In this document: in pieces, positions 1 to 64,000 of the stretch | How positions within the stretch are numbered: position 1 is the stretch's first letter | How the letters are laid out: every line of letters starts with the position of its first letter | The notes under the pieces: model-generated | Seen by the model: the letters and a program-made list of their open reading frames with translations, nothing else | Databases searched by the model: none | What the model was told of the DNA's origin: nothing | Position numbers and translations under genes: made by a program | Assembly: GCF_002283555.1 (NCBI RefSeq) | Contig: NZ_MVOI01000006.1 | Coordinates: 824,040-888,039 of the forward strand | Length of the DNA: 64,000 nt | Direction: 5' to 3' | Source: Rubrivirga sp. SAORIC476 | GTDB taxonomy: Bacteria; Bacteroidota; Rhodothermia; Rhodothermales; Rubricoccaceae

Positions 1-2
1 GG

Positions 3-227
3 ATGAGCGGCCGCCCCCGCTGCCTCGCCTACCGCGACGCGCTCGCTAAGCAGGCCACCGCGCACGGCATCGTCAAGGGCCTCCGGGAGCAACTCCGGGA
101 GCAACTCCGCCCGGACGCGGGCCAGACTCAGCTCGTCTTCGACCTGCTGGACTCGGCCGACACGCTGCTCACGGACTCGGCCGAGGTCATCCTCGGCCTC
201 CAGAGCACAGACGAGACGCCGACATGA
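3..227 (+). CDS. Small hypothetical protein (74 aa)
   Basis: I do not recognise this protein. It is charged and predicted helical, with a duplicated LREQL segment caused by a 12-bp tandem duplication in the DNA. The ATG at position 3 allows a complete protein, but the window begins here, so a longer N-terminus cannot be excluded. Its TGA overlaps the ATG of the next gene (ATGA at 224-227), which suggests translational coupling in the small-gene run of the mobile element. It is probably an accessory phage/plasmid protein; no function is assigned. Confidence 0.5.
   Translation: MSGRPRCLAYRDALAKQATAHGIVKGLREQLREQLRPDAGQTQLVFDLLDSADTLLTDSAEVILGLQSTDETPT
81..109. repeat. 12-bp tandem duplication inside a small ORF
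   Basis: CTCCGGGAGCAA occurs twice in direct succession (81-92 and 93-104), followed by a partial third unit CTCCG. The duplication is in frame and gives the repeated LREQ residues of the 74-aa protein. It looks like replication slippage. Confidence 0.85.
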
Positions 228-424
228 ACGGCGACCCCTCCTTCGGGCCCAGCGTCGCGCTCTCCATCCTCGCCGCCCTCATGGTGGCCATGGCCATCTG
301 GGGACCACCCGGCATGCTCCAGGCCCGTCCAGCTCGCCGCGGCCGACGTCGCGACCCCACCTGCGAAGCCCTCGACGCGGTCGGCGCCGGCCGCGGCTGC
401 TACGCGCTCATCTCCCTCGTCTAG
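224..424 (+). CDS. Small putative membrane protein (66 aa)
   Basis: Residues about 9-27 form one hydrophobic stretch (ALSILAALMVAMAIW), followed by an Arg-rich segment (RPARRGRRR) and two cysteines near the C-terminus. This suggests a single-pass inner-membrane peptide. No family is recognised. The start overlaps the stop of the preceding gene as ATGA, and the next gene begins 15 nt after its stop. Small membrane proteins in this position are common in phage early or lysis-related regions, but nothing here proves such a role. Confidence 0.5.
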   Translation: MNGDPSFGPSVALSILAALMVAMAIWGPPGMLQARPARRGRRRDPTCEALDAVGAGRGCYALISLV

Positions 425-439
425 CCCACGAACCCCGCC

Positions 440-688
440 ATGCGACGACTCCTCCAGCACCTCGCTCTGCTGCTGTTCGCCGACCCGCCCCGGCCGTCGG
501 CGCCGTACGCCGACCGCGATCGACACGGTTACCTCGACGCGCGCGACTACCGCGTCGACGTGTCCGGCATCGTCGCGGGCCCGCGCCCGGCCGGGCGGCG
601 CGAGGGTGCCTGGCGGCTCGTGTCGCCGCCGCCCCGTCCCGCCTCGGTCCGCCGCGCGGACGTGTGGCCAGCAGGAGCCGCCCGATGA
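440..688 (+). CDS. Small hypothetical protein with hydrophobic N-terminus (82 aa)
   Basis: This is an unrecognised protein. It starts MRRLLQHLALLLFA, a short signal-like hydrophobic segment, followed by a Pro/Arg-rich remainder with a YADRDRHGYLDARDYRVD stretch. Its TGA overlaps the ATG of the next gene at 685 (ATGA). The coupled spacing on both sides supports real translation more than the composition does. GC-rich sequence makes short open frames common, so confidence is moderate. Confidence 0.4.
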   Translation: MRRLLQHLALLLFADPPRPSAPYADRDRHGYLDARDYRVDVSGIVAGPRPAGRREGAWRLVSPPPRPASVRRADVWPAGAAR

Positions 689-861
689 CCGCCCTCGCCT
701 TCCTGCTCGGCGTGCTCGTGGCCGCCGTTCTCCTTCTCACCGCCGCGCTCGTCGCCACCTCTCGCCGCGCCGGCGCCGAGGCGGACCGACTGGAGCAGGC
801 CGCCCTCGACGCGCGCCGCCTCCGCGAGTGGCGCGACGAGATGCTCCCCCTCGACTCATGA
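685..861 (+). CDS. Small membrane-anchored coiled-coil protein (58 aa)
   Basis: The protein has a long hydrophobic helix at residues about 3-25 (ALAFLLGVLVAAVLLLTAAL), then a charged helical tail (AEADRLEQAALDARRLREW). This pattern resembles Rz/spanin-like or other small phage membrane proteins, but no diagnostic motif is present. The ATG at 685 was chosen because it overlaps the preceding stop as ATGA; an in-frame upstream start at 664 would lie inside the previous gene. The downstream gene again overlaps by ATGA. Confidence 0.45.
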   Translation: MTALAFLLGVLVAAVLLLTAALVATSRRAGAEADRLEQAALDARRLREWRDEMLPLDS

Positions 862-1097
862 ATGGATACGCCTTCTACCCCGGCTGCGACGCCTCTGGCG
901 CCTGGCGGAACCGCCTGGTCCGGGTCCACCAGCGAGGCCTCGACAACGCCTCGATCGAGACCGTCCGCGAGGGGCAGCGCGCCTACCCCGAGTTGCGCTT
1001 CGCGGCATCCGTCGCCCGCGCGGCCTTGACTGCCCTGGCCACAGCGCACGCCAGCGACCGCCTTCCCGCAGGACACCCCACCCGGAGCGCCCGATGA
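858..1097 (+). CDS. Small hypothetical protein (79 aa)
   Basis: This is an unrecognised soluble protein beginning MNGYAFYPGCDASGAWRNR, with an Ala-rich C-terminal half. It starts at the ATG overlapping the previous stop (858-861) and ends in an ATGA overlap with the replication-initiator-like gene (1094-1097), so it sits in an unbroken translationally coupled series. The frame is also open further upstream, but that extension would overlap two genes. No function is assigned. Confidence 0.45.
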   Translation: MNGYAFYPGCDASGAWRNRLVRVHQRGLDNASIETVREGQRAYPELRFAASVARAALTALATAHASDRLPAGHPTRSAR

Positions 1098-2065
1098 GTT
1101 ACAAGGTTGCCCGCAGGGTTCGCGAGTCGTCGACGGTCGAGGGGGGCGCCCACGCCGTGCTGGTGGCCATCGCCGACGCCGCGCACGAGGACGGCGTCCT
1201 GGCCGACCCGCGCGTCACGGTCGCCGACATCGCGCACTCGGCACGCGTCTCGCCGCGGACGGCGAAGCGCGCCTTCGGAACGCTCACCCAGGCCGACGAA
1301 CTGCTCTACTTCCGCGGCACCGGCGCAGGCCGCGTCGGCGTCTTCGGCGTCCTGGTCGGCCTCGGCCCCGACGACCGGGAGCGGGTCTACGAAGCCGCCT
1401 GGACGCGCGTCGCCATCCACGGCGGACGCTTCGATCTGCTCGACGCCGGGACCCACCAGACCGACCCAAAAGGGTGTCGTGGTGTCACCCTTTTCACCGG
1501 GCGAAAGGGTGACACCGTGACCAAAAAGGGTGTCGTGGTGTCACCCTTTTTCTCCTATAAGGGATTCTTCCCGGTATCCCGGTATCCAGAAGAAGAAAGG
1601 GCTGGAGGGGGGAAGATGCCGAGCGCCGACGTGTCGCCAGCGGAGTCGACGGGGCCTGCCGTGCTCAGCGGCCACCAGCTGGAGCTGTTCCAGCAGCTCG
1701 TCGGGCTCGGTGTCTACGACGCCCCGGCGCAGGCCCTCGTGATGGCCGAGGATCCCGAGCACCTGGCCCAGGCCATCGAGGCCGGGCGCCTGCTCCGAGC
1801 CCGCGGCAACACCCCCCACCTCGGTGCCGCCGTCGTCCGGATGGCGCGAGGGCAACAGCCGCTGCCCGCCGTGGCTCCGCCCGCCGCGTTGCCTCGTCCG
1901 GCTCCCGAGCCTCCGCCTCCCCCGGTGGTCGCGAGCCCCGTCGACTGGGACGCCCTCGCGGCCGAGACCGGCTGGCGCCTGGACCCGACCCTCGCCGCCC
2001 GTGCCGCGGGTGGCCCTGCGCTGCGCTCCCTGCCCGATCGCCCCGCCACCGATCCATCCTCCTAG
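1094..2065 (+). CDS. Winged-helix replication-initiator-like protein of the mobile element (323 aa)
   Basis: The N-terminal part (residues about 15-85) reads as a helix-turn-helix/winged-helix domain: HAVLVAIADAAHEDG, then VTVADIAHSARVSPRTAKRA and a strand region. This layout is typical of phage and plasmid wHTH replication proteins, whose initial helices read ADxA..DG and which contain a SxxTVxR-like recognition helix. Residues about 125-155 are a low-complexity linker encoded by the palindromic repeats at 1468-1551. The C-terminal half (about 185-323) holds a helical segment followed by a Pro-rich tail. I infer that it initiates replication of the element and binds repeats inside its own gene, as lambda O does. 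The start overlaps the previous stop, and the ParB-like gene follows after 13 nt. Weak point: no direct Rep family signature is visible. Confidence 0.6.
   Translation: MSYKVARRVRESSTVEGGAHAVLVAIADAAHEDGVLADPRVTVADIAHSARVSPRTAKRAFGTLTQADELLYFRGTGAGRVGVFGVLVGLGPDDRERVYEAAWTRVAIHGGRFDLLDAGTHQTDPKGCRGVTLFTGRKGDTVTKKGVVVSPFFSYKGFFPVSRYPEEERAGGGKMPSADVSPAESTGPAVLSGHQLELFQQLVGLGVYDAPAQALVMAEDPEHLAQAIEAGRLLRARGNTPHLGAAVVRMARGQQPLPAVAPPAALPRPAPEPPPPPVVASPVDWDALAAETGWRLDPTLAARAAGGPALRSLPDRPATDPSS
1468..1551. repeat. Iteron-like palindromic repeats inside the initiator gene; candidate origin
   Basis: A 27-bp unit with arms AAAAGGGTG and CACCCTTTT occurs at 1468-1494 and again at 1523-1551, where it has one more A and T on each side. 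A degenerate partner (AAAGGGTGACACCGTGACC) lies between them at about 1504-1522. The central 9 bp (TCGTGGTGT) are identical in both full copies. Directly downstream (about 1550-1605) is a stretch clearly richer in A/T than its surroundings (TTTCTCCTATAAGGG, then AGAAGAAGAAAGG). Repeated initiator sites followed by an AT-rich segment inside the initiator gene is the layout of lambdoid origins. The assignment as an origin is inference. Confidence 0.6.
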
Positions 2066-2078
2066 CCCTCCTGTGTCC

Positions 2079-4886
2079 ATGCGTGTCTTCGTCCCCGTCG
2101 TCTCCGACCGCGACCTCACCGTCCAGAGCCCGTTCCAGTCCCGAAAGCACTACGATGAGGGCAAGCTCCTGGAGCTCGTCCAGTCGATCGAGGCCGTCGG
2201 CCAGATCGCCGACCCCAAGGCCCGGCTCGTCAACGCGAACCTGCTCGGCCTCGAGCTCACCGACGAGACCGAGCGCGCCTACTCCGGCTTCCCAGACTGC
2301 AGCATCGAGAACGAGCTGCGGACATCCGGGTGGCGCGTCCAGTTCGCCGTCGGGCACCGCCGCCGGGAGGCCTGGCGGCGCGTCTGGCAGCGCCACGCCG
2401 AGAGAGCGCGTGACCTGGTGGAGGGCGCCGGCGTCGTGGGCATTGAGGGCGTCCCCGTCGGCCACATGCCCGTCGACCTGGAGCCGCTGAACGTCGAGGA
2501 GATGGCTCGGATGGAGCAGGACGAGAACGACAAGCGCGAGCCCGTTTCTGCCGTCGAGCGCGCGGAAGGGTGGGAGGCCCGGATCGAGATCCTCGGGATG
2601 ACGCACGACGACATCGCCGACGAGTACGGCTACAGCCGCCCGGCCGTCACCAACACGATGCGGCTCTTGAAGCTGCCCGAGCAGGTCCGGCAGATGGTCC
2701 GCGACGGGCGGATCGCATCCGAATCGAAGGCCCGCGCCCTGGTCCCGCTCTGGAGCCTCGACGGGGAGGATGAACGGATCGCGAGGGAGGCCGACCTGGC
2801 CTGCGACGGCACCGACACCCGGCTCGGGATCGCCAAGGCTGCCATCGAGGCCACCAGCGCGGCCGACGTGACGGTGCTCGTCGAGGCGTTCCTGCGCGAC
2901 GTCGAGCTCGCCGCCGCGGAGGCCCAGCGCGAGCGCGAGCCCGAGATCTTCCAGCCCGAGGAGACGGAGCCGGTCGACCAGGTCGGCCCGGAGAGCGGGG
3001 CGCCCCACGGCGACATCCTCGACGAGTGGTCGGAGGAGCTGGAGCGGGTCCGCCAGGCCTACACGACCGCCGACGCCTGGCGCTCCCAGCCAAGCGACGT
3101 CCAGGAGGCGGGGCTCGTCGTCCTGGCCTCCACCATCGACAGGCTGCAGCGGGCTGCCGCCGACCTGCGCACGCTGGAGGAGACCGCGCCCGCGTCCCTC
3201 ACCGAGAACCAGCGCGGCACGCTCGGCCGGGTCCGCCGCGGCATCGAGACGGACCTGCAGACCTACCGCGCCGAGGTCGATCGCCGCTCCGCCGCCGCGA
3301 GCGCGCCCGCCGCGAGCGTCCCGGCCGACGAGTGGGACGACGACGGCGCCGGCCTCGGGCGCGTCGTGGAGACGGTCGGCGCCGACCTGGGCGTTGCGCC
3401 GATGGCCACCGACGATGCGCCCACCCCCGGCCCGCTCCCCGAGGCGGACGAGGACCTCGCCATCGAGGAGCGCACGTCGCCGGCGACGGGCGTCCCCGCG
3501 GTCGAGGTGGAGGGGGACACCCTCGTCGAGCCCGAGCCGGCCACCCTCGCTGACGCCCTCCGGCTGCCGTCGCCTGTCCTCGACGAGCCGCACCTGTGGA
3601 GCGCACCCCGGCCGCGCTGGCCAGAGGGACACGAGCGGGACGGGAAGCAGCTCCTGAGCCGGGAGATCTATGACCTCCTGGAGGCCTACCACCTGCCGAC
3701 CCTCGACCGCTACGGCGTCGATGCCGTGTCGAAGTCGAGCGTGAAGGAGGACATCACCTACTCGGCCCGCCGCGCCGTCCAGCACGTCGCCAACCTCCGG
3801 TGCGCCTACGTCCTGACCACCCCGCAGCTCGACGCGCTGGCGGCCTGGGCGGACGTTCAGGTCGCCGCATGGAAGGGCGGGAAGACCTACGAGTGGGACT
3901 GGTTCAAGTCGTCTCCGGTCGCCGCGGGCGAACGGCCGATGGCGGTCGCGGCCATCCGCGTTCGCGACGAGATGCTCCGCGTCCAGGCCGCAGGCATTCT
4001 GGAAGGGGACGCGCTCGACCAGTTTGAGGCCAGCATGCTGAGGACGCTCGCGTCGTTCGTCTACCACCTGTTCCACGCGTCGACGCAGGAGACGCCAACG
4101 GACATTGGTCAGGAAGCGGAGCCCTCCGGGCCTGTGGGGGAGGCCGCTGGCGTTCCGGCGCCAGACAGGCAGAGTGACTCCGCCAGTGGTGGCACCTCCC
4201 AGGCGATAGCAGGTCGCCATCCGGAGGGCTCCGCGCCCGATGAGGGTAGCGAGGATCCGGGACCCGCCGACGGCGCCGAGCACGAAGCGCACGAGGCTAC
4301 CGACGAGACGCACGAGGGCGTCAGCCGCGCTCGCGCCTTCGAGGGCGTCGCCCGCGTCCCGGTCCAACTCGGCAACGGCTTCACCGAGTTCGGTGTCGAG
4401 CGCTTCTTCGACCACCTCGGTCACCAGTGGGCGGTCGTCCCGGCCACGGGCGCCGCCGCCGACGCTGCCGAGGATCTCCTCTGGAACGTCGCCCACACCG
4501 GCGCCGGGATGGGCCTGAGGATCGCTGCGGAGTCGCCTGGGGAGGCCGAGGCGGCCGCGCGGACGCTCCTCGATGGGAAGGGGCGGGAGGCCATCGACAC
4601 CGCCATCGAGAGGTGTCGCTCGCGGTTCGGAGTCCCCGTCGAGACAGAGGATGTTTCCACAGAAACGTCCGGTGCTGCCGACGTCGTCGACGAGGCCGCG
4701 TTGAGGGCGCTCTTCGCCGGCGACGCGAGCCACGTCGGGACCGTGAGCCTGGCCACGCTGATCCGCTTCCGTCGCAACCCCGACCAGGTGCGCGTCGACC
4801 CCGATGTCCACGAGCGCGTCGTCCGCGAGATCCGCCGCCGCGAGGCAGCCGAGACCGTCCCAGAGGTGGCCACCGTCGATGCCTGA
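2079..4886 (+). CDS. ParB/RepB-like DNA-binding protein, very long (935 aa)
   Basis: Residues about 10-110 form a ParB N-terminal (sulfiredoxin-fold) domain with the motif GHRRREAWRR. A HTH region follows (MTHDDIADEYGYSRPAVTN, about 170-190), then a ParB-like helical segment (LLKLPEQVRQMVRDG). The remaining ~650 residues are acidic and Ala-rich, with two more ordered-looking parts around residues 525-670 and 760-870 that I cannot assign. Chromosomal ParB is about 300 aa, so this is a large phage/plasmid-type variant. No ParA ATPase is visible nearby. It may act in plasmid partition, replication control or transcription of the element. ATG 2079 was chosen because it follows the previous stop by 13 nt and starts the ParB fold. 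The gene overlaps the next one by 8 nt. Confidence 0.8.
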   Translation: MRVFVPVVSDRDLTVQSPFQSRKHYDEGKLLELVQSIEAVGQIADPKARLVNANLLGLELTDETERAYSGFPDCSIENELRTSGWRVQFAVGHRRREAWRRVWQRHAERARDLVEGAGVVGIEGVPVGHMPVDLEPLNVEEMARMEQDENDKREPVSAVERAEGWEARIEILGMTHDDIADEYGYSRPAVTNTMRLLKLPEQVRQMVRDGRIASESKARALVPLWSLDGEDERIAREADLACDGTDTRLGIAKAAIEATSAADVTVLVEAFLRDVELAAAEAQREREPEIFQPEETEPVDQVGPESGAPHGDILDEWSEELERVRQAYTTADAWRSQPSDVQEAGLVVLASTIDRLQRAAADLRTLEETAPASLTENQRGTLGRVRRGIETDLQTYRAEVDRRSAAASAPAASVPADEWDDDGAGLGRVVETVGADLGVAPMATDDAPTPGPLPEADEDLAIEERTSPATGVPAVEVEGDTLVEPEPATLADALRLPSPVLDEPHLWSAPRPRWPEGHERDGKQLLSREIYDLLEAYHLPTLDRYGVDAVSKSSVKEDITYSARRAVQHVANLRCAYVLTTPQLDALAAWADVQVAAWKGGKTYEWDWFKSSPVAAGERPMAVAAIRVRDEMLRVQAAGILEGDALDQFEASMLRTLASFVYHLFHASTQETPTDIGQEAEPSGPVGEAAGVPAPDRQSDSASGGTSQAIAGRHPEGSAPDEGSEDPGPADGAEHEAHEATDETHEGVSRARAFEGVARVPVQLGNGFTEFGVERFFDHLGHQWAVVPATGAAADAAEDLLWNVAHTGAGMGLRIAAESPGEAEAAARTLLDGKGREAIDTAIERCRSRFGVPVETEDVSTETSGAADVVDEAALRALFAGDASHVGTVSLATLIRFRRNPDQVRVDPDVHERVVREIRRREAAETVPEVATVDA

Positions 4887-5346
4887 CCGCGTCTACCTGG
4901 TCGGCTGCGGCAAGAGCAAGCTCGACGACGAGGCGCCTGCTCGTCGCCTCTACACGAGCTCTCTGTTCCGCAAGTCGTTCGACCTCGCACAGCGCCGCGC
5001 CGAGGCGGACGGCGCGTCCCTCTACATCGTCTCCGCCTTCTACGGACTCGTCGATCCTGACGAGGTGCTGCAGCCGTACGAACGGGCCCTCGGCGACCTC
5101 GCGCCCGAGGACCGGCGGGATTGGGGCGTGCGCGTGGCGCGGTCGCTCGCCGCCAAGCTCCAGCCGAAGCGACTCGCCGATGTCGACCTAGTCGTGTTCG
5201 CCGGCCGGGCCTACGCGACCGCGCTCCGGTTCGGCGTCGTCGAGGTGACAGGGGCCGCGGTGCGCATCGACCAGCCGCTGGCCGGGCTCGGCACCGGGCA
5301 GCGGCTCCAGTGGCTGACTCGCAACCTCCGCTCCAGCGACCGATGA
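4879..5346 (+). CDS. DUF6884 domain protein (155 aa)
   Basis: The protein begins MPDRVYLVGCGKSKLD, contains APARRLYTSSLFRKS, and then ASLYIVSAFYGLVDPDEVLQ and PYERAL. This combination (VxCGKxK, the LYTS.LF element and the SA.YGLVxP loop) is characteristic of DUF6884, a small family common in phages and mobile elements. It has a nucleotide-binding-like fold, but no reaction is established as far as I know. The ATG at 4879 overlaps the end of the ParB-like gene, and the stop overlaps the next start (ATGA at 5343-5346), so expression is probably coupled. Confidence 0.8.
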   Translation: MPDRVYLVGCGKSKLDDEAPARRLYTSSLFRKSFDLAQRRAEADGASLYIVSAFYGLVDPDEVLQPYERALGDLAPEDRRDWGVRVARSLAAKLQPKRLADVDLVVFAGRAYATALRFGVVEVTGAAVRIDQPLAGLGTGQRLQWLTRNLRSSDR

Positions 5347-5717
5347 GCAGCGTCGCCGACCCTCTGGTGCTCATGAAGCAGTCCGACCCGCACCGGTCGG
5401 ACGGCAAGCTCCAGAAGTGCGAGCGCTGCGGCATCCCGGTCCGGATGCTCCGCACGATCGGCAGCCGCCGCGTCGCCGTCGCGCCGTTCCCGATGCGTGG
5501 GAACTGGACCCGCCCGCTGGATGGCTACGGCGAGGGCCGCGCCGACGGGAAGCCTGCAGACACGGAGCCTGTGCTGTACGTCTTCCCGCTCAGCCAGGCG
5601 CGAGCGGAGGCGTCTGGATGGACCGGCGGCGCCGTCGTGTTCGAGAACCCCCCGTCCACCGTCACGGGCTACCGGCCCCACTCTGTGGACTGCCCGGCCT
5701 CGTCGCCGACCTCCTGA
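5343..5717 (+). CDS. Hypothetical CxxC protein of the mobile element (124 aa)
   Basis: This small protein has one CERCG pair near residue 30 (KLQKCERCGIPVRMLR), suggesting half of a zinc ribbon or a metal-binding knuckle, and another Cys near the C-terminus (HSVDCPAS). The ordering resembles phage proteins that process or bind nucleic acid, but no family is recognised. The start overlaps the DUF6884 stop, and the next small gene begins 3 nt after its own stop. Confidence 0.6.
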   Translation: MSSVADPLVLMKQSDPHRSDGKLQKCERCGIPVRMLRTIGSRRVAVAPFPMRGNWTRPLDGYGEGRADGKPADTEPVLYVFPLSQARAEASGWTGGAVVFENPPSTVTGYRPHSVDCPASSPTS

Positions 5718-5720
5718 GCC

Positions 5721-5900
5721 ATGCGCCGCAGACACAGACCCGATCCCCAGGTGCTCCTCGACGAGCTGAGCGAGAGCGCGGCCGAGGTCGTCCAGCTGCG
5801 CGCCGAGGTAGCGCGCCTGGAGCGCCGGCTGGAGGACGCCCGCGCTGAGCTCTCTTTTCTCCGCTCCGCCCGCCTCGGCACCGAGGCGGACAACCGGTAG
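5721..5900 (+). CDS. Short coiled-coil peptide (59 aa)
   Basis: A clear heptad-like helix runs from about residue 10 to 48 (LLDELSESAAEVVQLRAEV, then ARLERRLEDARAELSFLR), so the product is probably a small dimeric coiled coil. It starts at an ATG 3 nt after the preceding stop and ends 3 nt before the GTG of the excisionase-like gene, which fits a compact operon. The last codons contain the palindrome GCCTCGGCACCGAGGCGG, which also occurs between chromosomal genes. Function unknown; it could be an accessory recombination or regulatory factor. Confidence 0.55.
   Translation: MRRRHRPDPQVLLDELSESAAEVVQLRAEVARLERRLEDARAELSFLRSARLGTEADNR
5872..5889. repeat. Copy of the dispersed palindrome GCCTCGGNNCCGAGGCGG
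   Basis: This is the only copy inside the mobile element, at the 3' end of the 59-aa gene and 11 nt before its stop codon ends. It is identical over 18 bp to the chromosomal copy at 48690-48707. Because it is read as codons here (ARLGTEAD), it may be coincidental. Confidence 0.5.
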
Positions 5901-5903
5901 CCC

Positions 5904-6254
5904 GTGCCCCCTCAGGACCTCGACCGGCTCAGCGACGCGCTCGGCATCCAGCCGAGCGCTCTGGTCGCTGCGTTCTCGGCTCTCCGCGCGATCGTGCGCG
6001 AGGAGGTGAGGGAGGAAGTTCGAGAAGCCCATCGGCTGGAGGGCATCGACGAGGAGACGATCTACACCGTGGCCGACCTCGAGGAGCGCCTGCCCTGGAG
6101 CCGGGCGACGATCGACAAGATGGTGACCCGCCGTCAGATCCCCATGGTCAAGGTGGAAGGGCGGTGGATCATCACCGCTGCCGCCTTCCGGGCTGCAGCC
6201 GCTGCAGGCTTCCCCATACCCGCCGGGCGCGTCCGGACTCGCCGAGCCGCGTAA
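5904..6254 (+). CDS. Excisionase-like helix-turn-helix protein (116 aa)
   Basis: Residues about 50-95 form a MerR/Xis-type winged HTH: ETIYTVADLEERLPWSRATI, DKMVTRRQIPMVKVEGRWII. This matches the DNA-binding domain of excisionase-family proteins (helix, turn, recognition helix, then a wing with ...GRWII). The N-terminus (about 5-45) is an amphipathic helical part with an EEVREEVREAH repeat. It starts with GTG at 5904, 3 nt after the previous stop. Position directly before the integrase supports a role as recombination directionality factor; a small transcriptional regulator is the alternative. Confidence 0.75.
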   Translation: MPPQDLDRLSDALGIQPSALVAAFSALRAIVREEVREEVREAHRLEGIDEETIYTVADLEERLPWSRATIDKMVTRRQIPMVKVEGRWIITAAAFRAAAAAGFPIPAGRVRTRRAA

Positions 6255-6291
6255 GGGCGACTCGCCCATCGTACCATCCCACTCCCGCCCG

Positions 6292-7551
6292 ATGGACACC
6301 ACGGACATGGCCCGCACCCTCAAGCGACGCTCGGTCCGGATCGGCCCCGGATGTCAGGCCGTCCGGCTCCCGACCGGCTGGTGGCACCTCCGGTGGTACG
6401 ACCCGGCCAGGACGCCGACCCAGAAGCAGCACGCCCTCGACACGGACGACGAGGCCATCGCGCTGTCGCGTTCGCGTGAGAGGTTTGACCGGCAACTCGC
6501 TGGGCTCTACGATCCCTGGCGAGGATCCGGTCGCGCCGTCTCGGCTGAGGAGGCGGTTCGGGTCTACGAGGCAGACCACGCCGACCGACACCGCCCGAAG
6601 AGCATCCGGGTGGCCGCGGCGTCGGTTCGCGCGCTTGCCCGCTCCGTACGTCCAGGACCTGAGGGGCGATGGGATCCAGCCGTGGCCGACTCGGGATGCG
6701 ACCCGTCCGACATCGGCATCCGAGAGATCACGTCCGACCATGTGCGGCGGTTCGTGTACCGGCCCGACCTCTCGCGCGCCTCGCAGCTCTCCTACTGGCG
6801 CCGCTTCCGCGCCTGGTTCGGCTGGGCTGCCGACCGCCAGCTCGTCGACGCGAACCCCGTCGACGACGTGCCGCGCCCGTCAGCGGTTCGGGCCGGGATG
6901 AAGCACCTGTCACGGCCGGAGATCGAGCGGCTGCTCGTGGCCATCGAGCATCACCACGGACCCGACGGCCCGGTGCCTCCCCACGTTCGGAGCCGAGACC
7001 GCTACCCGCTCTGGGCGCGCGATGCGTTCGACCTCTACGCTTCGACTGGGCTCCGGAGAGGGGAGGGGATCGCGCTCCGCTGGCGCGACGTCGTCTACCC
7101 CGAGGACTCGGCCTGGGGCGTCGGGTACATCCGTGTCGAGGACGAGGGACGGGTCAACGGTCGGCGGACCAAGACGGGCCGGTCCCGCCGCGTCACCATG
7201 ATCCCCCGGGCCGAGGCGCTCCTCCGCCGCCTCGAGGCCGAGACCCGTCGCACCTCGGATCCGGACGAGCACATCTTGAAGGGCGCCGACGGCATCCGCG
7301 TCGTGAGCGAGCACACGCTGTCTCACAACTTCCGCCGGTACCGCCAGCTGGCGAAGCTGCCCGATGTCCCTCTCCATGGCCTCCGCCACTCGTTCGCTGT
7401 CGAGCTACTGCTCCGGGGAGCGTCGCTCATCCAGGTGCGCGACGAGCTGGGGCACGCGACCGTGCAGACCACCGAGCGGTACCTGGAGCTTCTCCCGGCC
7501 GAGCGGGCCCGCGCGACGGCGGCGCTGTTCGCCGGAGAGCTTGGAACGTGA
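6292..7551 (+). CDS. int: Tyrosine recombinase / phage-type integrase (419 aa)
   Basis: This enzyme carries out site-specific integration and excision of the element. The N-terminal part (about 10-70) is an arm-binding-like domain (GGWWHLRWYDPA-like WWHLRWYD), followed by a SAM-like core-binding domain (about 80-200). The catalytic domain (about 205-419) shows the complete set of residues: Arg I in STGLRRGEG, Lys in RRTKTGRSR, HGLRH (His-x-x-Arg), LGHATVQTTERY with the second His and the nucleophilic Tyr. Length is normal for phage integrases. It is the last gene of the element and is followed by direct repeats at 7580-7609. An alternative start (MARTL) lies five codons downstream. Confidence 0.96.
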   Translation: MDTTDMARTLKRRSVRIGPGCQAVRLPTGWWHLRWYDPARTPTQKQHALDTDDEAIALSRSRERFDRQLAGLYDPWRGSGRAVSAEEAVRVYEADHADRHRPKSIRVAAASVRALARSVRPGPEGRWDPAVADSGCDPSDIGIREITSDHVRRFVYRPDLSRASQLSYWRRFRAWFGWAADRQLVDANPVDDVPRPSAVRAGMKHLSRPEIERLLVAIEHHHGPDGPVPPHVRSRDRYPLWARDAFDLYASTGLRRGEGIALRWRDVVYPEDSAWGVGYIRVEDEGRVNGRRTKTGRSRRVTMIPRAEALLRRLEAETRRTSDPDEHILKGADGIRVVSEHTLSHNFRRYRQLAKLPDVPLHGLRHSFAVELLLRGASLIQVRDELGHATVQTTERYLELLPAERARATAALFAGELGT

Positions 7552-7579
7552 TGCGGGTTTCAAAAATGTCCCAACAGAA

Positions 7580-7609
7580 GTACGAACGGGTACGAATGGG
7601 TAGGAACCT
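7580..7609. repeat. Three 10-bp direct repeats after the integrase; candidate attachment-site region
   Basis: GTACGAACGG (7580-7589), GTACGAATGG (7590-7599) and GTAGGAACCT (7600-7609) lie in tandem, 28 nt after the integrase stop and 33 nt before the first chromosomal gene. Tandem decamers in this position fit integrase arm-type sites or the attR core. No tRNA 3' end is visible here, so the target site is not a tRNA on this side. The matching left-end repeat is outside the window. Confidence 0.5.
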
Positions 7610-7641
7610 GTCCCGTCGTGAATCCCCCCTGTAGCCCCAGA

Positions 7642-8166
7642 ATGATGCCGAATCCGCTTTCTGACCGTCCGGTGCGAGTTCTCTTCGTCTGCCTGGGCAA
7701 CATCTGCCGGAGCCCGCTCGCCGAGGGCCTTTTCCAGGAGAAGGTGGTCGCCGCGGGCCTCGGCGGCGCCGTCGAGGTGGACTCGGCCGGGACCGGCGGC
7801 TGGCACGTCGGGGCGCCGCCGGACCGCCGGATGACGGCCACCGCGGCTCGCCGCGGCACCGACCTGTCGCAACTGAAAGCCCGCCAACTCGTCCGCCACG
7901 ACCTGGATGACTACGACCACGTCTTCGTGATGGACAAGGCGAACCTCCACGACACGCTCGCGCTCGACCCGGACGGTGACCACGGCACGCGCGTCCGCCT
8001 CTTCCGCGAGTTCGACCCCGAGCCGGGCGACTACCAGGTGCCGGACCCGTACTACGGCGGGCCGGAGGGCTTCGACCACGTGTTCGACATCGCGGACCGG
8101 ACGACGGACGCGATCCTGCAGCGCCTCGCCGAGGTCTACGGCTGGGACCTCGCCTCCTCGTCCTGA
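7642..8166 (+). CDS. Low-molecular-weight protein tyrosine phosphatase (174 aa)
   Basis: The P-loop CLGNICRSP (residues 17-25; nucleophile Cys17, Arg23) sits at the end of the first strand (VRVLFVCLGN). The acid/base loop is VPDPYYGG (Asp-Pro-Tyr-Tyr). Both are diagnostic of the LMW-PTP family, and the length is typical. Likely substrates are tyrosine-phosphorylated proteins, or low-molecular phosphate esters; bacterial relatives often act on BY-kinases, but none is visible here. ATG 7642 is followed directly by a second ATG at 7645; an in-frame GTG at 7618 would run into the att region. The stop overlaps the next gene (TGATG), so the pair is co-translated. Confidence 0.93.
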   Translation: MMPNPLSDRPVRVLFVCLGNICRSPLAEGLFQEKVVAAGLGGAVEVDSAGTGGWHVGAPPDRRMTATAARRGTDLSQLKARQLVRHDLDDYDHVFVMDKANLHDTLALDPDGDHGTRVRLFREFDPEPGDYQVPDPYYGGPEGFDHVFDIADRTTDAILQRLAEVYGWDLASSS

Positions 8167-8774
8167 TGCAGTACCCGCTCACGCTCTCGTTCAAGCTCCT
8201 CGCGCTCTCGCCGCAGGTCCGCGTCACCGACGCCACCGGCGCGCCGGTGCTGTTCGTCCACCAGAAGGCGTTCAAGCTGAAGGAGGCCGTGACGGTCTAC
8301 CGCGACGACACCCGTCAGACGCCGCTCTACACGATCGGTGCGGATCGCATCCTCGATTTCAACGCGGCCTACCAGATCCGCGACGGGCTGGGGCGGGAGG
8401 TCGGCACGCTGGCACGGAAGGGGCGGCGGTCGATCTTCCGGGCCCGCTACGACATCCTCGATCCTGAGGGCAACTCGGTGTTTCGGGTCCACGAGGACAG
8501 CGCGATGGTCAAGGTGCTGGACTCGCTCCTCCAGCAGATCCCCCTCGTGGGCGCCTTCGCGGGCTACTTCTTCAACCCGACCTACAGCGTCGAGGCGGAC
8601 GACCCGGCGACGCCCGAGCGCGAGGGGGCGCCCGTGATGACGCTCGCCAAGCAGCCCGCCATGTGGGAAGGCACGTTCACCCTCGACCGCGTGGGCGACC
8701 TGATGATGCAGCATGAGGAGATGGTCGTGGTCGCGCTCCTGATGATGGTCCTCCGCGAGCGGATGCGGGGGTAG
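8166..8774 (+). CDS. LURP-one-related / Tubby-C-like family protein (202 aa)
   Basis: The sequence has the LURP-one pattern of short alternating strands with turns: ATGAPVLFVHQKAFKLKEAV, VYRDDTRQTPLYTIGADRIL, a middle part DGLGREVGTLARKGRRSI, and FRARYDILDPEGNSVFRVHE, followed by a hydrophobic helix near residues 115-132. The family adopts a Tubby-like barrel that may bind membrane lipids; its bacterial function is unknown. The C-terminus is a hydrophobic Met-rich helix (EEMVVVALLMMVLRERMRG). The start overlaps the stop of the phosphatase gene by one base. It ends 6 nt before the convergent histidine kinase gene. Confidence 0.72.
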   Translation: MQYPLTLSFKLLALSPQVRVTDATGAPVLFVHQKAFKLKEAVTVYRDDTRQTPLYTIGADRILDFNAAYQIRDGLGREVGTLARKGRRSIFRARYDILDPEGNSVFRVHEDSAMVKVLDSLLQQIPLVGAFAGYFFNPTYSVEADDPATPEREGAPVMTLAKQPAMWEGTFTLDRVGDLMMQHEEMVVVALLMMVLRERMRG

Positions 8775-8780
8775 CCCCGG

Positions 8781-10742
8781 CTACTGCCCGACCTCGGCCT
8801 CGACCGACGCCTCGGCGCAGTCCGCCGGGGGAGCCGCTGAGGCGGGGACCACGACGCTGAAGCGCGCTCCGTCCCCCGGCGCCGAGTCCACCTCGATGCG
8901 GCCGCCGTGGAGGTCGACGATCTTTTTGGCGATGGACAGCCCCAGGCCGGTCGAGGGCTCGTCTCCGGTGGGGGAGGCGGAGAGGCGCACGAAGGGCTGG
9001 AAGAGGCGTGCGCGGTCCGCCTGGGTGATCCCCGGCCCGGAGTCCCCGACGGTGAGCCAGACCTCCTCTGGAGTGGCGCGGACCTCCACCTCGATGGCGC
9101 CTCCGGCGGGGGTGTACTTGACGGCGTTCGAGAGCAGGTTGTCCACGACCTCGTGGAACCGGTCGGGGTCGAGGCGGGCCCAGCAGTCGGGCCCGACGCG
9201 GAGGGCGAGGTGCTGCTCCTTCGCCTCGGCCAGCAGGGCGAACGGGCCGAGGGCCCGTTCCACGAGGGCGCCGAGGTCGGTAGGGACAGTCTCCACGTGG
9301 ACGTGGCCACCGTCGAGGGCCGCCGTCACCAGCAGGTCGTCGATGAGCCGCAGCAGTCGTGTCGCCGAGGTCTCGATGGAACGCCCGCAGCGGGTCACCT
9401 GGGCCGGGTCGGTGGCCTCGCGCTGGATGATCCCGGCGTAGCCGAGCACGTTGGCGAGAGGGCTCCGGAGGTCGTGCGCTGCAAAGCCGAGCAGGCTCGA
9501 CCGCAGACGCAGGGCGTCCCGGAGGGCGACGTTCGACTCCTGGACCTGGCGCGTCGCTTCGATGGCTTCCACCTGCTCCGAGCGCAACCCGCGGACGCGC
9601 ATGCTCAGCGCGAGGGCCATCAGGAGCGCTTCGAAGGCGATCCCCGCCTGGACCATCTCCATCGCCCACTCGACGCGCGGCAGGCCGAACCGGGGGCCCA
9701 GGAAGCCCACCGTGCTGGCGGCGAGCACCCCGAACGCGATCAAGAGCAGGCCGGCAGGCGCGAACCCGGCGCGCCACGCGCGCACCATCGCCACGAGGCT
9801 GAGCCCGCACAGGGCCAGGATCAGCGCCGAACTCCAGTACGAGCCCGCCAGCCAGCCGCCGAGGGCCGTCACGATCAGGCCCACGCCCATCAGCGCGGCG
9901 CTGGCGAGCAGGAGGCGGTCCAGCGTCCGCCCGAGGCGGGCGGGCCCGAGGAAGCTCCGGATGAAGAGCGCGTAGCCCGCCGGCCCCGCGTGCGCGGCGA
10001 GCGTCTGGAGCAGGGGCGACCACGTCGCGGTGGCGGGCCAGAACGCGTCGAACAGGAGGCGGTACGTGGTCGCGAAGAAGAGCCCGACTCCCGCCACGTA
10101 CATCCCGTAGTACAGGAACGCCGGGTCCCGAAAGCCCGCGTAGAGGCTCAGCGTGTACAGCACCAGCGCGAGCAGGAAGCCGAAGAAGAGGCCGGTCGTG
10201 ATCCCCAGCGAGCGGCTGTCGTGCGAGGCCACCGCAGCCGGCTTCAGCCGGAGCACCTGCAGGGTGGGCGTCGCCTCGGACCCGTCCGGGTCGTGGAGGA
10301 CGCGTGCCCAGAGGGTCCGGACCTCGCCGCCGTCGAGCGTCAGCAGAACCGTGGCCGGGTAGCCCTGGTCGACGGCGCGCTCGGCCTTCGGCACGTCGAT
10401 GCCCGCGACGCGCGTCTGGACGATCCCGTCGCCGTCGGCCCAGTGCATCTCCATGCGCTCGGCGGCGGTTTCGAGGGCCCAGGCCGTTGGCGGGCCGTCT
10501 GGAGCCTGGAGCGTCAGGCGGAGCCAGAAGGCTTCGGGCTGCATCTGCGCGCGGGTGAGCACCGGGGCAGTGGCCGAGAAGTCCGCCTCGCGTACGTCGT
10601 CGAGCGTCAGCACCGCCTCCGGGTCGACGAGCCAGCCGAGGTGCCCATCCAGGGGGATCTCCTTCGCGGTAGGCTCAAGGCGAATAGATGATTGCGCCTG
10701 CACGCCTGAGGCGACCAGAAGGAGGAGGAGAACATGTCGCAC
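8781..10742 (-). CDS. 7TMR-DISM sensor histidine kinase (653 aa)
   Basis: After a signal peptide (MRHVLLLLLVASGVQAQ), residues about 25-165 form an extracytoplasmic 7TMR-DISMED2-type beta domain (EAFWLRLTLQAPDG; WALETAAERM). Seven hydrophobic helices follow (about 180-385). The kinase core has the H-box FAAHDLRSPL with His423, the N-box DNLLSNAVKYT, the G1 box VGDSGPGI and the G2 box STGLGLSIAKK. DISM kinases sense small ligands, possibly carbohydrates, outside the inner membrane. No response regulator lies beside it, so it is an orphan kinase here. The divergent 180-bp gap to the fructosamine kinase gene should hold its promoter. Confidence 0.93.
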   Translation of the reverse strand: MRHVLLLLLVASGVQAQSSIRLEPTAKEIPLDGHLGWLVDPEAVLTLDDVREADFSATAPVLTRAQMQPEAFWLRLTLQAPDGPPTAWALETAAERMEMHWADGDGIVQTRVAGIDVPKAERAVDQGYPATVLLTLDGGEVRTLWARVLHDPDGSEATPTLQVLRLKPAAVASHDSRSLGITTGLFFGFLLALVLYTLSLYAGFRDPAFLYYGMYVAGVGLFFATTYRLLFDAFWPATATWSPLLQTLAAHAGPAGYALFIRSFLGPARLGRTLDRLLLASAALMGVGLIVTALGGWLAGSYWSSALILALCGLSLVAMVRAWRAGFAPAGLLLIAFGVLAASTVGFLGPRFGLPRVEWAMEMVQAGIAFEALLMALALSMRVRGLRSEQVEAIEATRQVQESNVALRDALRLRSSLLGFAAHDLRSPLANVLGYAGIIQREATDPAQVTRCGRSIETSATRLLRLIDDLLVTAALDGGHVHVETVPTDLGALVERALGPFALLAEAKEQHLALRVGPDCWARLDPDRFHEVVDNLLSNAVKYTPAGGAIEVEVRATPEEVWLTVGDSGPGITQADRARLFQPFVRLSASPTGDEPSTGLGLSIAKKIVDLHGGRIEVDSAPGDGARFSVVVPASAAPPADCAEASVEAEVGQ

Positions 10743-10922
10743 AGTGCTGAAGGTCGCCGGGAGACAAATCGGTTCGTGGGATGATATTCCAATCCTGCAT
10801 CAGGGGAGCACTGAAGGTGGGGCGCAGTAGGCCTTCAATACCAGAGGTCAAACTACAGGCGCCCGCTGGAATGGAAACGAGTCAGGCCTGAGGCGTAGAG
10901 TCGAGACTCACCGCTCCGCCCG

Positions 10923-11828
10923 ATGTCATTCCCTCCGTCTGTCCATGCCGTACTGGTCTCCGTCGCCGGGCTCGTCCGCTCGGCGGTGCCGGTCGGGGGA
11001 GGGGACGTGTCGCAGGCGGCGCGCGTCGAGACTGAGGCGGGTGCGGTGTTCGTCAAGTGGGCCGAGGGCGCAGCGGGGCAGACGTACGCGGCTGAAGCCG
11101 CGGGGCTGGCGGCGCTGGCCTCGTGCGCGGGGGAGGCGGGGGCGGAGCTGGCGGTGCCGTCGCCCCTCGCGTTCCGGGCTCCAGACCGCGGGACGCCGGG
11201 GGTGCTGGTGCTGCCGTGGCTGGACCGGGGGCGGCCGACGCCCGCGGACTGGCGCCGATTCGGTGGCGCGCTCGCATCGCTCCATCGCGTCGACGCCGGG
11301 ACGGCCTACGGATGGGAGGCCGACAACTGGATCGGGAGCAAGCCGCAGCGGAACGGCTGGGAGGCCTCCTGGCCGCGGTTCTTCGGAGAGCGGCGCCTGC
11401 GTGCGCAGGCCGAGACCGTCCGTCTGCGGGGCGCGTGGGACCCGGCGTGGGACGGCCCGCTGGAGCGTCTCCTCGCCAGGCTCGGCGAGATCCTGCCCGA
11501 AACGCCGCCGCGCTCCCTCCTCCACGGCGACCTCTGGGCGGGCAACGCCCTCCCCACGGCCGAGCCGGGCGATCCGCGGACGGGAAGCCGCTTCGCGCTG
11601 ATCGACCCCGCCGTGTCGGTCGGGCACCGCGAGGCGGACCTCGCCATGACGGAACTGTTCGGCGGCTTCGCCGAGCCGTTCTACGACGGCTACCGCGAGG
11701 CGTGGCCGCTGGAGCCGGGCTACGAGGAGCGCCGCGAGGTCTACAACCTGTTCCACCTCATCAACCACCTGACGCATGGCCCGGGCTACCGAGCGCCCGT
11801 GGAGCGGACTCTGCGACGGTTCGCGTGA
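10923..11828 (+). CDS. Fructosamine/ketosamine-3-kinase family protein (301 aa)
   Basis: This is a protein-kinase-fold small-molecule kinase. The N-lobe shows VFVKWAEG (ATP-anchoring Lys). The catalytic loop is LLHGDLWAGN (Asp in HGD, about residue 203) and the metal-binding motif is LIDPAVSVGHREADLAM. These are the signatures of fructosamine kinases, which phosphorylate the sugar of glycated amines so that the adduct breaks down (protein deglycation). Length matches the family. The ATG at 10923 follows a 180-bp divergent intergenic region shared with the histidine kinase. Confidence 0.92.
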   Translation: MSFPPSVHAVLVSVAGLVRSAVPVGGGDVSQAARVETEAGAVFVKWAEGAAGQTYAAEAAGLAALASCAGEAGAELAVPSPLAFRAPDRGTPGVLVLPWLDRGRPTPADWRRFGGALASLHRVDAGTAYGWEADNWIGSKPQRNGWEASWPRFFGERRLRAQAETVRLRGAWDPAWDGPLERLLARLGEILPETPPRSLLHGDLWAGNALPTAEPGDPRTGSRFALIDPAVSVGHREADLAMTELFGGFAEPFYDGYREAWPLEPGYEERREVYNLFHLINHLTHGPGYRAPVERTLRRFA

Positions 11829-11919
11829 CGCCGGGAGGAAATCCGGTGCGATCTGGTCGTGCCCTCCCGCCCGCGCCTACGACGACCGAAGTTGAGGCCT
11901 TCCTCGGTCCCACCACGCC

Positions 11920-12942
11920 ATGCGTTTCGTCTCTGCTGTCTTCCTCGCCGGTCTCCTCGCCCTCTCCGCCCAGGCGCAGACCGAACTCTACCCCGGGCTC
12001 CAGGGAGACGCGCTCCTCAGCGCCATCCGCTCGGACTACACGCCCAACCAAACGCTCGGCTACGGCCCGGCTCGCGACGTGCTCTGGGCCTACACCGACG
12101 ATGCGGACGGCGCGCTGTGCGGGGTCTACACCGGCTTCTGCGTCCAGTTGACGCCGGGCGCCGACCCGTCCTCGGACGCCTTCAACAAGGGCCTCAATGC
12201 CGAGCACACGTGGCCGCAGTCCCTCGGGGCGGGCAACGAGCCTCAGCGGAGCGACATGCACAACCTGTTCCCGACCCGCGTGCAGGTGAACTCGGACCGT
12301 GGCAACGACCCCTTCGGGGAAGTCGCCGACGCATCCGCGCAGCGCTGGTACCGCGGCGCGGTCATCCAGTCGGGCGTGCCGACGACCGACATCGACGAGT
12401 GGAGCGAGGACACCAGCAGCCGATTCGAGCCCCGCGAGGATCACAAGGGCAACGCCGCGCGCGCGGTGTTCTACTTCTACGCCATCTACGACAACGCCAT
12501 CAGCGGCAGCGGCGACTCGTTCTTCGCGGGCATGCTCGGCGACCTCCTGGCGTGGAACGAGGCCAACGACCCCGCCGACGACCGCGAGCGGGCACGGAAC
12601 GCCTTCATCGCGACGCGCCAGGGCAACGAGAACCCGTTCATCCTGGACCCGACCCTCGCGCGGCGCGCCTTCGCCCCGGCCACGGTCGACGCGGAGCGCG
12701 GCCCCGATGGCCTCGCGGTGTCGGTCTTCCCGAACCCGACGGCGGGCCGCCTCGTGGTGTCGCTGAACGAGGCGCGCGACGTGCAGGTCGAGGTGGTGGA
12801 CGCGCTCGGGCGGCGCGTGCAGAGCGCGGCGGGAACCGGCCGGCAGACGCTCGACCTCGGGAGCCTGCCGCTAGGGCTTTACCTTGTCCGCGTGACCACC
12901 GAGGCGGGCACGGTGACGCGGCCGGTGTCGGTGCTCCGGTAG
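11920..12942 (+). CDS. Secreted endonuclease I-type nuclease with T9SS sorting tail (340 aa)
   Basis: A signal peptide (MRFVSAVFLAGLLALSAQAQ) precedes an endonuclease I (EndA/NucM-like) domain at about 25-245, with the conserved NAEHTWPQS and DMHNLFPTR segments, NSDRGNDPFG, and a C-terminal part VFYFYAIYD. The last ~75 residues are a T9SS type-A sorting domain (VFPNPTAGRL, VVDALGRRV, LGLYLVRV). The enzyme should cut DNA and RNA nonspecifically outside the cell or on its surface, giving nutrient nucleotides or removing extracellular DNA. The nearby SGNH-like array carries the same class of tail, suggesting a common export route. Confidence 0.93.
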   Translation: MRFVSAVFLAGLLALSAQAQTELYPGLQGDALLSAIRSDYTPNQTLGYGPARDVLWAYTDDADGALCGVYTGFCVQLTPGADPSSDAFNKGLNAEHTWPQSLGAGNEPQRSDMHNLFPTRVQVNSDRGNDPFGEVADASAQRWYRGAVIQSGVPTTDIDEWSEDTSSRFEPREDHKGNAARAVFYFYAIYDNAISGSGDSFFAGMLGDLLAWNEANDPADDRERARNAFIATRQGNENPFILDPTLARRAFAPATVDAERGPDGLAVSVFPNPTAGRLVVSLNEARDVQVEVVDALGRRVQSAAGTGRQTLDLGSLPLGLYLVRVTTEAGTVTRPVSVLR

Positions 12943-12956
12943 CCGCGGGCGCGGGG

Positions 12957-12964
12957 TACGTTGC
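12957..12964 (+). promoter_or_regulatory. Possible Bacteroidota-type -7 element TACGTTGC
   Basis: It partly fits the TAnnTTTG consensus and lies only 3 nt before the ATG of the first SGNH-like gene, so if used the transcript would be leaderless or nearly so. Similar elements precede several other genes in this window. No clear -33 TTG is present. Confidence 0.25.
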
Positions 12965-12967
12965 GGC

Positions 12968-14509
12968 ATGCCGCGCGTCCCCGTTCGTCTCCGTCGTCGG
13001 CTGAGCGCTCTGGCGCTGGCCGCGCTCGCATGGGGCGCGCAGGCCCAGACGGAAGACCTGTCTCCGGTGCACCTGGACCTCGTCCGGCCGCACATTCAGG
13101 CGGGGCGCTGGGTCTGGATGGGCGACAGCTTCGCCGTCCCGACGCGGCGGCGGGTGCCGTTCGCGTCCCTGCTGACGTGGCCGCTGGAGCGGGTCGGGGC
13201 GGTGGCGGTGGGCCCGCAGTCGACGCTCGCGATGGCGACGCCGGTGGACGGCACGGCGCGCTGGATCCGCTCGGAGGACGGCTACGTGCTGGGGCGCGGG
13301 ACGAGCCGGGAGGAGCCGATGGGCGTGCCTGTCTACCGCCTCCTGGAAGCAGATCTTCCGGTCGGCGACACGCGATTCGCGCGACTGATCGTCGACCGCG
13401 AGGCGCTGGCGGACGGCAACGCGGGGGCCGCCGGTCGAGCGCTGTCGGGCGACGCGACGGTTCGCCCGCTGCTGTTCGAGCAGGACGAGGCGGACGCCCG
13501 CGGGACGGTCCGCCTCGGTGAGTCGGCCACGCCCCTCGGCACGCCCGGCTTTCGTCTCGGGCGTCCGCTCGGGCTGGGCTTCGGCTCTCGCCTCGCGTCC
13601 GACCTCCGTGCCGACCTTTCGGCTCCCGGCCTCGCTCACCTGGCCGGAGTCGTGGTGGCCGGGCAGCCCGGTCACACGGCCCAGTTCCTCGCCGACGTGT
13701 CGTGGAGCACTACCGGCTTCGCGACCGACGACGCCCCAGCCCCTCCCGACCGAGTCAAGCAGTTCCGCACGGAGCACTTGGCGAACTACCTCCAGGCGAC
13801 CACGCTCGATCCCGCGCAGCCGTCGGTCGTGGCGTTCTACCTCGCCCCGGAGCCGCGACCGGCCGAGGGCGTCGCCGAGACGGTCCGGGCCGTGGTCGCT
13901 CGGGTCCGGGATGCGTTCCAGAAGGCCGGGCTGCCGCGGCCGGTCGTGCTGCTGGTCCACTCCCACGCGGTCGAGACGGAGAGCGTGGCCCAGGCCGAGA
14001 CCGTCGCGTTCGGGCGCGGCCTCCGCGAGGTCGCGCGGGCGGACCCGGAGGTGGCCTTCGTGTCCCTCTACGCCTCGACCGGAGGCGTGGTGTTCGACGG
14101 GCGACCTGAGGCGGTCGCGTGGCTCCAGCGGGAGGGCTGGGCCGAACTGTCCTACGGCACGCACACCGACGGCCGCGACGGGCCGCTCCGCCTCGTGGCC
14201 GACGAGCGTGGCGCCCTGCTCGACGACCGACGCCTCCACCCGACGGAGGCAGGAGCGGCTTTTTTCTCCGCCGTTCTCTATCAGACGCTGACTGCCGAGT
14301 CCCGTGCCCGGGGTGGGGTCGCGGTCCGGACCGTGCTCTTTCCCAACCCGGCCTTCCGGGGGGCTCGCGTGGCGGGAGCGGGCTCGGACCTGCCGATCTA
14401 CGACATCCTCGGACGGCTCGTCGGGCGGACCGGCGTGGACGGGACCTTCTCGGCGCCCCGGGCAGCCGGGGTGTACATCGTCGGACGGACACCCCTGACA
14501 GTACAGTAG
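12968..14509 (+). CDS. Secreted SGNH-hydrolase-like protein, paralogue 1 of 4 (513 aa)
   Basis: The signal peptide ends near AQAQ (residue 27). The conserved start of the mature protein (DLSPVHLDLVRP) is followed by WVWMGDSFAVP with Ser54 as presumed nucleophile (GDS motif). Further family blocks are the PGHTAQFLADVSW region, DPAQPSVVAFYLAPE, PVVLLVHSHA, VAFVSLYASTGGVVFDGRPE and the C-terminal LHPTEAGAAFF (His424). This order (GDS, strand with Val-Val, second strand, His-Pro) matches an SGNH/GDSL fold, but the block III Asn is not recognisable and the Asp usually three residues before His is not there (an Asp five before is conserved). The last ~55 residues are a short sorting-like tail (FPNP, YDILGRLVG, GVYIVGR). 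Substrate unknown; esterase or deacetylase action on surface glycans is a guess. Confidence 0.7.
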   Translation: MPRVPVRLRRRLSALALAALAWGAQAQTEDLSPVHLDLVRPHIQAGRWVWMGDSFAVPTRRRVPFASLLTWPLERVGAVAVGPQSTLAMATPVDGTARWIRSEDGYVLGRGTSREEPMGVPVYRLLEADLPVGDTRFARLIVDREALADGNAGAAGRALSGDATVRPLLFEQDEADARGTVRLGESATPLGTPGFRLGRPLGLGFGSRLASDLRADLSAPGLAHLAGVVVAGQPGHTAQFLADVSWSTTGFATDDAPAPPDRVKQFRTEHLANYLQATTLDPAQPSVVAFYLAPEPRPAEGVAETVRAVVARVRDAFQKAGLPRPVVLLVHSHAVETESVAQAETVAFGRGLREVARADPEVAFVSLYASTGGVVFDGRPEAVAWLQREGWAELSYGTHTDGRDGPLRLVADERGALLDDRRLHPTEAGAAFFSAVLYQTLTAESRARGGVAVRTVLFPNPAFRGARVAGAGSDLPIYDILGRLVGRTGVDGTFSAPRAAGVYIVGRTPLTVQ

Positions 14510-14580
14510 GGGGAGGATCTCAGAAGCGAGAGCGTGCACGACGGGCCGAGGAGTGGGCGTGTGAATTTGGGAGGGCTCCG

Positions 14581-16221
14581 ATGAGCGTGGAGGTGGGTTG
14601 GGTGAGTCGTGATATCTTTTTGGCCTCTCTCCTCAGTGCTCTGGTGTCCCCGTCTGTGAGATTTTCAAAGGGTCGTTATTTTTGTCTAGTGCTCGGGGCC
14701 ATGGTGGGCGCCGCGGCCACGTCCGCTCAGCCTCAGGCCGACCTGTCGCCGGTCCACCTGGACCTGCTCCCGACGCGGGTGCAGACCGGGCGCTGGGTCT
14801 GGATGGGGGACAGCTTCACGGCGCCGTCGCGCGCCCGGGTGCCGTTCGCGTCGCTGCTGACGTGGCCCCTGAACCGTCTCGGCGCCGTCGCGACGGGATC
14901 GCTGGCCCGCATGTCGCGGCTGGTGCCCGGCCCGCTCGGCCGGGAGATCTCCGACGACGACGCGTTCGTCCTCGCCCCGGGCACGCCGCTGGAGTCGACG
15001 ATGGGGCTCCCCGTCTACCGTCTCGTCGAGTGGGACCTGCCGGTGGGCGTCACCGACCTCGGCGACCTCGATGTCTTCCCGACCGAACTCTCGGACGGGC
15101 GCGTTGCGGACCACGGGGGGCTCTTCGGCGGCAACATGACCATCCGCCCGATCCTCTACGCCCAGCCCGGCGCCGAGGCGCGCGGCACGGTCCGCATGGC
15201 GGAGATCGGGAGCGCCGACACGCCGATCCCGCTGGACGGCTTCGCGCTCGGGCCGCCCGCCGCCGTCCGCTCTGATCGCCGCCGGAGCGTCACGGTCACG
15301 GCCGACCTCACCGCGCCGGGCTTCGTCCACCTCGCCGGGATGGTGCTCTCCGGCGCGCCCGGCCACTACGCTCAGTTCCTCGCCGATCGGCGGTGGAGCA
15401 TGTCTGGCTTCGGCGACGACGGCGACCCGACCCCGCCCGACGACATCCAGCGGTTCCGCACGGCGGACCTGGCAGGCTACCTCGCCGCCACCACGCTCGA
15501 CCCCGCGCAGCCGTCGGTGGCGGTGCTCCACCTCGCCCACGAACTCCGCGACCCGGAGGTGCTGCGTCTGCAGGTCGAGGCGGCCGTCGCCCGCGTCCGC
15601 GCGGCGTTCTCGATGGCGGGTCTGCCCACGCCCGTCGTGCTGCTGCTCCACGCGCAGGCTGTCAACGCGCCGACGGTCAACACGGTCGAGGAGAACGAGG
15701 CCGACGGGATCGTGATGCGCGCAGTCGCCCTGGCGGACCCCGGCGTGGCCTTCATCTCGCTCTACGACGTGACCGACGGCGTCGTCTTCGACGGGCGCCC
15801 GGAGGCGCAGGAGTGGCTCGTGGCCAACGGGTACTCCGAGCTGACGTACGGCACCCACCGGGTGGGGCAGGACGGTCCGGTGCGGCTGCTCACCGACCAC
15901 CGGGCGAACCTCCTCGACGAGAACAGCCTCCATCCGACCGAGGCGGGCGCGGCGTTCTTCGCTTACCTGCTCGGCCAGGTGGTGACGGAGTACGCGGTCT
16001 CGGGCCACGTCGGCACTGAGGCGGCGCCGGGCGCGCGCGTCGCGCCGCTGGTTCCGAACCCCGCCCGCCCCGGTGCTCGCGTGCGCGGTGCCGACGCGGG
16101 GGCCCCCATCGTGGATCTGCTGGGGCGCCACCTCGGTGTCGTCGCGGACGACGGGTCGTTCGCTGCTCCTCGCACGGGGGGCGTCTACCTCGTCGGCCGC
16201 ACGCGCCTCGTCGTCCAGTAA
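14581..16221 (+). CDS. Secreted SGNH-hydrolase-like protein, paralogue 2 of 4 (546 aa)
   Basis: It has the same architecture as its neighbour: DLSPVHLDL, WVWMGDSFTAP, GHYAQFLADRRWSM, DPAQPSVAVLHLAHE, PVVLLLHAQA, GVAFISLYDVTDGVVFDGRP, LHPTEAGAAFF and a short tail (VPNPARPG, VDLLGRHLG, GVYLVGR). ATG 14581 has a good purine-rich site (GGGAGG, 6 nt spacing), but it leaves ~45 residues before the mature part. A GTG at 14656 would give a cleaner signal peptide (RFSKGRYFCLVLGAMVG, cut after TSAQ). It is closest to paralogue 3, sharing an APGTPLESTMGLP block. It lies 71 nt after paralogue 1; the leader region is AT-richer than the genes. Confidence 0.7.
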   Translation: MSVEVGWVSRDIFLASLLSALVSPSVRFSKGRYFCLVLGAMVGAAATSAQPQADLSPVHLDLLPTRVQTGRWVWMGDSFTAPSRARVPFASLLTWPLNRLGAVATGSLARMSRLVPGPLGREISDDDAFVLAPGTPLESTMGLPVYRLVEWDLPVGVTDLGDLDVFPTELSDGRVADHGGLFGGNMTIRPILYAQPGAEARGTVRMAEIGSADTPIPLDGFALGPPAAVRSDRRRSVTVTADLTAPGFVHLAGMVLSGAPGHYAQFLADRRWSMSGFGDDGDPTPPDDIQRFRTADLAGYLAATTLDPAQPSVAVLHLAHELRDPEVLRLQVEAAVARVRAAFSMAGLPTPVVLLLHAQAVNAPTVNTVEENEADGIVMRAVALADPGVAFISLYDVTDGVVFDGRPEAQEWLVANGYSELTYGTHRVGQDGPVRLLTDHRANLLDENSLHPTEAGAAFFAYLLGQVVTEYAVSGHVGTEAAPGARVAPLVPNPARPGARVRGADAGAPIVDLLGRHLGVVADDGSFAAPRTGGVYLVGRTRLVVQ

Positions 16222-16306
16222 TCCGTTCGCGCGGGCCCGGGGGGTTCGCGATCGTCCTCGACTTCGCGCACGTCGGTGCGGAGGTCTCGCTTCGTCTCGC
16301 TGCTTC

Positions 16307-17917
16307 ATGCTCTGCTCTGTCTGGTCTCGCTGTTTCATCGGTTTCGCCCTGCCTCGCCACGTCACGCTCGCCGCGCTCCTCGTGCTCTCGGGAGGAGCCA
16401 CAGCCCAGAGCAACTCCGAGCCACACCCCGACCTGTCGCCGGTCAACCTCCACCTCGTCACGACTCGCATCCAGACCGGCCGGTGGATCTGGGTGGGCGA
16501 CAGCTTCGCGGTGCCGTCGCGCAGCCGAGTGTCGTTCTCGTCACTGGCCACGTGGCCGCTGGAACGGATCGGGGCGGTGACGGTGGGGTCGGGCGCCCGG
16601 ACGGCCCGCTTCGTGCCCGACCCCGAGGTCGGCCGTGAAGTGATCTACGAGGAGGGGTACGTGATCGCGCCGGGGACGCCCCTCGAGTCGACGATGGGGC
16701 TGCCGCTGTACCGCCTCCTGGAGTGGGACCTCCCGGCCGGGCCGACCGACCTGGGCACGCTCGACGTGTTCCGGGCGGAGTTGGACGACAGCCACGCAGC
16801 GGCCCACGGCGGGCTCTTCGTCGGCGGCGCCTCGATCCGGCCGCTGCTCTACGCCCAGCCGGGCGCCGAGGCGCGCGGGGTGCTGCGCATGGCGGAGACG
16901 GAGGCGGCGGAGAGCCCCCTGCCCCTGGAGGGCTTCGCGCTCGGCGAGCCCGCGCCGCTGGCGACCGTCCGCCACTCCGAAGTGTCGGTCACCGCGGACC
17001 TGACGGCGCCGGGCTTCGTCCACCTCGCCGGGTCGGTGCTGAGCGGAGCGCCGGGCCACTACGCTCAGTTCCTCGGCGACGCCTCGTGGAGCTACTGGGG
17101 CTACGCACAAGACGGCGACCCGGCGCTACCGGACTCCGTCAAGCAGTTTCGGACGGCCCACTTCGCGGACTACCTCCAGGCGACCACGCTGGACCTGGCG
17201 CAGCCGACCGTGGTCGCGGTCTACCTCGCCCAGGAGCGGCGCATCATGCCGGTCCTCCAGGAGGTGCTTCAGGGCGTCGTGAACCGCACACGGGCGTCCT
17301 TTCAGCAGGCGGGACTGCCGGAGCCGGTCATCCTGTTCATCCACCCGCACGCCATCGAGACGGTGGTCGTCAACGACGTAGACACGAACACGCGCGCGGC
17401 GGTCGCGATGCGCACCATCGCCCTGAGCGATCCCGGCGTCGCGTTCGTGTCCCTGTACGACGCCACCGACGGGGTCGTCTTCGATGGGCGGCCCGAGGCG
17501 CTGTCCTGGCTCCAGAGCCACGCCCTCGACCGGCTCTCGTTCGGCACCCACGTGGAGGGTCAGGACGGTCCGATCGGCCTGATCGACGAGTACCGGGGCA
17601 ACCTGCTCGACGACAACCGGCTGCACCCGACCCAGGTGGGCGCGGCCTTCTACGCCTACGTCCTCGGCCAGGTGCTGACCGAGTTCGCCGTGTCGGGCAG
17701 CACGAGCACCGCCGACGAGCCCGAGCAGGGACGGGGGGGGAGGCTGGCGCCCAACCCGGCGCGTCCGGGCACGCGCGTGCGCGGTGCGACGGCGGGGACG
17801 CCGGTGGTCGACCTCCTCGGCCGCCATCTCACCGAGGTGGAGGCCGACGGGACGTTCGCCGCGCCAGCGGTGCCTGGCATCTACCTCGTCGGTCGTCAGC
17901 GCCTCGTCGTGGGCTGA
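16307..17917 (+). CDS. Secreted SGNH-hydrolase-like protein, paralogue 3 of 4 (536 aa)
   Basis: The ATG at 16307 gives a signal peptide ending near GGATAQ. The mature part begins HPDLSPVNLHL and has WIWVGDSFAVP (note Val for Met before GDS), GHYAQFLGDASWSYWGY, DLAQPTVVAVYLAQE, PVILFIHPHA, GVAFVSLYDATDGVVFDGRP and LHPTQVGAAFY. The tail is short: APNPARPGTRVRG, VDLLGRHL, GIYLVGRQRLVV. It is strongly similar to paralogue 2 in the 200-residue middle part (AQPGAEARG; APGTPLESTMGLP), so these two probably arose by the most recent duplication. It begins 85 nt after paralogue 2 and is followed by a hairpin at 17943-17961. Confidence 0.7.
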   Translation: MLCSVWSRCFIGFALPRHVTLAALLVLSGGATAQSNSEPHPDLSPVNLHLVTTRIQTGRWIWVGDSFAVPSRSRVSFSSLATWPLERIGAVTVGSGARTARFVPDPEVGREVIYEEGYVIAPGTPLESTMGLPLYRLLEWDLPAGPTDLGTLDVFRAELDDSHAAAHGGLFVGGASIRPLLYAQPGAEARGVLRMAETEAAESPLPLEGFALGEPAPLATVRHSEVSVTADLTAPGFVHLAGSVLSGAPGHYAQFLGDASWSYWGYAQDGDPALPDSVKQFRTAHFADYLQATTLDLAQPTVVAVYLAQERRIMPVLQEVLQGVVNRTRASFQQAGLPEPVILFIHPHAIETVVVNDVDTNTRAAVAMRTIALSDPGVAFVSLYDATDGVVFDGRPEALSWLQSHALDRLSFGTHVEGQDGPIGLIDEYRGNLLDDNRLHPTQVGAAFYAYVLGQVLTEFAVSGSTSTADEPEQGRGGRLAPNPARPGTRVRGATAGTPVVDLLGRHLTEVEADGTFAAPAVPGIYLVGRQRLVVG

Positions 17918-17942
17918 CCGAGCCAGAGAAGAGAACCGGAGA

Positions 17943-17961
17943 GGCCCCTCTCGGAGGGGCC
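17943..17961. terminator. Hairpin after SGNH-like paralogue 3
   Basis: Perfect 8-bp stem GGCCCCTC / GAGGGGCC with loop TCG, 25 nt after the stop codon. There is no T-tract after it, so it may be a weak terminator or an mRNA-stabilising hairpin. It separates paralogue 4 from the first three. Confidence 0.45.
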
Positions 17962-18090
17962 GGACTGTCCCCGGCAGGGTGGGGGCAAATGGGAGTGGAC
18001 TGCCGGAAAGGGTGCAAGTGAGTGGGTATTCTAATCATGTGTGTGAGGACTTTCATCTCGCCTGTGATCCATCCCGTTTGCTGAGAGACG

Positions 18091-19656
18091 ATGCGGCTGC
18101 CAGTGTTTACAAGGGTTTGGGTCCTGATCATGCTGGCTTCTGGAGGTGGGGCTGCACAGACCCTCTCCAATCCTCCGGACCTGTCGCCGGTCGACGTCGA
18201 CCTCGTCCGGCCCCTGATCGCGGAGGGACGCTGGATCTGGATGGGCGACAGCTACGCTGTGCCGTACCGGTTGCGCGTCCCATTCGCGACGCTGGTGACG
18301 TGGCCGCTTTCGCACGTGGGCGCGGTCTCCGTCGGCCCGAAGTCTCCGCTCGGGCGTCAGGTGCCGGCCGAGATTCAGCCGCAGGTCGTGGCCGACGGCA
18401 ACGGCTTCGTGCTGGCCGCCGGGACACCGACGGAGGACCGCATGGGGCTCCCGCTGTACCAGATGCTGGAATGGGACCTCCCGGCAGGCGACAGCGACCT
18501 GGGGAGGATGTACCTGGGCTTCTCCTACCTCCTGGACGGGTACGCGGCGCTCGACGGGACCCCGTTCAATGGACCGACCGAGGCGAGGCCCCTCGTGTAC
18601 ACCCGCCCCGGGGCAGCGAGCCCGAGTCGCCTGCGCTACTCGGACACCTCAGAAACGCCGTCGCCCCGCCTCGTGGGAGACGCCGACGGGTTCGCGCTGG
18701 GACAGGGCACGGCCATCGAGACCTCGCGGGACCGTCTGGTCCCGCTCCGGGCGTCCCTCGACGTGCCCGAGGTGGTCCACCTCGCGGGCACCGTGATCGC
18801 GGGCGAGCCCGGCCACTACGCCCAGTTCCTCGGCGACGAGTCGTGGAGCTACTGGGGGTTCAGTTCCGACGCCGACCCGGTCCCGGACTCGCTGAAGCGG
18901 TTCCGTACCGATGACCTGGCCGGGTACCTCGCCGCGACGACCCTGGACCCGGCGCAGCCGTCGGTGGTCGCCATCCACCTCGCGCACGAGCGTCGCCCGG
19001 AGGCGCTGCTCCGGACCACACTGGAGCGCATGGTGGCCCAGACCCGCGACGCCTTCGACCGGTCAGGTCTCGGCGCGCCCGTGATCCTGTTCGTCCACCC
19101 CCAGGCGATCGACACGGCCATCATCGACACGGCCGAAAAGAATGAGCGGAACGGAGTCGTGATGCGCGAGATGGCGCTCGCTGACGACCGGATCGCATTC
19201 GTGTCGCTCTACGATGCCACCGACGGGGTCGTGTTCGACGGGCGCCCGGAGGCGCGCGCCTGGCTGGAAGCTTCCCCCTACGCATCCTTCTGCTTCGGAT
19301 CGCGGTGCCGCGGCCGCGCCGTCGAACTCCTCGCCGAGTCCGGGGGCAACCTGCTGGACGCGAGGCGGCTCCACACGACCGAGCACGGCGCCCTGTTCTT
19401 CTCCGCCCTGCTCGGCGAACTCCTCACCGGCCGACCGGTGGCCTGCGACTGCCCGACCGAACCGCCGCCAGCGAGTGGCCTGCTGTTCCCCAATCCCATC
19501 CGCACCGGCGACTGGGTGTCGGGCGCGCTCCCCGACGAGCCGGTCTACGACGCCCGGGGTCGCCGCGTCGGCCGGACCGACCCTGCCGGGAGGTTCGTCG
19601 CGCCGTCGGTGCCGGGCGTCTACTTCGTCGGCGGCGCCCGGCTGGTGGTGCAGTAG
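18091..19656 (+). CDS. Secreted SGNH-hydrolase-like protein, paralogue 4 of 4 (521 aa)
   Basis: The signal peptide (MRLPVFTRVWVLIMLASGGG, cut near AAQ) is followed by DLSPVDVDLVRPLI and WIWMGDSYAVP with Ser54 at the same residue number as in paralogue 1. Family blocks: GHYAQFLGDESWSYWGF, DPAQPSVVAIHLAHE, PVILFVHPQA, IAFVSLYDATDGVVFDGRP. It is the most divergent member: the C-terminal His block is LHTTEHGALFF (Pro lost), a CFGSRCRGR insert adds two cysteines, and the sorting tail starts after a CDCPTEPPPASG linker. It lies 173 nt after paralogue 3, preceded by AT-richer sequence and a hairpin, so it may have its own promoter. It converges on the HAD gene with 3 nt between the stops. Confidence 0.7.
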   Translation: MRLPVFTRVWVLIMLASGGGAAQTLSNPPDLSPVDVDLVRPLIAEGRWIWMGDSYAVPYRLRVPFATLVTWPLSHVGAVSVGPKSPLGRQVPAEIQPQVVADGNGFVLAAGTPTEDRMGLPLYQMLEWDLPAGDSDLGRMYLGFSYLLDGYAALDGTPFNGPTEARPLVYTRPGAASPSRLRYSDTSETPSPRLVGDADGFALGQGTAIETSRDRLVPLRASLDVPEVVHLAGTVIAGEPGHYAQFLGDESWSYWGFSSDADPVPDSLKRFRTDDLAGYLAATTLDPAQPSVVAIHLAHERRPEALLRTTLERMVAQTRDAFDRSGLGAPVILFVHPQAIDTAIIDTAEKNERNGVVMREMALADDRIAFVSLYDATDGVVFDGRPEARAWLEASPYASFCFGSRCRGRAVELLAESGGNLLDARRLHTTEHGALFFSALLGELLTGRPVACDCPTEPPPASGLLFPNPIRTGDWVSGALPDEPVYDARGRRVGRTDPAGRFVAPSVPGVYFVGGARLVVQ

Positions 19657-19659
19657 GCG

Positions 19660-20340
19660 CTACAGCCGGTCGAGCGAGAAGCCCTCGAGCGTGTCCAGCA
19701 CCAGATCCGCCTCGCGGAGGTCGTCGGCCGAGTAGTAGCCGGTCGCGACGGCCACCGCGACCGCGCCGACGGCCCGGGCGCACGCGATGTCGCGCGGTGT
19801 GTCGCCGATGATGACCAGTTCCTCGTGCGCCACCTCGCGCCCGAACCGCTTCGAGGCGCGCTGCGCGGCGATCACCGGCAGCGTGTTGCGGTCGGCGTGG
19901 TCGCTGCCGAAGGCGCCGAAGGGCAGCTCGGCCGCGCTCAGGTCGATCCGCTCGATCTTGCGGTACGCCAGCGGCTCCAGGTTGCCGGTCAGCATGCCCA
20001 TCTCCGCGCCCTCGGCGGCGAGGCGGCGGACGAGCGACACGGCGCCGGGCAGGTCCTCGACGGTCGCCTCGGGCAGGTTGGCGTGCATCCGGTCGGCGTA
20101 GAGCGACAGGAAGGCGTCCGTGTGCGAGCGGTCCACGGGCAACCCCCGCTCGGCTGCGGCGTCGAGGATCTCGCCGAAGATCTGAGGGTCGGTCTTGCCC
20201 GAGAACGAGATGTCCGAAAAGTCGAACGTCTCACCTGCGAGGTCGGTCAGCGCGGCATTCACGGAGCGGCGGCCGACGCCGTGCGACTGGAGCAGCGTGC
20301 CGTCGATGTCGAAGAGGAGGACCGGGGAGGAAGTGGGCAC
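19660..20340 (-). CDS. HAD-superfamily phosphatase, phosphoglycolate-phosphatase-like (226 aa)
   Basis: Motif I is LLFDIDGTLL (Asp nucleophile and acid/base Asp), motif II MLTGN, a Lys/Arg-bearing helix RKIERI, and motif IV IGDTPRDIACARA. The helical cap between motifs I and II (about residues 20-95) fits the Gph/PGP branch. Reaction: hydrolysis of a small phosphate ester, possibly 2-phosphoglycolate formed during DNA repair. The start is taken as GTG at 20340, six residues before the first strand; the frame is open far upstream, but that part lies outside the fold. It is divergent from polA with a 207-bp gap. Confidence 0.88.
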   Translation of the reverse strand: MPTSSPVLLFDIDGTLLQSHGVGRRSVNAALTDLAGETFDFSDISFSGKTDPQIFGEILDAAAERGLPVDRSHTDAFLSLYADRMHANLPEATVEDLPGAVSLVRRLAAEGAEMGMLTGNLEPLAYRKIERIDLSAAELPFGAFGSDHADRNTLPVIAAQRASKRFGREVAHEELVIIGDTPRDIACARAVGAVAVAVATGYYSADDLREADLVLDTLEGFSLDRL

Positions 20341-20547
20341 GGGGATCGAAGGGTGGGGGACAGGCCGTCGGGGAAGACGCGGAGTCGGAACAACACCTGG
20401 GGAGCGCATCGGCTCCGTTTTGATTCTGTGAGGGGGCCACTCGGGGAATCTCCCGACATCGGGCCGCGCCCACTTCACGCGAGCGACAACCCGTCGGCAC
20501 CGGGCGGCGTTACCGTGCCTCGTCCGCTCCGACTCCCTCTGCTCCCG

Positions 20548-23500
20548 ATGGCCGACCAGCCTTCCCTCTTCGACGACGACGACCTCTTCGACGGCCTCGA
20601 CGCGCCCGACGACCTGACCATCACCGCGCCGCCGACGCCGTCCGCCGACGCACCGTCGCTCTTCGACGCGGGCGCGCCGCCGGAGGCCGACCTGACGGTC
20701 ACGCTCCCCGACGACCGGGATGACCCCGAGGCCGTCCCGAACGACCTCGACGGCATCGAGGGCGATGAGGCCCGCGAGACGCTCTTTCTCGCCGACGCGA
20801 TGGCGCTCGCCTACCGGGCCTTCTTCTCGATGAAGAACGCCTCCCTGACGGCCCCCGACGGCACCGACACCCGCACGCTCTACGGCTTCGCGACGGCCCT
20901 CCTGAAGCTGCTGGAGGACGAGCGCCCCGAGCACATCGCGGTCGTCTTCGACGCCATCGGCGGGCAGCCGACGTTCCGCGACCAGCTCTACGACGACTAC
21001 AAGGCGCACCGGCCGCCCATGCCGCCTGAGATCAAGTCCAACATCCCGCTCATCAAGCGGCTCGTCGAAGCCTTCGACATCCCGGTGCTCGAAGTCGCGG
21101 GCGTCGAGGCGGACGACGTGATCGGGACGCTCGCCAAGCGCGCCGAGGACGAGGGCGTCGACGCGGTCATCTTCTCGGCCGACAAGGACTTCCGCCAGCT
21201 GCTCTCCGACCGCGTCTCGATGCTCCGGCCGCCCTACATGGGCGAGGTGTTCAACCGCGAGACGCCCGAGACCTTCCGGGAGAAGTACGGCGGCCTTGAG
21301 CCGGCCCAGTTCATCGACCTGCTGGCGCTCATGGGCGACTCGGCCGACAACGTGCCGGGTGTGCCGGGCATCGGCGAGAAGACGGCCATCAAGCTCATCG
21401 ACGAGTACGGCGACGTGGAAACGCTCATTGAGCACGCCGCCGACCTCAAGGGCAAGCGCGCCCGCGAGGGCATGACCGACCACGCCGACGACGCGCGTCT
21501 CTCGAAGCAGCTCGTCACCATCCGCTGCGACGTGCCGCTGAAGGGGGCCGACGGCGAGCCGCTCGACTGGCACACGCTCCGCCGCACCGACCCCGACCTG
21601 GACGAACTGGAGGCGCTGTTCGACGCCGTCGGCTTCGGGTCGCGGCTGCGGACGCGCGTCCGCACCTACGCCACCGGCCGCAGCACGCGCAGCCGCAAGA
21701 CGTTCACCACGCTCCCCGAGGACGACCCGTCGCTCAGCTTCGACTTCGGCCCCTACGAGCCCGTCACGGCCATGGACGCCGACGCGGTGACGTATGCGAC
21801 GGTCTACGAGGCCGACGACCTCGACGCGGCCGCGGACGTGGTCGAGGGCGCCGAGCGGCTGTCCTTCGACACCGAGACCACATCCACCGACGCCATGCGG
21901 GCGGCCCTCGTCGGCGTGTCGCTGGCGAAGGCCGAGAAGCGGGCCGTCTACGTGCCCACGCCGCTGCCCGACGGGACGCCCCAGGACGCCGCGCTCGCCC
22001 CGATCCGCGCCGCGCTCGAAGACGCCGACCTCCTCAAGGTGGGCCACAACGTCAAGTACGACCTCAAGGTGCTCGCCCGGCACGGCGTCACCGTCCGCGG
22101 CCCCGTGTTCGACACGATGGTGGCGCACTACCTCCTCGACCCCGAGGCGAGCCACAAGCTGGACGACGTGTCCAGCTTCCACCTGAACTACCGTCCGCAG
22201 CCCATCACCGACCTGATCGGGACGGGCAAGAATGCGCTCACGATGGATCAGGTGCCGGTCGAGGACGTCGGCCCGTACGCCTGCGAGGACGCCGACATCG
22301 CGCTCCGGCTGGTGCCGGTGCTCACCGAGGCGCTCAAAGCCGTCGACGACGGCCGGGGGCGGCTGCTGGAGATCGCCGAGGCCATCGAGTTCCCGCTCGT
22401 GCCGGTGCTGGCGGCGATGGAGATGGCGGGCGTCAAGGTGGACGAGGCCGTCCTCGCCGACATCAGCCGCCAGTTGGACGGGCAACTGACGGAACTGGAG
22501 GCGGAGATCTACGGCCTCGCCGGGCGCGAATTCGGCATCGGCTCGCCCAAGCAGATCGGCGAGGTCCTGTTCAACGACCCGCCGACGGACGAGGAGCGGG
22601 CGGCCTACGAGACGTGGGTCCAGGACGTCAAGGACAACGAGGCGGGCGAGGTCGCAGGCGACCCGGACGCCAAGCCCAAGACCAAGAAGCAGCTCGCGGA
22701 GGAGGCGCCGACGTTCGGGCTGGGCCTGCAGCCGCTCGGCAAGACCAAGACGGGCCAGCCCAAGACCGACGAGCGCGTCCTGAGCGAGCTGGCCCAGGAG
22801 CACGCGCTCCCCGCCCTTATCCTCGACTGGCGGAAGGTGTCCAAGCTGAAGTCCACCTACGTCGACAAGCTGCCGGAGCTGATCCACCCGGACACGGGGC
22901 GCATCCACACCGACTTCGCCCAGACCGTCACGGCGACCGGGCGGCTCTCGTCCACCAACCCGAACCTCCAGAACATCCCGATCCGCACGGACTTGGGCAA
23001 GGAGATCCGCAAGGCGTTCGTCGCCGAGCCGGGGCACCGACTCCTCGCGGCCGACTACGCCCAGATCGAGCTGCGCATCATCGCCTCCATGTCCGGTGAC
23101 CCCGACATGACGCGGGCGTTCGCGGAGCAGCAGGACATCCACACGGCCGCCGCGGCGCGCGTCTTCGACGTGGACTACGACGCCGTCACGCGCGCCCAGC
23201 GCGACCGTGTCAAGCAGGTCAACTACGGCATCCCGTACGGCATCTCGGCCTTCGGGCTGGCCCAGCGGCTCCGCATCGGCAACGGCGAGGCGCAGGAGCT
23301 GATCGACCAGTACCGGGCCTCGTACCCGCGCGTGATCGAGTTCCTGGACGGGCTGGTGGAGGACGCGCGACGCAACGGCTACGTGGAGACGCTGCTCGGG
23401 CGGCGCCGCTACCTGCCGCTGATCACGGCGCGCAACCCCAACGACCGCGCCTTCGCCGAGCGCGTGGCCGTCAACATGCCCATCCAGGGCACGCAGGCGG

Positions 23501-23730
23501 ACATGATCAAGAAGGCCATGATCTCGATCCACGACGGCCTGGGCGCGGTCTCGGCAGGCGCCCGCATGATCCTCCAGGTCCACGACGAGCTGGTGTTCGA
23601 GGTGCCCGAGGCGGACGTGGAGGCGGTCTCGACGTTTGTCCGCGAGGAGATGGTGACGGCGTTCCCCCTCGGCGACGTGCCGGTCGTGGTGGACGTGGGG
23701 ATCGCGGACAACTGGCTGGACGCGCACTGA
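20548..23730 (+). CDS. polA: DNA polymerase I with 5'-3' and 3'-5' exonuclease domains (1060 aa)
   Basis: Domains in order: an acidic N-terminal extension (1-70) unusual for Pol I, beginning MADQPSLFDDDD; a FEN-like 5'-3' exonuclease (about 72-340; FLADAMALAYRAF, SADKDFRQLL, PGVPGIGEKTA); a 3'-5' exonuclease with intact proofreading residues (FDTETT, Asp441/Glu443; GHNVKYDLK; YACEDAD); and the polymerase (about 650-1060) with motif A AADYAQIELR (Asp836), the O-helix RVKQVNYGIPYGISAFG and motif C QVHDELVFE (Asp1013, Glu1014). It functions in Okazaki fragment processing and repair. A charged insert near residues 680-740 (KPKTKKQLAEE) enlarges the thumb region. Tyr893 replaces the usual Phe of the O-helix. 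The start at 20548 is the first Met of the frame that precedes the acidic extension. Confidence 0.97.
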   Translation: MADQPSLFDDDDLFDGLDAPDDLTITAPPTPSADAPSLFDAGAPPEADLTVTLPDDRDDPEAVPNDLDGIEGDEARETLFLADAMALAYRAFFSMKNASLTAPDGTDTRTLYGFATALLKLLEDERPEHIAVVFDAIGGQPTFRDQLYDDYKAHRPPMPPEIKSNIPLIKRLVEAFDIPVLEVAGVEADDVIGTLAKRAEDEGVDAVIFSADKDFRQLLSDRVSMLRPPYMGEVFNRETPETFREKYGGLEPAQFIDLLALMGDSADNVPGVPGIGEKTAIKLIDEYGDVETLIEHAADLKGKRAREGMTDHADDARLSKQLVTIRCDVPLKGADGEPLDWHTLRRTDPDLDELEALFDAVGFGSRLRTRVRTYATGRSTRSRKTFTTLPEDDPSLSFDFGPYEPVTAMDADAVTYATVYEADDLDAAADVVEGAERLSFDTETTSTDAMRAALVGVSLAKAEKRAVYVPTPLPDGTPQDAALAPIRAALEDADLLKVGHNVKYDLKVLARHGVTVRGPVFDTMVAHYLLDPEASHKLDDVSSFHLNYRPQPITDLIGTGKNALTMDQVPVEDVGPYACEDADIALRLVPVLTEALKAVDDGRGRLLEIAEAIEFPLVPVLAAMEMAGVKVDEAVLADISRQLDGQLTELEAEIYGLAGREFGIGSPKQIGEVLFNDPPTDEERAAYETWVQDVKDNEAGEVAGDPDAKPKTKKQLAEEAPTFGLGLQPLGKTKTGQPKTDERVLSELAQEHALPALILDWRKVSKLKSTYVDKLPELIHPDTGRIHTDFAQTVTATGRLSSTNPNLQNIPIRTDLGKEIRKAFVAEPGHRLLAADYAQIELRIIASMSGDPDMTRAFAEQQDIHTAAAARVFDVDYDAVTRAQRDRVKQVNYGIPYGISAFGLAQRLRIGNGEAQELIDQYRASYPRVIEFLDGLVEDARRNGYVETLLGRRRYLPLITARNPNDRAFAERVAVNMPIQGTQADMIKKAMISIHDGLGAVSAGARMILQVHDELVFEVPEADVEAVSTFVREEMVTAFPLGDVPVVVDVGIADNWLDAH

Positions 23731-23802
23731 TCCCGGCTTCGCCAGGAGGCATGGGGGATGCGGCAGGAGGCATGGGGCGTCGCCCCGGCCTCGTGCCGTC
23801 CG

Positions 23803-23820
23803 GCCTCGGCGCCGAGGCGG
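23803..23820. repeat. Dispersed palindrome GCCTCGGCGCCGAGGCGG
   Basis: Perfect 16-bp palindrome (23803-23818) followed by GG, located 73 nt after the polA stop and just before the start of the ZIP-like gene. It is one of five intergenic copies in this window. Confidence 0.8.
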
Positions 23821-23822
23821 GG

Positions 23823-23830
23823 TAGGTTGG
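23823..23830 (+). promoter_or_regulatory. Possible -7 element TAGGTTGG
   Basis: It resembles the Bacteroidota TAnnTTTG element and lies 4 nt before the ATG of the ZIP-like gene, directly after the palindrome at 23803-23820. If active it would give a near-leaderless transcript. Confidence 0.28.
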
Positions 23831-23834
23831 GCGC

Positions 23835-24548
23835 ATGTGGGTGCTCCTCCTCTCCGTCGGCCTCGCGCTGGTCCATCTGATGGCGGGCGGGCTGCGGTTC
23901 CTCTCCGTGGAGCCCCGGAGCCGGTGGCTGTCGCTGGCGGGCGGCATCTCGGTGGCCTACGTGTTCGCGCACCTGCTGCCCCAGGTGGCGGCCGGACAGG
24001 AGGCGCTGGCCGAGGTCGACGCGGCCCGGCTCGTGGTGGGGGAGGGGCACGTGTGGCTGCTGGCCCTGCTCGGGCTGGTCGTGTTCTACGGCCTGGAGCG
24101 GGCGGCGCTGGTGTCGCGCGCAGACGACGCGGACGACGAGCCGAGCGCGGGCGTGTTCTGGATCCACATGGCGTCGTACGGCCTCTACAACGCGCTCATC
24201 GGCTACCTGCTGACGCACGGGGAGGCGCAGACGGGCACTGAGCGAGGCCTGTTCTGGGTAGCGATGGCGCTCCACTTCTGCGTCAACGACGCGGGGCTGC
24301 GGGCGCACCACCGCGACACGTACGACCGCGTCGGACGGTGGGGGCTGGCAGCGGCCGTGGTCGCGGGGACGGCGGTGGGTCTCGGGACGGCTGTCCACCC
24401 GGCCGTGGTGGCGGGGCTGGTGGCCTTCCTGGCGGGCGGCGTCGTGCTCAACACGCTCAAGGAGGAACTGCCCGAGGAGCGCGCGAGCCGGTTCTGGCCG
24501 TTCGCGCTCGGCGCGGCGGGCTACGCGGCCCTGCTGACGGTGCTCTGA
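23835..24548 (+). CDS. ZIP-like multi-pass membrane protein (237 aa)
   Basis: Seven or so hydrophobic helices are visible. The arrangement resembles the ZIP metal-transporter fold: an early helix ending FAHLLPQVAAG, a central helix with WVAMALHFCVNDAGLRAHH (His and Asn where ZIP proteins have HN), and a last pair with FLAGGVVLNTLKEELPEE, like the ZIP AG..L....ELLPE ending. The classical HEG.AE motif is missing, so metal transport is uncertain and a degenerate homologue is equally possible. It converges on the hybrid kinase gene; a 12-bp GC palindrome (24556-24567) lies between the two stops. Confidence 0.6.
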   Translation: MWVLLLSVGLALVHLMAGGLRFLSVEPRSRWLSLAGGISVAYVFAHLLPQVAAGQEALAEVDAARLVVGEGHVWLLALLGLVVFYGLERAALVSRADDADDEPSAGVFWIHMASYGLYNALIGYLLTHGEAQTGTERGLFWVAMALHFCVNDAGLRAHHRDTYDRVGRWGLAAAVVAGTAVGLGTAVHPAVVAGLVAFLAGGVVLNTLKEELPEERASRFWPFALGAAGYAALLTVL

Positions 24549-24573
24549 GCCATCGCCGCCGCGGCGGGCGGGG

Positions 24574-27500
24574 TCAGGCGGTGCCCTGGCCGGCCGGGAT
24601 CGACGAGAGGGCCGCAGGGACAGTGGGCTCGGCGTCGGAGGGGAGGACGGCGTCGAGGCGGTCGATCATGGCGCGCGCCTCGGCGTAGAGCGGCAGGAAC
24701 GCGCGCACGGCGTCGGCGAGGAGGCCGCGGTCGGCGGCGTGCTGCGTGGCGACGCAGTGGGCGTCGAGGGCGGCGGCGTCCAGCAGGCCCGCGACCGACT
24801 TGAGCGTGTGCGCGGTGCGCCCGGCGGTGCGGAGGTCGTCGGCGCGGAGGGCCGTCTTGATGGCGTCGAGGCCGCTGCCGATCTCGTGTCGCGCGTCGGC
24901 GAGCAGGTCGAGGAAGAGCGACGGCGAGCCCGCGGCCATCTCGGCGAGTGTGGGGAAGGCCGCTGCGGCCCGGTCGAGGCCGGTCTCGGCGGCCGTCGGC
25001 TCCGGAGCCTGGAGCCGGAGGATCGGCGCGGGGAGGACGGGTGCGGCGGCAGTGAGCGTGTCCAGGGTGCGGGCCAGCGCGTCCCGGTCGATGGGCTTGC
25101 CTAGGAAGCCGTCCATGCCCGCGGCGATGCACGCCTCGCGGCGGTCGGCCGTCACGTCGGCCGTGATGGCGATGATGTGCGGCTGGGGGAGGCCGGCGGC
25201 GTCGCGGACCGCGCGGGTCGCGTCGAGGCCGTCCATGCGCGGCATCCGGAGGTCCATCAGGACGACGTCGAAGGGGCGCCCGGCATCGGCGGCCTGCTGG
25301 AGCGCGGGCAGGACCTCGTCGCCATCGGCCACCATCTCGGGCCGGTAGCCGAGGCGGCCCAGCGACAGGCCCGTCACACGCTGGTTGACGGGGTTGTCCT
25401 CGGCGACGAGGATCCGGAGGGACGGCGACGTCTCGGGCATCGGGGCGGCAGGGGAGAGGGCGGGGGTGTCGAGGCGTGGCGCACCGGCCGTCGGGGAGTC
25501 GGAGGCGGCGGGGGAGGGCGCCTCGGCGATGGCGTCGAGGACGACGCGGCGCAGCAGGGCGGGCTTGATCGGCTTGTGGAGCGACGCCATCAGTAGGCCC
25601 GGCGGCGTGGCGGGCGACTCGTGGATCGAGGACAGCAGGACGAGCGGGAGGTCCGGGCGGCGCATCCGGAGCGATGTCGCGAGCGTGACCCCGTCCACGT
25701 CGGGCATCTGGTAGTCGAGGATGGCGACCGCGAACAGGGCCCCCCTGTCCACGGTGGCCAGGGCCTCGGCGGCCGAGGGGACGGCGGTCGGGATGAAGCC
25801 CCACATGCGCGCCTGGACCTCCAGGATGCGGCGGTTGGTGGCGTTGTCGTCGACGATCAGCATCCCCTGGCCGGCGAGTGCCGCCAGGGCTGCGCTCCCG
25901 TGGTCGGGCGCGGGATCGGTCCCCGGAACGACGTCGGCCGGGATCACCACGTGGAAGGTGGTCCCCTCGTCGGGCACGCTCTCGACCCAGATCCGCCCGC
26001 CCATGGCGTCGACGAGCCGGTGGGAGATGCTCAGCCCGAGGCCGGTGCCGCCATACCGCCGCGTGGTCGACGCGTCGGCCTGGGTGAAGGGGTCGAACAG
26101 CGCCTCGACGCGCTCGGGCGCGATGCCGATGCCCGTGTCGCGGACGGTCAGGTGGAGGCCGGACGTGCAGTCGTCGAGGCGGCGGAGGTGCGCTGGGACG
26201 GCGTCCGGGTCGCAGGGGGCGACGCTGAGCACAACCTCGCCCGTGTCGGTGAACTTGACCGCGTTGGCGAGCAGGTTGACGAGCACCTGCCGCAGCCGGG
26301 TCACGTCCCCGACGACGCGGGTGGCGACGGTGGGGGCGATCTCGTAGGCCAGGTCAAGGCCCTTCGCCGAGGCCCGGTACGCGACCAGGTCGAGCGCGTC
26401 CTCGGCGCACCCCCGCACGTCGAACGGCCGCGCCTCCAACTCGATCATGCCCGCCTCGATCTTCGAGAAGTCCAGCACGTCGTTGATGACGCCCATCAGC
26501 GCCTCGCCGGACGAGCGGACGACGCTCGCGAACTCCCGCTGCTCCTCGGTCAGCGGGGTATCCAGCAGGTGCCCGGTCATCCCGATGACGCCGTTGAGGG
26601 GCGTCCGGATCTCGTGGCTCATGTTGGCCAGGAACTCGCTCTTGGCGAGGCTGGCCTGCTCGGCCGCCTCCTTGGCGGCGACGAGGGCCTCGTGGCTCTG
26701 CCGGACCTCGGTCACGTCCTGGGCGACGATGACGAGGCCGCCTCGGTGGTCTCCGCACCCGGGCAGCTTGGCGGCGGAGATGCGGACCGGGATGCGCGTG
26801 CCGTCGGCGTGCTCGAAGCTGGAGTCGAGGCCGGTCACCGTCTCGTTCCCGGCGATGGCCGCCCCGAAGGCGAACGCCTCCTCCGGCTGGTTCGCCATCA
26901 GCACGCGTGCATCGGCTCCGACGAGCTGGTCGACGGGCACGCCCACCATCGCGGCGCCTGCCCGGTTGACGCGCTGCACGTAGCCCTCGCCGTCGACGAC
27001 ACAGAGGGCGTCGGGGATGGACTCGATGATGGTGTCGAGGTGGGCGCGGGAGACCGTGCTGGTGGCGAGCGCGTCGATGGTCGCGTCCAGCGTCCGCGCG
27101 AGTTGCCCGATCTCGTCGGACGAGGTGTCGTTGATGCGGGCGTCGAGGATGCCCTGCCCGATGGCCTCGGCGCCCGCGCTGATACGCTTCAGCCGCCGAC
27201 CCAGCGTCTGCGCGATCCCGACGCCCAGCAGCAACGCCAGCACGAACGGGACGACGAGCAGGGCGAGCCCGACGGTGCGGACCGGCCGGAGCGTCTCGCG
27301 TGCGTACCCGAGGTTGACGGCGGCGGGCTCGGACGTGCGAGCGAGCATCTGCGTCAGCAGGCGGCGCGTCTCGGCGCCTGCGGCCGACGAGTCGGCCTGG
27401 AGCGCGCCGAGCGTGTCGCGAAGGTCGGCGGCCGTCGCTTCGGCCGCGCGGTCGGCTCTCCAGGCAGCGCGCTCGGCCGCTGTCTCGGCGGCGATCTCGG

Positions 27501-27585
27501 TGGCCTTCACGACGACGCCTCCCATGGCCGACACCACGATGGCGGCGCCGCAGAAGGCGAGCATCAACTTGGGAAACAATTTCAT
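24574..27585 (-). CDS. Hybrid sensor histidine kinase: TM-HAMP-PAS-HK-REC-REC-HPt (1003 aa)
   Basis: The start MKLFPKLMLAFCGAA opens the first TM helix. A periplasmic helical part (about 25-115), a second TM (about 118-140) and a HAMP segment lead to a PAS domain (about 195-300). The HisKA H-box FLANMSHEIRTPLNG has His324. The HATPase domain has NLLANAVKF and GGTGLGLSIS. REC1 carries its phospho-acceptor in ILDYQMPDVDG (Asp624). REC2 has VLMDLRMPRMDG (Asp778). The HPt domain has AHTLKSVAG (His926). It thus contains a whole phosphorelay up to a final HPt. The output regulator is not adjacent. It is divergent from the M28 peptidase gene (155 bp). Confidence 0.95.
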   Translation of the reverse strand: MKLFPKLMLAFCGAAIVVSAMGGVVVKATEIAAETAAERAAWRADRAAEATAADLRDTLGALQADSSAAGAETRRLLTQMLARTSEPAAVNLGYARETLRPVRTVGLALLVVPFVLALLLGVGIAQTLGRRLKRISAGAEAIGQGILDARINDTSSDEIGQLARTLDATIDALATSTVSRAHLDTIIESIPDALCVVDGEGYVQRVNRAGAAMVGVPVDQLVGADARVLMANQPEEAFAFGAAIAGNETVTGLDSSFEHADGTRIPVRISAAKLPGCGDHRGGLVIVAQDVTEVRQSHEALVAAKEAAEQASLAKSEFLANMSHEIRTPLNGVIGMTGHLLDTPLTEEQREFASVVRSSGEALMGVINDVLDFSKIEAGMIELEARPFDVRGCAEDALDLVAYRASAKGLDLAYEIAPTVATRVVGDVTRLRQVLVNLLANAVKFTDTGEVVLSVAPCDPDAVPAHLRRLDDCTSGLHLTVRDTGIGIAPERVEALFDPFTQADASTTRRYGGTGLGLSISHRLVDAMGGRIWVESVPDEGTTFHVVIPADVVPGTDPAPDHGSAALAALAGQGMLIVDDNATNRRILEVQARMWGFIPTAVPSAAEALATVDRGALFAVAILDYQMPDVDGVTLATSLRMRRPDLPLVLLSSIHESPATPPGLLMASLHKPIKPALLRRVVLDAIAEAPSPAASDSPTAGAPRLDTPALSPAAPMPETSPSLRILVAEDNPVNQRVTGLSLGRLGYRPEMVADGDEVLPALQQAADAGRPFDVVLMDLRMPRMDGLDATRAVRDAAGLPQPHIIAITADVTADRREACIAAGMDGFLGKPIDRDALARTLDTLTAAAPVLPAPILRLQAPEPTAAETGLDRAAAAFPTLAEMAAGSPSLFLDLLADARHEIGSGLDAIKTALRADDLRTAGRTAHTLKSVAGLLDAAALDAHCVATQHAADRGLLADAVRAFLPLYAEARAMIDRLDAVLPSDAEPTVPAALSSIPAGQGTA

Positions 27586-27740
27586 CGTGCAGGAGATGTC
27601 GTAACACGGGGCCGCGTCGGCCGGGCCGTGAGAGGGGACAGAGGCCCCCCGCCAGAGGGATCGTGGGGCGATCCCTGAGGAGTCCAAGAGCGTGCCGCAC
27701 GCGTACCATGCGCTCCCCCCGATCCTGCCTCGTGCCATCC

Positions 27741-29201
27741 ATGCGCCCGCTCGTTCTCGCACTGGTGTTCCTCGCGCCCGCTCTGCACGCCCAGCCGGGC
27801 GTCGAGCGCGGGCGCACCGCCGACCTCGCCTGGCCCGACTCCCTCGTCGGGGAGGCCGCGCCGCCCTCCACGGTCCAGGCGCTCTACGGCGTCGCGGCGG
27901 ACGTGTCGGCGGCGCGCATCGAGGCCGACATCCGGACGCTGGCGGGGTTTGGGACGCGGCACACGCTCTCGGACACGGTCAGCGACACCCGTGGCATCGG
28001 CGCGGCGCGGCGGTGGATCCGGGCCGAGTTCGAGCGCATCTCGGCGGCCTGCGGCGGGTGCCTGGAGGTCGTCGAGCAGCGGCGCGTGGTATCGGGCGAG
28101 CGGCGCATCCCCGAGCCGACGGAGGTGGTCAACGTGCTCGCCATTCAGCGCGGCACCGCCGACCCGACCCGCTACGTGGTCATGAGCGGCGACATCGACA
28201 GCCGCGTCTCAGACGTGATGGACGCGACCTCGGACTCGCCCGGGGCGAACGACAACGCGTCGGGCATGGCGGGGGTGCTGGAGGCCGCGCGGGTGCTCAG
28301 CCAGCACTCGTTCCCGGGGTCGATCGTCTATGCCGGGCTCAGCGGCGAGGAGCAGGGCCTGTTCGGCGGCCAGATCATGGCCGAGGCGGCTCGCGCCGAG
28401 GGCTGGCGCATCGAGGCCGTGCTCAACAACGACATGATCGGCAACACGTGCGGCATCGACGGGGTGTGCGACAACACCTCGGCGCGCGTCTTCTCGGAGG
28501 CCACGCGGCCCATGGAGACCGCTCGTGAGGCGCGGACCCGTCGCTTCACCGGCGGCGAGGTGGACGGCCCGGCCCGCAACCTCGCCCGGTACGTGGACCG
28601 GATGGCGGACCTCTACGTCCGCAACCTCGACGTGATGATGATCTACCGGCTCGACCGCTTCGGGCGCGGCGGCCACCACACGCCGTTTACGGACGTCGGC
28701 TACCCGGGCGTGCGGATCATGGAGACGCACGAGCACTACGACCGCCAGCATCAGGACCTCCGGACGGGGACCTATCCGGACGGCTCGCCCCGACACTTCG
28801 GCGATACCGTCGAGTACGTCGACTTCCAGTACGCGGCCAAGCTGACGGCGCTCAACGCGGTGACGCTGGCCGGGCTCGCGGGGGCCCCGGCGCCGCCGTC
28901 GAACGTCGCCATCTCCGGGGCCGTCCAGCCCTCGACGACGCTCGCGTGGGATCGGCCGGACGGCGTGCAGAATCCGCAGTTGGCGGGCGTCCGCATCTGG
29001 TGGCGGCTGACCACCGAGCCGCAGTGGCAGCGCTCGGTCTTCGTGCCGGACTCCGGCGCCGACCGCCAGGAGTACACGCTGGAGAACGTCGTGATCGACA
29101 ACTTCTTCTTCGGCGTCTCGGCCGTCGCGGCGGACGGAAGCGAGAGCCCGGTCGTGTTTCCGGGCGCCGTCGGATCGTTCGACTACGTGCCGGAGGAGTA
29201 G
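27741..29201 (+). CDS. Secreted M28-family metallopeptidase with C-terminal Fn3-like domain (486 aa)
   Basis: Signal peptide MRPLVLALVFLAPALHAQ. The peptidase domain (about 75-390) carries the metal ligand segments SGDIDSR, GANDNASG (Asp), GLSGEEQGLFGG (Glu), LNNDMIGN (Asp) and GGHHTPF (His). In classical M28 enzymes the first segment is GHxDS; here the His is replaced by Asp (GDID), which might change metal binding. A predicted fibronectin-type domain follows (about 393-480; PSTTLAWDRPDG, FFFGVSAVAADG). It is likely an aminopeptidase acting in the periplasm or outside. ATG 27741 was chosen because it begins the signal peptide; upstream Met codons lack one. Confidence 0.88.
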   Translation: MRPLVLALVFLAPALHAQPGVERGRTADLAWPDSLVGEAAPPSTVQALYGVAADVSAARIEADIRTLAGFGTRHTLSDTVSDTRGIGAARRWIRAEFERISAACGGCLEVVEQRRVVSGERRIPEPTEVVNVLAIQRGTADPTRYVVMSGDIDSRVSDVMDATSDSPGANDNASGMAGVLEAARVLSQHSFPGSIVYAGLSGEEQGLFGGQIMAEAARAEGWRIEAVLNNDMIGNTCGIDGVCDNTSARVFSEATRPMETAREARTRRFTGGEVDGPARNLARYVDRMADLYVRNLDVMMIYRLDRFGRGGHHTPFTDVGYPGVRIMETHEHYDRQHQDLRTGTYPDGSPRHFGDTVEYVDFQYAAKLTALNAVTLAGLAGAPAPPSNVAISGAVQPSTTLAWDRPDGVQNPQLAGVRIWWRLTTEPQWQRSVFVPDSGADRQEYTLENVVIDNFFFGVSAVAADGSESPVVFPGAVGSFDYVPEE

Positions 29202-29315
29202 GATAAAACGGGACATCCGCTGGGTTCCGACTCTGGAAACGCTCCCCCCCGTCCCCGTCGCCGGGATCGTCCTCGCCTGCCGCGCCGTAGACCGAGCCCT
29301 GGCTTCCCCTCTCCG

Positions 29316-29771
29316 ATGTCCCGTCTTCTCCTCGCCGCCCTCCTCCTGACTGCCGTCGGGTGCGCCTCCGAGCCGTCGGACGAGATGCCCGACGGGCCGC
29401 CGCTCTCCGGAGACGTGGAAGTCCAGTCCAACGAGACGCCGGACGCCGCCGAGCCCGCGCTCGCCGCCGACGCCGACACGACGGGGCCGGCGCGTGTCGA
29501 GGTGGGCGGCGAGACCGTCCCCGCGCGCGGCGTCGTGACCGACATGCAGAGCGGCGACGTGTCGTGCTACCTCACCGTCCGCACCGACGACGGCGCCTCG
29601 GACACGGTCCACGCCGACTACTCGGTGTGCGACTCCAACGTGATCCTCGGCCGCCGCGTGCAGATCGAGTACGCCCAGGGCGACGTGCTGGCGGACTCGT
29701 GCGAGGGCGACCCCGAGTGCCTCGACACGGAGACCGTGGCCCTGGCCATCGTGGCGCAGCCGATCGACTAG
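29316..29771 (+). CDS. Small lipoprotein (151 aa), function unknown
   Basis: An SPII signal ends at LLTAVGC (Cys17), followed by an acidic, Pro/Asp-rich linker. The folded part (about 70-150) is a small all-beta-looking domain (SCYLTVRTDDG; RVQIEYAQGDV) with four cysteines (SCYL, VCDS, SCEG, ECLD) that could form two disulfides. I do not recognise the family. The next gene starts 3 nt after its stop, so they are likely co-transcribed. Confidence 0.75.
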   Translation: MSRLLLAALLLTAVGCASEPSDEMPDGPPLSGDVEVQSNETPDAAEPALAADADTTGPARVEVGGETVPARGVVTDMQSGDVSCYLTVRTDDGASDTVHADYSVCDSNVILGRRVQIEYAQGDVLADSCEGDPECLDTETVALAIVAQPID

Positions 29772-29774
29772 CGC

Positions 29775-30761
29775 GTGCGCGCGGTCGTCACCGGGTCGAG
29801 CGGCTTCCTCGGCCGCGCCTTCGCCCGCCACCTGCTCCGCCTCGGCGCCGAGGTGGTGGGCCTCGACCTCGTGCCGGGGCCGCCCGAGTGGGAGACGCGC
29901 CTCGCCGACCTGTCGCGTCCGGGCGACTGGACCGGTGCGCTCGTGGGGGCCGACCTCGTCGTCCACACCGCCGCCCGAGTGGGGGAGGTGGGCACCTCGG
30001 CCCAGTTCCGCGCCCAGACCGTCGAGTCGACGCGCCGCGTCGTGGCCGCCAGCGCCGACGCCGGGCGGCTGCTCCACCTGTCGTCCATCGTCGTCCACGG
30101 CCGGGCGTTCCCGGACCCCTGCCCGGAGCACCACCCGGTCCAGCCGACGGGCAACCCCTACACCGACACCAAGATCGCGTCCGAGCACGCGGTGCTCCAG
30201 GCGATGGCCGCGGGGCGCGTCCGTGCCAGCGTGATCCGGCCGGGCGACGTGTACGGGCCGGGCAGCCGCCAGTGGACGGTCCGCGCGGTCGAGATGCTCA
30301 AGGCGGGCACCTTCGCGCTGGTCGACGGCGACCGCGGCGTGTTGTCACCCGTGTTCGTGGACGACGTGGTGGGCGGCGGGCTGGCGGTCGCCGACCACCC
30401 GGCCGGGCGAGGGGACGTCTTCCACGTGACGGGCGGCGTGGGCGTGACGCCGCGGGACTTCTTCGGCCACTACGCGCGGATGGCGGGCGTCCGCCTGCGG
30501 TCGGTGCCGCCGGGCGTGGCACGCGCCGCGGCCCCGCTGGTCGCGGGCGCGTTCAAGCTGGTAGGCAAGGCGCCGCCGCTGTCGGGGCGGACGCTGGAGT
30601 ACGTCACGCACCCGGGCACCTACTCCATCCAGAAAGCCGCCGACCTCGTCGGCTGGCGCCCCGAGGTGGGGCTGGACGAGGGGATGCGGCGCACGGAGGC
30701 GTGGCTTCGGGCCGAGGGACTGCTAGAGGCGAAGAGGGATTCGGGAGGTGGAGGGGATTGA
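29775..30761 (+). CDS. NAD-dependent epimerase/dehydratase, extended SDR family (328 aa)
   Basis: The Rossmann start AVVTGSSGFLGRAFARHL carries the GxxGxxG signature, with an acidic residue ending strand 2 (VVGLDLV). The YTDTK motif (YxxxK) follows PTGNPY, and DVYGPGSRQW is a typical sugar-epimerase segment. The C-terminal domain ends SIQKAADLVGWRPEVGLDEG. Relatives include 3-beta-HSD-like and nucleotide-sugar epimerases; the substrate cannot be read from the sequence. It starts with GTG at 29775, 3 nt after the lipoprotein stop. Confidence 0.9.
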   Translation: MRAVVTGSSGFLGRAFARHLLRLGAEVVGLDLVPGPPEWETRLADLSRPGDWTGALVGADLVVHTAARVGEVGTSAQFRAQTVESTRRVVAASADAGRLLHLSSIVVHGRAFPDPCPEHHPVQPTGNPYTDTKIASEHAVLQAMAAGRVRASVIRPGDVYGPGSRQWTVRAVEMLKAGTFALVDGDRGVLSPVFVDDVVGGGLAVADHPAGRGDVFHVTGGVGVTPRDFFGHYARMAGVRLRSVPPGVARAAAPLVAGAFKLVGKAPPLSGRTLEYVTHPGTYSIQKAADLVGWRPEVGLDEGMRRTEAWLRAEGLLEAKRDSGGGGD

Positions 30762-30805
30762 GTGCATGGGGGCCGCATTCCTCCATGCCGCATCCCCACT
30801 ATCGC

Positions 30806-31855
30806 TCACAGCACGGACGGTGCCTCGACGGTGAACAGCACGCCGCCGTCGATCGGCTGGCGGTTGGTGACCGTGCCCTCGGCGTCCGGCGCCGGGTCCG
30901 AGCCCGGGCGGGCGACGACGTAGACGAAGCCGGGCTGGAGGCCGAAGGCGCCCACGCTCCCGTCCGGCCCCAGCGCCAGCACGCCGACCTGGATCATGGC
31001 GGGGTCGGCCGGGGTGACGCGGGCGACGCGCTCGACCAGCGACGCCGCAGCGTCCTGCGCCGTCCGCCCGTGGCGCATGGCCTCCACGACCGCGCTGGCG
31101 CCCGCGACGCGGATGACCTCCTCGCCGTGCCCCGTCGCCACCGCTCCGCCGACGCCGCCGTCCACGAAGAGGCCGCCGCCGATGATGGGGCTGTCGCCGA
31201 CCCGGCCGCGCATCTTGTAGGCCAGCCCGGACGTGGTGCAGGCGCCGCACAGCCGCCCGGCGGCGTCGAGGGTGAGCACGCCGATGGTGTCGTGGTCGTC
31301 GGCGTGGCCGCTCGGCCGGTCGCGGCGCTCCGTGTTGATGCCCGGCGCATACTCGGCCGTCTCCCGCCACTCCCGCCACGCGGCCTCCGAGGCGGGCGTG
31401 AGGAGGTCGCCCATCTCCAGCCCCTCCGCCTCGGCGAGCGCGCGGGCGCCCTCGCCGACGAGCATGACGTGGGGCGTGTTCTCCATGACGCGCCGCGCGA
31501 GCGTGACCGGGTGCAGCACGTCCTCGACGGCAGCCACGGCGCCGCAGCGATGGCGCTCGTCCATCACGCAGGCGTCCAGCGTGACGCGCCCGTCACGGTC
31601 CGGCCGGCCGCCCAGTCCGACCGAGGTGTCCTCGGGGTCGGCCTCGGGGATGCGCGCGGCGGCCTCGGCGGCGTCGAGCGCGTAGCCGCCTGCGCGGAGC
31701 ACGTCCCAGGCGGCCGTCGCAGCGGCCCGGTTGTCCCACGTCGCGAGGACCACGGGCGTCGCCGGGCGCGGCGCGGCGGCGGCGACGCGCGGAAGAGCGG
31801 CCAGCGCGCCGAGCGCGGCGCCAGAACGGAGGAGGTCGCGACGGGAGAGCGGCAT
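30806..31855 (-). CDS. N(4)-(beta-N-acetylglucosaminyl)-L-asparaginase-type Ntn hydrolase, Tat-exported (349 aa)
   Basis: A twin-arginine signal (SRRDLLRSGAALGALAALP) precedes the Ntn-hydrolase fold. Family segments: NTPHVMLVGEGA, HADDHDTIGVL with the autoproteolytic nucleophile Thr190, SGLAYKMRGRVGDSPIIGGG and VDGGVGGAVATGHGEE. These match glycosylasparaginase, which cleaves the GlcNAc-Asn bond after self-processing into alpha and beta chains. Length is normal. The start (MPLSRRDL) was chosen to begin the Tat signal. The VanX-type gene lies 42 nt upstream on the same strand, so they may form an operon for degrading wall- or glycoprotein-derived material. Confidence 0.92.
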   Translation of the reverse strand: MPLSRRDLLRSGAALGALAALPRVAAAAPRPATPVVLATWDNRAAATAAWDVLRAGGYALDAAEAAARIPEADPEDTSVGLGGRPDRDGRVTLDACVMDERHRCGAVAAVEDVLHPVTLARRVMENTPHVMLVGEGARALAEAEGLEMGDLLTPASEAAWREWRETAEYAPGINTERRDRPSGHADDHDTIGVLTLDAAGRLCGACTTSGLAYKMRGRVGDSPIIGGGLFVDGGVGGAVATGHGEEVIRVAGASAVVEAMRHGRTAQDAAASLVERVARVTPADPAMIQVGVLALGPDGSVGAFGLQPGFVYVVARPGSDPAPDAEGTVTNRQPIDGGVLFTVEAPSVL

Positions 31856-31897
31856 GGCGGGCTCGCAGTGGGGAGCCGCCAATCTATCCGCGGGCCG

Positions 31898-32755
31898 CTA
31901 CTCGACGGGGAAGTCGAAGTAGGTGCGCGGGTGAGGCTCGTCGCGGAGCGAGAAGTGCCACCACTCCTTGGAGTAGTTACGAAAGCCCGCCACGCTCATG
32001 GCCGCGCGGAGGCGGTCGCGGTTGCGCCGAGCCGCGGCCGTGATGCCGCCGCTGTCGGTCGAGGCGAGGTGGGTGAAGCAGTCGTAGGCTGTGCCCATGT
32101 CGAGGTCGCCCTCGTCGAGCCGCCCGTCCGGGCCGAGGGGTTGGTCGCAGCGGGGGAGGGGGCCGTCGGCCGTCGGGAACGTCGTGAGGACGGACGCTGT
32201 GGCGGGCAGGCGCACCAGCGTCAGGTCGACCGTCGCGCCCCGGCTGTGACCGCTCCGCGTCGAGATGTAGCCGCGCGAGAACAGCGAGCCCTTGGGCTCG
32301 GCCGGGTAGAAGGCCTCCTTCATCGACTGGTCCGGGACGCCGGTCCAGCGCGCGAAGTGGTTGACGGCCGTCTGCGGGCGGTAGCAGTCGTAGACCTTTA
32401 GCCCGAGCCCGCTGCGGGCCAGCGTCTGCGCGACGCCCGCGAGCGCCGTCGCGGCCTCCTCGGCCAGGATGCACTCCGGCGCGAGGTAGCCGTCGATGGG
32501 CTCGCCGATGAAGTTGTAGGCCGTCGCGTAGCGCATCTCCTGCGCGATGCCCGGCGCCACCTCCCGCAGGCGGACGAACCCGTCGGGCAGCGGCGGGAGC
32601 GGGGCGGGCGGCGGCGGCGCGACCGTGTCGGCGCGGACGGTGTCGGCGACGACCACGGCCTCGCGTGCCGGGGTCGCCTCGGACGACTGGCAGGCCGGGG
32701 CCGCCAGCGCAAACGCGGCGGCGAGGAGCCAGGGGAGAGCAGACGAGCGGAGCAT
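31898..32755 (-). CDS. D-alanyl-D-alanine dipeptidase (VanX/DdpX family) lipoprotein (285 aa)
   Basis: An SPII-like signal ends at ALAAPAC. The M15D catalytic motifs are visible: the substrate Arg region VYDCYRPQTAV, SGHSRGATVDLTL (zinc His and Asp) and KEWWHFSL (Glu and zinc His). The reaction is hydrolysis of D-Ala-D-Ala. Because it is exported, it probably recycles peptidoglycan peptides rather than giving cytoplasmic vancomycin resistance; no vanH/vanA genes are present. A Pro/Ala-rich linker (residues about 40-65) follows the lipid anchor. Confidence 0.93.
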   Translation of the reverse strand: MLRSSALPWLLAAAFALAAPACQSSEATPAREAVVVADTVRADTVAPPPPAPLPPLPDGFVRLREVAPGIAQEMRYATAYNFIGEPIDGYLAPECILAEEAATALAGVAQTLARSGLGLKVYDCYRPQTAVNHFARWTGVPDQSMKEAFYPAEPKGSLFSRGYISTRSGHSRGATVDLTLVRLPATASVLTTFPTADGPLPRCDQPLGPDGRLDEGDLDMGTAYDCFTHLASTDSGGITAAARRNRDRLRAAMSVAGFRNYSKEWWHFSLRDEPHPRTYFDFPVE

Positions 32756-32843
32756 CGGGGTGGGGGGGACCGGAGGCAAGGTAGGACGGACCCCAACGGC
32801 CCGACCTTCCCCGATCCTGTGCAGCGCCGCCCCGCGTCCCGGA

Positions 32844-33404
32844 TCAGCCCAGCATGAGGACGTGCGTCATGCCCTCGGTCGCCTCGACGCGCTCCTGGGC
32901 CACGGTGCCGTCCTCCCACTCGGAGCGCATCACGTAGCAGCCCGGCACGGCGAGCTCCAGCGTGGCCGTGTCGCCTGCCATCAGGACCTCGTCGCCGAGG
33001 TAGTCGGTCGCCCACGTCTCCATCGCCGCCCAGTCCTCGCCCTCCGACTCGCCGCACCCGGCGACGTGGAGCGTGACGAGCACCATGCCGGTGTCGTTGA
33101 GCACCGGAAGGCCGCTCTCCGCGTAGAGGGGCGCGGCCGGCCGGTCCTCCGGCGGACCAGCCGCCGGGACCGGGTCAGGGTCGGCCAGGACCGATGCATC
33201 TGCAGGGTCGATCTCGTCCACCGCGCCGTCGTCCACCGCGCCGTCGGCCGCCTCGTCGGCGGTGGGCTCGTCGGCGACCGGCTCGGCCGCGACCGGCGCC
33301 GCCTCGGTGGACGTGGTGAGGGGGACGGGCGCGTCGTCCGGCGGCGTGTCGGAGGCGCAGGCGGCGAGAGACAGGGCGAGGGCGAGGACGGAGAGCAGGC
33401 GCAT
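32844..33404 (-). CDS. Lipoprotein of unknown function (186 aa)
   Basis: SPII signal MRLLSVLALALSLAAC, then a long Asp/Ala/Glu-rich low-complexity linker (about 20-90). The C-terminal part (about 105-186) looks beta-rich: MVLVTLHVAGCGESEGEDW, DTATLELAVPGCYVMRSEWE, ending MTHVLMLG, with two Cys that could pair. No family is recognised. It lies 88 nt upstream of the dipeptidase gene on the same strand and is divergent from the antiporter gene. Confidence 0.7.
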   Translation of the reverse strand: MRLLSVLALALSLAACASDTPPDDAPVPLTTSTEAAPVAAEPVADEPTADEAADGAVDDGAVDEIDPADASVLADPDPVPAAGPPEDRPAAPLYAESGLPVLNDTGMVLVTLHVAGCGESEGEDWAAMETWATDYLGDEVLMAGDTATLELAVPGCYVMRSEWEDGTVAQERVEATEGMTHVLMLG

Positions 33405-33476
33405 CGGAGGGAGGGGAGTCGACGAGACGCAAAACCTAGCCGGGATCCCGCGGAGAGGCATGGTCCCACGGGACCG

Positions 33477-33484
33477 TACTTTCG
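33477..33484 (+). promoter_or_regulatory. Possible -7 element TACTTTCG
   Basis: It fits TAnnTTTG at 7 of 8 positions in a very GC-rich background, 19 nt before the ATG of the antiporter gene. No clear -33 TTG lies at the expected distance. Confidence 0.35.
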
Positions 33485-33503
33485 AGGCTCCCCAGTGCTC
33501 ATC

Positions 33504-35468
33504 ATGCCCACTCCTCTCGTCACCATCGCCGCCGTCGTGGTCCTCGGGATCGGGGCGCAGTGGCTCGCCTGGCGGACCAAGTTTCCCTCGATCCTGCTGC
33601 TGCTCGGGTTCGGGTTCCTGGCCGGGCCGGTGACCGGCTTCCTGCCGCAGGACGCGCTCCAGGGCGAGTGGCTGTTCCCGTTCGTGTCGCTGGCGGTCGG
33701 CATCATCCTGTTCGAGGGTGGGCTGACGCTGCGGTTCGACGAGTTCCGGGAGGTCGGCAAGAGCGTCGTCAACCTGATCACCATCGGCGTGCTGGTAACG
33801 GGCGTGCTGGCGACCATCGGGGCGCACTACCTGGCAGGGTTCTCGTGGGAGGTGGCTGTGGTCCTGGGTGCGCTGCTCACGGTGACCGGGCCGACGGTCG
33901 TGCTGCCGCTGCTGCGCCACGTCCGCCCGGCGGGGCGGGTGGGGACCATCGCCAAGTGGGAGGGCATCACCATCGATCCCATCGGCGCCATCCTGGCGGT
34001 GCTGGTGCTGGAGACCGTCATCCTCCTCAACGAGCCCGCCGAGGTGGCAGGGGCGCACGGGAGCGTCTGGGGCGCGCTGGCGCAGGGCATCGCGTTCGAG
34101 ATCGTGGTCGGGGTCGGGGTGGCGGTGCTCGCGGCGGTGCTGCTGGTGTTCCTGCTGCACCGGCGGCTGGTGCCGGACTGGCTCCAGAACCCGGTCGCGC
34201 TGATGGTGGTGGTGGCGGCGTTCGCCATCTCGAACACGCTTCAGGAGGAGGCGGGGCTGCTGGAGGCGACGCTGCTGGGCATCATCATGGCCAATCAGCC
34301 CTACGTCTCGGTCCGCCGGATCGTCGAGTTCAAGGAGGACCTGCGGGTGCTGCTGATCTCGCTGCTGTTCATCATCCTGAGCGCGCGGCTGGACCGGAGC
34401 GCCTTCGAGATCATGCTGGCGCCGGGGCCGCTGCTGTTCCTGGCCGTGCTGATGCTGGTGGTCCGCCCGCTGGCCGTCTGGCTGTCGTCGCTGGGCACGG
34501 GGCTCAACTGGCGCGAGCAGGCGTTCCTGTCGTGGCTGGCGCCGCGCGGCATCGTGGCGGCGGCGGTCGCGAGCCTGTTCTCGTTCCGCCTGGAGGAGTT
34601 TTTCCCGGCCGAGGCCGGCCGGATCGTGCCCATCGTGTTCCTCGTCATCGTGGGGACGGTGGCCGTGTACGGGCTGACGATCTCGCCGCTGGCGCGCTGG
34701 CTCGGGCTGGCCCTGCCCGACCCCCAGGGGGTGCTGTTCATCGGCGCGCAGGGCTGGGTCCGTCGCGTGGCCAAGGCGCTCGATGGGCTGGGGATCCCCG
34801 TGCTGTTGATCGACGCCAACGCGCGCAACGTGCGGCAGGCGAAGAAGGCCGGGCTGCCGGCGCAGCGGGCCAACATCCTGGCCGAGGGCGTCATCGACGA
34901 CCTCGACCTGAGCGGCATCGGCCGCCTGCTGGCGGTCACCCCGAACGACGAGGTCAACGCGCTCGCGGCGCTCCACTTCGGCGAGGTCTTCGAGTCCGAC
35001 GAGGTCTACCAGCTGCCCATGCGTGCCGACGGCCCGAAGAGCCCGGCGACCGAGATCCCGCGCCACCTCCGCGGGCGCCCGCTCTTCGCCACCGACGCCA
35101 CCTTCACGGCCCTCGACGAGCGCCTCAACGCGGGCGCCTCGATCCACGTGATCCACATCACCGACACGCGGACGCTCGCCGCCCTCCGCGACGAGGTCGA
35201 GACCGACGACGGAGAGGAGGGCCTGATCCCGCTTTTCCTGGTCCGCGGCGAGAAGGTTCGCGTCTACGCCGAGGACGCCGACATCACCCCCCAGCCGGGC
35301 GACGCGCTCGTGGTGCTCCTCGACCAGACCGTCGACCCCGGCTGGCTCGCCGAGTCCGCCGACCTCGACGCGGACGGCCCCGACGACCTCCCCGACCGTG
35401 CGCCCGAGGTGGGGCGAGCGGCTGCGGGCGACGGGATGCCGGGCCGCGCCATCCCCCCGGACGCATAG
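33504..35468 (+). CDS. CPA1-type sodium/cation:proton antiporter with TrkA-like C-terminal domains (654 aa)
   Basis: About 12 membrane helices span residues 1-405. Family blocks are PSILLLLGFGFLAGP, LFEGGLTLRF, LLTVTGPTVVLPLL and WEGITIDPIGAILAVL, with the membrane Asp in IDP. A cytoplasmic TrkA_N/RCK-like Rossmann part (about 410-530; VLFIGAQGWVRRVAKALDG) and a TrkA_C-like part (about 560-620; VRGEKVRVYAEDADITPQPG) follow, implying gating by a nucleotide or ion. Function: exchange of Na+ or K+ for protons, for pH and salt balance. ATG 33504 is preferred; GTG 33495 is an alternative. Confidence 0.92.
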   Translation: MPTPLVTIAAVVVLGIGAQWLAWRTKFPSILLLLGFGFLAGPVTGFLPQDALQGEWLFPFVSLAVGIILFEGGLTLRFDEFREVGKSVVNLITIGVLVTGVLATIGAHYLAGFSWEVAVVLGALLTVTGPTVVLPLLRHVRPAGRVGTIAKWEGITIDPIGAILAVLVLETVILLNEPAEVAGAHGSVWGALAQGIAFEIVVGVGVAVLAAVLLVFLLHRRLVPDWLQNPVALMVVVAAFAISNTLQEEAGLLEATLLGIIMANQPYVSVRRIVEFKEDLRVLLISLLFIILSARLDRSAFEIMLAPGPLLFLAVLMLVVRPLAVWLSSLGTGLNWREQAFLSWLAPRGIVAAAVASLFSFRLEEFFPAEAGRIVPIVFLVIVGTVAVYGLTISPLARWLGLALPDPQGVLFIGAQGWVRRVAKALDGLGIPVLLIDANARNVRQAKKAGLPAQRANILAEGVIDDLDLSGIGRLLAVTPNDEVNALAALHFGEVFESDEVYQLPMRADGPKSPATEIPRHLRGRPLFATDATFTALDERLNAGASIHVIHITDTRTLAALRDEVETDDGEEGLIPLFLVRGEKVRVYAEDADITPQPGDALVVLLDQTVDPGWLAESADLDADGPDDLPDRAPEVGRAAAGDGMPGRAIPPDA

Positions 35469-35553
35469 GGAAGAGACCGTCGCGCGGCCCTCGGCCTCCG
35501 GCTGAACCTCCGGTCGGTCCTCCGGTACATCGCAGGATTCCGTCTTCCGTCCC

Positions 35554-36846
35554 ATGCCTGACGACCCCGTCGCCCTCCTCGGTCGCTTCGGAGCGGCCCT
35601 CGCCCTCGGCCTGCTGATCGGCACCCAGCGGGCGTTCCACGACCGCCGAGAGGATCAAGAGGCCTCCTCGTTCGCGGGCATCCGCACGTTCCCACTGCTG
35701 GCCCTCGCAGGCGCGCTGAGCGCTTACCTGGCGTCGTCGCTGGGGAGCCCCTGGGTCGTGGTCGCGGTGCTGGCCGTCGTGGGCGCGTTCGCCGTCTCGG
35801 CGTACCGGGCGGGCACCGAGCGCGGCAACCTCGGCATCACCACCGAGGTGGCCACGCTGGTGACGACGCTCGTCGGGGCCCTCTGCATGACCGGGACGCT
35901 GGGGGTGGTGGTGGCGGTCGGCGTGGCGGTCGCGATCCTGCTGGAGGTCAAGCCCGAGACGCAGCGGTTCGTCAAGGCGCTCCGCGAGGACGAGTTGGAG
36001 GCGGCGCTCAAGTTCGCCGCCGTGAGCGCGCTCATCCTGCCGGTGCTGCCGGACCAGACGTACGGGCCGCCGCCGTTCGACGTGGTGAGTCCCTTCAAGG
36101 TGTGGCTCATGGTGGTGTTCATCTCGGGCATCTCGTTTCTGGGCTACGTCCTCACCAAGGTCGTCGGCGCCACGCGTGGGGTCGGGCTGACAGGCATCGT
36201 GGGCGGGCTGGCCTCGTCCACGGCGACGACGCTCTCGTTCGCCGAGCGCAGCAAGGCCCGCGAGACGATGTCGGGGGCGCTGGCGATGGGCGTGTTCGCG
36301 GCGTGGGCGGTGATGTTCGCCCGCGTGCTGGTCGAGGCGGGGGTGGTGAACCGGGCGCTGCTGGGCGCCGTGTGGCCGTCGATCACGGCGGGCGGCGTGG
36401 CCGGGCTCTCCTACGCGGCGTTCCTGTGGATGCGAAACCGAAAGGCTGAAGCCGACAGCGAGGACAAGGATGAGGGGAAAGACGCCTTCTCGAACCCCTT
36501 CGAACTCAAGAGCGCGCTCGCCTTCGGGGCGCTCTACGCCGTCATCCTGGTCGGCTCGAAGGCCGCCGAGATGTACCTCGGTACGGCAGGCCTGTACGCC
36601 TCGGCCGTCGCCTCGGGCCTGGCCGACGTGGACGCGGTGACGCTCTCGATGGCCGAACTGAGCAAGCCCGGCGGCTCGGTCTCGCTCGACACGGCGGCGA
36701 CGGCGGTTGCCCTGGCGGCGGCCAGCAACACGGTGGTCAAGGGGGGCATCGTGGTAGCGACGGGCGCGGCGGCCATGAAGAAGGCCATCCTGCCTGGGAC
36801 CGGGCTCGTGCTGGCAGCCATGCTCGGCGTCGCGCTGCTGGTGTAG
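35554..36846 (+). CDS. MgtC/SapB-DUF4010 membrane protein (430 aa)
   Basis: The N-terminal MgtC/SapB domain (about 8-140) has GLLIGTQRAF, FAGIRTFPLLALAG and GNLGITTEVATLVTTLVGA. The C-terminal DUF4010 (about 175-430) has VGATRGVGLTGIVGGLASST and ATTLSFAERSK, then several helices ending near ILPGTGLVLAAM. Around 11 TM helices in total. The family is widespread; involvement in magnesium or membrane-potential homeostasis is suspected for MgtC, but the DUF4010 fusion is uncharacterised. It lies 85 nt after the antiporter gene and is probably co-transcribed. Confidence 0.9.
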   Translation: MPDDPVALLGRFGAALALGLLIGTQRAFHDRREDQEASSFAGIRTFPLLALAGALSAYLASSLGSPWVVVAVLAVVGAFAVSAYRAGTERGNLGITTEVATLVTTLVGALCMTGTLGVVVAVGVAVAILLEVKPETQRFVKALREDELEAALKFAAVSALILPVLPDQTYGPPPFDVVSPFKVWLMVVFISGISFLGYVLTKVVGATRGVGLTGIVGGLASSTATTLSFAERSKARETMSGALAMGVFAAWAVMFARVLVEAGVVNRALLGAVWPSITAGGVAGLSYAAFLWMRNRKAEADSEDKDEGKDAFSNPFELKSALAFGALYAVILVGSKAAEMYLGTAGLYASAVASGLADVDAVTLSMAELSKPGGSVSLDTAATAVALAAASNTVVKGGIVVATGAAAMKKAILPGTGLVLAAMLGVALLV

Positions 36847-36871
36847 AGGGGAAACGAGGGCGACCTCCTCT

Positions 36872-36889
36872 GCCTCGGTCCCGAGGCGG
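36872..36889. repeat. Dispersed palindrome GCCTCGGTCCCGAGGCGG
   Basis: 7-bp arms GCCTCGG/CCGAGGC, 25 nt after the MgtC/DUF4010 stop and 110 nt before nadE. It is one of the intergenic copies. Confidence 0.8.
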
Positions 36890-36999
36890 GGCGGGGCGGC
36901 GCGAAGAGTGAAGCCGTTCTGGGCCCCGGCGGATCTTCATGTCCCGTTCTGCCATTTCCCCGTCCCTCTCCCACTGCCCGCGAGCGACGCGAGCCACCC

Positions 37000-38679
37000 A
37001 TGCGGATCGCCCTCTGCCAGATCAACACCACCGTCGGCGACCTCGCCGGGAACGTCGAGCGCATCCTTCGCGACGCCCGCCGCGCGGCCGACGCCGGGGC
37101 CGACCTCGCCGTCTTCCCCGAGCTGGCCGTCACCGGCTACCCGCCGCAGGACCTGCTGGACCGGCCGGCGTTCCTCGACGCCGTCGACGACGCCGTGGCC
37201 CACTTGGCGCGCGAACTGCCCGCGGGCCTCGGCGTGCTCGTGGGCGCGCCGGTGCGGAACGAGACGCCCGTCGGCAAGCGGCTCTTCAACTCGGCCCTCC
37301 TGCTGGCGGACGGCGCCGTGCAGGACGCCGTCTCGAAGACGTTGCTGCCGACCTACGACGTGTTCGACGAGTACCGCTACTTCGAGCCCGCCGCCGAGCG
37401 CCGGGTGATGACGTTCCAGGGCGTCCGGCTGGGCGTCCACGTCTGCGAGGACATGTGGAACAACGAGGAGCAGGCCCCCTACCACCTCTACGCGGCCAAC
37501 CCGATCGACGAGCTGGCGGCCCTCGGCATCGACCTGTTCGTCAACCTGTCGGCGAGCCCGTACACGGTCGGCAAGCCGATCGAGCGTCGGCTGCTGATCC
37601 GGGAGAGCGCGCAGGAGCACGGCGTCCCGTTCGTCTACGTCAACCAGGTCGGCGCCAACACGGAGCTGATCTTCGACGGCGACAGCCAGGTCCAGAACGC
37701 CTCGGGCGAGGTGCTCTACCACGCGCCGCTGTTCCAGGAGGCGTTCCACGTCTGGGACACCGAGGCCCCCGGCGAGCCCGTCGAGGTGGAGGCGGCGGGG
37801 ACGACGGCCGAGATCCACGACGCGCTCGTGCTCGGCGTGGCCGACTACGTGCGCAAGACGGGCGAGGGTGTCTTCGAGAAGGCGCTCATCGGGCTGTCGG
37901 GCGGCATCGACTCAGCGGTGACGTGCGCCCTCGCGGTCGCCGCGCTGGGGGCGGACCGCGTCGTCGGCGTGACCATGCCGTCGGCCTACTCGTCCTCGGG
38001 CTCCGTCGACGACAGCCGCGCGCTGGCCGAGAACCTGGGCATCGAGTTCCACGAGGTCCCCATCCTGCCCGCCGTCGACGCCTTCGGCGAGATGCTGGCG
38101 CCGCTGTTCGAGGGCACCCAGGAAGGTGTCGCCGAGGAAAACATCCAGGCCCGCGCCCGCGGACTGACGCTGATGGCGATCTCGAACAAGTTCGGCCACC
38201 TCTTGCTGACGACCGGCAACAAGTCCGAGATGGCGGTCGGCTACGCGACGCTCTACGGCGACATGTCGGGCGGGCTGGCGGTCCTGTCGGACGTGTTCAA
38301 GGAGGAGGTCTACCGGATCGCGGAGTACGTCAACGCGACGGCCGGGCGCGACCTGATCCCGCGCAACACGATCACCAAGCCGCCCTCGGCCGAGCTGAAG
38401 CCGGGGCAGGTGGACCAGGACTCACTGCCGCCCTATGCCGTCCTCGACGCCATCCTGCAGCGCTACGTCGAGGAGCACGAAGCGCCCGCCGGGATCGCCC
38501 GCGAGTTGGGCTTCGACCTCGCCCTCGTCCAGCGCATCGCGCGCATGGTGGACCGCAACGAGTACAAGCGCCGCCAGGCCGCGCCCGGCTTGCGCGTCAC
38601 CGGCAAGGCGTTCGGGTCGGGCCGCCGTCTCCCCATCGTCATGCAGCGCACGGAGGTGCCGGCTCCCGTCGACGCCTGA
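37000..38679 (+). CDS. nadE: Glutamine-dependent NAD+ synthetase (559 aa)
   Basis: The N-terminal nitrilase-type glutaminase domain (1-265) carries Glu in FPELAVTGYPPQD, a Lys in SKTLLPTYDVFDE and the nucleophile Cys in GVHVCEDMW. The C-terminal synthetase domain (about 270-559) has the PP-loop LSGGIDSAV, MPSAYSSSGS, TTGNKSEMAVGYATLYGD and TKPPSAELKPGQ. It makes NAD+ from deamido-NAD+, ATP and glutamine-derived ammonia in the cytoplasm. Length fits the bacterial two-domain form. It stands alone between intergenic palindromes. Confidence 0.97.
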   Translation: MRIALCQINTTVGDLAGNVERILRDARRAADAGADLAVFPELAVTGYPPQDLLDRPAFLDAVDDAVAHLARELPAGLGVLVGAPVRNETPVGKRLFNSALLLADGAVQDAVSKTLLPTYDVFDEYRYFEPAAERRVMTFQGVRLGVHVCEDMWNNEEQAPYHLYAANPIDELAALGIDLFVNLSASPYTVGKPIERRLLIRESAQEHGVPFVYVNQVGANTELIFDGDSQVQNASGEVLYHAPLFQEAFHVWDTEAPGEPVEVEAAGTTAEIHDALVLGVADYVRKTGEGVFEKALIGLSGGIDSAVTCALAVAALGADRVVGVTMPSAYSSSGSVDDSRALAENLGIEFHEVPILPAVDAFGEMLAPLFEGTQEGVAEENIQARARGLTLMAISNKFGHLLLTTGNKSEMAVGYATLYGDMSGGLAVLSDVFKEEVYRIAEYVNATAGRDLIPRNTITKPPSAELKPGQVDQDSLPPYAVLDAILQRYVEEHEAPAGIARELGFDLALVQRIARMVDRNEYKRRQAAPGLRVTGKAFGSGRRLPIVMQRTEVPAPVDA

Positions 38680-38705
38680 CTCTGCCCGCCTCGGCTCCCT
38701 TGCCC

Positions 38706-38723
38706 GACTCGGCCCCGAGGCGG
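38706..38723. repeat. Dispersed palindrome, one mismatch (GACTCGGCCCCGAGGCGG)
   Basis: It lies 26 nt after the nadE stop and 6 nt before the convergent arsS stop. One base of the left arm differs from the other copies. Confidence 0.65.
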
Positions 38724-38729
38724 AGAGAC

Positions 38730-39890
38730 CTACGCCGTCGCCCCGCCGCAGGACGAGCCCGCGCCCGCCGTGCAGCCGTAGCAGTGGCGTTCCGTCTTGA
38801 CGGTCCGCGCCTGCCACGCCCCCAGGTCGAAGTCGCCGATGGTCGCGAACGGCACCGCCGCGTCCATCTCCAGCTGCTGGTTGAAGTCGCAGTCGTACAC
38901 CTTGCCGTCCCAGCCGACGGAGATCGTGTTGCGGCACATCAGTCCGTCCAGCGTCGCCGGGTTGAAGGCCCCCAGCAGGCGGTCCATGTAGGCATCCAGC
39001 TGGCCCTTCTCCAGGAGCCACTCCAGGTAGCGGCTCATCGGCATGTTGTTGAGCGCGAAGAGGCGGTCGAACGAGACGCCGTGGTTGCGCTCCAGCGCCG
39101 CCTTCCACTCCGCCTCCAGCGACTCCTGGCTGCCCGCGAGGAAGCTGCCGACCGGGTTGGTCACCAGCGTCAGGACCTTGTCCGGGTCGCCCTGTCCGTA
39201 GCCGACCTCGTTGAGCATCCGGAGCGCGCGGATCGACTTCTCGTACGTCCCGTCGCCGCGCTGGGCGTCCGTGCCGAGTTGGCGGTAGTGCGGCAGCGAG
39301 CACGCCACCTCGACGCCGCGCTCGGCCATCCACCCTGCGAGGTGGGCGTAGCGGCGGACCGTCAGGATGGTCAGGTTGCACCGGTCGATGACGTGCAGCC
39401 CGCGCGCCACGCACGCATCGACGAGGTACTCGAAGTGCGGGTTGAGTTCCGGCGCCCCGCCCGTCAGGTCGACGGTGTGCAGCGCGCCGCCCTGCGGGTG
39501 CGCCTGGATGTGGTCGATGGCCGCGAGGCACGCGTCGACCGCGGCCCGGTCCATGTTCTCCGCCGTCCGGTCCGGCCCGGAGTCCACGTGGCAATGCCGG
39601 CACGTCATGTTGCACAGCTTGCCGATGTTGATCTGGAAGATCTCCAGCGGCGCCGGCGTGAGGCCCTGCTCCCAGCCGCTCGCCACGAGGTCGCGGTGGA
39701 AGCGGCCCGTCCCGCTCGGCCCGAGGTCCAGGGCCACGGCGTCGAGCGCAGCGATCTGCGCGGCGGGCTCCGCCAGCGGCGTGCGGCGGGCGTACAGGCT
39801 CGTGGTCCGCTTCGGGCCGTCCATCACGTCGGCCAGGAGTTCGGCCGAGAGGACGGGGAGGGAGATCGCGGAGCCGTCGCCGTTGGACAT
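38730..39890 (-). CDS. arsS: Arsenosugar biosynthesis radical SAM protein ArsS-like (386 aa)
   Basis: The radical SAM core binds a [4Fe-4S] cluster through CNMTCRHCHV (CxxxCxxC, about residue 95) after the strand LEIFQINIGKL. Other core segments: VDLTGGAPELNPHFEYLVD, VIDRCNLTILT. The C-terminal DUF3641-type part (about 250-386) contains CRNTISVGWDGKVYDCDFNQ and ends with a Cys-rich CYGCTAGAGSSCGG, which may hold an extra cluster or a metal site. ArsS adds the adenosyl-derived sugar in arsenosugar formation. The partner gene, peroxidase-like, lies upstream on the same strand; no ArsM methyltransferase is visible in the window. Confidence 0.92.
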   Translation of the reverse strand: MSNGDGSAISLPVLSAELLADVMDGPKRTTSLYARRTPLAEPAAQIAALDAVALDLGPSGTGRFHRDLVASGWEQGLTPAPLEIFQINIGKLCNMTCRHCHVDSGPDRTAENMDRAAVDACLAAIDHIQAHPQGGALHTVDLTGGAPELNPHFEYLVDACVARGLHVIDRCNLTILTVRRYAHLAGWMAERGVEVACSLPHYRQLGTDAQRGDGTYEKSIRALRMLNEVGYGQGDPDKVLTLVTNPVGSFLAGSQESLEAEWKAALERNHGVSFDRLFALNNMPMSRYLEWLLEKGQLDAYMDRLLGAFNPATLDGLMCRNTISVGWDGKVYDCDFNQQLEMDAAVPFATIGDFDLGAWQARTVKTERHCYGCTAGAGSSCGGATA

Positions 39891-39980
39891 CGGGGAAAGG
39901 GGGAGAGTCTGAGGGGTGAACCACGATGTGCCGGGCACAGACCTGTCCCACGCAGGGATCAGCGGTCGTCCGACACGACG

Positions 39981-40009
39981 AAAAACGTCGGCGGGGCAAG
40001 GCCCGCCGA
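39981..40009 (-). terminator. Intrinsic terminator between the peroxidase-like gene and arsS
   Basis: On the minus strand, an 8-bp stem (arms at 39988-39995 and 40002-40009, TCGGCGGG/CCCGCCGA) with a 6-nt loop is followed after two bases by TTTTT (39981-39985). It sits 10 nt after the stop of the upstream gene, so part of the transcripts probably end before arsS. Confidence 0.7.
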
Positions 40010-40018
40010 TCGGAGGAG

Positions 40019-40351
40019 CTACATCGTCTGTGCCTTGACACCGTCCAGCATCTGGAGGCCGTGCACCAGCGACGCGCCGCCGCGGATGGCCGTCGCCACG
40101 TGGACCGCCTCGGTCATCTGCTCGAGGTCGGACCCCTTCGCGAGCGACTCCTGCGTGTAGGCGTCGATGCAGTAGGGGCACTGGACGGTGTGAGCGACGG
40201 CGAGGGCGATCAACGCCTTCTCGCGGGCCGTCAGCGCGCCGTCCTCGAACACCTTGCCGTAGTAGCTGAAGAAGGCGTCGGCGAGGGGCTTGGAGCCCTC
40301 GGCGATCTCGCCGAAACGGGGCAGGTGCTCGGGCTTGTAGTAGGTCTCCAC
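40019..40351 (-). CDS. Arsenosugar-biosynthesis-associated CMD/peroxidase-like protein (110 aa)
   Basis: This is a small all-helical carboxymuconolactone-decarboxylase (AhpD-like) protein with the redox motif VQCPYCIDAYTQE (CxxC) and a conserved His in EAVHVATAIRGGASLVHG. A close subfamily is regularly found beside arsS genes and is annotated as arsenosugar biosynthesis-associated peroxidase-like; the adjacency here fits. Its exact reaction is not established to my knowledge. It is the first gene of the minus-strand pair, and a terminator follows it. Confidence 0.9.
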   Translation of the reverse strand: METYYKPEHLPRFGEIAEGSKPLADAFFSYYGKVFEDGALTAREKALIALAVAHTVQCPYCIDAYTQESLAKGSDLEQMTEAVHVATAIRGGASLVHGLQMLDGVKAQTM

Positions 40352-40432
40352 GGAGGTCGGATGAGGGGGGGAGGGGTGAAACTAGGCGTGAGGCTCGGCG
40401 CGTGCGCGGCGGACGAAGAGCCGTCGGGGCGG

Positions 40433-40463
40433 TTGTGGAGTCTCCGTCGGGCAGATACCTTAC
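40433..40463 (+). promoter_or_regulatory. Possible promoter: TTG ... TACCTTAC
   Basis: TTG at 40433-40435 and TACCTTAC at 40456-40463 are separated by 20 bp, close to the Bacteroidota -33/-7 layout (TTG, 19-21 bp, TAnnTTTG). The pair lies 44 nt before the GTG start at 40508. Confidence 0.35.
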
Positions 40464-40507
40464 TGGATTCGCGTCCGTCCTCTCTCTCGCGGCTCGGCTG
40501 CTCTCCT

Positions 40508-41680
40508 GTGTCGTTCGTCGGCTGGTTCCTGCTCCTTCTCGTCATCGCCGTCGTCGGAGGGGCGATCGCGTGGCATCGGCAGCAGTCCCTGCCGCCGCCG
40601 CCGGTTCCGTACGGCGACCCGCACGACCTGTCCACCCTCGGCCTGACGCCCGCCCGCCCCCGCCCGGTCGGCGTGGACCTGGACGATCCCGACCCGTACG
40701 CCGAGTCGCACGGCAGCCGCGTGCCCCTGCCCGCCGTCCCCGGAGGCCCGACTCGGACGCCGACCACCGCGACGGCCCGGCCCGTCGAGCGGCCTGCCCC
40801 CGCCGCCGTTCCGTCGTCCTCCGCGCGTCCCCGCCCCCCGGTGACCGCGCCCGACTCGCCCTGGGCCGCGCCCGCGGTCGCACACCTGCTCGCCTCGCTC
40901 GCCGCCCACGTCGGCGGGACCGTGGCCGTGGTGCGCCACGACGGCGAGCGCCACCTCATCGAGGCGCGGACCGACGGCAGTGCGATGGCGCCCGTGGATG
41001 GCCCCGCGCTCGCGCTCGACGGTCCGATGGACCTCGGCCCCGGTGCTCTCGGTGCCCTGTCGAGTCTCGTCAGCGGCTTCGCCTACGCGGTCCCCATGGG
41101 AGCGCGCATCCTGCTCATCGGCGGCGATGGGGACGGTGAAGGCACCGCGCGCTACCTCGACCTGCTCCACGTCCTCGGCCTCGGCGGTGCCCCCACCGAG
41201 CCGGAGCGCGGCGCTCTGCCCGCGGACGATGCCGAGGAAGACGAGGTCCACATGGCGGAGGAGGGGGGCGCCCGCCCGACGCCCCGCGCCGAGATCATCG
41301 CGGAGGAACAGCGGGCCGCCCGGGAGGCCGACCGACCCCTCGCGTTTGCTCTCGTCACCCTCGCCGACGCCGAGGAGCGGCTGACGACGCACCCGGACGA
41401 GGAGGTGACGCTGGCCGAGGGCGACCTCCGGGATCGTCTGGAGGCCGCGGCGGACGTGCGCCGCATCGAGCCGTTCGGGGACCTGCTGTTCGGCGTCTTC
41501 CTGGACCTCGACCCGGCCCGCGCCGCGACGTGGTGCGACCGGCTGGCCTCGGGCGAGCCGCCGCTCTTCATCGGCGCCGTCGCCCCGGCGGACGGGGACC
41601 CGGAGGGCATCCGTGCCGCCGCCGTCGCCGCGCTCCGCGACGCCTACGACCAGCGCCGGGCGCACATCGTGGAGGCGTAG
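40508..41680 (+). CDS. Membrane-anchored protein with Pro-rich linker and degenerate GGDEF-like domain (390 aa)
   Basis: It starts with GTG; residues about 3-20 form one TM helix (FVGWFLLLLVIAVVGGAIAW), followed by a Pro-rich linker to ~120. A GAF-like middle part (about 125-235; GGTVAVVRHDGERHLIEA, PMGARILLIGG) leads to a C-terminal domain (about 280-390; PLAFALVTLADAEERL, RRIEPFGDLLFGVFLDLDP) that resembles a degenerate GGDEF fold without GGDEF residues. It therefore should not make c-di-GMP. No certain function; a sensory or scaffolding role is possible. Confidence 0.7.
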   Translation: MSFVGWFLLLLVIAVVGGAIAWHRQQSLPPPPVPYGDPHDLSTLGLTPARPRPVGVDLDDPDPYAESHGSRVPLPAVPGGPTRTPTTATARPVERPAPAAVPSSSARPRPPVTAPDSPWAAPAVAHLLASLAAHVGGTVAVVRHDGERHLIEARTDGSAMAPVDGPALALDGPMDLGPGALGALSSLVSGFAYAVPMGARILLIGGDGDGEGTARYLDLLHVLGLGGAPTEPERGALPADDAEEDEVHMAEEGGARPTPRAEIIAEEQRAAREADRPLAFALVTLADAEERLTTHPDEEVTLAEGDLRDRLEAAADVRRIEPFGDLLFGVFLDLDPARAATWCDRLASGEPPLFIGAVAPADGDPEGIRAAAVAALRDAYDQRRAHIVEA

Positions 41681-41783
41681 GGCCGGCGGAAGCGGGTTCT
41701 GGGGATTGCGGGTGAGCCTGACGGGATCGGGGAGCCGGAGGGATCCGTCGCGCGTCCCCGACTCTCACTTCCCATTCCTCACG

Positions 41784-43004
41784 ATGGTCGTCCTCGTCCT
41801 CAACGCCGGGTCCTCGTCGCTCAAGATCGACCTCATCGATGCCGAGGCCGGGCAGACGCTCGCGGCCGGACAGGTCGAGCGCATCGGCGCGGTGTCGTCG
41901 CTCGCCTCGTTCCGCCTCGGTGACGCCAAGGCCGAGCGCGTCTCGCTCCAGGCGCCCGACCACACGACCGCCCTCGGCCACCTCCTCGACCGGATGCGCG
42001 AGGCGGACGGGCCAGACCAGGACATCCTGCCGCCCATCGAGGCGGTCGGACACCGCGTCGTCCATGGCGGCGAGCAGTTCGCCGAGTCGGCGCTGGTCGA
42101 CGGCGAGGTGATCGACGCCATCCGCGATGCCTTCGACCTGGCGCCGCTCCACAACCCGGCCAACCTGCAGGGCATCCGGGCCGCCCAGAAGGCCTTCCCC
42201 GACGTGCCCCACGTGGCGGTCTTCGACACGGCCTTCCACCAGACCATCCCGCCGGAGGCCTACCTGTACGCGCTCCCGAACCGCCTCTACCGGCGCCACA
42301 AGATCCGGCGCTACGGCTTCCACGGGACGAGCCACTACTACGTCTCCCGCCGCCTCGTAGACCTGGTCGGCCTCGATCTCCAGGCGAGCCGCGTCGTCAC
42401 GATCCACCTCGGCAACGGCTGCTCGATGGCCGCCATCCGTGACGGCCGGAGCGTCGACACGTCGATGGGGATGACGCCACTGGAAGGCCTCGTCATGGGC
42501 ACGCGCTCCGGCGACCTCGACCCGTCGATCGTGTTCGAGATCGCCGAGAAGGAGGACGCGCCGCTCTCGGAGGTCCACACGCTCCTCAACCGCTACTCGG
42601 GCCTGCTGGGCCTGAGCGGCTACGCGGCCGACATGCGCGACCTGCTCGCCGAGGCGGCCGACGGCGACGTGCGCTGCCAGCAGGCCATCGACGTGTTCTG
42701 CTACCGCGTCAAGAGCTACCTCGGCCGCTACCTCGCCGTGCTCGGCGGCATCGACGCGGTCGCCTTCACGGCCGGCATCGGGACGTTCGCGGCACCCGTG
42801 CGCGCCCAGATCCTGGCCGGGCTGGACGGACTCGGCATCACTGTGGACCCGGCCGCCAACGCCGCTGCCGACGGCACCGAGGCCCGCATCACGACCGACG
42901 CGAGCACGATCCCGGTCTGGGTGGTGCCCACCAACGAGGAACTCGTCATCGCGCAGGACACGCAGAAGCTGGCTCGCGCCGCTCGCCAGTCGCCGTTCGT
43001 GTGA
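41784..43004 (+). CDS. ackA: Acetate kinase (406 aa)
   Basis: ASKHA-fold kinase. The signature blocks are VLNAGSSSLKI at the N-terminus, VGHRVVHGGEQF, FDTAFHQTIP, HLGNGCSMAAI, MTPLEGLVMGTRSGDLDP and FTAGIGTFA. It converts acetate and ATP to acetyl phosphate reversibly in the cytoplasm. Length is typical. No pta gene is adjacent, which is unusual for many bacteria but not rare. The start ATG at 41784 precedes the first beta strand directly. Confidence 0.96.
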   Translation: MVVLVLNAGSSSLKIDLIDAEAGQTLAAGQVERIGAVSSLASFRLGDAKAERVSLQAPDHTTALGHLLDRMREADGPDQDILPPIEAVGHRVVHGGEQFAESALVDGEVIDAIRDAFDLAPLHNPANLQGIRAAQKAFPDVPHVAVFDTAFHQTIPPEAYLYALPNRLYRRHKIRRYGFHGTSHYYVSRRLVDLVGLDLQASRVVTIHLGNGCSMAAIRDGRSVDTSMGMTPLEGLVMGTRSGDLDPSIVFEIAEKEDAPLSEVHTLLNRYSGLLGLSGYAADMRDLLAEAADGDVRCQQAIDVFCYRVKSYLGRYLAVLGGIDAVAFTAGIGTFAAPVRAQILAGLDGLGITVDPAANAAADGTEARITTDASTIPVWVVPTNEELVIAQDTQKLARAARQSPFV

Positions 43005-43078
43005 GGCGCCCCGTAAGCCCGCGCTCCGCCTCGCCGTCTACCGGCTGATCGCCGAGGCCTCCACACACCGTCGCACCC

Positions 43079-43858
43079 GTGCCTGCTCGCTCCATCGTCA
43101 TCTCCTTTACCCTGGCTCTCGTGCTGGTCGCCTGCGAGACGTCTGCTCCCGCACCCCAGGGCGACGCCGAGGCGCTGGCGCTGCTCGACCGCGCCCGCCA
43201 GCACCATGGCTCGGCGACGCTGGAGGGGGCGGAAGTCCGGTTCACGTTCCGCGGCGTCCCCTTCACGGCCCGTCGCGACGGCGGCGCGTACCGCTACGCG
43301 CGGACGCTGACCGACAACCTCGGGCGGACCGTCGAGGAGGTCGTCGACAACGAGGGCACGCACCGGTTCATCAACGGCACCGAGGTGCCGCTCGATGCCG
43401 CCGAGGCGGCGCGGGTCCACACGGCCGTCAACTCGGTCGTCTACTTCGCGCTGCTGCCCGCCCCCCTGGCCGATGCCGCCGTTCGCGCCCGGTCGCTCGG
43501 GCCAGACTCCGTCGGCGGGCAGCCGTACGACCGGGTCGAGGTGACCTTCGCCCGCGAGGGGGGCGGCGTCGACTTCGAGGACCGCTACGTCTACTGGCTC
43601 CGCCCGGCCGACGCCCAGATCGGCTACTACGCGTACACCTACGAACCGTCGCCGGGCGACACGTCGCGCACGGAGACCGGCACGCGCTTCCGGGTGCCCA
43701 TCGGGGAGGTTCGCGCCGAGGGCGTCCTCTTCCAGAACTGGCGCAACGTCACCGCCGACTCGCTGGCCGACATCGCGGACTTCGGCGCGGCCTACGACGA
43801 CGGGCGGACGTTCGAGGTCTCGGAGGTCGTGCTGGACGACGTCCGCGTCGCGCGCTGA
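43079..43858 (+). CDS. DUF6503-type lipoprotein (259 aa)
   Basis: An SPII signal ends at LALVLVAC (Cys20). The mature protein is beta-rich, like LolA/LppX-type lipid-binding folds: VRFTFRGVPFTARRDGG, LGRTVEEVVDNEG, VNSVVYFALLPAPL, GGVDFEDRYVYWLRPAD, IGYYAYTYEPS. The order matches DUF6503 proteins of Bacteroidota; function unknown. It starts with GTG at 43079, the first start before the signal peptide. Confidence 0.78.
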   Translation: MPARSIVISFTLALVLVACETSAPAPQGDAEALALLDRARQHHGSATLEGAEVRFTFRGVPFTARRDGGAYRYARTLTDNLGRTVEEVVDNEGTHRFINGTEVPLDAAEAARVHTAVNSVVYFALLPAPLADAAVRARSLGPDSVGGQPYDRVEVTFAREGGGVDFEDRYVYWLRPADAQIGYYAYTYEPSPGDTSRTETGTRFRVPIGEVRAEGVLFQNWRNVTADSLADIADFGAAYDDGRTFEVSEVVLDDVRVAR

Positions 43859-43978
43859 GGCCGGGCTGGGAGGCGGCGTCCGGTGCGGCCTGTGTGAGTA
43901 GTATGCGCCCCGCCGATACGGCGCGCAGCCACGGACGGCCTGCCGACGCGCCAATCGGCCTTGTTTTCCCCCGGTCGC

Positions 43979-46234
43979 ATGCCCAACCCCCCCGACGCTC
44001 CTCGCTTCCTGTTCGAGGGGCAGGACGCCTTCGACGCCCTCTCGGCCTCGCTCGCCGACACGGTCCTCATCCTCGAGCCCGACGGCGTCGTGTCGTACGC
44101 CGCGCCCGGCGTGGTGGCCATCCTGGGGATCACCCCGCAGGTGTTGGAAGGTCAGCCGCTGCTGGCGTTCGTTCACCCGGAGGACCGGGTCCACGAGGAG
44201 GCGGGCGGCTTCTGGCAGGCGCCGCTGCCGTTCGAGCGCGAGTTTCGGATGCGCGGAGTCGGCGGAGACTGGGTCTGGGTGCGTGTGCTCTCCGGGGCGA
44301 CGGACCGCTCCGGCGAGCGGCTCGCCTCGGCCGATCGCATCCTCGGAGACCGCACGCTGCTGCTCCTGCGCGACCGCCGCTCCGATGCCCAGGTGCGCGA
44401 TGCCGACGACCTGCTGCACCGCGCCTTCGACGCGGTCAACAACCTCGTCGTCGTGACCGACATGCGGCTGCCGGGCAACCCGCTCGTGATGGTGAACCAG
44501 AACTTCGTCGACGCGACCGGCTACCCGCGCGAGGAGATCATCGGGCGGAACTGCCGGTTCCTCCAGGTCCGCCCGGACGGCACCCGCGACAACACGGACG
44601 ACGGGCAGGCCGAGGCGCTCGATGAGATCCGCCGGGCCATCGCGAGTGGGGCCTCGACCCACGCGTTGCTGAGGAACTACCGCAAGGACGGCACACGGTT
44701 CTACAACCGCCTCTACCTGACGCCCATCCGCACCGCCGCAGGGGAGCTGACCCACTACGTCGGCGTGCAGAACGACGTGACCGCCGAGATCGAGCAGCGC
44801 GACGAGGCCGAGCGCCGGCGTCGGTTGCTGAGGGCGTTTTTCGACAGCGCGCCGTTCCTGATGGGCGTCGTCGAGGACCGGGACGGGGAGGTCCGACACC
44901 AGACGGCCAACGAGGCCGCCCTCGACCTCTTCCGCTCCGCCGGGGCGCAGGCCGATCGCATCGAGGGCGCCTCCCTCACCGCCCTCGGCTTCTCCGCCGC
45001 CGAGGCCGACCTCTGGGAGCGGCACGTCCGGACGTGCGCCAAGACCGGCGAGCCCTCGCACTTCCGGACGGTCTTCCCGTGGGGCGCCCATCCCGATGCC
45101 CCGGACGTCCGGCTCTTGGACGTGGTCGTGAACACGGCCGAGCGGGGCGAGCCGCCGCTGTTCTCGTACGTCGCCGAGGACGTGACCGAGCGGCGCCGGT
45201 CGGACACGGAGCGGCGGCTGCTGGCAGCGGCGGTCGAGCAGGCCGCCGAGCCCATCGTGGTGACGGGCATCGGGGTCGACGAGCCCGGCCCGCGCATCCT
45301 GTACGCCAACGAGGCGCACGCGCGCACGTTCGGCTACACCGTCCCCGAGATCATCGGCCGGTCGCCGCGCATGTTCCAGGGGCCCAAGACCGACCGGGCC
45401 GTGCTGGATCGCGTCCGCGCGCGGCTGGAGGCGGGCGAGCCGGTCCAGGCCGAGGCGATCAACTACCGCAAGGACGGTAGCGAGTTCGTGCTCCAGTGGG
45501 AGATCGCGCCGGTCCGCAACGACGCCGGCGAGGTGGTCAACTGGGTCGGCACGCAACGCGACGTCACCGAGCGGCGGCAGCTGGAGCGCGAGATTCTGGA
45601 GGTGGCCGCCCGCGAGCAGGAGCGCATGGCGCGCGACCTCCACGACGGCCTCGGGCAGGTGCTCACTGGGGCCGCCTTCCGCCTCCAGGCCCTCTACTAC
45701 GCGCTCGACGGGACCGACCAGGCGGACCTCGCGGCGGACGCGCTCCGCACCCGCCAGCTGGTGGAGGGCGCGCTCGAGCAGGCCCGCGCCATCGCCCGCG
45801 GCCTGTTCCCCATCAACATCGAGCCGGACGAGATCCACGACGCGCTCGCCCGCCTCGCCGCCGACGCCGCCATGGCGTTCGACATCACCTGCTCGTTCGA
45901 GGGCGACGCGACCATCACCGCCCCGACGCGCGAGCACGCGGCCCACCTCTACCGGATCGCGCAGGAGGCACTCGCCAACGCGGCTCGCCACGGACGCGCC
46001 AAGACGATCGAGGTCGGGCTCACCCGCGCGGGCGACCACGCGATGCTCACCGTCCGCGACGACGGCATCGGCATCTCGGACACCGCGCTGGCAGGCGGAG
46101 AGGGCCTCGGCCTGCGCACGATGCGGTATCGCGCCGATCGCGTGGGCGGCGAGTTCGAGGTGCGCCACCGGGAGGGCGGGGGCACCGTCGTCGCGGTCAC
46201 CTTCGAGCCTGCTCAGGCCGAAGAAGAGGAGTAG
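43979..46234 (+). CDS. PAS/LOV sensor histidine kinase, NarX-type (751 aa)
   Basis: Domains: PAS-1 (about 18-130); a LOV domain (about 145-275) with GRNCRFLQ, where Cys192 is in the position of the photo-active cysteine, plus the FMN-contacting Asn residues in LRNYRKDGTRFYN and Gln in YVGVQNDVT; a third PAS (about 280-405); a fourth, LOV-like PAS lacking the Cys (GRSPRMFQGPKTD; about 415-530). The kinase is of the HisKA_3 type with RDLHDGLGQ (His555) and the HATPase boxes QEALANAARHG and GEGLGLRTM. No TM helix is present, so it is a soluble sensor. The LOV motif has a 5-6 residue insert after FLQ. No response regulator is adjacent. Confidence 0.92.
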   Translation: MPNPPDAPRFLFEGQDAFDALSASLADTVLILEPDGVVSYAAPGVVAILGITPQVLEGQPLLAFVHPEDRVHEEAGGFWQAPLPFEREFRMRGVGGDWVWVRVLSGATDRSGERLASADRILGDRTLLLLRDRRSDAQVRDADDLLHRAFDAVNNLVVVTDMRLPGNPLVMVNQNFVDATGYPREEIIGRNCRFLQVRPDGTRDNTDDGQAEALDEIRRAIASGASTHALLRNYRKDGTRFYNRLYLTPIRTAAGELTHYVGVQNDVTAEIEQRDEAERRRRLLRAFFDSAPFLMGVVEDRDGEVRHQTANEAALDLFRSAGAQADRIEGASLTALGFSAAEADLWERHVRTCAKTGEPSHFRTVFPWGAHPDAPDVRLLDVVVNTAERGEPPLFSYVAEDVTERRRSDTERRLLAAAVEQAAEPIVVTGIGVDEPGPRILYANEAHARTFGYTVPEIIGRSPRMFQGPKTDRAVLDRVRARLEAGEPVQAEAINYRKDGSEFVLQWEIAPVRNDAGEVVNWVGTQRDVTERRQLEREILEVAAREQERMARDLHDGLGQVLTGAAFRLQALYYALDGTDQADLAADALRTRQLVEGALEQARAIARGLFPINIEPDEIHDALARLAADAAMAFDITCSFEGDATITAPTREHAAHLYRIAQEALANAARHGRAKTIEVGLTRAGDHAMLTVRDDGIGISDTALAGGEGLGLRTMRYRADRVGGEFEVRHREGGGTVVAVTFEPAQAEEEE

Positions 46235-46309
46235 AGGCCCGGCGCGGGGACCGGCCCGCGGGTCACCGCGTAGCTTCCGAAAGCGGTTCCAGTCTCCCCC
46301 TCGCTCCTC

Positions 46310-47677
46310 ATGTCTGCTCCCCTTCGCATCGCTTCCGGCCAGGGCTTCTGGGGCGACCTCCAGCGCGCCCCCATCGACCAGGCTCGCCTCGGTCCCATCG
46401 ACGTGCTCGTCATGGACTACCTCGCCGAGGTGACCATGTCGATCCTGCAGAAGCAGAAGCTGCGCGACCCGTCGAAGGGCTACGCCCGCGACTTCGTGGA
46501 GGTGGTGACGGAGCTGGCGCCCGACATCGTGGAGAAGGGCTTCAAGATCATCTCCAACGCGGGGGGCGTGAACCCCGTCGCCTGTGCCGAGGCCATCGTG
46601 GAGGGCGCGCGGGCGCGCGGCGCGACCGGCCTCAAGGTGGCCGTCGTCACCGGCGACGACCTGCTGGAGCGCCTCGACGACCTCCTCGCGCGCGGCGTCG
46701 AGCTGAAGCACATGGAGACCGGGCAGCGGCTCGCGGAGGTCCGCGACCAGATCGTGAGCGCCAACGCCTACCTCGGCGCCCAGCCCATCGCCGAGGCGCT
46801 CGCGATGGGCGCCGACGTGGTGGTCACCGGGCGGACCACCGACACCGGCCTCACGCTCGCCCCGCTCGTCGACCGCTTCGGCTGGGACTGGACCGACTGG
46901 GACAAGATGGCCGCGGGTACCGTCGCCGGCCACATCCTGGAGTGCGGCGCGCAGTCGTCCGGCGGCAACTTCACCGACTGGCGGGCCGTGCCAGACATGG
47001 CGCGCATCGGCTTCCCCATCGCCGAGGTCTCGGCCGACGGCACGTTCGTGGTTACGAAGCACGACGGCACCGGCGGGCTCGTCAGCCGCGGCACGGTCGC
47101 CGAGCAGCTCCTCTACGAAATCGGCGACCCGACGGACTACATCACGCCGGACGTGGTGGCGGACTTCACCAGCATCCAGCTGGAGGACGAGGGCGACGAC
47201 CGGGTTCTCGTGAGCGGCATCCGGGGCGCCGAGGACACCGAGTTCCTCAAGGTCTCGGCCGCCTACGCCGACGGCTGGAAGGCGACCTCGACGCTCGTCT
47301 ACGCGTGGCCGGAGGCCGCCGCGAAGGCCCGCGCCGCGGCGCAGATCCTCAAGGACCGCCTCGACGCGCTCGGCCTGGAGTTCGAGGAGTACCGCGCTGA
47401 GATCATCGGGCTGAACGCGCTTTCGGAGACCGAGTCGGTCGACGCGGTCGCCGAGGCGGACCTGGACGAGGTGCAGCTTCGGGTCTCGGTGCGCGGGCAG
47501 GACAAGGCCGCCGTCGAGCAGTTCGGGCGCGAGATCGCGCCGCTCATCCTGACCGGCCCCAGCGCTGTGACGGGCTTCGCGGGTGGGCGTCCGCGCCCGA
47601 GCGAGGTCGTCGCCTACTGGCCCGCGCTGATTCCGAAGAGCGAGGTCCAGACGGAGGTCCGGCTGCTGGAGGTCTGA
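46310..47677 (+). CDS. Acyclic terpene utilisation AtuA-family protein (455 aa)
   Basis: Recognised by the AtuA/DUF1446 pattern: RIASGQGFWGD, GPIDVLVMDYLAEVTMSIL, IISNAGGVNPVACAEAI, KVAVVTGDDLLERL, SANAYLGAQPIAEAL and MGADVVVTGRTTDTGLTLAP, then a GGNFTDW stretch. In Pseudomonas the atu locus handles geranyl/citronellyl compounds, but the biochemical role of AtuA is unclear, and no other atu genes are near. It is likely a cytoplasmic enzyme with hydroxy-acid or CoA-linked substrates; only the family is sure. Confidence 0.85.
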   Translation: MSAPLRIASGQGFWGDLQRAPIDQARLGPIDVLVMDYLAEVTMSILQKQKLRDPSKGYARDFVEVVTELAPDIVEKGFKIISNAGGVNPVACAEAIVEGARARGATGLKVAVVTGDDLLERLDDLLARGVELKHMETGQRLAEVRDQIVSANAYLGAQPIAEALAMGADVVVTGRTTDTGLTLAPLVDRFGWDWTDWDKMAAGTVAGHILECGAQSSGGNFTDWRAVPDMARIGFPIAEVSADGTFVVTKHDGTGGLVSRGTVAEQLLYEIGDPTDYITPDVVADFTSIQLEDEGDDRVLVSGIRGAEDTEFLKVSAAYADGWKATSTLVYAWPEAAAKARAAAQILKDRLDALGLEFEEYRAEIIGLNALSETESVDAVAEADLDEVQLRVSVRGQDKAAVEQFGREIAPLILTGPSAVTGFAGGRPRPSEVVAYWPALIPKSEVQTEVRLLEV

Positions 47678-47900
47678 CCCCAGGCCTACCCGTCGCCGTG
47701 CCCGACCGGCGGGGCGGGGAGCGACGGATTCTGCCTCCCCAATCCCGTGGCCCGTTCTCCCGATCGGCTGCCGACGACCGTGTGGCCGATGTGTGCGGGA
47801 GGACTGCGCCGCCCGTCCCCTTTAACCTCTGCGCACGTTCCGGCGATACCGGGTCGGTCCCACCGCGACACGTCTGCCGTTGCCCCTTTCCTCGGGTCCT

Positions 47901-48656
47901 ATGTCCGCGCCCCTGGCCGTCCTCCTCGTCGAAGACGACCCGACCGCCCAGTCCATCGCGCTCTCCATGCTTCGGCACCTCGGCATCGAGGCCGACGTGG
48001 CGTCCGACGGGGCACAGGGGGTTCGGGCGGCGGCGGAGCGGGCGTACGACCTGATCCTGATGGACATCCAGATGCCCGTGATGGACGGCGTCGAGGCACT
48101 GCGTGCGATCCGGTCCGCCTCGGGCGGCGCTTCGCCTCGCATCATCGCGGTGACCGAGCACGCGCAGTCCGGGCTGGAGGCGCGCATGGTGGGAATCGGG
48201 TTCGACGGGGTCGCCCCCAAGCCTTTCACGGTCCCGGTTCTCCAACAGGCCGTGAGCCCGCTGCCAAAGGCGACCCCGACCGCGGCGCCCGCGACCTCCA
48301 GCGACGAGGGCGTCGAGCGACTCCTGCGCGACATCCGCGCCCACGTCCGCGGCTTGCTGGGGGAGGACGACGAGGCGTTCGTGGCCGACCTCGTCGACAC
48401 GTTCGCCGACTCGACTCGAAAGGCCCTGCACCTCCTGGACCCCATCGTGGCGGACCGCGACTTCGACGCGCTGGCCCGCATGGCCCATGCGATCAAGGGG
48501 AGCGCTGCCAACGTGGGCCTGGCGACGCTCGCCGACGCGTGGTGCCGCATCGAGGAGGCCTCGCGCAACGTCGACGCCACCGTCTTCGCCGAGCCCCTCG
48601 CTGCGGCTCTCACTCAGACCCGCCTGGCCATCGGCCTCGTGACGGTCGAGGCGTGA
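47901..48656 (+). CDS. Response regulator receiver fused to an HPt domain (251 aa)
   Basis: REC domain at 5-125: acid pair VLLVEDDPTAQ, phospho-acceptor Asp55 in LILMDIQMPVMDG, Thr in VTEHA and Lys in APKPF. The HPt domain (about 145-245) has RMAHAIKGSAANVG with His196. There is no output domain, so the protein can only relay phosphate, for instance between a hybrid kinase and a regulator elsewhere. ATG 47901 starts the REC fold; in-frame upstream starts add only an unstructured leader. The 223-bp gap upstream holds nothing I recognise. Confidence 0.9.
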   Translation: MSAPLAVLLVEDDPTAQSIALSMLRHLGIEADVASDGAQGVRAAAERAYDLILMDIQMPVMDGVEALRAIRSASGGASPRIIAVTEHAQSGLEARMVGIGFDGVAPKPFTVPVLQQAVSPLPKATPTAAPATSSDEGVERLLRDIRAHVRGLLGEDDEAFVADLVDTFADSTRKALHLLDPIVADRDFDALARMAHAIKGSAANVGLATLADAWCRIEEASRNVDATVFAEPLAAALTQTRLAIGLVTVEA

Positions 48657-48689
48657 GCCCGGGCGCCTGTGGAAGGCGCCTCTCCCGCT

Positions 48690-48707
48690 GCCTCGGCACC
48701 GAGGCGG
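48690..48707. repeat. Dispersed palindrome GCCTCGGCACCGAGGCGG
   Basis: It lies 33 nt after the REC-HPt stop. The arms GCCTCGG/CCGAGGC are perfect. It is identical to the copy at 5872-5889 in the mobile element. Confidence 0.8.
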
Positions 48708-48760
48708 ACCCACTTGCACTCGAGGGGCTGAGACGGGGGACCTGTGCGGAGTGCGGGACG

Positions 48761-48768
48761 TAGGTTGC
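48761..48768 (+). promoter_or_regulatory. Possible -7 element TAGGTTGC
   Basis: It resembles TAnnTTTG and lies 19 nt before the ATG of the ABC exporter gene. The same TAGGTTG string precedes the ZIP-like gene. Confidence 0.3.
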
Positions 48769-48787
48769 GCGCTGCCCTCCCGACCGC

Positions 48788-50602
48788 ATGGCCTCCCCGC
48801 TTCGCCGCCTCAACGCCGACCTCTGGCGCTACCGCTGGACCCTCGGGCCGGGACTGCTCTGCGCGCTCGTCTCGGCGCTGTTCACGCTGTTCATCCCCGG
48901 GCTCGTCCGCGAGGCCATCGACGCGATCCCGCGGATGGTGGCCGTGCAGGGCTACGCCGCCGGGTCGGCCGCCGGGACGATGCTCTACGACGACTTCCGC
49001 TGGGCGCTGGTGCTGCTCGGTGGCATGATCCTGGGGCTGGCGGCCCTCTCGGGGGTGTTCATGTTCCTCATGCGGCGGCTAGTGGTCGTCGCAAGTCGCT
49101 ACATCGAGTACGACCTCCGCAACCGGCTCTACGCCCACCTCCAGCGGCTCTCGGGCGCTTTCTACCACCGCTTCCCGACGGGCGACGTGATGACGCGCGC
49201 CACGAGCGACATCGAGAAGGTGCGCCGCTACGTCGGCCCGGCGCTGATGTACCTCTCGCGGGCCATCGCGGCCATCGTGATGGCGCTCACGTTCATGCTC
49301 GCGATCTCGCCGACGCTCACGTTCTGGGCCGTCCTGCCGATGCCGGTCCTGGCCGTGTCGGTGTTCTTCGTGAGCCGGCTGGTTCACGTCCGCACGGACC
49401 GCCAGCAGAAGGCCTATTCGGGCCTGACGAGCCGCGTGCAGGAGGCGCTCTCGGGGATTCGCGTGGTGAAGGCGTACGCACAGGAGGAAACGTGGGGCAA
49501 GCGCATCGACGACGCCAGCGAGGACTACCAGGCGCGCGCGCTCGACCTCGCGCTCGTGGACGCGGCCTTCCGGCCGGTCCTGATGATCCTGATCGGGCTG
49601 AGCACGGTCCTCGTGGTGGGCGTCGGCGGGCGTCTGGTGATCGCGGGGCAACTCTCGCTAGGCAACATCGCCGAGTTCATCATCTACGTCGCCAACCTGA
49701 CGTGGCCGGTGGCCTCGTTCGGCTACGTGGTCTCGATGGTCCAGCAGGCGTCGGCGTCGATGAGCCGCATCGAGGAGATCCTGGAGACCGAACCCGCCGT
49801 GGGCGACCCGATGGCGGACGCCGCGCCGGACGCGCTCGCCGTGGAGGCCGTCGCCGGGCGCATCACGTTCGACGACGTGACGTTCCGGTACACGCCGGAC
49901 GGCCCGCCCGTCCTCGACGGCGTCTCCTTTGAGGTGCCCGCCGGCTCGTCGGTCGGCATCGTCGGGCGGACCGGCGCGGGGAAGTCCACGCTCGTGGAAC
50001 TGATCCCACGGCTGATGGACCCGACCGCCGGCACGGTCCGCGTGGACGGGACCGACGTGCGGGAGATGCCGCTGCGAACGCTCCGCGCGGCAGTCGGCTA
50101 CGTGCCGCAGGAGGTGTTCCTGTTCTCCGACACCATCGGCAACAACATCGCCTTCGGCGTGCCGGAGGCGGAGGCGGAGGCCATCCGCGAGGCGGCGCGC
50201 GAGGCGGACCTGATCGGCAACGTGGAGGGCTTCCCGCTCGGCTTCGAGACGCGCGTCGGCGAGCGTGGCATCACGCTCTCGGGCGGCCAGAAGCAGCGCA
50301 CGGCCATCGCCCGCGCGCTCATCCGCCGCGCGCCGATCCTGCTCTTCGACGACGCCCTCTCGGCGGTCGATACGCGCACCGAGGCGACCATCCTGGAAAA
50401 CCTGCGCGCCCAGTTCGGCCAGCGGACGGTGCTGGTGGTCAGCCACCGTGTTTCGGCCGTGCAGGACGCCGATCAGATTCTGGTGCTCGACGATGGGCGC
50501 GTGTCCGAGCGCGGCACGCACGCCGAACTGGTCGCCGCGGGTGGCGCCTACGCCACGATGGTCCGGAAGCAGCAGCTGGAGGCCGAACTGGCGGGAGCGT
50601 AG
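48788..50602 (+). CDS. ABC exporter half-transporter, permease-ATPase (604 aa)
   Basis: Six TM helices (about 20-320) form a type IV exporter membrane domain, including the coupling-region RATSDIEKVRRYVGP. The ATPase domain (about 355-600) has Walker A GIVGRTGAGKSTL, the Q-loop region GYVPQEVFLFSDTI, signature LSGGQKQR, Walker B ILLFDDALSAVD and the H-loop VVSHRVSAV. This half-size MsbA/LmrA-like layout works as a homodimer or with another half-transporter, exporting lipids or drugs. No partner gene is adjacent. Confidence 0.94.
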   Translation: MASPLRRLNADLWRYRWTLGPGLLCALVSALFTLFIPGLVREAIDAIPRMVAVQGYAAGSAAGTMLYDDFRWALVLLGGMILGLAALSGVFMFLMRRLVVVASRYIEYDLRNRLYAHLQRLSGAFYHRFPTGDVMTRATSDIEKVRRYVGPALMYLSRAIAAIVMALTFMLAISPTLTFWAVLPMPVLAVSVFFVSRLVHVRTDRQQKAYSGLTSRVQEALSGIRVVKAYAQEETWGKRIDDASEDYQARALDLALVDAAFRPVLMILIGLSTVLVVGVGGRLVIAGQLSLGNIAEFIIYVANLTWPVASFGYVVSMVQQASASMSRIEEILETEPAVGDPMADAAPDALAVEAVAGRITFDDVTFRYTPDGPPVLDGVSFEVPAGSSVGIVGRTGAGKSTLVELIPRLMDPTAGTVRVDGTDVREMPLRTLRAAVGYVPQEVFLFSDTIGNNIAFGVPEAEAEAIREAAREADLIGNVEGFPLGFETRVGERGITLSGGQKQRTAIARALIRRAPILLFDDALSAVDTRTEATILENLRAQFGQRTVLVVSHRVSAVQDADQILVLDDGRVSERGTHAELVAAGGAYATMVRKQQLEAELAGA

Positions 50603-50610
50603 GTCAGCCT

Positions 50611-50628
50611 GCCTCGGCGCCGAGGCGG
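50611..50628. repeat. Dispersed palindrome GCCTCGGCGCCGAGGCGG
   Basis: It lies 8 nt after the ABC exporter stop and is identical over 18 bp to the copy at 23803-23820. Confidence 0.8.
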
Positions 50629-50704
50629 GATGGGGGGATGCACGAGATACGCCAGGCAGCCGGGAGCGCTCCGTCTGGCACCCGGGGGAGGAGCGGCCGG
50701 GCGG

Positions 50705-50712
50705 TAGTTTGC
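50705..50712 (+). promoter_or_regulatory. Possible -7 element TAGTTTGC
   Basis: Close to the TAnnTTTG consensus but one base shorter between TA and TTTG. It lies 23 nt before the GTG start at 50736. Confidence 0.3.
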
Positions 50713-50735
50713 GGACCCGCTTCCTAACGCTTCCT

Positions 50736-51677
50736 GTGCGCATCCTCTCCTTCGGCCTCGCTGGCCTGCTCGCGCTCGGTGGCGCGGCTCCGGCGCTGAG
50801 CCAGTCGCTCCGCCCCGACGGTCCGCCCGTCCGCCTGTACTCCGACGCCACTCCGGCAACGCATCCCGTGTGGTCGCCCGACGGGGCGCGCGTCGCCTTC
50901 ACCCGCGACCAGTACGTCGGCCTCTGGGTCGTCGGCGCCGACGGCGGCGCGGCGCGGCAACTCGCCGACGCGCCGGGCGCGGGCTTTGGCTTCAGCTGGG
51001 CACCCGACGGGCAGGCGCTCGTCGCGCGGACGGCCCGCGTGGACGGCCTCTATCGCCGCCACACGGTCTCGATGGTCGGCCTCGACGGCGCCGTGACCGA
51101 CCTCGTCCAAGAGCGGTCCCAGATGACCGGCCTGCCGCACTGGGCGGGCCCGCACCACGTCGCCCTGCTGGCGGACGGCGCGGCTGAGGTGATCCCCGTC
51201 GACGCCGAGGCCCGGACGACGGTCCCCGAGGAGGTCGTGCTGGCGAGCCCCCGCGGCGGTCTGGTCGTGACCGACCCCGCCACCGGCGGCCTCCGCGCGC
51301 TCCCCCAGTTCCGCGACGCGATGCTGCTCAACCTGACGCCCTCCCCGGACGGGGCCCGCGTGGCGTTCGAGGTGTACGGTGGCAACCTGTTCACGATGCG
51401 CCTGGACGGCTCGGGCCTCGTCGACCTCGGCCCCGGTGCCCGCCCGACGTGGTCGCCCGACGGCCGCTGGGTGGCCTTCATGGTGACCGCCGACGACGGC
51501 CACGACATCACGTCGTCCGACCTCGTCGCCGTCCGCGCCGACGGGTCCGAGCGGGTCGCGCTCACGCAGTCTCCCGACCGGCTGGAGATGAACCCCTCGT
51601 GGTCGCCCGACGGCCGCGCGCTCGCCTTCGACGACGCCGTCGACGGCGCCCTGTACCTCCTCTCCGTCTCTGAGTAG
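50736..51677 (+). CDS. Secreted TolB-like beta-propeller protein (313 aa)
   Basis: A signal peptide (about 1-25; ending APALSQ) leads to several PD40/TolB repeats: HPVWSPDGARVAF, FGFSWAPDGQALVA, LTPSPDGARVAFEV, RPTWSPDGRWVAFM, NPSWSPDGRALAFD. Five to six blades are visible. Such propellers occur in periplasmic TolB and in secreted proteins that bind peptides; no catalytic residues are visible. GTG 50736 begins the signal peptide. The amidase gene follows 8 nt after its stop, so the two are likely co-transcribed. Confidence 0.85.
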   Translation: MRILSFGLAGLLALGGAAPALSQSLRPDGPPVRLYSDATPATHPVWSPDGARVAFTRDQYVGLWVVGADGGAARQLADAPGAGFGFSWAPDGQALVARTARVDGLYRRHTVSMVGLDGAVTDLVQERSQMTGLPHWAGPHHVALLADGAAEVIPVDAEARTTVPEEVVLASPRGGLVVTDPATGGLRALPQFRDAMLLNLTPSPDGARVAFEVYGGNLFTMRLDGSGLVDLGPGARPTWSPDGRWVAFMVTADDGHDITSSDLVAVRADGSERVALTQSPDRLEMNPSWSPDGRALAFDDAVDGALYLLSVSE

Positions 51678-51685
51678 CCCCCACC

Positions 51686-54223
51686 ATGACCAAGTTTCTC
51701 CCCCTGGGGCTCCTCGTCCTCGCTCTCGCCGCCGCGCCCCGTGCGCAGGAGGTGACCGGCCTCTCCGACTGGAGCCTCTTCCTCGACCCCGGCCACAGCA
51801 CCACTTCCGAGAACGTCGGCATCTACGGGTACTCCGAGCCCGAGAAGGTGCTGCGCGTCGGCCTCGCGCTCCGCGAGATGCTCCTGACGCGGACCGACAT
51901 CGACACGGTCTACATGTCGCGCACCAACGACACCGAGGTCGTGAGCCTCTCGCAGCGCACCGACCGCGCCAACACGCTCGGCGCCGACTTCTTCCACTCC
52001 ATCCACAGCAACGCGGGTGGCCCGTCCTCCAACAACGTGCTGATGCTGTACGGCGGCTGGCGCTCCGGCGGCCAGACGGTCGAGAAGACGCCGGTGGGCG
52101 GCGGGCTCATGGGCGACGAGTACGAGGAGGCGCTCTCGACGGCGATGCGGCTCCCCACCATCGGCAACTACGCCGACCGGACGTTCTACCAGGGCTTCCC
52201 GGACAACCACGACAACCAGTTCCCCTACCTGTTCGTCAACCGGACGTCGAGCATGGCGTCGGTGCTGAGCGAGGGCGGCTTCCACACGAACCCAGTCCAG
52301 AACCCGCGCAACATGAACGCGGAGTGGAAGCGGATGGAGGCGCAGGCCTTTTACTGGGCCATCCTCGACTGGCACGGCATCCCGCGCTCGGTCCACCGCA
52401 TCGCGGCGGGCTTTATCACCGACGCCGAGAGTGGCAGGACGCTCAACGGCGCCACCGTCGAGATCGACGGCCAGACCTACACGACCGACACCTACGAGTC
52501 GCTGTTCTTCCGCTTCACGTCCGACCCGGACCTGCTCTCGAACGGCTTCTACTACCTCGAAGACCTCTCGCCGGGCACGCATACCGTCACCGTCTCGGCG
52601 CCCGGCTACGCCGATGCGACGGCCGAGGTGACGATGCTCGACACCGAGATCTCGTTCACCGACGTGGCGCTCGTGTCCACCGTCCCGCCGGTCGTGACGG
52701 ACGCGAAGCCGGAGGAGGGCGATCCCAGCTTCCCGATCACCTCGCCCATCGAGATCACCTTCAGCCGCCCCCTGGACGCCACGACGCTGGACGGCGCCGT
52801 CACGCTGGTCCCGACCGGCGGCGACGATCCGGTCGCGGGCGTCGCGACGCTGGAGCAGGACGGCTACCGGCTCGTGTTCACCCCCGACGCGCCGCTCGCG
52901 CCCACGACGGCCTTCACGCTCACGCTCGCGGGCTCTCTGGCGACGTCCAACGGCAGCGTCCTCGACGGCGACGGCGACGGCACCGGCGGAGACGCGTTCG
53001 TGCTCACGTTCACGTCCAGCTTCCCCGACACGGTCGCGCCCCGCCTCGCAGCGAGCGACCCCGCTCCCAACGCGACGGGTGCTGAGCGGCGACCCGTCGT
53101 CACGGTCGTGTTCACGGAGCCCGTGGTTCCGGAGACCCTCGACGGCCGGGTGACGCTGGAGACGACCGCTGGCGTCCCCGTAGCCGGGACCTTCACCCAC
53201 ACGCTCGCGGGCGTCGTCGGCGAGGATCCGGAGCCGGTCAGCACCGTCAGCTTCGCGCCCGACGCGCCGCTGGACGCGGAGACGCGCTACCGGTTCGCCA
53301 TCGAGCCGGGCGTCGAGGACCTGTTCTCCAACGCGAGCACGGGCCGGTACGCCTTCACCTTCACGACCACCGCCGGGACCGAGGACGTCCGCGTGATCGA
53401 GGACTTCGAGGGCAGCTCGATCGCCGACGACTGGTGGCTGCCCCAGCAGAGCGGCTCCACCGCCGGCATCGTGACCGACTCGACCGATGTCACGGCGGTC
53501 CCGCTGGCCTACCCGCTCGGCGGGGACACGGCCATGCGGATCGACTACGGCTGGGACGACCTCGCCTCGTCGTGGCTCATCCGCGAGTGCTTCGGCGGCT
53601 GCTCGCCGAGCCACTCGTTCACCGACCAGGCCACGCTCCGCATCCGCGTCTTCGGCGACGGCACCGGCACCCTGTTCCGCTTCGCCGTCGACGACGGGAC
53701 GAGCGGCATCGAGGTGAGCCCCTGGACCGCCGTCGACTGGCTCGGCTGGCGGACGGTGACGTGGGACCTCGACGCCGACGGCTTCGGCTCATGGATCGGG
53801 AACGGCGCCTGGAACAGCCCCACATCGCTCCGGATGGAGTCGCTGCAGCTCGGCTACGACGGCTCGTCGCCCCGCTTCGGCGCGCTCGTCGTGGACGATC
53901 TCGACGTGGTCACCCTCGTCCCGCCGGTCGCCACGGACGGCGGGCCCGGCGACCGCGAACCGCTGCGGCTCGCGGCGGTCCGGCCGAACCCCGTCCGCTC
54001 GTCGGCCGAGATCCGGTTCGCCCTCGGTGCTCCGGCGACTGTTCGCGCCGAGGTGTTCAACGCCATCGGCCAGCGCGTCGCGGTCCTGGCCGACGGCGCG
54101 GCGCTGGGCGCCGGTGAGCATGACCTCACATGGTCCGTCGAAGGCGCCGCCTCGGGTGTCTACATCGTCCGGGTGACCGCGGGCGAGGCGAGGGCCTCCA
54201 CCTCGGTGGTCGTCGCGCGCTAG
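51686..54223 (+). CDS. Secreted N-acetylmuramoyl-L-alanine amidase with Ig-like domains and T9SS tail (845 aa)
   Basis: After the signal peptide (cut near APRAQ), an Amidase_3 domain (about 25-230) shows the zinc residues in FLDPGHS, Glu around ENVGIYGYSEPEK and FFHSIHSNAGG, and the catalytic Glu in LSEGGFHTNP. A carboxypeptidase-regulatory-like beta domain (about 235-325), two Big_5 Ig-like domains (about 330-450 and 450-565) and a carbohydrate-binding-like beta-sandwich (about 570-750; WRTVTWDLDADGFGSW) follow. The end is a T9SS type-A tail (RPNPVRSSAEI, FNAIGQRVAVL, GVYIVRV). It should act on peptidoglycan outside the cell, perhaps on other bacteria. It ends at a bidirectional terminator. 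Confidence 0.93.
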   Translation: MTKFLPLGLLVLALAAAPRAQEVTGLSDWSLFLDPGHSTTSENVGIYGYSEPEKVLRVGLALREMLLTRTDIDTVYMSRTNDTEVVSLSQRTDRANTLGADFFHSIHSNAGGPSSNNVLMLYGGWRSGGQTVEKTPVGGGLMGDEYEEALSTAMRLPTIGNYADRTFYQGFPDNHDNQFPYLFVNRTSSMASVLSEGGFHTNPVQNPRNMNAEWKRMEAQAFYWAILDWHGIPRSVHRIAAGFITDAESGRTLNGATVEIDGQTYTTDTYESLFFRFTSDPDLLSNGFYYLEDLSPGTHTVTVSAPGYADATAEVTMLDTEISFTDVALVSTVPPVVTDAKPEEGDPSFPITSPIEITFSRPLDATTLDGAVTLVPTGGDDPVAGVATLEQDGYRLVFTPDAPLAPTTAFTLTLAGSLATSNGSVLDGDGDGTGGDAFVLTFTSSFPDTVAPRLAASDPAPNATGAERRPVVTVVFTEPVVPETLDGRVTLETTAGVPVAGTFTHTLAGVVGEDPEPVSTVSFAPDAPLDAETRYRFAIEPGVEDLFSNASTGRYAFTFTTTAGTEDVRVIEDFEGSSIADDWWLPQQSGSTAGIVTDSTDVTAVPLAYPLGGDTAMRIDYGWDDLASSWLIRECFGGCSPSHSFTDQATLRIRVFGDGTGTLFRFAVDDGTSGIEVSPWTAVDWLGWRTVTWDLDADGFGSWIGNGAWNSPTSLRMESLQLGYDGSSPRFGALVVDDLDVVTLVPPVATDGGPGDREPLRLAAVRPNPVRSSAEIRFALGAPATVRAEVFNAIGQRVAVLADGAALGAGEHDLTWSVEGAASGVYIVRVTAGEARASTSVVVAR

Positions 54224-54237
54224 CAACGGACCCCTGC

Positions 54238-54290
54238 ACCAAACGAAAGGGCCGCCCCGTCACGACGACGGGGCGGCCCTTTCGTTTGGT
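54238..54290. terminator. Strong bidirectional terminator between convergent genes
   Basis: A perfect 24-bp inverted repeat (54238-54261 and 54267-54290) with a 5-nt ACGAC loop. The outer arms are ACCAAACGAAAGG / CCTTTCGTTTGGT and the inner arms GC-rich, so each strand has a GC stem with flanking A- and T-rich tracts. It lies 15 nt after the amidase stop and 11 nt before the stop of the convergent GHL10 gene. Confidence 0.95.
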
Positions 54291-54300
54291 ACAGGGTGAA

Positions 54301-56112
54301 CTACCGCACCACCACGACCGGGCGGACGGTGCGCTGGCCCTCCGCGTCCAGCACCACGAGGTAGGTACCCGGCGTCCGGGCCTGCCACGTGACGGTCTGG
54401 CGGCCGCTCTGCGGCTCGTCGTCGGCCAGACGGGCCACCTCACGGCCCAGCACGTCCACCACCCGGAGCGTCACCGCGGCGGGGACGCCGAGGCGGTAGG
54501 AGAGCGTGACCGGGCCCGCGGACGGGTTCGGCCGCGGCGCGTCGAGCGCGAGCAGGGCCGTCGGTCCGCTCGTCTCCGCGTCGGTCGACTCGAAGACGAC
54601 GGTGTTGCTGGGCGCGCTCTCGACCGAGTTCGTGCTGACGGCGGTCACGACGTAGGTCAGCCCGCTGCCGTCGAGGCGAACATCCGTGAACGTGGTCTCG
54701 CCCGTGACGCCGATGAGGTTCTCGGCCCGCTCCAGCGCGGCGTCGAGGTCGCCCGCATCGGCCTCGGGCACCCGGTAGACCGCGTAAAAGCGGGTGTCGG
54801 CCGCGCCGTCAGCCGGGGCCGTCCATGTGAGCACCGTCGCGCCGGGCTCGCCCTGCGGGTCCGGGACGGCGTCGAGGCCGGTCGGGGCGCCGGGCGCGTC
54901 CAGGCTCTTCCACGGCATGACCGGGGGAAGGGCGCGCGTCGCATAGAGGTCGGTCCGGAGCGAGTCGCTCAGGCCGCGGTCCGACTGGAGCACGCCCGCG
55001 TTCGCGCGGAAGAAGATCGAGCCGTCGATGCCCTCCCGGCTCCGCGTGATTCGGATCTGGTCGGGGATCTCGCTCGTGTCGAAGCCCGCCTGCCCGGTGC
55101 GGTACGCCGCCAGCCCCGGGTACACATGCCGGTCGTTCCGGACCGATTCCCACCACTGGGCGAGCGCCCCAAACGGCTGGCGATTAAATGACCCGTTGAT
55201 GATCGCATCCGACGACCAGTACAACTGCGGAGCGAGGTAGTCGATCGTCTGCGCGTCGAGCCACGCGGTCGCGTCGGCGTAGATCACCTCGTAGGCGTCG
55301 AGGCCGCGGACGCCCGACGGGACGTTGTTCTTCCAGATGCCGAACGGGCTCACGCCATGGACCGCCTCGGGGCGGACCGCCTGGAGCGTGTCCTGGATCT
55401 GGGCGACGAGGAGGTTGACGTTGTCGCGCCGCCAGTCGCCCTGGTCGGTAAAGCCGCGCGGGTGAGTGGCGAACGTCGCGGCGTCCTCGTCGGTGATGCC
55501 GGAGAAGCCGGTCCCCGGGTAGGGGTAGAAGTAGTCGTCGTAGTGGACACCATCGACATCGTAGCGCCGGGCGATGTCGCCGACGATCGAGGCGACGTGG
55601 TCGCGGACCTCGGGCAGGCCGGGGTCGAGGATCTTGATGCCCGTCGAGAACGAGAGGATCCACTCCGGGTGCGCCCGGGTGACGTGCGACTCGTCCTTGA
55701 CGTAGTCCGAGCCGCGGTCGGCCCGGTATGGGTTGATCCAAGCGTGGAGCTCCATGCCGCGCGCGTGGGCCTCGGCGGTCGCGAACGCGAGGGGGTCGTA
55801 GTACGGCGCCGGGGCCTGGCCCTGCTGCCCGGTCAGCCAGTACGACCACGGCTCGAAGGGCGAGTCGTAGAGCGCGTCGGACTCGGTCCGGACCTGGAAC
55901 ACGACGGCGTTCACACCGACCTCCTGCAGGCCGTCCAGGATGTCGATGAGGTCTTGCTTCTGCACATCGGACGAGCAGCCGGACGTGCAGCTGGGCCAGT
56001 CGAGGTTGGCGACGGTGGCGATCCAGGCTCCGCGGAACTCGTACTTGTCAGACTGGGCGCGTCCGGGGGCCGCCAGGACAGCGAGCAGGAGAAGGGAGAG
56101 GAGCGTGCGCAT
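54301..56112 (-). CDS. GHL10 (DUF187)-family glycosidase-like protein with T9SS tail (603 aa)
   Basis: Signal peptide MRTLLSLLLLAVLAAPGRAQ. The barrel domain (about 25-350) shows FRGAWIATVANLDWP, VNAVVFQVRTESDALYDS, ELHAWINPYRAD, DGVHYDDYFYPYPG and VSPFGIWKN, the recognised blocks of the GHL10/YngK family. A fibronectin-type domain (about 410-520; ATVLTWTAPADG) and a T9SS tail (RPNPSAGPVTLSY, VVDVLGREVARL, GTYLVVL) follow. Related proteins hydrolyse peptidoglycan or other amino-sugar polymers. It converges on the secreted amidase across the terminator, suggesting a related cell-wall role. Confidence 0.92.
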   Translation of the reverse strand: MRTLLSLLLLAVLAAPGRAQSDKYEFRGAWIATVANLDWPSCTSGCSSDVQKQDLIDILDGLQEVGVNAVVFQVRTESDALYDSPFEPWSYWLTGQQGQAPAPYYDPLAFATAEAHARGMELHAWINPYRADRGSDYVKDESHVTRAHPEWILSFSTGIKILDPGLPEVRDHVASIVGDIARRYDVDGVHYDDYFYPYPGTGFSGITDEDAATFATHPRGFTDQGDWRRDNVNLLVAQIQDTLQAVRPEAVHGVSPFGIWKNNVPSGVRGLDAYEVIYADATAWLDAQTIDYLAPQLYWSSDAIINGSFNRQPFGALAQWWESVRNDRHVYPGLAAYRTGQAGFDTSEIPDQIRITRSREGIDGSIFFRANAGVLQSDRGLSDSLRTDLYATRALPPVMPWKSLDAPGAPTGLDAVPDPQGEPGATVLTWTAPADGAADTRFYAVYRVPEADAGDLDAALERAENLIGVTGETTFTDVRLDGSGLTYVVTAVSTNSVESAPSNTVVFESTDAETSGPTALLALDAPRPNPSAGPVTLSYRLGVPAAVTLRVVDVLGREVARLADDEPQSGRQTVTWQARTPGTYLVVLDAEGQRTVRPVVVVR

Positions 56113-56134
56113 GGGTGGGAAGGGGAGATAGAAA

Positions 56135-56164
56135 GGGGGCGCTGGGCGGGTGCCCAGCGCCCCC
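56135..56164 (-). terminator. Intrinsic terminator at the end of the TonB/PorV operon
   Basis: Perfect 13-bp stem (arms GGGGGCGCTGGGC at 56135-56147 and GCCCAGCGCCCCC at 56152-56164, 4-nt loop). Read on the minus strand the stem is followed by TTTCTATC. It lies 26 nt after the stop of the gene at 56191 and before the GHL10 start. Confidence 0.85.
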
Positions 56165-56190
56165 ATGACGAGGGTCGTCGGACGATCGGA

Positions 56191-57588
56191 CTAGCGGACG
56201 ACCGTCATCTGGCGAGACGTGCCGAAGCCGTTGACCTCGACCGAGTAGATGTAGACACCCGCCGAGAGGGCGGAGGCGTCGAAGTCGACCGAGTGCGTCC
56301 CGGTGGCAAAGGCCCGGTCGGCGACGGTCGCGACCTGACGGCCGGTCGCGTCGAACACGCGGATCCGGACCGTGCCGGCCTCACGCGTCGTGAACTCGAT
56401 CGTGGTGCGATCAGAAACCGGGTTCGGCGTGTTCTGGAACACGTCCACCACGGCGACCCACTCCGGCGTGCCCTCCGAGGCCACGCCCAGCTTGATGAAC
56501 TTCTGCGTGGCGGGGGCTCCCTGGTTGAACTGGCCGACGTAGGCCGTCTCGCCGTCGGCGCTGAACGCGAGGGCGCGCGGGCGGCCCTCAGAAGCCTCCT
56601 CGTTCCACGTGATGCTGTCGCGGGGCGTCGGCATCTCGATCGTGGCCGTGATGTCGCCGTTGCCGTCGAACACGAAGAGGTCCTCCATCGCGAAGCCGTA
56701 CCAGGTGTTGATCTGCCAGGGCGTCCCCGGAGCCGGCGCGTCGAGCGGGCTGCCCGCGCTGAACCAGAGGTAGTCCGTGACCGGCTGGATCGCCGCCGAC
56801 TCGATGGCCATGCCCATCGGGGTCACGCCGAGGGAGTCGAAGTCCGAGAAGTCGTCCGGACGGTACCAGACGGAGGGCATGAGCGTCGTGTAGCTGAAGT
56901 CCCACACGGCCACGCCGCCGTCGCCGCCGCCGTCATCGACCGCGAGAGTCGCTCGGTTGAACGACCGGTTGTTGCCGAAGTCGCCGAGGTCGCTGAGGTC
57001 GGGGCCGAGGATCTTGTAGCCCAGCGCGCCCTGCCCGACGACCTGCGAGATGTAGAAGTTGCCCGCGTTGTCCGTACCAGCGGAGATCATCGAGCCCGAG
57101 AACGGCTGGGCCTTGGCCAGCAGGCGAACCGTGTTCGGTGCCGCGCCAGCGCCGCAGGACGTGTGGTCCACCTTGAAGAGGAGGTTGCCCTGGGTGATGA
57201 GGACATCGCCGTTCACGTCGGCGCGAAGGCCGCGGCCGGTCTGCGTCTCGAGGTTGCCCGAGGCGTTGGTCGCGATGCCGAGCGTGTCGGTCACGGCGCC
57301 GGAGGCGTCAGACAGGAACCGGACGGGCGAGCAGGCGGCCTCGGTCCCGTCAGGCGAGAACACGGTGACGGTGCCGCTGGACAGGTATTCGCCCGCGACC
57401 TGGACGCTGTCGACGGTGCCGAAGGGCTGGACCCAGATGAGGCCCTCGCCGTCGACGGCAAGGCCGTGGGTGCTGCTGAACTGGCGGTCTTCAGCCGCCG
57501 GGAAGTTCGAGTCGTACTCCCAGTATCCGCTCTGCGCGCTAACGGCGAGGGGAAGGGCGAGCACGAGAGTGAGTAGCAATCGCTGCAT
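56191..57588 (-). CDS. Exported propeller-like protein with T9SS sorting tail (465 aa)
   Basis: Signal peptide MQRLLLTLVLALPLAVSAQ. The body (about 20-385) has repeats typical of SMP-30/NHL-type propellers: STHGLAVDGEGLIWVQPFG, GRGLRADVNGDVLITQGN, ATLAVDDGGGDGGVAVWDFS, RALAFSADGETAYVGQFN. The end is a T9SS type-A tail (QNTPNPVSDRTTIEF, VFDATGRQVATV, GVYIYSV). It is the last gene of the minus-strand operon that includes the TonB receptor; surface location and binding to a ligand are inferred. No catalytic residue is identifiable. Confidence 0.85.
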   Translation of the reverse strand: MQRLLLTLVLALPLAVSAQSGYWEYDSNFPAAEDRQFSSTHGLAVDGEGLIWVQPFGTVDSVQVAGEYLSSGTVTVFSPDGTEAACSPVRFLSDASGAVTDTLGIATNASGNLETQTGRGLRADVNGDVLITQGNLLFKVDHTSCGAGAAPNTVRLLAKAQPFSGSMISAGTDNAGNFYISQVVGQGALGYKILGPDLSDLGDFGNNRSFNRATLAVDDGGGDGGVAVWDFSYTTLMPSVWYRPDDFSDFDSLGVTPMGMAIESAAIQPVTDYLWFSAGSPLDAPAPGTPWQINTWYGFAMEDLFVFDGNGDITATIEMPTPRDSITWNEEASEGRPRALAFSADGETAYVGQFNQGAPATQKFIKLGVASEGTPEWVAVVDVFQNTPNPVSDRTTIEFTTREAGTVRIRVFDATGRQVATVADRAFATGTHSVDFDASALSAGVYIYSVEVNGFGTSRQMTVVR

Positions 57589-57625
57589 GATGAGGGGGGA
57601 AATGCTGCGGCGGACGCCGCGAAAG

Positions 57626-57643
57626 CTCCCGCGGATGCGGGAG
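57626..57643 (-). terminator. Small intra-operon hairpin
   Basis: 7-bp stem CTCCCGC/GCGGGAG with loop GGAT, 22 nt after the stop of the IPT/TIG lipoprotein gene. On the minus strand it is followed by CTTTCG, so it may be a weak terminator that lowers expression of the last operon gene. Confidence 0.35.
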
Positions 57644-57664
57644 GGGACTGGGAAACTACGGGGA

Positions 57665-58930
57665 CTACAGCCCGGCAAAAGGTCCGGGAATCCGGGCCTG
57701 GAGGCGGTAGAGGTCGAGGAAGCCGCCCGTGGGCGATTCGACCTCTTCCGGCGTCAGGCCCTGGAGGAGGTAGAGCACCTGCCCCGTCCCCCACGCCAGG
57801 TCGACGAGCGGGGAGGGCAGGATGCCAGGGTAGATCAAGGCGGCCTCGCCGGAGGGCGAGATCGTGATGAGCGGGTCGGGGGCGTTCGTCGCGACGAACA
57901 CGGTTCCGTCGGCCGCGACCGCCAGGGCGTTGGCGCCGACGCCTGCGCCGAACTGGGCGGTCACGTCGAGGAGGACCTCGCCCGGCCCGAGGCCGTCGGG
58001 GGTGAAGGGGAAGCGCCGGACCTTGCTGTCGACCACCGAGCCCGCGTCAGAGGTTGCGGAGGCGACGTAGAGCGCGCCGTCGGCGACGGTGAGCGACGTG
58101 ACGGGCTCCGCGAACGGGACCGTCGCGGTGACCGTCCCGTCGGCCGTGAACCGGTAGAGCGCACGGGCAGTGACGTTCGTGTTGGTGCCGCCCGTCCAGT
58201 ACGTCCCGTCGCCCACGGCGGCCACGTCGCGGAGGGTGCCGGAAGGGATGCTGCGGACGGTGACGTCGCTCGACGATCCGGCTGGGATCGTGTACACGCC
58301 GCGGTTCTGGCGGACCCCGAAGAGCGTGCCGTCGGCCGCGGGCGCCAGCCCGGTCCAGAGGACGCTCTCCGTGGAGTAGGGCGACCGACTGCCGTCGGTC
58401 CCGAACCGGATGATCCCGGCAGCGGAGTTGTTGACGTAGAGCGTGACGTAGAGCGAGCCGTCGGTCCCGTTGCCGAGCGCGCGCGGGCTCTCGCCGAGGT
58501 TGGGCACGATGGAGTCGACGAGCGTGAACGCGGGCGACAGCGGCAGGTCGACGGCGTTGCTGTACTCGGGCGAGCCGATGACGGCGACGCGCATCCGGAG
58601 CGCCGGGTTGATCAGGTTCGGGACCCGGACCTCCAGTTGCGTCGGGCTGGCCGAAAGGACGGTGCCGGAGGCCGAGTTGCCCTGCCCGTCATCGAACACG
58701 ACGATGTTGTCTTCCGGGGTGGCCGAGAAGTTCTGGCCGTTCACGGTGACCACGTCGATGCCCGCGAGCACGACGGAGAACGGAGCCGAGACATCGGTCA
58801 CGACCGGGGCGCTGTTGCGCTCCGCGTCGGGGTCGTAGAGGCTGCTGCCCTCGAAGTCGCACGCGCTGAGCGTGGCGAGCAGCACGAGGGCGGTGACGAG
58901 GCGGAACCGAAGGGTCGACGGGGTCAGCAT
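57665..58930 (-). CDS. Lipoprotein with IPT/TIG domain and propeller-like repeats (421 aa)
   Basis: The SPII signal ends at LLATLSAC (about residue 23). Residues about 40-130 form an IPT/TIG-type Ig domain (APVVTDVSAPFSVVLAGID, VTVNGQNFSATPEDNIVVFD, LEVRVPNLINP). The remainder is a propeller with blade-like segments (LGNGTDGSLYVTLYVN, LAPAADGTLFGVRQN, VAAVGDGTYWTGG, LAVAADGTVFVATN). SusE/SusF-like or NHL-type ligand-binding lipoproteins in TonB operons have comparable layouts, so a role in capturing a ligand near the TonB receptor is inferred. Confidence 0.83.
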   Translation of the reverse strand: MLTPSTLRFRLVTALVLLATLSACDFEGSSLYDPDAERNSAPVVTDVSAPFSVVLAGIDVVTVNGQNFSATPEDNIVVFDDGQGNSASGTVLSASPTQLEVRVPNLINPALRMRVAVIGSPEYSNAVDLPLSPAFTLVDSIVPNLGESPRALGNGTDGSLYVTLYVNNSAAGIIRFGTDGSRSPYSTESVLWTGLAPAADGTLFGVRQNRGVYTIPAGSSSDVTVRSIPSGTLRDVAAVGDGTYWTGGTNTNVTARALYRFTADGTVTATVPFAEPVTSLTVADGALYVASATSDAGSVVDSKVRRFPFTPDGLGPGEVLLDVTAQFGAGVGANALAVAADGTVFVATNAPDPLITISPSGEAALIYPGILPSPLVDLAWGTGQVLYLLQGLTPEEVESPTGGFLDLYRLQARIPGPFAGL

Positions 58931-58980
58931 GGACGGCCGGAATCGAGAGAGGGGAGAGGCCTTCAGGCAGGTCGCGAGGC

Positions 58981-60015
58981 TCACAGGTCGAACCGGATGG
59001 CGACACGGTGGACGGGGTCGAACACGTCGTAGGCGCTGTACGAGTAGTCGGCGCCGAAGCCGACGCCGCCGAGCCGCTGCTGGATGCCTGCCCCGACACT
59101 GAAGCTCTGCACGTCGGACGGGAAGAGGTAGCCGGCCCGGAGCGCGAGGGTGTTGGCGAAGGTGTACTCGCCGCCCGCCTCGATCTGCCCGGCGTAGTCG
59201 TACGGGTCCTCCGCGTCGACGGACAGGACCAGGCGGTGGACTGCGGGGTCGAGCCCGGTCAGGCCGCGTGTGTCGAGGGCCGCGCCGATCTGCAGCGTCA
59301 GCGGGAGCTGGAAGCTCTCGCCCTCGCCGAAGGCGGCCTGCTGCGAGAAGTTGCGGGCGCTGACGGCGAACGCGAGGCCCGGGAACGGGGTGTCGTACAT
59401 GACGCCGAAGTCGTAGGCGAGCACGGTCTCCGAGACGTCCTCTCGGTTGAGGTCGCCCTGGTCGTTGGCCGAGACCGCGATCGCTCCGAAGTCCTCCGTC
59501 ACCAGCTTGACCTGGCCGCCGACCGAGAACCGGTCGGTGACCGTCCGGCCGTAGCCGAGCCCGATGGCGAAGGCCGTTGGCGAGAACGTGCCGACGTCGC
59601 GGTAGCCCGCCTCAGTGCTCGCGTCGAAGACGGTCTCCTGGAGTTCGCCGTAGTCGACCGCCAGCACGGAGACGCCCAGCGTCCCGAACCGGCCGCCGGC
59701 AGGCCGGAAGGCGACCGCAGCGTGGTTGTAGTTGATGTCGGCGATGAAGCTCGTCTGGCCCAGGAAGACGCCCGTGGTGGCATCCCCTCGGGACAGGCCC
59801 GCGGGGTTCTAGAACAGGGCCTGCGGCCCCGTCGAGAGCGCGGTCGAGGCGCCGCCGAGCGCCGCTACGCGGGGGTCGGCGCTGACACTGAGGAACTTCA
59901 TCCCCGACTGGGCGAGCTTCTCGCGGTCCTCGACCTGCTGGCCGAACGCGGTCGGCACGAGGAAGAGGGCGAGCAGGGCGAGTCGAGCGAGGCGGGCGAG
60001 CGCGGGCGTCGGCAT
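58981..60015 (-). pseudogene. PorV/PorQ-family outer-membrane protein gene interrupted by one amber codon
   Basis: The reading frame from ATG 60015 gives a signal peptide (LALLALFLVPTAFG) and the PorV/PorQ start KLAQSGMKFLSVSADPRVA, ALGGASTALSTGPQALF. It then meets TAG at 59809-59811, exactly where Tyr is expected in the conserved ALFYNPAGL motif. The same frame continues without another stop: NPAGLSRGDATTGVFLG, QTSFIADINYNH, through beta strands to VHRVAIRFDL at 58981. Total frame 345 codons, no frameshift. Family members are T9SS-linked 14-strand barrels. A TAC-to-TAG change in a living strain, a sequencing error, or amber readthrough are possible. A GTG at 59667 could restart translation but would lose the first strands. 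Confidence 0.88.
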
Positions 60016-60037
60016 GGGAGGGGGGGAGGAGTCGGCG

Positions 60038-62215
60038 CTAGCGGACGATGACGAACTTGCGGAAGGCCTGCTCTCCGGCCTGGAAGAGGGTCTCCCCGGT
60101 CGCGAGGTCCACGACGTCTTCGGTGACCGTGATCACGGCGATGTAGAGGCCGCTGGCGACCACCTGGCGAGACGACGTGGTGTGGTCCCAGAATTCGTCG
60201 CCGCTCCCGTCGGTGTGCTCGAGGGTGTCGATCAGCTCCCCGAGCTCGGAGTAGATGTCGATCCGGCAGACGCCCGGGATGTTGTAGAAGGCGAGCTTGT
60301 CGCTGCGGTCGCTGAATCGGAGGGGCGTGTCGCCGCCTATGCCCTGGCTCGCGCCCACGTAGAAGGGGTTCGGGACGACGCGAATCGCCTCCATCGCCTC
60401 GCCCTGCTGCCGCTTGAGCGTGGCTCCGTCGTAGGTCTGGGTCGCGTACCGGGAGCTCCGGAGGTCCCGCCCAGTCGGGGTCAGGCCGCGGCCGTCGTTG
60501 GCGGCTCCGTCGCGGACGGCCTGAATGTAGTAGAAGTAGTTGATGCCGCGAACCGGCGTCGTGTCGTCGAAGCTCGTCTCGCCCGGTCCGGCGGTGTGGA
60601 TCAGGGTGTAGGCGCTGTCCCGACGCGTCGAGGTCCGGTAGATCTCCCAGCGGTCGGGCTGCGGGCCGTCGGCGTTGGGCTCCCAGGCGAGCGAGATCCG
60701 GTCGCCGCCCCCGGCCACGTTGAAGGTGATCGGCGGCGCGGGCGGCGCCGGGATGTCGTAGCCCGCGTCGTAGTTGGCGAGCGCACGGCGGAAGGTCTGG
60801 AAGAGCGAGTCACGGCTCGTGAACACCCACTCGTTCTTGGTCTTCGTCTCGCCGTTGAAGGTGAGCCCGGCCGCGCTGTTGTTGCCGGACGCCTTGAACT
60901 GGGCCCCGAGAATGCCGTTCGCCTCATAGCTGAGACCCGCGCTTCCCTCGGCGACCACGAACCGGACGCTCTCCCCTGGGGCGAGCGTGTAAGGCCCGAA
61001 CCCGTTTCCGAACGAGTAGCCGCCCGAGTTGGCCTGGCCTTCGGCGGCCGACGGGTCGCGGGACGGGTTGAGGAAGCCCGGAAGGCCCGACGGCTCCACG
61101 GCGAGCGCGTGACGGGGCGACTTGTGCCCCTGCGACATGACGTTGTACTCCGTCGACATCCGGCCGATGCTGAACGGGTCGTTGTTCGACAGGTAGGCGT
61201 CGTCCGAGCCGATCCAGTTGGTCGTCGCCGGCTGGCCGGGGTCGTCGGAGTCGTCGGACGCCGAGGCGTCGGCGTGGAGCGTCACGACGCCCGCGAACGC
61301 GCTCGCCCCGAAGCGCCCGGTCGTGTCGGCGGGTGCGCTGTTGTTGATCGCCGAGATCTGGAGCGACCCGCCGAGGTTGTCGTAGGGCACGGCGCTGCCG
61401 GGGAAGAAGCCATGCCATGAGAACTGGGCCCGGAACTGCTCGCCTTCTGGGTCCGGGAGCAGGCCGTCGCCGCGGGCGTCGTTCATGGTGTTCTTGCCCC
61501 ACCCGGTCGGGTTGCCGATCATGTACCGTGTCTTGGCGGCGACGGCCATGCGGTACTGGAAGTAGGCGATGACCCCTTCCAGAGTCTGGTTCGGGAGCTC
61601 GATCTCGTCGTCGTCGTCGGTGTTGCCCGTGTTCGTCAGGACGTACTCGATGACGTGGTAGTTGTCGTGGAACTCCTGGCTGAACTGCATGACCCGCCGC
61701 TCCATCGTGACGCCGAGCAGCGTGTTGATGCGGCTGATGAGCATGAAGTCCGGCGCCATGTCCGGGTCGACGCGGTCGACCACCATCGAGGCGGACGCGA
61801 ACGACTGGTTGCCGTCCACGGTCACGACCGTGAGGGGGTACTTGCTCACCAGCTCGAACTGGACAGGGAACATCTCGCCCACGCCGGTCACGCGCGGCCC
61901 GACGTGCACCACGCGGGCGGGGTAGGAGGATCCGGACTCGTCGACGACGTTCTGGGCGCCGATCCACAGGCCCTTGGCGGCCTGCATGTCCTGGAAGTCG
62001 TAGACGCCAGGCCACCGCCACCCATACTGCTGCTGGGCGACGAGTCCCTCCTCCTTCTCGCTGCCTGCGGAGGAGTACCAGTTGTGGAACGACCCGCCCG
62101 CGACCCACTTCGTCTGGAACTGAGCGCGGGCATCCGGCGCGCCCAGCAGGATCAGGGCGCCGACGGCGAGGAGAGAGAGGCGGGCGGACGAGCGCACGGG
62201 CATGTCAAGGGGCAT
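60038..62215 (-). CDS. Large exported protein with Fn3-like domain and C-terminal sorting-like tail (725 aa)
   Basis: Signal peptide MPLDMPVRSSARLSLLAVGALILLG-type (shorter start at 62203 possible), cut near DARAQ. Most of the protein (about 35-500) is beta-rich and not assigned to a family I can name with certainty: KWVAGGSFHNWYSSAGSE, WIGAQNVVDESG, DNYHVIEYVLTNTGNTDDD. A fibronectin-type segment follows (about 515-600; RISLAWEPNADG, WEIYRTSTRRDS). The end has VVPNPFYVGAS, a YDSELGELID-like segment, GLYIAVI and KFVIVR, a T9SS-like tail. It lies between the TonB receptor and PorV-like genes (gaps of 43 and 22 nt), so it is likely the exported surface partner of that receptor. Confidence 0.85.
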   Translation of the reverse strand: MPLDMPVRSSARLSLLAVGALILLGAPDARAQFQTKWVAGGSFHNWYSSAGSEKEEGLVAQQQYGWRWPGVYDFQDMQAAKGLWIGAQNVVDESGSSYPARVVHVGPRVTGVGEMFPVQFELVSKYPLTVVTVDGNQSFASASMVVDRVDPDMAPDFMLISRINTLLGVTMERRVMQFSQEFHDNYHVIEYVLTNTGNTDDDDEIELPNQTLEGVIAYFQYRMAVAAKTRYMIGNPTGWGKNTMNDARGDGLLPDPEGEQFRAQFSWHGFFPGSAVPYDNLGGSLQISAINNSAPADTTGRFGASAFAGVVTLHADASASDDSDDPGQPATTNWIGSDDAYLSNNDPFSIGRMSTEYNVMSQGHKSPRHALAVEPSGLPGFLNPSRDPSAAEGQANSGGYSFGNGFGPYTLAPGESVRFVVAEGSAGLSYEANGILGAQFKASGNNSAAGLTFNGETKTKNEWVFTSRDSLFQTFRRALANYDAGYDIPAPPAPPITFNVAGGGDRISLAWEPNADGPQPDRWEIYRTSTRRDSAYTLIHTAGPGETSFDDTTPVRGINYFYYIQAVRDGAANDGRGLTPTGRDLRSSRYATQTYDGATLKRQQGEAMEAIRVVPNPFYVGASQGIGGDTPLRFSDRSDKLAFYNIPGVCRIDIYSELGELIDTLEHTDGSGDEFWDHTTSSRQVVASGLYIAVITVTEDVVDLATGETLFQAGEQAFRKFVIVR

Positions 62216-62258
62216 GAGTCAGAGGGCGACCGGCAGAGTGGAGAGCCGGGGAGCGGAC

Positions 62259-64000
62259 CTAGAGGCTGATCCGGACGCCGAAGAACACGTTCCGGGGGTT
62301 CAGGAAGTTGAGGTACCCCTGGTTCGGCATGTCGATGTAGGCCTTCGTCTCCAGGACATCGGAGACACGGCCGGCGTCGGCCGGCGTCCAGGCGCCGTTC
62401 TCAAAGACGATGTACGACTCGCTCGCGCGCTCGTAGTAGATGGTGCCAGCGACCCCATCCGCCTCGGCGCGCGACTGGATCGCCTCCATCGGCTGGTACG
62501 GGACGTCCTCGGAGCGGTAGGCGCCGACCACGTCGTCGCCGGGGATGTTCGAGTAGTCGTCGCTCGCGGGGAAGTGGAGGCTCGAGAGGTACTCGATCTG
62601 GTCCTGCCCGTCGTCGACGCCATAGAAGAGCGCCATCTCGCGACGGTTGAGCGCGTTGAGCACGTCGGCGTAGAAGGAGACCTCCCGGCCGGCGACGCTG
62701 AACTGGCGCTGGAAGCGGAGATCGAGCGCCCAGCGGTCCCGGATCTCGACGTTCCGGGAGACGCCCGGCTCGGCGACGCCATTGTCGCCCCAGGTGTAGA
62801 GGCCGCCGTCGCGCCACTGGCCCAGGAACGAGGTCCGCCAGCCGCCGAGCAGGCTCACGCCCGCAACGCTCGGGCCGAAGTCGTCCGGCGTGAAGAAGTC
62901 GAGGTTGAGCCGCGCGAAGGGACGCGGGACCGGACGCGAGGAGGCCAGGCGGCGGAGGGCATCGCTCTCCTCCTGCTCGCGCTGCGTGGTCGAGTTCTGG
63001 AAGACGTCCCGGAAGCCGAAGTAGCCGGACTGGCGGACGTCATACGTGTAGTTGAAGAACCCCCGGAAGAACTCGCCCCGGGACTTCTGGAGCGTGAACT
63101 CGAAGCCCCGAATGTCGGCGTAGCTGTTCGGCTCCGTCCGGTCGTAGTCGATGGTGCCGTCGCGGCTCAGGTACGTCACGAGCCGGGGCTCCAGCGAGAT
63201 GTCCTTGTAGTAGCCCGCGATGCGTGCGGTGAACTGGTCGAAGAACGACTGCTCGTACCCGAGTTCGTAGGCGATCGTCCGCGGAAGCGGGTTGTTTGGG
63301 TCCGCGATCTGGGTGATCTGGCCGCCCACCGAGAACGCGCGCACGACGTAGAGTTGGTCGGAGTCCGGGACGGACCGGAAGTGGCCGTAGTTGAAGTAGA
63401 GCTTGCTGGCCTGCGAGACCGGGAACGACACGCCGAGCCGGGGGCTAAGCGTCACGATCTGCCGGGATGGGGAGGTCGTGAGGAGCGTGTCGAGCGCCGC
63501 CCGCGGCGTGCCGTCCGGCCCGAGCTGGACGCCGGCCAGGACCGGGTCGAAGAGGTTGTAGTCGTACCAGTTGCCGCCCGCCGTGAAGTAGTCCAGCCGG
63601 AGGCCGAGGTTGGCGATCATGCCGTCGAGCTCCAGCTTGGTCTGGCCGTAGGCCGCCGCCCGGATGGGCGTCTCGTCCCAGACCGTCCGCGCGTTCGTGC
63701 TCGTGAACGCCGAGTCGATGCGGGCGTAGTTGATCTGGCTCCGCGTCAGGTTGTACTCGAAGCCGGTCTTGATCTCGGCGAACCGCGTGAGCTGGTTGGT
63801 GTAGTCGCCCTGGAGGTTGTAGACCGTCACGCGCGACGAGTCGCGGGCGTTCGACATGCCGACGCCGATCCGGATGTCGCCGAGGCCCGTCGAGCCGTCG
63901 AGGCCGGCGACGTTGAACGGCTGCCACCCGAACGGGGCCTCGTTGAAGCCGTACCCGCCAATGGTGACGACCGTCGTGGTGTCGCGCCGCGGGCCGGGGT
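62259..64000 (-). CDS. TonB-dependent receptor, C-terminal part (partial, runs off the window)
   Basis: The frame is open from the right edge of the window to the stop at 62259, so the N-terminus (signal, possible CarboxypepD_reg domain, plug) is missing. About 580 residues of the barrel are seen, with alternating strands and turns: LTRFAEIKTGFEYNLTRSQI, LNYGHFRSVPDSDQLYV-like FNYGHFRSVPDSDQLY, RTIAYELGYEQSFFDQFTAR, DIRGFEFTLQKSRGEFFRG, LDLRFQRQFSVAGREVSFYA, ending GVRISL. The terminal strand and order fit CarboxypepD-type TonB receptors. It is the first visible gene of the minus-strand operon; transport substrate unknown. Confidence 0.9.
   Translation of the reverse strand, partial: PGPRRDTTTVVTIGGYGFNEAPFGWQPFNVAGLDGSTGLGDIRIGVGMSNARDSSRVTVYNLQGDYTNQLTRFAEIKTGFEYNLTRSQINYARIDSAFTSTNARTVWDETPIRAAAYGQTKLELDGMIANLGLRLDYFTAGGNWYDYNLFDPVLAGVQLGPDGTPRAALDTLLTTSPSRQIVTLSPRLGVSFPVSQASKLYFNYGHFRSVPDSDQLYVVRAFSVGGQITQIADPNNPLPRTIAYELGYEQSFFDQFTARIAGYYKDISLEPRLVTYLSRDGTIDYDRTEPNSYADIRGFEFTLQKSRGEFFRGFFNYTYDVRQSGYFGFRDVFQNSTTQREQEESDALRRLASSRPVPRPFARLNLDFFTPDDFGPSVAGVSLLGGWRTSFLGQWRDGGLYTWGDNGVAEPGVSRNVEIRDRWALDLRFQRQFSVAGREVSFYADVLNALNRREMALFYGVDDGQDQIEYLSSLHFPASDDYSNIPGDDVVGAYRSEDVPYQPMEAIQSRAEADGVAGTIYYERASESYIVFENGAWTPADAGRVSDVLETKAYIDMPNQGYLNFLNPRNVFFGVRISL

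Follow-up and report, generated by a model that had tools for sequence, protein, structure and literature searches.

Four adjacent exported paralogues in Rubrivirga: candidate carbohydrate O-acylesterases with an Ape1-like layout from a divergent SGNH family

The window analysed in this study, a stretch of 64,000 nucleotides from a Rubrivirga genome, carries four adjacent genes for predicted exported proteins. The locus raises the question of what kind of protein is encoded there in four copies, and of what such proteins might do for the cell.

The array and its neighbours

All four paralogous forward-strand reading frames described in the first-pass annotation were confirmed, encoding proteins of 513–546 aa (Table 1). 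A search of the whole genome with one copy returned these four genes as its only matches, each at E 1e-125 or better. Core identity among the copies is 49–61%, and the divergence gradient reported earlier was borne out: copies 2 and 3 are nearest to each other (61.3%), while copy 4, the most diverged, stands at 49–52%. Where copies 2 and 3 begin is uncertain because their reading frames stay open for some distance upstream; 14581 (an ATG with GGGAGG upstream) and 16307 are the best candidates.

The upstream neighbour, previously noted as a secreted nuclease, proved to be a Pfam Endonuclease_1 protein with a T9SS tail of its own. Its stop codon lies 25 bases from the start of copy 1, and this gap, the sole ground for the proposal, suggests that copy 1 may be co-transcribed with the exported nuclease. 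On the right, the array is bordered by a convergent gene for a HAD-like phosphatase, whose stop codon is 3 bases from that of copy 4.

Table 1. Genes and predicted features of the array, in window positions (insert limits are approximate)
Feature	Position	Strand	Basis or remark
Endonuclease I, secreted, upstream neighbour	11920..12942	+	PF04231 E 7e-31 (Endonuclease_1); TIGR04183 E 4e-13
Copy 1	12968..14509	+	513 aa; predicted to have a signal peptide, a split SGNH core and a T9SS-like tail
Copy 1 block I, GRWVWMGDS	13103..13129	+	putative nucleophile Ser54; GDS invariant in 5/5
Copy 1 insert	13208..13693	+	AF2 strands, CBM35-type matches, boundaries transferred through the alignment
Copy 1 block III position, LAPEPR	13841..13858	+	invariant Glu where SGNH proteins carry Asn
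Copy 1 block V, LLDDRRLHPTEAGA	14216..14257	+	putative catalytic His; D and H invariant in 5/5
Copy 1 sorting tail, shortened T9SS type-A-like	14336..14509	+	TIGR04183 E 0.0025, under curated cut-off
Copy 2	14581..16221	+	546 aa from ATG 14581; start uncertain, GTG 14656 an alternative
Copy 2 block I, GRWVWMGDS	14788..14814	+	alignment
Copy 2 insert	14893..15384	+	core-model strands, CBM35-type matches, alignment
Copy 2 block III position, LAHELR	15532..15549	+	alignment
Copy 2 block V, LLDENSLHPTEAGA	15910..15951	+	alignment
Copy 2 sorting tail	16048..16221	+	tail profile, alignment
Copy 3	16307..17917	+	536 aa; start uncertain
Copy 3 block I, GRWIWVGDS	16478..16504	+	alignment
Copy 3 insert	16583..17077	+	core-model strands, CBM35-type matches, alignment
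Copy 3 block III position, LAQERR	17225..17242	+	alignment
Copy 3 block V, LLDDNRLHPTQVGA	17603..17644	+	alignment
Copy 3 sorting tail	17744..17917	+	tail profile, alignment
Copy 4	18091..19656	+	521 aa; most diverged of the four
Copy 4 block I, GRWIWMGDS	18226..18252	+	alignment
Copy 4 insert	18331..18834	+	AF2 model 1 strands, VIA-align, alignment
Copy 4 block III position, LAHERR	18979..18996	+	alignment
Copy 4 block V, LLDARRLHTTEHGA	19351..19392	+	alignment
Copy 4 sorting tail	19483..19656	+	TIGR04183 scan, tail profile, alignment
HAD-like phosphatase, convergent	19660..20340	-	beside same locus in relatives; named from LLFDIDGTLL motif only

Predicted fold and putative active site

Five members were compared, namely copies 1–4 and the single copy of the Rubrivirga genome G001. 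The motifs listed in the first-pass annotation occur in a common order and are largely invariant in the alignment: DLSPV, W[VI]W[MV]GDS, PGH[YT]AQF, LDxxQPxV followed by LAxExR, GVVFDGRPEA and LLDxxxLHxT. The family could not be named earlier and indeed has no name in the collections that we searched, as scans of the cores against Pfam, NCBIfam and PHROG and a PDB sequence search gave nothing relevant and matched no SGNH model. Matches to picornaviral 3C and to YD/RHS repeats in these scans were at chance level.

The suspected SGNH-type core is supported by fold comparison of two AF2 models, both of low confidence, and by a profile comparison. Model 1 is of full length (four sequences; pLDDT 49.6, pTM 0.56) and the second model covers the core of copy 3 (five sequences; pLDDT 55.9, pTM 0.65); the stretch from block IV to block V is poorly modelled. 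The predicted order of elements is a beta element with the GDS motif, an inserted beta-sandwich, alternating helices and strands, and a last helix after LHxTxxGA. Nearly every VIA-align row for model 1 was an SGNH protein, with Ape1 at the top (Z 9.7, 236 aligned). Ape1 also led for the core model (Z 12.0, rmsd 4.2, 265/417 residues, span 2..417), the first row other than Ape1 having a Z of 7.9. Foldseek of the core, a check proposed with the original annotation, returned SGNH matches as well, with Ape1 first (4k3u, E 1.2e-5, prob 1.00) and CE20 and acetylxylan esterases behind it; a prediction devoid of an SGNH core did not arise. Within the core model, the insert matches CBM35 and other sugar-binding sandwiches. 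The GHYAQFL block is predicted to lie within the final strands of this sandwich, a placement that the first-pass annotation had overlooked, along with the resemblance of the overall layout to Ape1. An alpha/beta SGNH fold with an inserted sandwich is thus supported by prediction.

A check using sequence only compared the core profile with 24 PF13472 domains from relatives in the same bacterial family. With the insert removed, the profiles aligned in register from GDS through strand 4 (P 1.6e-4). None of 150 shuffled-column controls reached the score, and the reversed profile scored 14.9 against 34.1. A second, weaker alignment paired LHPTxxGA with the HPTxxG of SGNH block V. SGNH proteins of the same genomes with a spread-out PF13472 match were considered as closer relatives and rejected, as they are mostly TPR-containing membrane SGNH proteins that lack an insert at block I.

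Within this putative SGNH core, the GDS serine of block I is invariant in all five members, as is the block V histidine within LHxTxxGA, which aligns weakly to the DGxHP of SGNH proteins. The candidate for block II is the Gly of WSxxG, which follows the insert and is invariant, although Ape1 has a shorter gap between this block and block III. The other catalytic features depart from the canonical pattern. No member of the five has the block III Asn (GxND), and all have LAxExR with invariant Glu and Arg instead; in the profile alignment the family LA pairs with the SGNH LG with no Asn following at block III, and the oxyanion Asn appears to have been replaced by Glu throughout. Similarly, the block V Asp expected at His-3 is missing, with R, N, N, R or A at that position, whereas an Asp at His-5 is invariant in 5/5 members. 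Because neither the block III Asn nor the His-3 Asp is conserved, the proteins cannot be credited with an ordinary SGNH catalytic site. Nevertheless, catalytic activity is plausible by analogy, since known SGNH enzymes tolerate comparable changes in their active sites: CE2 enzymes have Ser-His dyads, the SASA oxyanion hole is formed by a block I Gln with HQGE, and an Arg is among the unusual active-site residues of the SGNH protein BcPatB1 (all PMC9487903), while the catalytic triad of CE20 is water-mediated (PMC12313940). A more specific proposal, which we offer tentatively and as rather less than probable, is that these T9SS-exported proteins are a new SGNH family diversified via an inserted sugar-binding domain, with an oxyanion hole that uses the Glu and Arg of LAxExR in place of the block III Asn and a catalytic acid provided either by the residue at His-5 or by the VFDGRP loop, which is invariant.

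Export, proposed function and known counterparts

Each copy opens with a plausible signal peptide. The sorting-like tail recognised in the first-pass annotation appears to be a short and divergent version of the T9SS type-A sorting domain, about 58 residues long and with the pattern PNPxxxGxxVxGAxxxxPxxDxxGR...GxFxAPxxxGxYxVxxxxLxV. It has in common with the type-A domain (TIGR04183, PF18962) the PNP...DxLGR...GVYxV pattern at the extreme C-terminus, but that domain measures about 75 residues from PNP to the end, and the array tails fall below curated cut-offs. A profile of the tails matched 14 further places in the genome (E up to 0.01, best 8.7e-6), all of them protein C-termini with the T9SS PNP...DxLGR...GxYxV pattern; in a Pfam scan of five of those tails, only one was above the Por_Secre_tail cut-off. 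The genome also encodes the T9SS core protein SprA (1437 bits, over cut-off). Export by this system, as first suggested, is therefore supported as a prediction by both the tail relationship and SprA, and the tail argues for a substrate that is probably outside the cell.

We consider it fairly probable that the four proteins are exported carbohydrate O-acylesterases from a divergent SGNH family with an Ape1-like layout. According to this model, a signal peptide would carry each protein across the inner membrane, after which its SGNH domain would fold as two halves on either side of the inserted CBM35-like beta-sandwich, and the T9SS would move the protein outside via its shortened C-terminal sorting domain. 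There the insert might bind a polysaccharide, confer specificity and keep the substrate at the active site. The GDS serine, with the block V histidine as its activator, would then strip acetyl or other small acyl groups from the polysaccharide. Several observations count against this explanation: the model confidence (pLDDT 49.6 and 55.9), the departure from two SGNH-defining catalytic features, the lack of a Pfam or NCBIfam SGNH match, and the lack of a locus for polysaccharide utilisation or degradation among the neighbouring genes scanned around the array.

Three other explanations were considered. The proteins could be non-catalytic exported glycan-binding proteins, with a decayed SGNH site and the inserted sandwich serving as a surface lectin. 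The Glu in place of the block III Asn in 5/5 members and the missing Asp at His-3 would suit this idea, as would the resemblance of the fast-evolving insert to carbohydrate-binding modules. A decayed site should drift, however, and GDS, the block V His, LLD and the block III Glu and Arg have all remained invariant in copies that are 49–61% identical; furthermore, SGNH enzymes with a Ser-His dyad, a water-mediated triad or a non-Asn oxyanion hole are active (PMC12313940, PMC9487903). Hence we regard a purely binding role as unlikely.

Possibly, the proteins transfer rather than remove acyl groups, adding or moving them on a surface polysaccharide as do SGNH proteins of the PatB and AlgX type that partner an MBOAT protein. 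Unusual block II and III residues are frequent in SGNH acyltransferases (PMC9487903), and both Campylobacter and Neisseria PatB are among the structural matches. Nonetheless, PatB was below Ape1 in the match of model 1 (Z 7.8 against 9.7), none of the 20 neighbouring genes scanned encodes an MBOAT protein, and an extracellular T9SS location would keep the proteins apart from a membrane acyl donor, making acyl transfer a decidedly poor candidate. Marginally less probable still is that the fold is not SGNH at all and that the matches reflect poor modelling together with a GDS motif present by chance; both models do have pLDDT below 60 and were built from very few aligned sequences, but two models, Foldseek, VIA-align and the independent profile comparison with shuffled controls agree with each other, and the block order fits SGNH.

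The O-acylesterase explanation draws on the peptidoglycan O-acetylesterase Ape1, for which the Neisseria (4k3u) and Campylobacter (8gkd/8gld) structures have a split SGNH domain with a CBM35-like sandwich after block I, the arrangement predicted for the array proteins. In Ape1 the catalytic parts are residues 45–99 and 227–393, with the sandwich (104–221) between them (PMC6174289). Ape1 and the array proteins share the nucleophile block with GDS and have a block V His towards the C-terminus, yet there is no detectable sequence relation between them. Ape1 uses Gly236, Asn268 and Asp366-x-x-His369 (PMC6174289), in contrast to the array proteins, which carry Glu in place of the Asn and have their Asp five residues ahead of the His. 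They differ also in location, as Ape1 is periplasmic and acts on peptidoglycan (O-acetyl-MurNAc), whereas the array proteins have a T9SS tail and are predicted to be outside. CE20 enzymes with an ancillary domain (9h4u, 9ega) likewise have an SGNH domain interrupted by a sandwich, as predicted here, and resemble the array proteins in their unconventional catalytic acid and lack of an ordinary block III Asn (PMC12313940). However, CE20 has a GQSNM block I, a DxH block V and two further sandwich domains, as compared to GDS and LLDxxxLH in the array proteins, which have no flanking sandwiches beyond the sorting tail. With SGNH/GDSL proteins generally (PF13472, CE2, CE3, SASA) the array shares the fold, as predicted, the order of blocks I, III and V and profile similarity, although their Pfam and NCBIfam models miss it and its blocks III and V are non-canonical. 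The array is, in our assessment, a narrowly distributed, divergent new SGNH family with an Ape1-like layout and not a new kind of system. If active, it would be a carbohydrate-esterase family unnamed in present databases that combines this layout with T9SS export and a non-canonical SGNH site, and it serves as a test case of the extent to which SGNH catalytic blocks tolerate change when the fold and the Ser-His pair are kept.

Distribution and history of the copies

In the genomes searched, the family is rare. A pattern scan of 84,980 species genomes with the alignment gave one match, on a contig of a Rubrivirga MAG that is probably G001 itself, and the same scan with a single-sequence query gave nothing. 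A core profile search that covered 9 genomes of the bacterial family, 245 genomes of the class and 395 genomes sampled from the phylum was positive for only two Rubrivirga genomes, the source genome and G001, and no members were found in plasmids, phages or viral contigs.

The phylogeny proposed in the first-pass annotation was run with the homologue from a relative. In the unrooted tree the pair of copies 2 and 3 is supported (96/97) and the remainder is star-like. Each copy is 50–53% identical to the G001 copy, about the same distance as among the paralogues, and, because of this and the star-like tree, the duplications are judged to be old and to date from around the time when the species separated; some copies may have been lost from G001. 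Windowed DNA identity revealed no recent gene conversion among the copies. In every pair, conservation is higher at codon positions 1+2 than at position 3 (0.65–0.76 against 0.47–0.61), a pattern that purifying selection would be expected to leave. Among the parts of the proteins, the insert has the lowest conservation, with a mean identity of 44.5% as opposed to 66% and 56% in the two catalytic pieces. That the copies differ mainly in the insert suggests a different glycan for each. The earlier proposal of selection either for dose or for different substrates thus fared differently in its two parts: the age of the copies, their codon conservation and the variable insert fit different ligands better and dose less well, and different ligands are favoured because it is the inserted element that is least conserved.

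Within the genus, the source genome has four copies, G001 one and a third Rubrivirga genome, G003, zero. The single member in G001 is flanked by the same nuclease and HAD-like genes, and in G003 those two genes adjoin, about 55 bases apart with nothing between them. G001 and G003 are sisters relative to the source genome (HAD identity 91% against 72%, nuclease 82% against 63%), and for that reason presence in the common ancestor followed by loss in G003 is the simplest history, although independent gain could still be an alternative to that loss. The locus offers a clean evolutionary series within one genus, in which the two neighbouring genes enclose 0, 1 or 4 copies. A perfect hairpin (CCGCCTCGGC...GCCGAGGCGG) is located beside the nuclease stop codon in G003, and a close counterpart to it lies beside the nuclease of G001.

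Transcription of the array

A near-perfect 20-base GC hairpin adjoins the nuclease stop in the interval between the HAD-like phosphatase and nuclease genes of two other Rubrivirga genomes, G003 (locus L056) and G001 (locus L057), whereas no counterpart was seen in the window between the nuclease and copy 1. Because of this difference, transcriptional read-through from the nuclease into the array is possible in the window's genome only. A strong GC inverted repeat (GGCCCCTC...GAGGGGCC), located 3' of copy 3 inside the 173-base gap preceding copy 4, may separate transcription of copy 4 from that of copies 1-3. Approximately 5 kb upstream of the array is a tyrosine recombinase gene (Phage_integrase, E 4e-19).

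Features in the window and elsewhere in its genome (G000)
Feature	Location
Tyrosine recombinase	6292-7551
Endonuclease I with T9SS tail	11920-12942
Inverted repeat	17930-17960
Endonuclease I paralogues	C11:64261; C6:520283; C3:1757829
Tail fragment L111	C3:2163568-2163753
Tail fragment L114	C5:98-283

Repeated tails and nucleases

Two nearly identical T9SS-tail fragments, L111 and L114, lie at the ends of two contigs and probably represent a repeat at which the assembly broke. The endonuclease I with its T9SS tail has several more full-domain paralogues, both in the window's genome and in its relatives; these make up an expanded group of exported nucleases in Rubricoccaceae.

Follow-up and report, generated by a model that had tools for sequence, protein, structure and literature searches.

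The window, a stretch of 64,000 nucleotides from Rubrivirga sp. SAORIC476, contains a histidine kinase gene on the + strand at positions 43979 to 46234. The gene is called LOV-HK1 here. Judging from its translation, Pfam matches and an alignment of orthologs, it encodes a protein of 751 amino acids with the domain order PAS-LOV-PAS-PAS-HisKA_3-HATPase_c. Six orthologs were aligned (the window, L065, L068, L076, L067, and L069), and the ATG start at 43979 is consistent with L065, L068, and L076. The N-terminal PAS domain lies at about 44021 to 44353 on the + strand, as are all of the following domains; its limits were estimated from the ortholog alignment, since Pfam marks PAS stretches in the protein without the limits of this one. 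The LOV domain (residues 145-281; 44411 to 44821) was located by a stretch matching the NCBIfam model YtvA_fam, which is below that model's whole-protein cut-off, and by a structure model. Then come a third PAS-like domain (approximately 44831 to 45193, estimated from the ortholog alignment) and a fourth PAS domain (residues ~414-534; 45218 to 45580, from Pfam and the ortholog alignment). The HisKA_3 phospho-acceptor domain (residues 546-610; 45614 to 45808) has His555 at 45641-45643, and the HATPase_c domain (residues 654-743) spans 45938 to 46207. The two domains scored 43.4 bits (cut-off 24) and 62.1 bits (cut-off 26.4) in Pfam, and the H-box, found in the ortholog alignment, is DLHDGLGQ or ELHDGLGQ in 6/6 orthologs. 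Thus, the gene encodes a histidine kinase, as the initial annotation had proposed.

A simple gene caller chose an antisense ORF at 42728-47062 instead. This ORF was rejected as a GC-rich artefact, because it is the + frame that has homologs, domains, and third-position substitutions. The same error occurred in L066 and in part of L065. The window gene and its G006 ortholog differ at 130, 105, and 249 sites of codon positions 1, 2, and 3, respectively, over 746 codons. This substitution pattern indicates that the LOV-HK1 coding frame is real. The highest 19-residue Kyte-Doolittle mean of the protein is 1.5 and there is no strongly hydrophobic stretch. Therefore, no membrane helix is expected, and it is reasonable to call the protein soluble.

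In the window, the gene order is acetate kinase (41784 to 43004, start estimated), DUF6503 (43079 to 43858), LOV-HK1, AtuA family (46310 to 47677), REC-HPt (47901 to 48656), and ABC transporter. All of the genes with coordinates are on the + strand and were assigned by Pfam, the acetate kinase gene also by neighbourhood comparison and the REC-HPt gene by alignment. The neighbours outside the window were mostly identified from sequence starts without a domain scan, and with this basis the following orders were obtained. L068 matches the window in gene order from acetate kinase through LOV-HK1 and AtuA to REC-HPt, with a DUF6503-like gene in second place, and continues with other genes instead of the ABC transporter. 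In L065, acetate kinase is followed by LOV-HK1, REC-HPt, and ABC transporter, and the last three of these also appear on L066, a short contig; the gene caller hides some genes in both. In L076, from family f9, acetate kinase comes first, then the LOV kinase, AtuA, and the ABC transporter, with no REC-HPt called between the last two. In L067 and L069, acetate kinase lies 3′ of the LOV kinase. Thus, no response regulator gene is immediately adjacent to LOV-HK1, as had been noted before, but a REC-HPt gene is located two genes downstream. It lies downstream of LOV-HK1 in all four genus g1 neighbourhoods examined (the window, L065, L066, and L068), and all four copies keep the HPt His motif. The phospho-acceptor Asp of the receiver is kept in the window copy and in L068, and is replaced in L065:2623-3327 and L066:6621-7328. 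Elsewhere in the window, four tandem genes on the + strand between 12968 and 19656 (12968-14509, 14581-16221, 16307-17917, and 18091-19656) look like genes for related secreted proteins; the starts of three of them share DLSPV, and all four lack Pfam matches at E 0.001. A large hybrid kinase gene with HAMP, PAS, HisKA, HATPase, two receiver domains, and HPt is found on the - strand at 24574-27738.

The second sensor domain of LOV-HK1 has the motif GRNCRFLQ, including Asn191, Cys192, Arg193, and Gln196, and further has Arg218, Asn233, Asn243, and Gln264. The Cys192 codon (TGC) at 44552-44554 specifies the predicted flavin-adduct residue. Cys192, Arg193, Arg218, Asn233, Asn243, and Gln264 are invariant in 6/6 aligned orthologs. 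The roles of these residues are presumably those generally known for LOV domains. The LOV motif is therefore complete, as the initial annotation stated, and at the sequence level LOV-HK1 has what is required of a photoactive LOV domain. It had also been claimed that a later PAS domain repeats the pattern without the Cys. This agrees with the fourth PAS domain (GRSPRMFQGPKTD in the window), which is LOV-like; 6/6 orthologs lack the Cys there, and the same six have Leu at the position of the second Asn.

The LOV domain has an insert in the E'alpha-Falpha loop. The loop (residues 197-207; 44567 to 44599 on the + strand), defined from the coil of the structure model, lengths, and alignment, holds most of the nine-residue insert, while the remainder may lengthen the start of Falpha. 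The distance from FLQ to NYRKDG is 36 residues in the window. Lengths were compared in 107 Cys-bearing LOV rows, namely the window, the class-level loci L031-L040 and L042-L064, the genome-collection loci L079-L158, and seven loci missed by the pattern, with near-duplicates included (the row of the class-level locus L054, for one, is identical to that of L155, a Gracilimonas record in Balneolaceae). The distance was 27 residues in 89 rows, 30 in two, 31 in one, 32 in eight, 36 in five, and 38 in two. Thus, the short insert after FLQ is indeed unusual. The 16 rows of at least 31 residues come from 15 genes, spread over 13 genomes, and from L079, which was counted as a duplicate because its row is identical to that of G184. 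These 15 genes have inserts of 4-11 residues, and all belong to the order of the window (Rhodothermales; family codes f1, f9, and f12). Among the loci measured in the best 80 of 591 confirmed loci of the genome-collection scan, L079 alone had an insert of at least four residues; the largest inserts outside the window's order in these 80 were three residues long, in L112 (Marinobacter) and L133 (Shackletoniella). In a phylum sample of 395 genomes taken evenly, 124 had a match, and the best 30 loci gave 27 measurable rows. Twenty-three of these had 27 residues, and the four longer ones came from already-known genomes. The long E'alpha-Falpha loop is an exception among the LOV rows measured. The inserted stretch is frequently PDGTRD or a near variant, and differs in sequence as well as in length among the relatives. 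The Cys is kept in all 15 aligned insert-bearing sequences, the window included; the pattern with which they were initially read accepted any residue at this position. In L042, L043, and L048, the Falpha Arg matching R218, which I take to be a flavin-phosphate contact, is replaced by Ala, and this might accompany a changed chromophore contact. A literature search of titles and abstract starts revealed no insert of this kind in a bacterial LOV domain, although the LOV diversity study of Glantz et al. 2016 may mention some. No LOV study in this bacterial group was named in the titles retrieved.

A structure model of the LOV domain was made from an alignment of the window and 37 loci (mean pLDDT 92.5, pTM 0.83). 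The model confidently predicts a PAS/LOV fold for the second sensor domain. In it, residues 56-66 (197-207 of the protein) form a coil between the E'alpha helix carrying the Cys (51-55) and the Falpha helix (67-82). The loop is the least confident block, with a mean pLDDT of 70 over model residues 61-70. The best structural neighbour was 9vf7 (LOV domain of Meiothermus ruber Mrub_1259; Z 20.8), and other matches included 6ph2 (Z 19.4), 5svv (ZEITLUPE; Z 19.0), and 4gcz (Z 18.9). Within the best 60 of 141 rows, the 58-residue segment around the loop aligned with ZEITLUPE 58:58 without gaps, with Vivid over 60 residues, and with Envoy over 55 residues, while bacterial LOV domains aligned over 49 residues. 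LOV-HK1 resembles the known LOV histidine kinases of bacteria (Brucella LOV-HK, Meiothermus Mrub_1259, and the engineered YF1) in having a LOV domain upstream of the kinase and, in the model, the same fold, but the bacterial LOV domains among these 60 rows have no insert. In addition, the kinase of LOV-HK1 is of the HisKA_3 type and two PAS domains separate it from the LOV domain. The HisKA_3 and HATPase_c domains are shared with NarQ/NarX/UhpB-type kinases, to whose models there are partial matches below the cut-offs. Unlike those kinases, LOV-HK1 has a PAS/LOV input without membrane helices and no adjoining gene for a NarL-type regulator.

The insert has the same place and length as the nine-residue E'alpha-Falpha insert of ZEITLUPE, FKF1, and LKP2, although the sequence similarity of the loops is small. 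The QFF motif of the ZEITLUPE family, given as Q154-F155-F156 in PMC5370183, is absent; LOV-HK1 has Gln264-Asn265-Asp266 instead. The F-box and Kelch domains are also absent, since Pfam finds only PAS, kinase, and ATPase domains. Without the QFF motif and a ZEITLUPE effector, LOV-HK1 stands outside the ZEITLUPE family, and the ZEITLUPE-like loop is probably convergent. The FAD-type fungal LOV proteins Vivid and White Collar-1 also have an extended E'alpha-Falpha loop, but with another effector and with 11 extra residues compared to nine in LOV-HK1. The E-F loop of plant and fungal clock photoreceptors is tied to FAD use and photocycle speed (PMC6378743, PMC5370183); the 11-residue loop of Vivid serves the FAD adenosine, and FKF1 without its loop recovers faster (PMC6378743). 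By analogy with ZEITLUPE and Vivid, the insert of LOV-HK1 would lie next to the flavin's phosphate end. ZEITLUPE itself binds FMN, so that the insert proves neither FAD use nor slow recovery.

A tree of 61 LOV rows was made with the loop columns left out. One group of 20 rows, with a support of 88/84 (not starred), contains all 16 insert rows; four rows without the insert (L036, L039, L040, and L055) are nested in it, and two changes are thus required. These four are short kinases with HisKA_3 directly after the LOV domain (Pfam on L040 and L055). However, a single insert clade was not rejected by the AU test (p 0.383). The insert may have been gained once and lost once, or its bearers may form a single clade. 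In f12, the insert LOV domain is on HisKA-HATPase-receiver hybrids (4/4 scanned, of six genes), and in f1 and f9 it is on HisKA_3 kinases (8/8 scanned, of nine genes). Therefore, the sensor has moved between output modules. Kinases with and without the insert coexist in G006 and G007.

The genome encodes a second insert-bearing LOV kinase, LOV-HK2 (L038; L070 9152-10816, G000:C3:1148151-1149815). LOV-HK2 and a phytoene desaturase gene, crtI (TIGR02734, 595 bits; cut-off 238), are divergently oriented neighbours. The same divergent pair exists in G006 (L078; 538 bits against the same cut-off). In G007 (L252), the LOV-HK2 counterpart (L041) is in two pieces, and the crtI gene from which it diverges shares 86% identity with the G000 one. 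This broken copy, from a 750-contig draft, lacks about 26 residues holding the Cys motif and was left out of the 15 insert genes. In summary, LOV-HK2 lies beside crtI in 3/3 genomes where it was found, all of one genus. A crtI neighbourhood is a typical context of light protection, and the pairing is the best clue to function, suggesting light control of carotenoids. A search of the same genome with the rhodopsin profile PF01036 gave no match, but neither did the control anywhere, so that a rhodopsin gene may still be present.

Which response regulator may be the partner of LOV-HK1? HisKA_3 kinases usually pair with NarL-type regulators, and LOV-HK1 is separated by 365 kb from the closest GerE match of its contig. 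LOV-HK1 had 29 matches in its own genome; five mainly-PAS rows, one of them the LOV part of LOV-HK2, were dropped and 24 were kept. A GerE domain is encoded within 1.3 kb of 18 of the 24 kinase matches, and both LOV kinases are among the other six (two-sided Fisher 0.054). Conversely, three of 20 GerE matches lie more than 2.5 kb from any such kinase match, and among these three are the two REC-GerE regulators RR1 and RR2. RR1 was found at an identity of at least 66% in all six genomes of the family with LOV-HK1 and in none of the three without it (one-sided Fisher 0.012). When f9 was added and all LOV-HisKA_3 kinases were counted, RR1 was present in 8/9 genomes with a kinase and 1/3 without (p 0.13), with a lower threshold of 52% set after the list had been seen, related genomes, and G001-G003 only 88% complete. 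The f9 genomes G170, G171, and G172 have RR1 at 52-55%; G171 has LOV-HK1 and G172 a short LOV kinase, while the only listed profile match of G170 is a PAS domain without the Cys. In G001 (88% complete), a genome with a LOV kinase, no RR1 ortholog was seen. The HisKA_3 H-box pattern is absent from the 4.6-13 kb around RR1 in 9/9 genomes, and one ATPase-like pattern lies about 5.8 kb from RR1 in L251. Thus, the orphan NarL-type regulator RR1 is a candidate partner of LOV-HK1. RR2 (G000:C6:502500-503144) fits less well, because its matches of at least 73% identity are confined to genus g1.

It is proposed, with a probability of about 80%, that LOV-HK1 is a cytoplasmic blue-light histidine kinase. 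The domain order, the residues, the loop length and its position in the predicted model, the conservation, and the gene context were observed directly; from these I infer the flavin, the photocycle, the direction of the kinase response, the partner, and the role of the loop. The second sensor domain would bind flavin, and blue light would induce a thioether bond between Cys192 and flavin C4a. Protonation of N5 would then flip Gln264. The change may be relayed via the Jalpha helix, the two further PAS domains, and coiled-coil linkers to the HisKA_3 dimer, altering the autophosphorylation of His555 and the phosphotransfer to a NarL-type regulator encoded elsewhere. PMC6798134 describes a LOV kinase mechanism and names histidine kinases as the commonest effectors of LOV receptors in prokaryotes; for the E-F loop, a mechanism is outlined in PMC5370183 and PMC6378743. 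With two PAS domains between it and the LOV domain, the kinase is not necessarily controlled by light. By the same analogy with the clock photoreceptors, the nine-residue insert most likely tunes the chromophore choice or the adduct lifetime. The low confidence of the loop in the model and its variable length and sequence weaken the case for a precise shared function.

Other explanations were considered. The REC-HPt protein encoded two genes downstream might read out LOV-HK1 in a phosphorelay, which would fit its recurrence in the four g1 neighbourhoods with the HPt His motif kept. However, two of these four copies (L065 and L066) lack the receiver Asp, and the f9 locus L076 has no such gene call in the interval from AtuA to the ABC transporter. 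The usual pairing of HisKA_3 kinases with NarL-type regulators, and the GerE domains near 18 of the 24 kinase matches, also argue against this relay, which is thus unlikely. It is quite unlikely that the LOV flavin reports redox state via its semiquinone and that light is incidental. According to PMC4682037, LOV receptors lacking the Cys can still signal by flavin photoreduction. The other PAS domains, including the Cys-less fourth one, could sense redox or ligands. Nevertheless, the Cys is kept throughout the insert-bearing sequences, even though the first pattern left this residue free, and the LOV-HK2 paralog adjoins crtI with its light-protection context. A degenerate sensor, whose pocket is disturbed by the insert and whose domain is just a dimerisation or ligand-binding PAS module, is highly improbable. 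The variation of the insert in length and sequence, and the Ala in place of the R218-position Arg in three relatives (L042, L043, and L048), would be in line with degeneration, but all of the checked flavin-contact residues are kept in LOV-HK1, and ZEITLUPE, with an equal segment length, is photoactive according to PMC5370183.

A blue-light LOV histidine kinase itself is ordinary. What is new is a class of LOV domains with a loop of ZEITLUPE length; it has so far been found in a single order, its effectors vary, and one paralog is linked to carotenoids. It is a tentative and rather doubtful idea that these domains form a class resembling ZEITLUPE and Vivid that evolved independently in a bacterial lineage, in which the E-F loop would house the adenine end of FAD or otherwise set a slow photocycle, with the HisKA_3 kinases serving light-regulated carotenoid synthesis and the hybrid kinases a second pathway. 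The natural bacterial series, from 0 to 11 extra residues, would allow a direct test of the role of the E-F loop in FAD use and photocycle speed. The crtI-linked LOV-HK2 would offer a concrete, visible phenotype for a LOV kinase, that is, pigment in the light versus the dark.
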